A stretch of 18,267 bases of DNA from an uncultured beta proteobacterium (GTDB lineage: Bacteria > Pseudomonadota > Gammaproteobacteria > Burkholderiales > Burkholderiaceae_C). The translations under genes and the position numbers were made by a program. Location of the stretch: contig CAIXMC010000390.1 in the NCBI GenBank assembly GCA_903920405.1, positions 1-18,267 on the forward strand. The letters run 5' to 3'. Under the pieces are notes generated by a model. The model was not told where the DNA came from. It searched no databases and saw only the letters and a list, made by a program, of their open reading frames with translations. The number at the start of each line of letters is the position of its first letter. Within the stretch, counting starts at the first letter, position 1. Positions 1 through 18,267 of the stretch are shown piece by piece.

Positions 1-179
1 ATGATGGACAGCGCTGCATCAGCATCCATCACAGAACTGGTATCAACCACCCTGTCTCCTAATTTGCCAGCAAGCGCAGCCTTGGCCAGGCCAGTTCCAA
101 TGGAAGCGGCGACCTCAGCCACTGTGACAGGCCCGGGGTAGTGACGCACTGAGCCGTCGGGAAGAGTAATGTGAACCAT
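1..179 (-). CDS. thrS: Threonine--tRNA ligase, N-terminal fragment (runs off the window)
   Basis: Only the first 59 codons are inside the window; the gene continues past the left edge. The translation begins [17 protein letters not shown] and continues through [19 protein letters not shown]. This matches the TGS domain that opens threonyl-tRNA synthetase (E. coli ThrS starts MPVITLPDGS and has GPGLAKA at the same distance). The full enzyme charges tRNA-Thr with threonine in the cytoplasm; its catalytic and editing domains are not visible here. The ATG at 177-179 is the natural start by alignment, although no strong Shine-Dalgarno sequence precedes it. The gene lies 69 bases downstream of ilvC on the same strand, with a possible terminator between. 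In related bacteria thrS usually heads an infC-rpmI-rplT-pheST run, which would lie to the left. Confidence 0.9.
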
Positions 180-204
180 GATGATGTGAGAATGCTTAAG
201 ACGC

Positions 205-230
205 AAAAAATGTCGGGGTTACACGAACCC
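205..230 (-). terminator. Possible weak terminator between ilvC and thrS
   Basis: On the minus strand a GGGTT / AACCC stem (216-220 with 226-230) and a 5-base loop are followed, after CGACA, by six T (205-210). The stem is short and the T run starts five bases late, so it is at best a weak intrinsic terminator for ilvC. It could instead be part of the thrS leader. Confidence 0.4.
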
Positions 231-248
231 AATCTACAAGATTTCCTG

Positions 249-1325
<1,077 letters not shown>

Positions 1326-1328
1326 TTA

Positions 1329-1487
1329 GGATGTGGTCAGTAATAAGTTCCCCATTTGGCTCGTCAGATTTGGGCGCACTGCGTCGTTACAAATCGCTTA
1401 TGTGGCATGGCCACACCGCGCGTTTTGCGCCTAGCATTGCATCCCAACTCTGACGGCCAAATGGGGAACTTATTACTGACCACATCC
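1329..1487 (-). mobile_element. 159-bp palindromic MITE-like element, full copy A
   Basis: Perfect 32-bp terminal inverted repeats (1329-1360 and 1456-1487) start GGATGTGGTCAGTAATAAG. The rest of both arms is also nearly complementary, and the exact centre is a TGTGGC/GCCACA stem tip around 1408, so a transcript would fold into one long hairpin. TTA flanks both ends (1326-1328 and 1488-1490), consistent with a 3-bp target duplication. No ORF of note is present. Read in reverse it matches copy D at 136 of the 137 visible bases and copy B closely. It lies between ilvN and ilvC inside the ilv gene run. Mobility is inferred from the structure; no transposase is in the window. Confidence 0.88.
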
Positions 1488-1513
1488 TTACCCCTCCCCC
1501 AAATAAATTCTAT

Positions 1514-1527
1514 TCCCCTAAAGGGGA
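1514..1527. other. Small hairpin downstream of ilvN
   Basis: TCCCC-TAAA-GGGGA forms a 5-bp stem with a 4-base loop, 33 bases past the ilvN stop. AT-rich sequence follows on both strands, but there is no clean T run. It could be a weak terminator or an mRNA 3'-end element for ilvN. Confidence 0.3.
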
Positions 1528-1560
1528 TGTTTTAAAACGGTTGGTTTTAGATAAATCAAA

Positions 1561-2052
1561 TCAAACCCGCAAAATACGTTCGCCCCGACCAATGCCGCAA
1601 GTGCCTGTGCGAACGGTTTCCAAGACCGCTCCCTGTTCCAGAGCGCTTAAAAAAGCATCATTTTTGCATTGGTCCCCTGTCAATTCAATGGTGTAACTTT
1701 TATCAGTCACATCAATAATACGGCCGCGAAAAATGTCGGCCATCCGCTTCATTTCCTCGCGCTCCTTGCCCACTGCGCGCACCTTGACCAACATCAACTC
1801 TCGCTCGGTGTAAGCACCTTCGGTCAAATCAACCACCTTGACGACTTCAATCAAACGATTCAAGTGTTTGGTAATTTGCTCGATAACATCATCAGAACCG
1901 GTGGTCTGAATGGTCATGCGTGAGAGACTGGGGTCTTCAGTGGGCGCAACCGTCAAGGACTCAATGTTGTAAGCACGCGCCGAGAATAAACCCACCACTC
2001 GAGACAATGCACCTGCTTCGTTTTCCAATAAAACTGCAATGATATGTTTCAT
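1561..2052 (-). CDS. ilvN: Acetolactate synthase, small regulatory subunit
   Basis: This is the 163-residue regulatory subunit (also called ilvH) of acetohydroxyacid synthase. In this family it activates the large subunit and binds valine for feedback inhibition. The N-terminal ACT domain is clear: MKHIIAVLLENEAGALSRV, with GLFSARAYNIESLTVAPTED following. The C-terminal half has the typical ELMLVKV, FRGRIIDV and GIGRGER motifs. A strong GGGGAG Shine-Dalgarno lies eight bases before the ATG at 2052. A nearer ATG eight bases upstream is out of frame. It follows ilvB by 84 bases on the same strand and is almost certainly cotranscribed with it. Confidence 0.96.
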   Translation of the reverse strand: MKHIIAVLLENEAGALSRVVGLFSARAYNIESLTVAPTEDPSLSRMTIQTTGSDDVIEQITKHLNRLIEVVKVVDLTEGAYTERELMLVKVRAVGKEREEMKRMADIFRGRIIDVTDKSYTIELTGDQCKNDAFLSALEQGAVLETVRTGTCGIGRGERILRV

Positions 2053-2073
2053 GATTCATGCTCCCCTTTTCTC

Positions 2074-2108
2074 CAATCCTCACCCAGTCACGGTAATGAC
2101 CAGGATTG
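2074..2108 (-). other. Inverted repeat in the ilvB-ilvN spacer
   Basis: CAATCCT (2074-2080) and AGGATTG (2102-2108) can pair as a 7-bp stem, with a GTCA/TGAC pairing inside. It sits just upstream of the ilvN ribosome binding site, so it could affect ilvN translation or mRNA processing. Function is not shown by the sequence. Confidence 0.3.
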
Positions 2109-2136
2109 ACGGGCAATAGATTCATCTTAAAAAAAA

Positions 2137-3945
2137 TTAATAGTCTTCAGAGCTGAGCAGCATCTCGGTAATGCCCTTGCCAGCTTGCACCATGGGGAAG
2201 ACGTTTTCGGTGGGGTCTGTGCGAAAGTCCATGAAAACAGTGCGGTCTTTTAATCGACGCGCTTCACGCAGCGCAGGTTCAACATCTTTGGCTTGCTCAA
2301 TCAACATGCCAACATGGCCATAAGCCTCTGCCAACTTCACAAAATCGGGCAGGGCCTCCATGTAACTGTGGCTATAACGACCACCATGTTCAATTTCTTG
2401 CCACTGCCGAACCATCCCCAAATAACGGTTATTGAGCACCATGATTTTGACGGGCGTGTTGTGCTGCAAACAAGTGGACAGCTCCTGAATACACATCTGT
2501 ACAGAACCCTCGCCACTCACACAAAAAACCTCGCTGTCAGGGTGTGCCATCTTCGCGCCCATGGCAAACGGCAATCCAACACCCATAGTGCCCAGACCAC
2601 CTGAACTGATCCAGTGCCGTGGCTGGTTGAAACGGTAATACTGTGCCACCCACATTTGATGCTGCCCAACATCCGACGTGATATAGACATCATCGTCACG
2701 TGTCATATTCCAAAGTGTTTCAACCACATACTGTGGCTTGATAATGCCATTTTGACCTGGGTTGTACTTCAGGCACTGGCCTTTGCGCCAGTCTTCAATG
2801 GTGTTCCACCAAGCGGCCTGTGTTACTGCATCGGGCTTGCCGTGTGTTTCATGAATCACAGCCAGCATGTCAATCAGAACGTCTTTGACATCCCCCACAA
2901 TGGGAATATCCACCTTGACGCGCTTGGAAATACTAGAGGGATCAATGTCAATGTGAATGATTTTGCGTTCATTTTGTGCAAAGTGTTTAGGGTTGCCAAT
3001 CACCCGATCATCAAAACGCGCACCCACCGCCAGCAAAACGTCGCAGTGCTGCATGGCATTATTGGCCTCGACCGTGCCGTGCATGCCGGGCATACCCAAA
3101 AACTTGCGATCGCTCGCAGGATACGCCCCCAAACCTGTCAATGTGCTGGTGCAGGGGCAACCCAAAAGATCGACCAACTGACGCAACTGCTCTGAAGCAT
3201 TGCTGAGAACCACGCCACCACCGGTATAAATATAAAGGCGTTTAGCTGCCAAAATGAGTTGCAGCGCCTTGCGAATTTGCCCTCCATGCCCTTTACGAAC
3301 GGGGTTGTAAGAGCGCATTTCAACCGTTGCAGGATAGCCGTGGTAAGGCACTTTTTTGAACGACACATCTTTGGGAATATCAACCACCACAGGCCCTGGC
3401 CGACCTGTGCGTGCAATATGAAAGGCTTTTTTCATGGTGATCGCCAAATCACGTACATCCTTGACCAGAAAATTGTGTTTAACCACAGGCCGGGTGATGC
3501 CCACCGTGTCGCACTCCTGAAAAGCGTCCATGCCAATAGCGGGCGTAGAAACCTGACCGCTCACAATCACCATGGGAGTGCTGTCCATGTAAGCCGTTGC
3601 AATGCCTGTGACCGCATTGGTGGCACCTGGGCCAGAGGTGACAAACGCCACACCCACATCGCCAGTGGAACGCGCATAAGCATCTGCTGCATGAACCGCC
3701 GCTTGTTCGTGGCGCACCAAAATATGCCGAATGGTGTCTTGCTTGAAAAAAGCGTCGTAAATATGCAAGACGGCGCCTCCAGGATAACCCCAGACAAATT
3801 TAACGCCTTCAGCTTCTAATGCCTTGATGAGAATTTCGGCACCGCGCAGCTCAGTTGGCGAAGCAACTGTAAAATTTTGGGCCAAGGGTTGAATGGGAGA
3901 GAGCGAAGAATCTGTCGCAACAGAATCGATTTGAGATATTTCCAT
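2137..3945 (-). CDS. ilvB: Acetolactate synthase, large catalytic subunit
   Basis: This thiamine-diphosphate enzyme condenses two pyruvates, or pyruvate and 2-oxobutyrate, in the first common step of branched-chain amino acid synthesis. The 602-residue product has the three expected regions. The N-terminal pyrimidine-binding domain has GYPGG and the catalytic Glu80 in VRHEQAA. A central domain follows. The C-terminal ThDP domain has SGEGSVQMCIQELST (Glu479) ending in LNN, then RYLGMVRQWQE. The usual GDGS is GEGS here, which I recall as common in betaproteobacterial homologues. About 30 extra N-terminal residues precede the conserved core (ELRGAEILIKALE). AAAGG lies six bases before the ATG at 3945. 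It leads the ilvBNC run and encodes the partner of the downstream ilvN product. Confidence 0.96.
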   Translation of the reverse strand: MEISQIDSVATDSSLSPIQPLAQNFTVASPTELRGAEILIKALEAEGVKFVWGYPGGAVLHIYDAFFKQDTIRHILVRHEQAAVHAADAYARSTGDVGVAFVTSGPGATNAVTGIATAYMDSTPMVIVSGQVSTPAIGMDAFQECDTVGITRPVVKHNFLVKDVRDLAITMKKAFHIARTGRPGPVVVDIPKDVSFKKVPYHGYPATVEMRSYNPVRKGHGGQIRKALQLILAAKRLYIYTGGGVVLSNASEQLRQLVDLLGCPCTSTLTGLGAYPASDRKFLGMPGMHGTVEANNAMQHCDVLLAVGARFDDRVIGNPKHFAQNERKIIHIDIDPSSISKRVKVDIPIVGDVKDVLIDMLAVIHETHGKPDAVTQAAWWNTIEDWRKGQCLKYNPGQNGIIKPQYVVETLWNMTRDDDVYITSDVGQHQMWVAQYYRFNQPRHWISSGGLGTMGVGLPFAMGAKMAHPDSEVFCVSGEGSVQMCIQELSTCLQHNTPVKIMVLNNRYLGMVRQWQEIEHGGRYSHSYMEALPDFVKLAEAYGHVGMLIEQAKDVEPALREARRLKDRTVFMDFRTDPTENVFPMVQAGKGITEMLLSSEDY

Positions 3946-4213
3946 GATAAACCTTTGTGAATTTCTCTAACGAAAAACCTTGGGTGCATCTTTGTAAACA
4001 CTTGTGGCGCTACATTGAAGCTTGAGGCCAAAACCATAAGCACAAGGATTGTTGTGCCGAACCTTGACCCGTTTGCATAAGTTGTAAACGCTATTATCGC
4101 ACTCCATCACACGGTCGCCCTGAAATCGTGCTGATGCGGGTGCGGTTCAAAGTAATGTGGAGGCTGCGATGTTCACCTGTAAAACTGCACGAACTGAGTG
4201 AATTTTTTTGTAT

Positions 4214-4270
4214 AACAAATCGGCCTCTAACGCCCGTCCCTATTGCGTAAGTAGCTATCTTTATAATAGT
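4214..4270 (+). repeat. Short intergenic repeat, copy 1 (TAAGTAGCTAT type)
   Basis: CCTC followed exactly 24 bases later by TAAGTAGCTAT and an AT-rich tail is shared with 11161-11220. Both copies share scattered bases (CCTC.AA.GC.C) before the conserved end, with a variable middle. From memory this resembles a common small intergenic repeat in Comamonadaceae genomes whose core is AGCGC-loop-GCGCAAGTAGCTAT; this was not searched. Confidence 0.5.
4262..4267 (+). promoter_or_regulatory. Candidate -10 hexamer upstream of the sigma-factor operon
   Basis: A perfect TATAAT lies 165 bases before the chosen start. The only TTG-type -35 (TTGCGT at 4243) is 13 bases away, which is too close, so this is weak. 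The hexamer also lies inside the short repeat and may be chance. Confidence 0.25.
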
Positions 4271-4308
4271 AAAATTAACATCGATTTATTCGCAGCGGTA
4301 GATAGGTA

Positions 4309-4337
4309 GAGACGAAGTTATTCGCACGACTCGTCTC
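4309..4337 (+). other. Leader hairpin before the sigma-factor gene
   Basis: GAGACGA (4309-4315) and TCGTCTC (4331-4337) form a perfect 7-bp stem with a 15-base loop. It is in the presumed 5' leader about 95 bases before the start codon. It could be an mRNA structure or a protein-binding site; no T run follows. Confidence 0.35.
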
Positions 4338-4431
4338 CTTGTATGTGGCCATGTTGACTGCTCCACATCACTTTGACGCTTTTTCGAACGCTGCACCACG
4401 ATGCCCTTTGACTTGCCCCAAGAGAATTTAT

Positions 4432-4998
4432 TTGGCCACTCCTACTGAACTTTCAGATTTTTTGAAGAGCGTCGAAAAACGTGCCTTCAAACGTACAGCC
4501 TACAACGTTGGCAACAATGAATCAGCTCTCGACATTGTTCAAGACAGCATGATGAAACTCGCAGAGCACTACGGTGATAAGCCCACTAACGAACTTCCCA
4601 TGTTGTTTGCGCGCATTTTGGGCAACACTACATTGGACTGGTTTCGTCGACAAAAAGTCAAAAATGCCTTTTTCTCATCGTTGAGCGATTTTCAATCTGA
4701 CCCTGATGACACTGAATCTGATATTCTGGAGTCCTTGTCATCTACAGAAACGTCTTTGGTATTTGAAAACCCACAAACCACTGCAGAGCGTACTGAAACC
4801 TTGCAAATGATTGAAAAAGCGCTGTTATTATTGCCTACACGTCAACGAGAAGCCTTCCTCATGCGTTACTGGGAAGGTATGAATGTTTTAGAAACCGCAT
4901 CTGCAATGGGTTGTTCTGAAGGCAGTATTAAAACGCACTGTTCTCGGGCAGCTCAAGCCCTGTCCCGTGCTCTTCATGCCAAAGGACTTACACCATGA
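4432..4998 (+). CDS. RNA polymerase sigma factor, sigma-70/ECF type
   Basis: This is a small two-domain sigma factor that would direct RNA polymerase to a specific promoter set. Region 2 is seen in SALDIVQDSMMKLAEHYGD and TTLDWFRRQKVKNAFFS. Region 4 is a helix-turn-helix near the C-terminus: LPTRQREAFLMRYWEG, then ETASAMGCSEGSIKTH. I chose the TTG at 4432 (188 residues): AAGAGA precedes it, and LATPTELSDFLKSVEKRAFKR aligns with remembered family members that begin MAT.ELSDFLKSVEKRAFKR. An ATG at 4351 or TTG at 4339 would add 27-31 unconserved residues without a ribosome site. The stop overlaps the next start (ATGA), so the downstream DUF3619-like membrane protein is a candidate regulator of this factor. 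Confidence 0.85.
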   Translation: MATPTELSDFLKSVEKRAFKRTAYNVGNNESALDIVQDSMMKLAEHYGDKPTNELPMLFARILGNTTLDWFRRQKVKNAFFSSLSDFQSDPDDTESDILESLSSTETSLVFENPQTTAERTETLQMIEKALLLLPTRQREAFLMRYWEGMNVLETASAMGCSEGSIKTHCSRAAQALSRALHAKGLTP

Positions 4999-5441
4999 AT
5001 ATCAATACTTCAGAGCAATCACGGCAAGCCTCCATAGATCAATTTGGCCGGCAAATCTGTCTTCAACTGGATGCCACCTGCCAACACCTGCCTTACGACA
5101 TTTCAGAGCGTCTGCGTGCAGCAAGGGTCAGGGCTGTTGAAATGCGCAAACAGGTGTTGCTGGCATCGGCTCAAGTTTCTTATGCCAACACCTTGTCTAA
5201 CACTCTGACAGCGCAGCATGGTGGGCATCATTCTCCCTGGTGGAGTCGCCTTGGTGTTGCTGGTTTGCTGCTGCTGTTGCTTACAGGGCTGTTGATCATT
5301 AACATTGTTCAAGACGACCTCAGTGCGCGTGAACTTGCAGACATTGACACCGCCATCCTGACCGACGATCTTCCCCCTGCAGCTTATATTGATGTTGGTT
5401 TTGCGCAGTTTTTGAAACTTGGCAACTCACAGGAACCCTGA
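4995..5441 (+). CDS. DUF3619-like single-pass membrane protein, possible anti-sigma factor
   Basis: This is a 148-residue protein. The cytoplasmic-type N-terminal half contains FGRQICLQLDATCQHLPYDISERLRAARVRAVE. One transmembrane segment follows at about residues 84-104 (LGVAGLLLLLLTGLLIINIV), then a short tail ending DLPPAAYIDVGFAQFLK. The organisation matches the DUF3619 family as I remember it, which is found beside sigma factors in Burkholderiales. No biochemical function is established that I know of. The 4-base overlap with the sigma gene implies translational coupling. That, together with the membrane anchor, makes an anti-sigma role reasonable but unproven. No zinc-finger anti-sigma motif (HxxxCxxC) is visible. 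Confidence 0.8.
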   Translation: MNINTSEQSRQASIDQFGRQICLQLDATCQHLPYDISERLRAARVRAVEMRKQVLLASAQVSYANTLSNTLTAQHGGHHSPWWSRLGVAGLLLLLLTGLLIINIVQDDLSARELADIDTAILTDDLPPAAYIDVGFAQFLKLGNSQEP

Positions 5442-5442
5442 A

Positions 5443-6180
5443 GTGTTTAAATTGACCTTGCAACACCTTTGCTGTTTCCCTGTCATCACGTTGACGCTTT
5501 TGACAGCGATGTCGATGGTCACGCCAATCTGGGCACAATCGAGCACACAGGGCAAGCCGCCCGTTGCCACCTTGAGTCAACAGCGTTCCACAAGCACCCG
5601 TTCGGTCACCGTTTTGGGCAATGCCATCCCTGCTGCTTTTTCTTCAATGGATTGGAGTGCATTAACACCAGAACAGCAAAACGCACTTCAGCCTCTTTCT
5701 GCCACCTGGAAAAACATCAGCAATGTTCAAAAACGCAAGTGGATATCGCTCAGTGCCAACTATTCCCAAATGACATTGGCTGATCAGACCAAGGCACATG
5801 CACGCATGGCACAGTGGGCAGCTCTTAGCCCGCGCCAGCGCGAACAAGCCCGACTGAACTTTGCCGAGGTCAAAAAAGTGATGCCGTCACAGGAAAAAAA
5901 TGAGAAGTGGATAGCCTACCAAGCCCTGAGCACCGAGGAAAAGAAAAAACTGGCCAAATCAGCACAATCCAAGCCACCTCACACAGCCTTGGCGGCGCAA
6001 CCCTCAGCGCCAGACAAACTCAGTCGATTGCCTTTGAAAAAAAATGCCAGACCGCCTGTTGCGCCAGCATCTGCGGTGTTGCCTAACCCGCCGTTACCCA
6101 CCAGTCCTGCCGCCTCTGCTGCCGCTGCCGCTTCATCGGCTGTGTCAGCGCCTGTGATGCGTGCAAGCTCTGCTTCATAA
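5443..6180 (+). CDS. DUF3106-like secreted protein
   Basis: The 245-residue product starts at a GTG two bases after the previous stop, with AGGA eight bases before it. The N-terminus is a signal peptide: a hydrophobic run through ITLTLLTAMSMV with likely cleavage after IWA. The central part (about 65-160) has the Trp-rich repeats of DUF3106: DWSALTPEQQNALQPLSATW, then MAQWAALSPRQREQARLNF and KWIAYQALSTEEKKKLAK. The last ~80 residues are low complexity, rich in Ala, Pro and Ser. It is predicted to be periplasmic. It probably forms one operon with the sigma factor and DUF3619-like gene, and may act in the same signalling or envelope-stress pathway. The role is unknown. Confidence 0.82.
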   Translation: MFKLTLQHLCCFPVITLTLLTAMSMVTPIWAQSSTQGKPPVATLSQQRSTSTRSVTVLGNAIPAAFSSMDWSALTPEQQNALQPLSATWKNISNVQKRKWISLSANYSQMTLADQTKAHARMAQWAALSPRQREQARLNFAEVKKVMPSQEKNEKWIAYQALSTEEKKKLAKSAQSKPPHTALAAQPSAPDKLSRLPLKKNARPPVAPASAVLPNPPLPTSPAASAAAAASSAVSAPVMRASSAS

Positions 6181-6226
6181 CTGATGACTCAGGGAATATC
6201 AGTAGATCAGTAGGTATGGGCGGGAT

Positions 6227-8291
<2,065 letters not shown>

Positions 8292-8322
8292 GGTCTGATC
8301 TGACAAATAAACACCCGACACG

Positions 8323-8808
8323 TCAGGAGACCATACCAAGTTCAGCGTGATTAAGCAAAGATTCAATATTCATCACGATCAAGGTGCGATCGCCCAAATG
8401 AACCAGACCGGTGATAAAACGGCTGTCCAGCACAGATTCAAACTGCGGTGCAGGTTTGATCGACTCGGCCTTGATGCTGACCACATCGGACACAGAATCA
8501 ACCACCACGCCAATCACCGTGCCATGCACTTTCAAAATAATCACTACCGTGAACTCGGTGTACTCTGCACGGGGCAAATTGAGCTTGAGTCGCAAATCCA
8601 CAATAGGAACAATAACGCCCCTCAAGTTGATGACCCCCTTGACAAACAGAGGGGCATTGACCATGCGGGTAGGCTCTTCATAGGAGCGAATTTCCTGAAC
8701 CTGCAATATGCCAATAGCGTACTCTTCAGAGCCAAGACGCAAACTCAAGTATTCACCCTCATTGGCCTTGGCAGTGCCAGAGCGGGTTGTGTTTGGTTTT
8801 CGGTTCAT
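8323..8808 (-). CDS. cheW: CheW-like chemotaxis coupling protein
   Basis: CheW couples chemoreceptors to the CheA kinase at the inner face of the membrane. The 161-residue product has the CheW fold motifs in order: GEYLSLRLGSEEYAIGILQVQEIRSY, then NAPLFVKGVINLRGVIVPIVDLR, then FTVVIILKV, GVVVDSVSDV and a C-terminal GDRTLIVMNIESLL. There is no receiver domain, so it is CheW and not CheV. I chose the ATG at 8808 because AGGA lies eight bases before it; two other ATGs upstream overlap that site. No other che gene is nearby. It is an isolated cheW upstream of nadE, but a large chemoreceptor lies about 5.4 kb away. Confidence 0.92.
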   Translation of the reverse strand: MNRKPNTTRSGTAKANEGEYLSLRLGSEEYAIGILQVQEIRSYEEPTRMVNAPLFVKGVINLRGVIVPIVDLRLKLNLPRAEYTEFTVVIILKVHGTVIGVVVDSVSDVVSIKAESIKPAPQFESVLDSRFITGLVHLGDRTLIVMNIESLLNHAELGMVS

Positions 8809-9035
8809 GAACATCATCCTTTGAAAAAATGGGTAAAAACAAAACTATCGCCGCAATCATCCGATGCTAATACATGCAATCACATCAAAAACAGCATTTT
8901 TAGAGGTAAAGTTCGCCCATTCGCCAATTGCCGACGTCAGCACGTCTTTTGGTGCCAGTCGGCGATAGCGAAATTCTGCAGGGGTGCATTGATAAGATGC
9001 ACCCTATCTTCTCGACCAATCAACAGGAAAATTTT

Positions 9036-11111
9036 ATGACAGGCAACTCAGCGCTGATACTGGCGCTTATCTGCGGCTTGATCGCAGTCGGCTATGGCTT
9101 TTGGGCACGAAGCTGGATACTCTCTCAAGACGCTGGCAATCAGCGAATGCAAGACATCGCCAATGCCATTCAGACCGGTGCATCGGCTTACCTTGCGCGG
9201 CAATACAAAACCATTGCCATTGTCGGCGTGGTACTGGCTGTTTTGATTGGCGTATTTCTTGATCACCTTAGCGCCGTTGGTTTTGTGCTGGGTGCAGTGC
9301 TCTCTGGAGCCTGTGGTTTTATCGGTATGAATGTTTCGGTTCGTGCCAATGTGCGAACCGCGCAGGCTGCCACCAAAGGCATTGGCCCTGCGTTGGATGT
9401 GGCTTTTCGTGGAGGTGCCATCACCGGTATGCTGGTGGTGGGGCTGGGGCTTTTGGGTGTCACCGGTTTTTACTGGTTTTTGACAGGCAATAGCGATGCA
9501 CCCAACGCCAAACTGGCCGAAATGCTCAACCCCTTGATTGGTTTTGCCTTTGGTTCTTCCCTGATTTCCATTTTTGCCCGTTTGGGCGGTGGAATTTTCA
9601 CCAAAGGCGCAGACGTGGGTGCTGACCTGGTGGGCAAGGTTGAAGCCGGCATTCCCGAAGACGACCCCCGCAACCCTGCCGTGATTGCCGATAACGTAGG
9701 CGACAACGTGGGCGACTGCGCTGGCATGGCAGCAGACCTGTTTGAAACTTACGCCGTCACGCTCATTGCCACCATGGTGCTCGGTGCTTTGATGGTGACA
9801 GGTGCAGGCATCAGTGCTGTGGTCTATCCGCTGGCGCTGGGTGCTGTGTCGATTGTGGCCTCCATCATTGGCTGCTTCTTTGTCAAAGCCTCGCCAGGCA
9901 TGACCAACGTGATGCCCGCCCTTTACAAAGGTTTGGCCGTCGCGGGGGCGCTGTCACTGGTGGCTTTCTTTTTTGTGACTCAAAACTTGCTGCCCGCCAC
10001 CCTGACACTCACAACCGGTCAAGTTATCTCTGGCATGAGCTTGTTCTACGCATGTATCGTAGGTTTGATGCTGACTGCCGCCTTGGTATGGATTACCGAG
10101 TATTACACCGGCACCCAATACAAACCCGTACAGCACATCGCTGAGGCTTCCACCACCGGTCATGGCACCAACATCATTGCGGGTTTGGGCGTGTCCATGC
10201 GCTCAACCGCCTGGCCTGTGATGTTTGTCTGCGTGGCCATTTACACCGCTTACGCATTGGCTGGTCTTTATGGCATTGCCATTGCGGCGACCTCCATGCT
10301 GAGCATGGCAGGCATTGTGGTCGCCCTGGATGCTTATGGCCCTATCACCGACAACGCAGGCGGCATTGCCGAAATGGCTGAAATGCCCAAGAGCGTACGC
10401 GACATCACTGACCCCCTGGATGCCGTGGGCAACACCACCAAAGCAGTGACCAAAGGTTACGCCATTGGCTCTGCCGGTCTGGCTGCACTGGTTCTTTTTG
10501 CCGACTACACCCATAAGCTCGATGCTTATGGCAAGGTGATCACCTTTGATTTAAGCAACCACATGGTCATCATTGGTCTGTTCATTGGTGGCCTGATTCC
10601 TTATCTCTTTGGCGCCATGGCGATGGAAGCCGTAGGCCGTGCCGCAGGTGCTGTGGTGGTCGAAGTTCGCCGCCAGTTTCGTGACATCAAAGGCATCATG
10701 CAAGGCAAAGCCAAGCCTGATTACGGCACCGCCGTTGATATTTTGACCACTGCTGCCATCAAGGAAATGGTCGTACCGTCCTTGTTGCCCGTGGTTGTAC
10801 CTATTTTGGTAGGGCTGATATTGGGGCCTGCAGCTTTGGGTGGCTTGCTGATGGGCACCATCGTCACGGGCTTGTTTGTCGCTATTTCGATGTGTACCGG
10901 CGGCGGTGCCTGGGACAATGCCAAAAAATACATTGAAGACGGTCATTTTGGTGGCAAAGGCTCAGAAACCCACAAAGCAGCCGTGACCGGTGACACCGTA
11001 GGCGACCCCTACAAAGACACCGCAGGTCCAGCCATCAACCCGCTGATCAAAATCATCAACATCGTGGCTCTGTTGATTGTGCCGTTGATGATGAAGTTTC
11101 ACGGCATGTAA
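9036..11111 (+). CDS. hppA: K+-independent proton-translocating membrane pyrophosphatase
   Basis: This integral membrane enzyme hydrolyses pyrophosphate and pumps H+ across the membrane. The 691-residue product has many hydrophobic segments (the family has 16). The substrate site is clear: [11 protein letters not shown] (193-203), then [20 protein letters not shown] and [14 protein letters not shown]. The second cytoplasmic cluster has [17 protein letters not shown], and the third ends with [21 protein letters not shown]. Lys469 in [10 protein letters not shown] is the known mark of the K+-independent H+ pumps; K+-dependent ones have Ala there. I chose the ATG at 9036, preceded by AGGAAA, since the open frame upstream is not conserved. 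It appears to be a single-gene unit. Confidence 0.96.
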
Positions 11112-11131
11112 CTGTCTTTTCTACTTTGCAT

Positions 11132-11156
11132 CATGCTGTCAACCTGTGACAGTATG
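11132..11156 (+). other. Stem-loop downstream of hppA
   Basis: CATGCTGTCA and TGACAGTATG form a 10-bp stem with one mismatch and a 5-base loop, 20 bases after the hppA stop. There is no T run, so it may be a non-canonical 3'-end structure or a protein-binding palindrome. Confidence 0.4.
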
Positions 11157-11160
11157 GTGT

Positions 11161-11220
11161 ATCAAAACACCCTCCAAGGCGCACAGAGTAAGCATAAGTA
11201 GCTATTTATTAGATAGCATT
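11161..11220 (+). repeat. Short intergenic repeat, copy 2 (TAAGTAGCTAT type)
   Basis: Shares CCTC and, 24 bases on, TAAGTAGCTAT with 4214-4270. Here the tail GCTAT-TTATTAG-ATAGC makes a 5-bp hairpin. Same orientation relative to the plus strand as copy 1. Confidence 0.5.
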
Positions 11221-11306
11221 TTCAATCAGATCATCTGCAGGAATTGTGGCGGGTCACTGTCAAAATAGCTCACCATCTACAACTCATCGTTATTGAGTCC
11301 CTAGGC

Positions 11307-11409
11307 GGATAAGGTCAACAATATATTTCGCTTGTGACCGTCAGAGTTGGGATACAACGACGCAGTGCGCCAAAATCTGACGAGCCAAAAGCGCGGTATC
11401 GACCTATCC
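11307..11409 (+). mobile_element. Diverged, internally deleted 103-bp MITE copy E
   Basis: Internal blocks CCGTCAGAGTTGGGAT, ACGACGCAGTGCGCC and AATCTGACGAGCC are those of the 159-bp element. About 50 bases of the centre are missing, including the hairpin tip. The ends (GGATAAGGTC and GACCTATCC) are still inverted but differ from the usual GGATGTGG repeats. The left end shares GTCAACAATA with copy B. No 3-bp flanking duplication is seen. The right end lies 62 bases before the likely start of the GH17-like gene, and the open frame of that gene extends back into this element. Confidence 0.75.
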
Positions 11410-11471
11410 TTATATATTTCACGGGTGTGTCGTGTGGTCATCTTCTTATTTTTCTCATGCAAAAGCCATTT

Positions 11472-13931
11472 ATGGGTTCTATTTTTAAACGAGCTGTTTT
11501 TTTGACGATGTTCTGGTGGCTACACACCGGCATGGTATTCGCTTCAAATTTCATCGGCTTGTCACCAGGCTGGAATCTGGTCGCCAACAGTAAGACCACA
11601 CCTATCATCACAAATTCTCAACTGAATGGTTCCGCAAAAATCACATCGGTTTGGAAATGGAACACACTTGACCAAAAATGGGCCTTTTACAGCCCCTTCA
11701 TGACATCGGATCAGTTGACTGCTTTCGCGCAAAGCAATCGCTACGATGTATTGAACAGCATTAGCCCCAAGGAAGGTTTTTGGGTCAATGCAGCTGGGAC
11801 TGGTTCCTTGGCAAACTTCATTGAGCCGCCAGATGTCAACGCTACCGTGGTATCGCTGACTGCACAAGACCTTGTGCCTGGCTGGAATCTGGTGGGCAGT
11901 GCAGACCATCAAACGGCCTGCCAAATTCATGGCCGTTTGAACGACAGCCTCAATGCCGCCGGTAAAACCATCAAGTCTGTCTGGGCATGGAATGCGACCA
12001 GCGCACAATGGCATTTGTATGCACCTTCACTGGAGAATACAGGGGGCACCGTGGCGGCGGATGACATCCCCAACCTGTCTTATTTGCCCCTCAACGTGGC
12101 AATGCCCTCCACAGAAGGTTTTTGGGTGAACGTGGGGGTTGTAGTTCCTGCCTTGCCGGTCGTGACCCGTCGCGTTGGAGCGCTTCGGCCATTGCCCGCA
12201 GAATTCACCACCAGAAAAGCTGTGAATTACGGACCCTACCGCACATCCAAAAACAAAGGACATCCCTGTCAAACCGAAGTGACGACTGCCCCCCTGGATG
12301 TCACAAAAACCATCACACGAATTGTGCTTGGTGAAAATGGTCAGTGCGTTCTTGACCCTACAGACATTGCGAACGAAGTGATCACAGATGAAATGATTGC
12401 ACAGGACATGCACCTGCTCTCTCTGGCCGGCTTTGGTCTCATCAGGTTGTTTGACAGTTCAATGAAACTGGCAGAAAGAACGCTACGCGTCATCAAAACC
12501 AACAACCTGGACATCAAGGTGATGCTGGGTGCTTTTGTTGACGACTATCCCCCTTCGCCGGTAGATCCCTCGTGCGTTTTGCCCTCTTCGTCTGTTGAGA
12601 GCAAAGCGGAAATTGCCAGGACGGTTGTGCTGGCCAATGCTTATCCTGACATTGTGTTGGCAGTCAGCGTGGGCAATGAAACCATGGTGTCATGGTCCAC
12701 CGCGCCAGTTTCATCTGCAAAAATGGCTGCCTATATTGCCAAGGTACGCAGTCAAATCAGCCAGCCGGTCACGTCAGACGACAACTGGGCGTTTTATGCC
12801 AATCAACCCAACATGCCCTATGACACAGATGTCATTTTGAACGCGGTGGATTTTGTTTCCATGCACACCTACCCAGAGCTAGACACCATTTACAACCCCA
12901 CTTTATGGGATTGGCGGCAGTTCCAGGTGGCCGAATCTGCACGCGCACAGGCCATGATGAATGCTGCCATCGTATCGGCCAAAAACGAGTATTTTGCTGT
13001 TCGTACCTACTTGGACGCTAAAAATCTTTCAGCCATGCCCATCGTGATTGGTGAAACAGGCTGGAATGCCGTGAACACAGGCAAACTGCCGTTTTTGGCA
13101 CACCCCGTCAATCAAAAAATGTATCTGGACAAACTACTGGCCTGGGCCAACGAAGGGCGAACCGGTGCCGGCCCCAAAGCCGTTTTTTACTTTGAGGCTT
13201 TTGATGAACCCTGGAAACAGGGTGATGACAAATGGGGGCTTTTTAACGTTGATCGACAGGCTCGTTACGCCCTTGCCGGTGTTCAGCCCACAGGTAATGT
13301 CGCATGGGTGAACGAACCTGCCACCTACACCGATGCCGATGCTGTCCATTGGGTCATGCCCACCGTGCATGTGCCTGTGGATGCTACCCAATATGCCCGA
13401 TACAAAGTGTATGCAGATGCAGTGGCAACTGCTGATGTGTTTGTGGATTCTGCACTGGGGTGGTGGCCGTGGGACTCGACGATGGTGGGAAATGCCAACT
13501 TTGCCGGCACAGGCGATGGCCCTTACGCTTTGGAAATCAAACCCACACCGGCCCAGTGGGGTTGGGGAATGTCTTTTGGAGATGTCGCACCCGCCAACCT
13601 GTCCGAGTTTGCAGCAGGGCATGTGCAGTTTGACATCAAAACCACTTACCCGGGCACGATTGAGGTCGGCCTTCGCACAACAACCCAAGACAGCCAGATT
13701 GTTGAGGTATTTTTAGCCTTGAAGTCTGGCGACTACGGTTATTGCAACACCAACACCTGGTGTCATGTGTCCATTCCCTTGGCAGACCTGGTGAAAGGCA
13801 GCAATGCCGACTTGACAATGCTGGTGGATCGATTTGTCATTGCCGACCGGTTTGACATCACGGGCAAGGGCACCGGTACTGCCGAGCTACCTCCTGTTTA
13901 TATTGACAACATTTATATTTCACGCGACTAA
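11472..13931 (+). CDS. Secreted GH17-like glucan-active enzyme with N-terminal repeats
   Basis: An 819-residue protein from the ATG at 11472. It begins with a signal peptide (MGSIFKRAVFLTMFWWL, cleavage likely near VFA-SN). Two repeats follow at about 27-115 and 130-225, each with PGWNLV, then a SVW.WN box and EGFWVN. A glycoside hydrolase family 17-like TIM barrel covers about 250-600: VNYGPY start, acid/base Glu403 in VGNET, nucleophile Glu528 in IGETGW, then YFEAFDEPWK and WGLF. The last ~165 residues are a beta-rich domain resembling carbohydrate-binding C-terminal modules. GH17 enzymes act on beta-1,3-glucans, as hydrolases or transglycosylases. The start is uncertain: ATG 11457 and GTG 11334 are in frame, but none has a good ribosome site, and the GTG frame is translated from MITE sequence. 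Confidence 0.8.
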   Translation: MGSIFKRAVFLTMFWWLHTGMVFASNFIGLSPGWNLVANSKTTPIITNSQLNGSAKITSVWKWNTLDQKWAFYSPFMTSDQLTAFAQSNRYDVLNSISPKEGFWVNAAGTGSLANFIEPPDVNATVVSLTAQDLVPGWNLVGSADHQTACQIHGRLNDSLNAAGKTIKSVWAWNATSAQWHLYAPSLENTGGTVAADDIPNLSYLPLNVAMPSTEGFWVNVGVVVPALPVVTRRVGALRPLPAEFTTRKAVNYGPYRTSKNKGHPCQTEVTTAPLDVTKTITRIVLGENGQCVLDPTDIANEVITDEMIAQDMHLLSLAGFGLIRLFDSSMKLAERTLRVIKTNNLDIKVMLGAFVDDYPPSPVDPSCVLPSSSVESKAEIARTVVLANAYPDIVLAVSVGNETMVSWSTAPVSSAKMAAYIAKVRSQISQPVTSDDNWAFYANQPNMPYDTDVILNAVDFVSMHTYPELDTIYNPTLWDWRQFQVAESARAQAMMNAAIVSAKNEYFAVRTYLDAKNLSAMPIVIGETGWNAVNTGKLPFLAHPVNQKMYLDKLLAWANEGRTGAGPKAVFYFEAFDEPWKQGDDKWGLFNVDRQARYALAGVQPTGNVAWVNEPATYTDADAVHWVMPTVHVPVDATQYARYKVYADAVATADVFVDSALGWWPWDSTMVGNANFAGTGDGPYALEIKPTPAQWGWGMSFGDVAPANLSEFAAGHVQFDIKTTYPGTIEVGLRTTTQDSQIVEVFLALKSGDYGYCNTNTWCHVSIPLADLVKGSNADLTMLVDRFVIADRFDITGKGTGTAELPPVYIDNIYISRD

Positions 13932-13946
13932 AAACTTGAACATTAA

Positions 13947-14105
13947 GGATGTTGTCAACAATAAGTTCCGCATTTGGCCGTCAGAGTTGGGAGGCAATGC
14001 TAGGCGCAAATCGCGCGGTGTGGCCATGCCACATAAGCGATTTGTAACGACGCAGTGCACCCAAATCTGACGAGCCAAATGGGGAACTTATTACTGACCA
14101 CATCC
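13947..14105 (+). mobile_element. 159-bp palindromic MITE-like element, full copy B
   Basis: Same length as copy A and opposite in orientation. The 32-bp ends (13947-13978, 14074-14105) are inverted with four mismatches, all in the left end (GGATGTTGTCAACAATAAG). The stem tip TGTGGC-CAT-GCCACA is exactly central at 14026. TAA flanks both ends (13944-13946 and 14106-14108). It differs from copy D at six of 137 comparable bases. It starts 15 bases after the GH17-like gene and lies between that gene and the convergent chemoreceptor gene, where its hairpin could end transcripts from both sides. Confidence 0.88.
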
Positions 14106-14186
14106 TAAAGTACCGTTTACCGTTATGGCTATAGAAGGACAAAAATGATGAGTCAGGTATATCAGCAATTTCCATCTCCCTAAACA

Positions 14187-17117
14187 TCAAGTGCCCAAAC
14201 GCGTGGGTGCTGCAATCAAGGGCTTGATTTCTGAGCTTTCAGTCTTGCTGCGGCGATCATAAACAGGAACGTCATCCGTCTTGAAAAATGCAATGCTTTG
14301 CTGCAATTGCTCAGCCTGTCCCGATAACTCTTCACTGGTAGCGGCAAGCTCTTCAGAAGCACTCGCATTTTGCTGGGTGGCTTTGCTCAGTTGCCCCATA
14401 GCCCCTCCAATCTGCATGATGGATTCGCTTTGTTCAGAACTGGCGGCTGCAATTTCCTGCACCAATTCTGAAGTTTTTTGAATGCTGGGGACAATCGCAT
14501 TGAGCAATTGGCCTGCAAGCTCCGCAGTGGTGACGCTGCTGCCTGCCAGTTCACCAATTTCTTTGGCAGCTTCCTGACTGCGCTCGGCGAGTTTGCGCAC
14601 CTCGGCTGCTACAACGGCAAAGCCTTTTCCATGCTCACCAGCACGGGCAGCTTCAATGGCGGCGTTCAATGCCAGCAGGTTGGTTTGGTAAGCAATATCA
14701 TCCACAATGCTGATCTTGGATGCTATTTTTTTCATAGCTGTCACTGTCTGACTGACGGCGCTTCCACCCTCGACAGCCTCTTTTGTAGCCTTGGCCGCCA
14801 TGCCATCGGTGACCCTCGCGTTGTCGCTGTTTTGGTTGATGGATGCTGACATGACGTCTATGGAAGCGCTGGTTTGCTCAACGCTTGAGGCTTGTTGGCT
14901 GGCGGATTGCGAAAGACTTTGCGCAGTGGCACTGACTTGGTTGGCCGCGGCGGTCAGCGCATCGGCTGCTAAACGAACTTCCGTAATGACCCGGGTCAGG
15001 TTGTCTGAAGATGCATTGACGCTGTCTTTGACTTTGCCGAACAGGCCCTGGTAATCTTGGGTGATGCGCTGAGTCAGGTCGCCTTCTGCCACAGCAGCAA
15101 GCACACGGGCAACGTCGCTCAAGCCCTGCTGGCTGGTCTCCAGGAGTTGATTCATGCCAGTAAAAATTTTGGCAAAGAAGCCCGTTTTTCCATCCAATGT
15201 CAGTTTGCCGCTGAAATCTCCACGGGACGCGGCGTTCACCACGTCATCAAGTTCTTGCTCTGAGGCGATCTCGTCGGTGCGATCAAGCCATTGGGTAATG
15301 CGTCCAATGGGCTGGCCATTGCTGTCGGTCACAGGACTGGCCAATAACCTGAGTTTGTGACCATTAATTTCCATGTCCATGGCGTCTCCGGTACGCACAG
15401 CTTGGTCAAAGCGTACAGCATCATCCGTTTCCTTGAACAGGCTTGAGAGTTTGTTGCCATAAAACTTGTGGATATCAAAAGCAGGACCGCCAAACAGTTT
15501 GAGCAGTTCTTTGGCCGATGGTGTTGCATGAACCAGCATGGCCTTTGCATTGGAAATTGTCACGCACACCGGCAGGCTGTCCAGCGACAAGCGGATGCGC
15601 TCGTTAAAACCTGCTGCCTCGGCAGCATCTCGCAGCGACTGCTGAACCTTGTCTATCGCATGACAGACGCGGGCTTTCTGACCCGGCAAACGATCCATGG
15701 CCACGTCAAGCCTGCCTTCGGTGTAACCGGTCACCACTTCAACCAATTTCATCATGACACTGATATGTGTCTGCATCACTTCATTGATGGAATCGGCCAT
15801 GGTGGCATACGCATCCGGCAGACCCTGGGTGGACATGCGGTAGTCCAACATGCCTGCACCATGTTGTTGTGCCAGTTCGTCTTGCGCTGTCTGAAACTGT
15901 GTCAGTACGCTTTGCATATCAATCAGCGAGTTGAGCACATGGGCAAGTTCATCACATCCAAACGGACGCGATGGCATGTCGCTCAAATCGCCACCGGCAA
16001 TCTTTTGCAAGTGCTTGTCAATCAGACGCAAGCCACCGCTGGTCACCAAATAAAAACTGTAAAACAGATAGGCTGCCAAGAACAAAATCACAGTGATCAC
16101 ACTAAAAATTGTCAAGTTTTGAACCTGCATGTCGCGTAATCTTTGTACCAGTAAATCATTGAGCAATGGCACAGTCTGCTCAAAAGTTCGGCTAAAACCT
16201 TCAAATGCCTGGCCTCCGTTATCCCACAGTGCGTTGGCAGTTTGTACGTCTTCCTCCATGACAGATTTGTAGGCACGTGCTCGATAGGCTTCAACCTGCT
16301 GGAATGCTGACAGATCGAGTTTGGCCTTGAGTTCAGGCTGATAGGCCACAATTTTTTCAACGTAAGCGTTGACATCCTTCACGTCCGAGCGAAGTTGCGC
16401 ATCCCACACAACGTATCGAAATACGGCTTTGTGACGATCGGCAGCAGAGATGCTGCCAGCCGTGGATGCCAAGTAGGTGCTCCAAGCTCTGATCTGCCCC
16501 AGATTTTCCTGAATAACGGGCAACTTTTGCGCCACCACCAGTCCCAGATACAGCGTGTCCATTTGAGGGTCCAACACCAAACCAGAACGATCCGATATGC
16601 GCGACAAAAGTGAAATGCCAGCATTGGTGACAGGCACAAAAACCGTACTTTGACCACTGGCATCCAGTCCATTGCCTGATTTTGCCGTTTCATTCCATGT
16701 TTGGCGCAGATTATTGAACGCTTCACGAATCATCAACGGGTCTGCTGAATGAGTCAGTTCCTGGTCCAGCCTGGCAAACATGGCATCTGCATTGCTGCGA
16801 CTGGCTTTGTAGGCATCCAAAGCATCAAAGCCACCGATCATGGCCCGGGTTGCGTTTCTAGCGATCACCAAATGCTGGTTGAGCGGCACAAATGATCGTA
16901 AAACACTCACGCCCTCAATTTCGTGTTGAGTATTGCGCCGGTTGTTCAGAAAGGATTGGGTGGCAGACCAGCCCAACAAAAGAATGGGGATCACAAAGGC
17001 AAGGCTAATCACAGAGGCCTTGGCAGAAAACTGCAAGTTGCCCATCAGCCTCATGCCGGGGCCAAGTATCCCGGCAGGACGCAATGCGCTGTGTGATTTG
17101 TTTGCATAATCAATCAT
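14187..17117 (-). CDS. Methyl-accepting chemotaxis protein with internal PAS domain
   Basis: A 976-residue inner-membrane chemoreceptor. Transmembrane segment 1 is at about 33-50 ([16 protein letters not shown]), then a ~280-residue helical periplasmic sensor, then segment 2 at about 335-358. A HAMP-like region follows ([16 protein letters not shown]). A PAS-like domain lies at about 505-620 ([14 protein letters not shown] to [13 protein letters not shown]). A further HAMP-like linker has [18 protein letters not shown]. The coiled-coil signalling domain carries the conserved hairpin tip [20 protein letters not shown] near residue 825. No C-terminal NWETF-type methylase-docking pentapeptide is present (it ends RLGT). 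I chose the ATG at 17117 because GGA precedes it and a longer N-terminus adds no recognisable sequence. The ligand is unknown. Confidence 0.92.
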
Positions 17118-17290
17118 ATAAATTCCAATTGAGTTGTAACTTCTTGTTAAATGATGTCGCAGCAGCAAAAATCTGTGTTGCGAATGAATATTGACAGTGG
17201 CAAGAGGGTGTTGGTCAGTGAGACATGATTTTGTAACTACTGCCAAAAAGAGATGCAGCAGCGCACTTTGGGATCAAAGCGATGCTTTTG

Positions 17291-17358
17291 GGATGTGGTC
17301 AGTAATAAGTTCCCCATTTGGCTCATCAGATTTGTAACGACTCAGTACCCCCAAATCG
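17291..17358 (-). mobile_element. Truncated and rearranged MITE copy C
   Basis: It begins with an intact 32-bp terminal repeat (GGATGTGGTCAGTAATAAG to TTTGGC, 17291-17322) in the orientation of copy A. After CAGATTTG the next segment reads TAACGACTCAGTACCC and then CAAATC. That is the reverse complement of the order in copy A, as if the stretch between GATTTG and CAAATC had flipped. Similarity stops at 17358; the other half is missing. No TWA flank is seen at the left. Confidence 0.8.
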
Positions 17359-17478
17359 TAACCGTTTGGACCCCGCCTGGTTCATCCATGTCCTCATGGT
17401 GAAAGGTTTGGGTGTCAAAATGAACCTCGAAACTTTAGTTGTAAAAATGCAAAACAACCTGTGAAAAAATCAAGCTAT

Positions 17479-17511
17479 AAACATTTGCTTAACCAGTTTA
17501 CAAAAATGTTT
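17479..17511. other. AT-rich inverted repeat
   Basis: AAACATTT (17479-17486) and AAATGTTT (17504-17511) are an 8-base inverted repeat with a 17-base spacer. It is possibly a binding site or a weak structure; low information content. Confidence 0.25.
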
Positions 17512-17670
17512 TTGAAATCAATCATTTAGAGAGTTGAATAACGGCGTTAAATGGCAACAACAGGTTTTTTTTATACATAAGTTGTTGATTTATAAAAGAC
17601 ATACGGAATGAATTTACCGAATGTTTACATCAGGTCTGAGGGAAAATCATCAAAGACGTTGCATTGAAAC

Positions 17671-17676
17671 TATAAT
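17671..17676 (+). promoter_or_regulatory. Candidate -10 hexamer for the lipoprotein gene
   Basis: A perfect TATAAT lies 96 bases before the lipoprotein ATG. No -35 match is present at 16-18 bases upstream, so this would need an activator or is chance. Confidence 0.28.
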
Positions 17677-17772
17677 TTGTTGCAGGGCGAAAGGCTTCAT
17701 GGCTTCTCAGTCCGGTGTTTTGTGGTTTCACACAGAATCAAGTTTTAATAATTTTCATATCAGGTGTTTCAA

Positions 17773-18036
17773 ATGAATAAATCTCTCGTTTTGTTGGCTG
17801 TGGTCGCAGCAGCAGCTTTGTCTGCATGCGGTAACAAAGAAGAAGCTGTCCCCGTTCCGCCTCCCGTGACTGAGACCGCACCTGCTCCGTTGGTTGCACC
17901 AGCGCCGGCTGCTGCGGTCGTCGCACCTGCCTCTGCTGCATCAGAGGCAGCATCTGCAGCCGAACCTGTTGCATCTGCGTCCTCCACGGACACAGCAGCT
18001 CCCGCAGCTCCAACATCCGAAGCTCACAAAAAATAA
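17773..18036 (+). CDS. Small Ala/Pro-rich lipoprotein
   Basis: An 87-residue predicted lipoprotein. The signal is MNKSLVLLAVVAAAALSAC with a canonical LSAC lipobox, so Cys19 would be lipidated and the protein anchored in the membrane facing the periplasm. The mature part starts CGNKEEA and is then almost entirely Ala, Pro, Val, Ser, Glu and Thr, ending in SEAHKK. This composition suggests an extended or disordered tether and not an enzyme. The ATG has AGG eight bases upstream; a GTG three codons earlier is less likely. A strong terminator follows 21 bases after the stop, so it is probably a single-gene transcript. I do not recognise a named family, and similar low-complexity lipoproteins are common in this group. 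Confidence 0.82.
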   Translation: MNKSLVLLAVVAAAALSACGNKEEAVPVPPPVTETAPAPLVAPAPAAAVVAPASAASEAASAAEPVASASSTDTAAPAAPTSEAHKK

Positions 18037-18057
18037 AAATTAGTCGCGATGGGCGCA

Positions 18058-18081
18058 AGCCACCTAAGGGTGGCTTTTTTT
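18058..18081 (+). terminator. Intrinsic terminator of the lipoprotein gene
   Basis: AGCCACC (18058-18064) and GGTGGCT (18069-18075) form a perfect 7-bp stem with a TAAG loop, followed directly by a run of T to 18081. A textbook rho-independent terminator. Confidence 0.93.
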
Positions 18082-18130
18082 ATGGATGGTCACCTTCGTG
18101 TAGATGCCAATCCATGACGGTTAAGATTTA

Positions 18131-18267
18131 GGATGTGGTCAGTAATAAGTTCCCCATTTGGCCGTCAGAGTTGGGATGCAATGCTAGGCGCAAATCGCGC
18201 GGTGTGGCCATGCCACATAAGCGATTTGTAACGACGCAGTGCGCCCAAATCTGACGAGCCAAATGGG
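18131..18267 (+). mobile_element. 159-bp palindromic MITE-like element, copy D (cut by window end)
   Basis: The first 137 bases of the element are present, in the orientation of copy B; the last ~22 bases lie outside the window. The left terminal repeat (18131-18162) is identical to that of copy A. TTA precedes it (18128-18130). Only one base differs from copy A over the shared part (AAATCGCG against AAAACGCG). It lies 49 bases after the lipoprotein terminator. Confidence 0.87.

Follow-up and report, generated by a model that had tools for sequence, protein, structure and literature searches.

Non-autonomous transposons (MITEs) are understood through their ends, since a transposase needs those ends. 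Correia elements, which are short repeats of Neisseria, have a TA target duplication and ends other than those described below. REP and REPIN sequences are accompanied by a linked RAYT gene, and the spread of REP is not known to make a target duplication. In integron attC sites, the R-box reads GTTRRRY / RYYYAAC.

The family analyzed here is short, repeated, and transposon-like, as Correia elements are. This likeness, proposed in an earlier note made from the sequence, holds for the shape only; the duplication is 3 bp (TWA) rather than TA, and the ends resemble those of the ISAzo13 family. As with REP and REPIN sequences, the elements are intergenic hairpins, some of them with double inverted cores, but they have target duplications and transposon ends. 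Furthermore, the hairpin shares with attC sites a variable tip and fixed unpaired bases, but on inspection its core consensus GTTGCAA does not fit GTTRRRY. In the literature, a passage of PMC10969869 gives more than 120 copies for the Correia elements, and PMC3733652 contains none of six beta-proteobacterial terms. No title or abstract opening among the papers listed describes the present family, from which we do not claim absence from print.

Copies in the window and in the host genus

The window, i.e., the whole 18,267-nucleotide stretch analyzed, is contig C390 of a host assembly of 2.68 Mb in 458 contigs with 89.8% completeness, and its genus is, by inference, Rhodoferax. The window holds three full-length copies of the element, the last of which runs into the contig end, together with a truncated copy and a degenerate piece (Table 1). 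The earlier note had placed the three full-length copies correctly. Its truncated copy at 17291-17358 is indeed truncated, with an alignment that ends at 17334, and its short form is a related piece that is degenerate, aligned only in its middle and flanked by GGC and TTA, i.e., with no duplication, so that 103 bp is at most a putative size class beside 159 bp. A single base in 137 separates copies 1329 and 18131, which agrees with the difference reported between copies "A and D" if D is copy 18131 and not otherwise; copy 1329 differs from copy 13947 at 7 of 159 bases, and copy 13947 from copy 18131 at 6 of 137. The 32-bp terminal inverted repeats attributed to the full copies are exact in copy 1329 and have four mismatches in copy 13947. 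A 19-bp end with up to three mismatches occurs six times in the window versus none in 200 shuffles.

Table 1. Coordinates of the element copies and their parts in the window
Feature	Coordinates	Strand	Remarks
Full copy, 159 bp	1329..1487	+	Between ilvC (249-1292) and ilvN (1561-2052), names from reading of translations
Left target duplication TTA of copy 1329	1326..1328	.	Flank sequence
Right target duplication TTA of copy 1329	1488..1490	.	Flank sequence
Left terminal inverted repeat of copy 1329	1329..1360	+	32 bp exact
Right terminal inverted repeat of copy 1329	1456..1487	-	32 bp exact
Hairpin core of copy 1329	1365..1454	+	Model R1, 86.8 bits, self-inclusive because R1 was built from 34 rows with this copy among them
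Full copy, imperfect ends	13947..14105	-	Flanks TAA (13944-13946) and TAA (14106-14108)
Hairpin core of copy 13947	13980..14069	-	Model R1, 77.7 bits
Copy cut by contig end	18131..18267	-	TTA at 18128-18130
Hairpin core of copy 18131	18164..18253	-	Model R1, 86.2 bits
Truncated copy, first 44 bp	17291..17334	+	Alignment; sister genome G122 has a match beside the same gene
Degenerate short piece	11307..11409	-	11356-11389 at 97% identity to the element

The whole element folds into a single hairpin (-111.1 kcal/mol, z -15.4, on the minus strand; -103.6 kcal/mol, z -14.7, on the plus strand). What had been called a nearly perfect palindrome is thus one hairpin over its whole length but an imperfect palindrome, with only 104 of 159 ungapped positions matching its own reverse complement. 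A scan of positions 1200-1620 for promoters and terminators gave no signal within copy 1329. An 865-aa open frame (11334-13931) has its mechanical start inside the degenerate short copy; its real start is probably further in.

In the host genome, patterns with up to three mismatches gave 261 end matches and 150 centre matches, versus 0 and 0 for the patterns read backwards, which bears out the expectation of further copies. The 150 centre matches are an upper bound, as copies split across contigs may be counted twice, and we estimate roughly a hundred copies or more; the forecast of hundreds of copies is unproven, given 150 centre matches and possibly fewer real copies. Copy counts, alignments, and target duplications together support the description of a mobile, noncoding, structured element repeated more than 100 times. 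Six contigs (C442, C443, C444, C447, C448, and C450) start at one point within a copy, with its centre at bases 34-66, so the repeat fragments the assembly.

When the window copy was used as query, matches were found in 17 of the 59 other genus genomes and in none of 40 genomes representing other families of the order; a copy from a relative matched 26 of 89 genus genomes, the host genome counted. An exact core pattern retrieved 32 stretches in records titled Rhodoferax sp., "Comamonadaceae bacterium CG2_30_57_122," or "uncultured beta proteobacterium." The elements are mostly 159 to 160 bp long with matched ends. The window element had no match in plasmids, neither the element nor the core matched phages, and exact core patterns gave 0 and 0 hits in viral contigs.

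Of the 118 distinct Rhodoferax sites, 8 fall within a mechanical open frame, and the 77 sites with both neighbors comprise 43 tandem, 25 convergent, and 9 divergent gene pairs. At the ilvN-ilvC spacer of other Rhodoferax (19 loci), the element is in none of the 7 readable spacers. The stretch 1282-1557, element included, is missing from sister genome G122, where the flanks are 97 to 98% identical; this is not a clean empty site, as the G122 spacer lacks about 117 bp beyond the element, and the comparison of G122 loci with loci of the host genome found no clean empty site either. Five ilvN-ilvC spacers of other Rhodoferax (L231, L232, L237, L238, and L243) carry short palindromic repeats GGGACAGA..TCTGTCCC that seem to form a further intergenic family. 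At two further loci, L030 and L044, copies sit in the tip of other copies at CCACA|TAA|GCG, as illustrations only, with AAA as the left flank in L030 and no right end in L044.

Target duplications and the candidate transposase

For the count of target duplications, copy boundaries were left as BLAST gave them, without refinement; among the 88 hits in the host-genome loci, 45 were full, and 43 of these had 20-bp flanks. Identical 3-bp flanks were found in 36 of the 43 (10,000 permutations gave a mean of 18.5 and at most 30), as TAA (19), TTA (15), TCA (1), and CAA (1). Among copies with TAA or TTA on both sides, the two were equal in 34 of 38 (P = 6e-7 against one half). The copies are thus short, noncoding, and numerous, with terminal inverted repeats and target-site duplications; they are MITEs, non-autonomous transposons that make no protein. 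An autonomous partner with the same ends was not found via PF01609, PF13340, PF13586, or PF07592 in host genome G000, which is not decisive since that genome is incomplete. In the fetched loci, inverted end pairs 500 to 3500 bp apart numbered six, all between element copies or a degenerate end.

An IS5-family partner was tested first, prompted by the TNA duplication. Searches with PF01609 (12 genomes), PF13340 (60), and PF13586 (18) gave no element with the ends of the Rhodoferax copies. IS5-family elements of the genus do make TWA duplications, which favors a transposase of this family (IS1031 group) as mover of the Rhodoferax copies, but ten IS5-family ends begin with GA and score -2.3 to -38.1 against the profile of element ends. 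Furthermore, PF13340 and PF13586 have no match in the host genome, and its single PF01609 match (L080) is without such ends. The Rhodoferax copies do not have the ends of the IS5/IS1031 group, an IS5 partner would need ends GGATGTGGTCAGTAATAAG, and we consider this disfavored reading very improbable. In the single-contig genome G038, 7 of 11 IS5-family matches reveal elements of 910 bp whose ends read GAGCCTATTTC and whose duplications are TAA or TTA.

The ends of the Rhodoferax elements vary between species and mostly match within one element (GGATGTGGTCA, GGGCTTGTTCA, GGGCTCGTAAA, GGATGTGGCAA, and others), and most elements have AATAA at end positions 14 to 18 (96% mean identity). Four Rhodoferax ISAzo13 elements (L173, L175, L176, and L186), those whose two ends could be located, are flanked by TTA on each side and carry AATAA or TATAA at the same positions. 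The ends of L175 are GAGCTTGTTAACAAATAACC and GGATATGTAAATAAATAACTTGTGCATTTAG, the right one having 24 of 31 bases in common with an element end. Five transposases from the search score 573 to 596 bits against NCBIfam ISAzo13 (NF033519; cut-off, 200). Of 13 ISAzo13 ends scored with a profile built from 41 ends of the element, three (33.7, 22.6, and 22.5) ranked higher than every one of 3098 background TNAG sites; each of the remaining 10 was equaled by 1 to 85 of those sites. The five best background sites (12.9 to 17.2) lie in other loci of the ISAzo13 search, and the next best scored -2.3. The MITEs therefore have both the end register GG-N11-AATAA and the TNA duplication by which an element mobilized by ISAzo13 would be recognized.

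Thus, the elements resemble the ISAzo13 family (PF07592, NF033519) in the TTA/TAA duplication, in the register GG-N11-AATAA or TATAA, and in similar sub-terminal bases. Unlike the MITEs, three measured ISAzo13 elements are 1297 to 1314 bp long (L176, 1310; L186, 1297; L173, 1314), the five open frames are 411 to 422 aa, and no core was found inside ISAzo13 elements with model R1 (81 sources). Matches to R1 in these sources were 16.9 bits outside the element of L176 and 22.2 bits in L081, a PF01609 locus, and BLAST of the core against ISAzo13 loci gave a best E of 0.52. Among six plasmid elements, two (Mesorhizobium; one annotated as ISAzo13 family, the other in an unannotated record) have TAA duplications and ends GGRYNYGT, and four from Streptomyces have no clear ends.

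PF07592 had no match in the host genome or in sister G122, both fragmented assemblies, an absence that could be an artifact because such assemblies can lose repeated elements. Across 89 genomes, the transposase (13 genomes) and the element (26) were not associated, with the element in 4 of 13 genomes with the transposase and 22 of 76 without, and the genomes searched yielded no autonomous element whose ends are identical. From the copies, their ends, the target duplication, and the end register common with ISAzo13 elements, all of them observed, we infer that an ISAzo13-family transposase is the likeliest mobilizer. It would move the MITE in trans, recognizing ends GG-N11-AATAA, and would duplicate a 3-bp target, mostly TAA or TTA; in this lineage, such a partner would carry ends GGATGTGGTCAG..AATAAG.

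Conservation and pairing of the core

Among 21 diverse Rhodoferax elements, mean pairwise identity is 92.5% in the left core (columns 43-75) and 80.1% in the right core, 63 to 65% in columns 31-42 and 132-146, and 51.9% at end positions 3 to 13. The central hairpin of about 80 bp is better conserved than the ends, which is unexpected because a MITE needs its ends. When the best-paired reading was chosen per element, the paired tips of 118 distinct elements included TGTGGC/GCCACA (60), TGCAGC/GCTGCA (27), TTTAGC/GCTAAA (12), TTTGGC/GCCAAA (3), and TGTAGC/GCTACA (2). A tree built without the tip gave 8 tip-type changes among 105 elements with perfectly paired tips, 13 elements being left out. 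Covariation of inner pairs in the Rhodoferax alignment was 0.179 versus 0.092 in shuffles, with no excess of further pair types (14 versus 13.7).

Of the 34 cores in alignment A2, 6 come from Rhodoferax and 28 from the 39 loci of the family-wide search (L303, L318, and nine near-duplicates omitted). In it, 94.6% of cells are paired, and 15 of 23 pairs have changes on both sides; covariation is 0.373 versus 0.091 (sd 0.011) in shuffles and at most 0.108 when the partner is slid by 1 to 3 columns. Changed cells number 105 on both sides versus 2 one-sided, with 42 cells unpaired. A T-G pair (columns 24/67) is invariant in 34 of 34 cores, as are a bulged T (column 25) and the unpaired C and T of columns 69 and 70; the unpaired C of column 22 is present in 33 of 34, and the other loop positions are variable. 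The paired changes could come from copying of one arm to the other without selection. The fixed unpaired bases speak against simple homogenization of the arms.

The strong covariation and the fixed unpaired positions would also suit a structured RNA, such as an RNase III target or an mRNA stabilizer, whose pairing is selected on transcripts. The surroundings of the copies speak on both sides of this possibility. Neighboring genes read into copies in 91 cases and away from them in 55, and the copy follows the direction of the tandem genes in 20 of 27 sites of Rhodoferax other than the host (P = 0.019), but over all sites the two orientations are balanced (25 of 43 tandem sites, P = 0.36; 48 of the 91 reading-into cases), with the opposite lean in the host genome (5 of 16, P = 0.21). 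With the invariant pair set aside, G-T pairs account for 7 of the 706 standard core pairs (1.0%) versus 13 of 210 (6.2%) in ten tRNAs from the loci examined, and mismatched cells are commoner (42 versus 0). The scarcity of G-T pairs against this small tRNA control is a hint of pairing as DNA rather than RNA. Rfam gave no match to the element and four to 20 other loci, all under gathering scores. We therefore regard selection on transcripts as improbable. The best of the four Rfam matches is FMN riboswitch-like and lies beside a core (L298:501-676; 55.4 bits versus a gathering score of 66.2).

The likeliest way for the core to persist would be a function as a folded single strand of DNA, in which the fixed mismatches would mark one strand. 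Such a folded core may help the element to be mobilized or tolerated.

The core with other ends outside Rhodoferax

In the family of the window, which we take to be the Burkholderiaceae, the element consensus matched at least 74 of 399 genomes and at least 45 of 141 genera, its own genus counted; these are lower bounds, as two candidates were scored per genome. Among the matches listed in this search, most span the core alone. The core is common to elements with other ends in other genera, which is invisible from the window alone. Forty stretches were taken from these matches, and 39 yielded the core by BLAST. Matched ends with an exact canonical duplication (TNA or YTAR) were found in 10 of the 39 loci, with lengths of 158 to 166 bp, or 265 to 267 bp for the L300/L301 class. 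L300 and L301 have CTAG duplications and ends GGCGTGTCATCC or GGCGTGTCATCA, and L312 has CTAG with ends GGCCTGTTCACGC. The duplication is TCA in L314, with ends GGATTTGGCCCG and AATAA in register, and in L315, with ends GAACCTGTTCAA, and it is TGA in L335, with ends GAGCGTGTTTACGA. L320, L322, L328, and L333 have ends GGCAACGCTGAA or close variants and the duplications CTAG, CTAA, TTAG, and TTAG, respectively. The remaining 29 loci showed nothing, or chance-like pairs, with no exact canonical duplication. Because elements of about 160 bp in other genera combine the same core with different ends and different duplications, core and present ends are separable.

A search with the core also matched nine plasmid records, from Cupriavidus, Comamonas, Diaphorobacter, Mitsuaria, and the alphaproteobacterium Martelella, with no annotated feature beneath any of the nine matches. 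In all seven plasmid stretches examined, model R1 finds a core (48.2 to 86.2 bits), and the Comamonas stretch has two cores, ends GAACGTGTTTACGA, and TAA duplications. A plasmid search with the YTAR end gave one weak match, in a propionyl-CoA synthetase gene, and no partner.

A second, inverted core was detected in four of six larger stretches of the L300/L301 class (L337, L339, L340, and L353) and in L343, but not in L338 or L341. Paired inverted cores about 111 bp apart (in these five loci and L357) are what a REP/REPIN-like unit would show, with its own hairpin-recognizing enzyme and transposon ends added later. Cores without recognized transposon ends in L305, L325, L359, and L360, possible solo hairpins, fit the same view. 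Against this, clear ends come with a target duplication, and we judge a REP-like origin still less probable than selection on RNA.

To follow the ends along the core, a tree was built from 26 cores with assigned ends (8 ISAzo13-type, 15 YTAR, and 3 IS1031-type), although it rests on about 90 bases and is weak. It requires five end-type changes, counting labels without an exact canonical duplication (L124, L297, L299, L304, L309, L311, L326, L329, L330, L334, and L358), versus a mean of 9.7 and a minimum of 7 with shuffled labels; 98 of 100 bootstrap trees gave 5 or 6, and ISAzo13 against the rest gave 2 or 3 changes. The ends thus track the core lineage in part, with several changes. Firmer than these changes is the presence of both 3-bp and 4-bp duplications in each of the two main core lineages.

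This partial tracking is also expected of an ordinary ISAzo13-derived MITE, in which the shared core would go back to one old family that diverged deeply, its ends drifting with their transposases, without any exchange. Among the 10 exact-duplication loci, 8 keep a length of 158 to 166 bp, which agrees with such descent. However, ISAzo13-type and IS5-type ends belong to different transposase families, and the first 12 bases of L315, GAACCTGTTCAA, are shared with an end of the IS5-family element L151. L315 shares its TNA duplication and this end with L151, as an IS5-family MITE would, a kinship that the Rhodoferax copies lack. Since both duplication lengths moreover occur in both core lineages, we consider divergence without exchange rather unlikely, albeit the strongest of the competing accounts.

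The best explanation as a whole, which we hold to be probable, is a MITE moved by an ISAzo13-family transposase and containing, between its ends, a conserved hairpin core of about 80 bp that is separable from its present ends and, judging from the weak core tree, has been re-ended several times. More tentatively, and with rather less than even confidence, the identity of these elements may lie in the core and not in the ends. The core would then be an old DNA hairpin, with its invariant T-G pair, bulged T, and fixed loop C and T, putatively recognized by a protein and carried by transposases of two families or more (the ISAzo13 and IS5 types and, in addition, the YTAR type), its ends being swapped while a length of about 160 bp was kept.

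These results emphasize that here the middle is conserved and the ends differ among relatives. If the core is selected, small bacterial transposons would carry a function independent of their transposase, and the genera bearing the core would be natural experiments on non-autonomous elements that switch transposase. The repeat breaks the host assembly, and many related genomes may likewise contain it without annotation.
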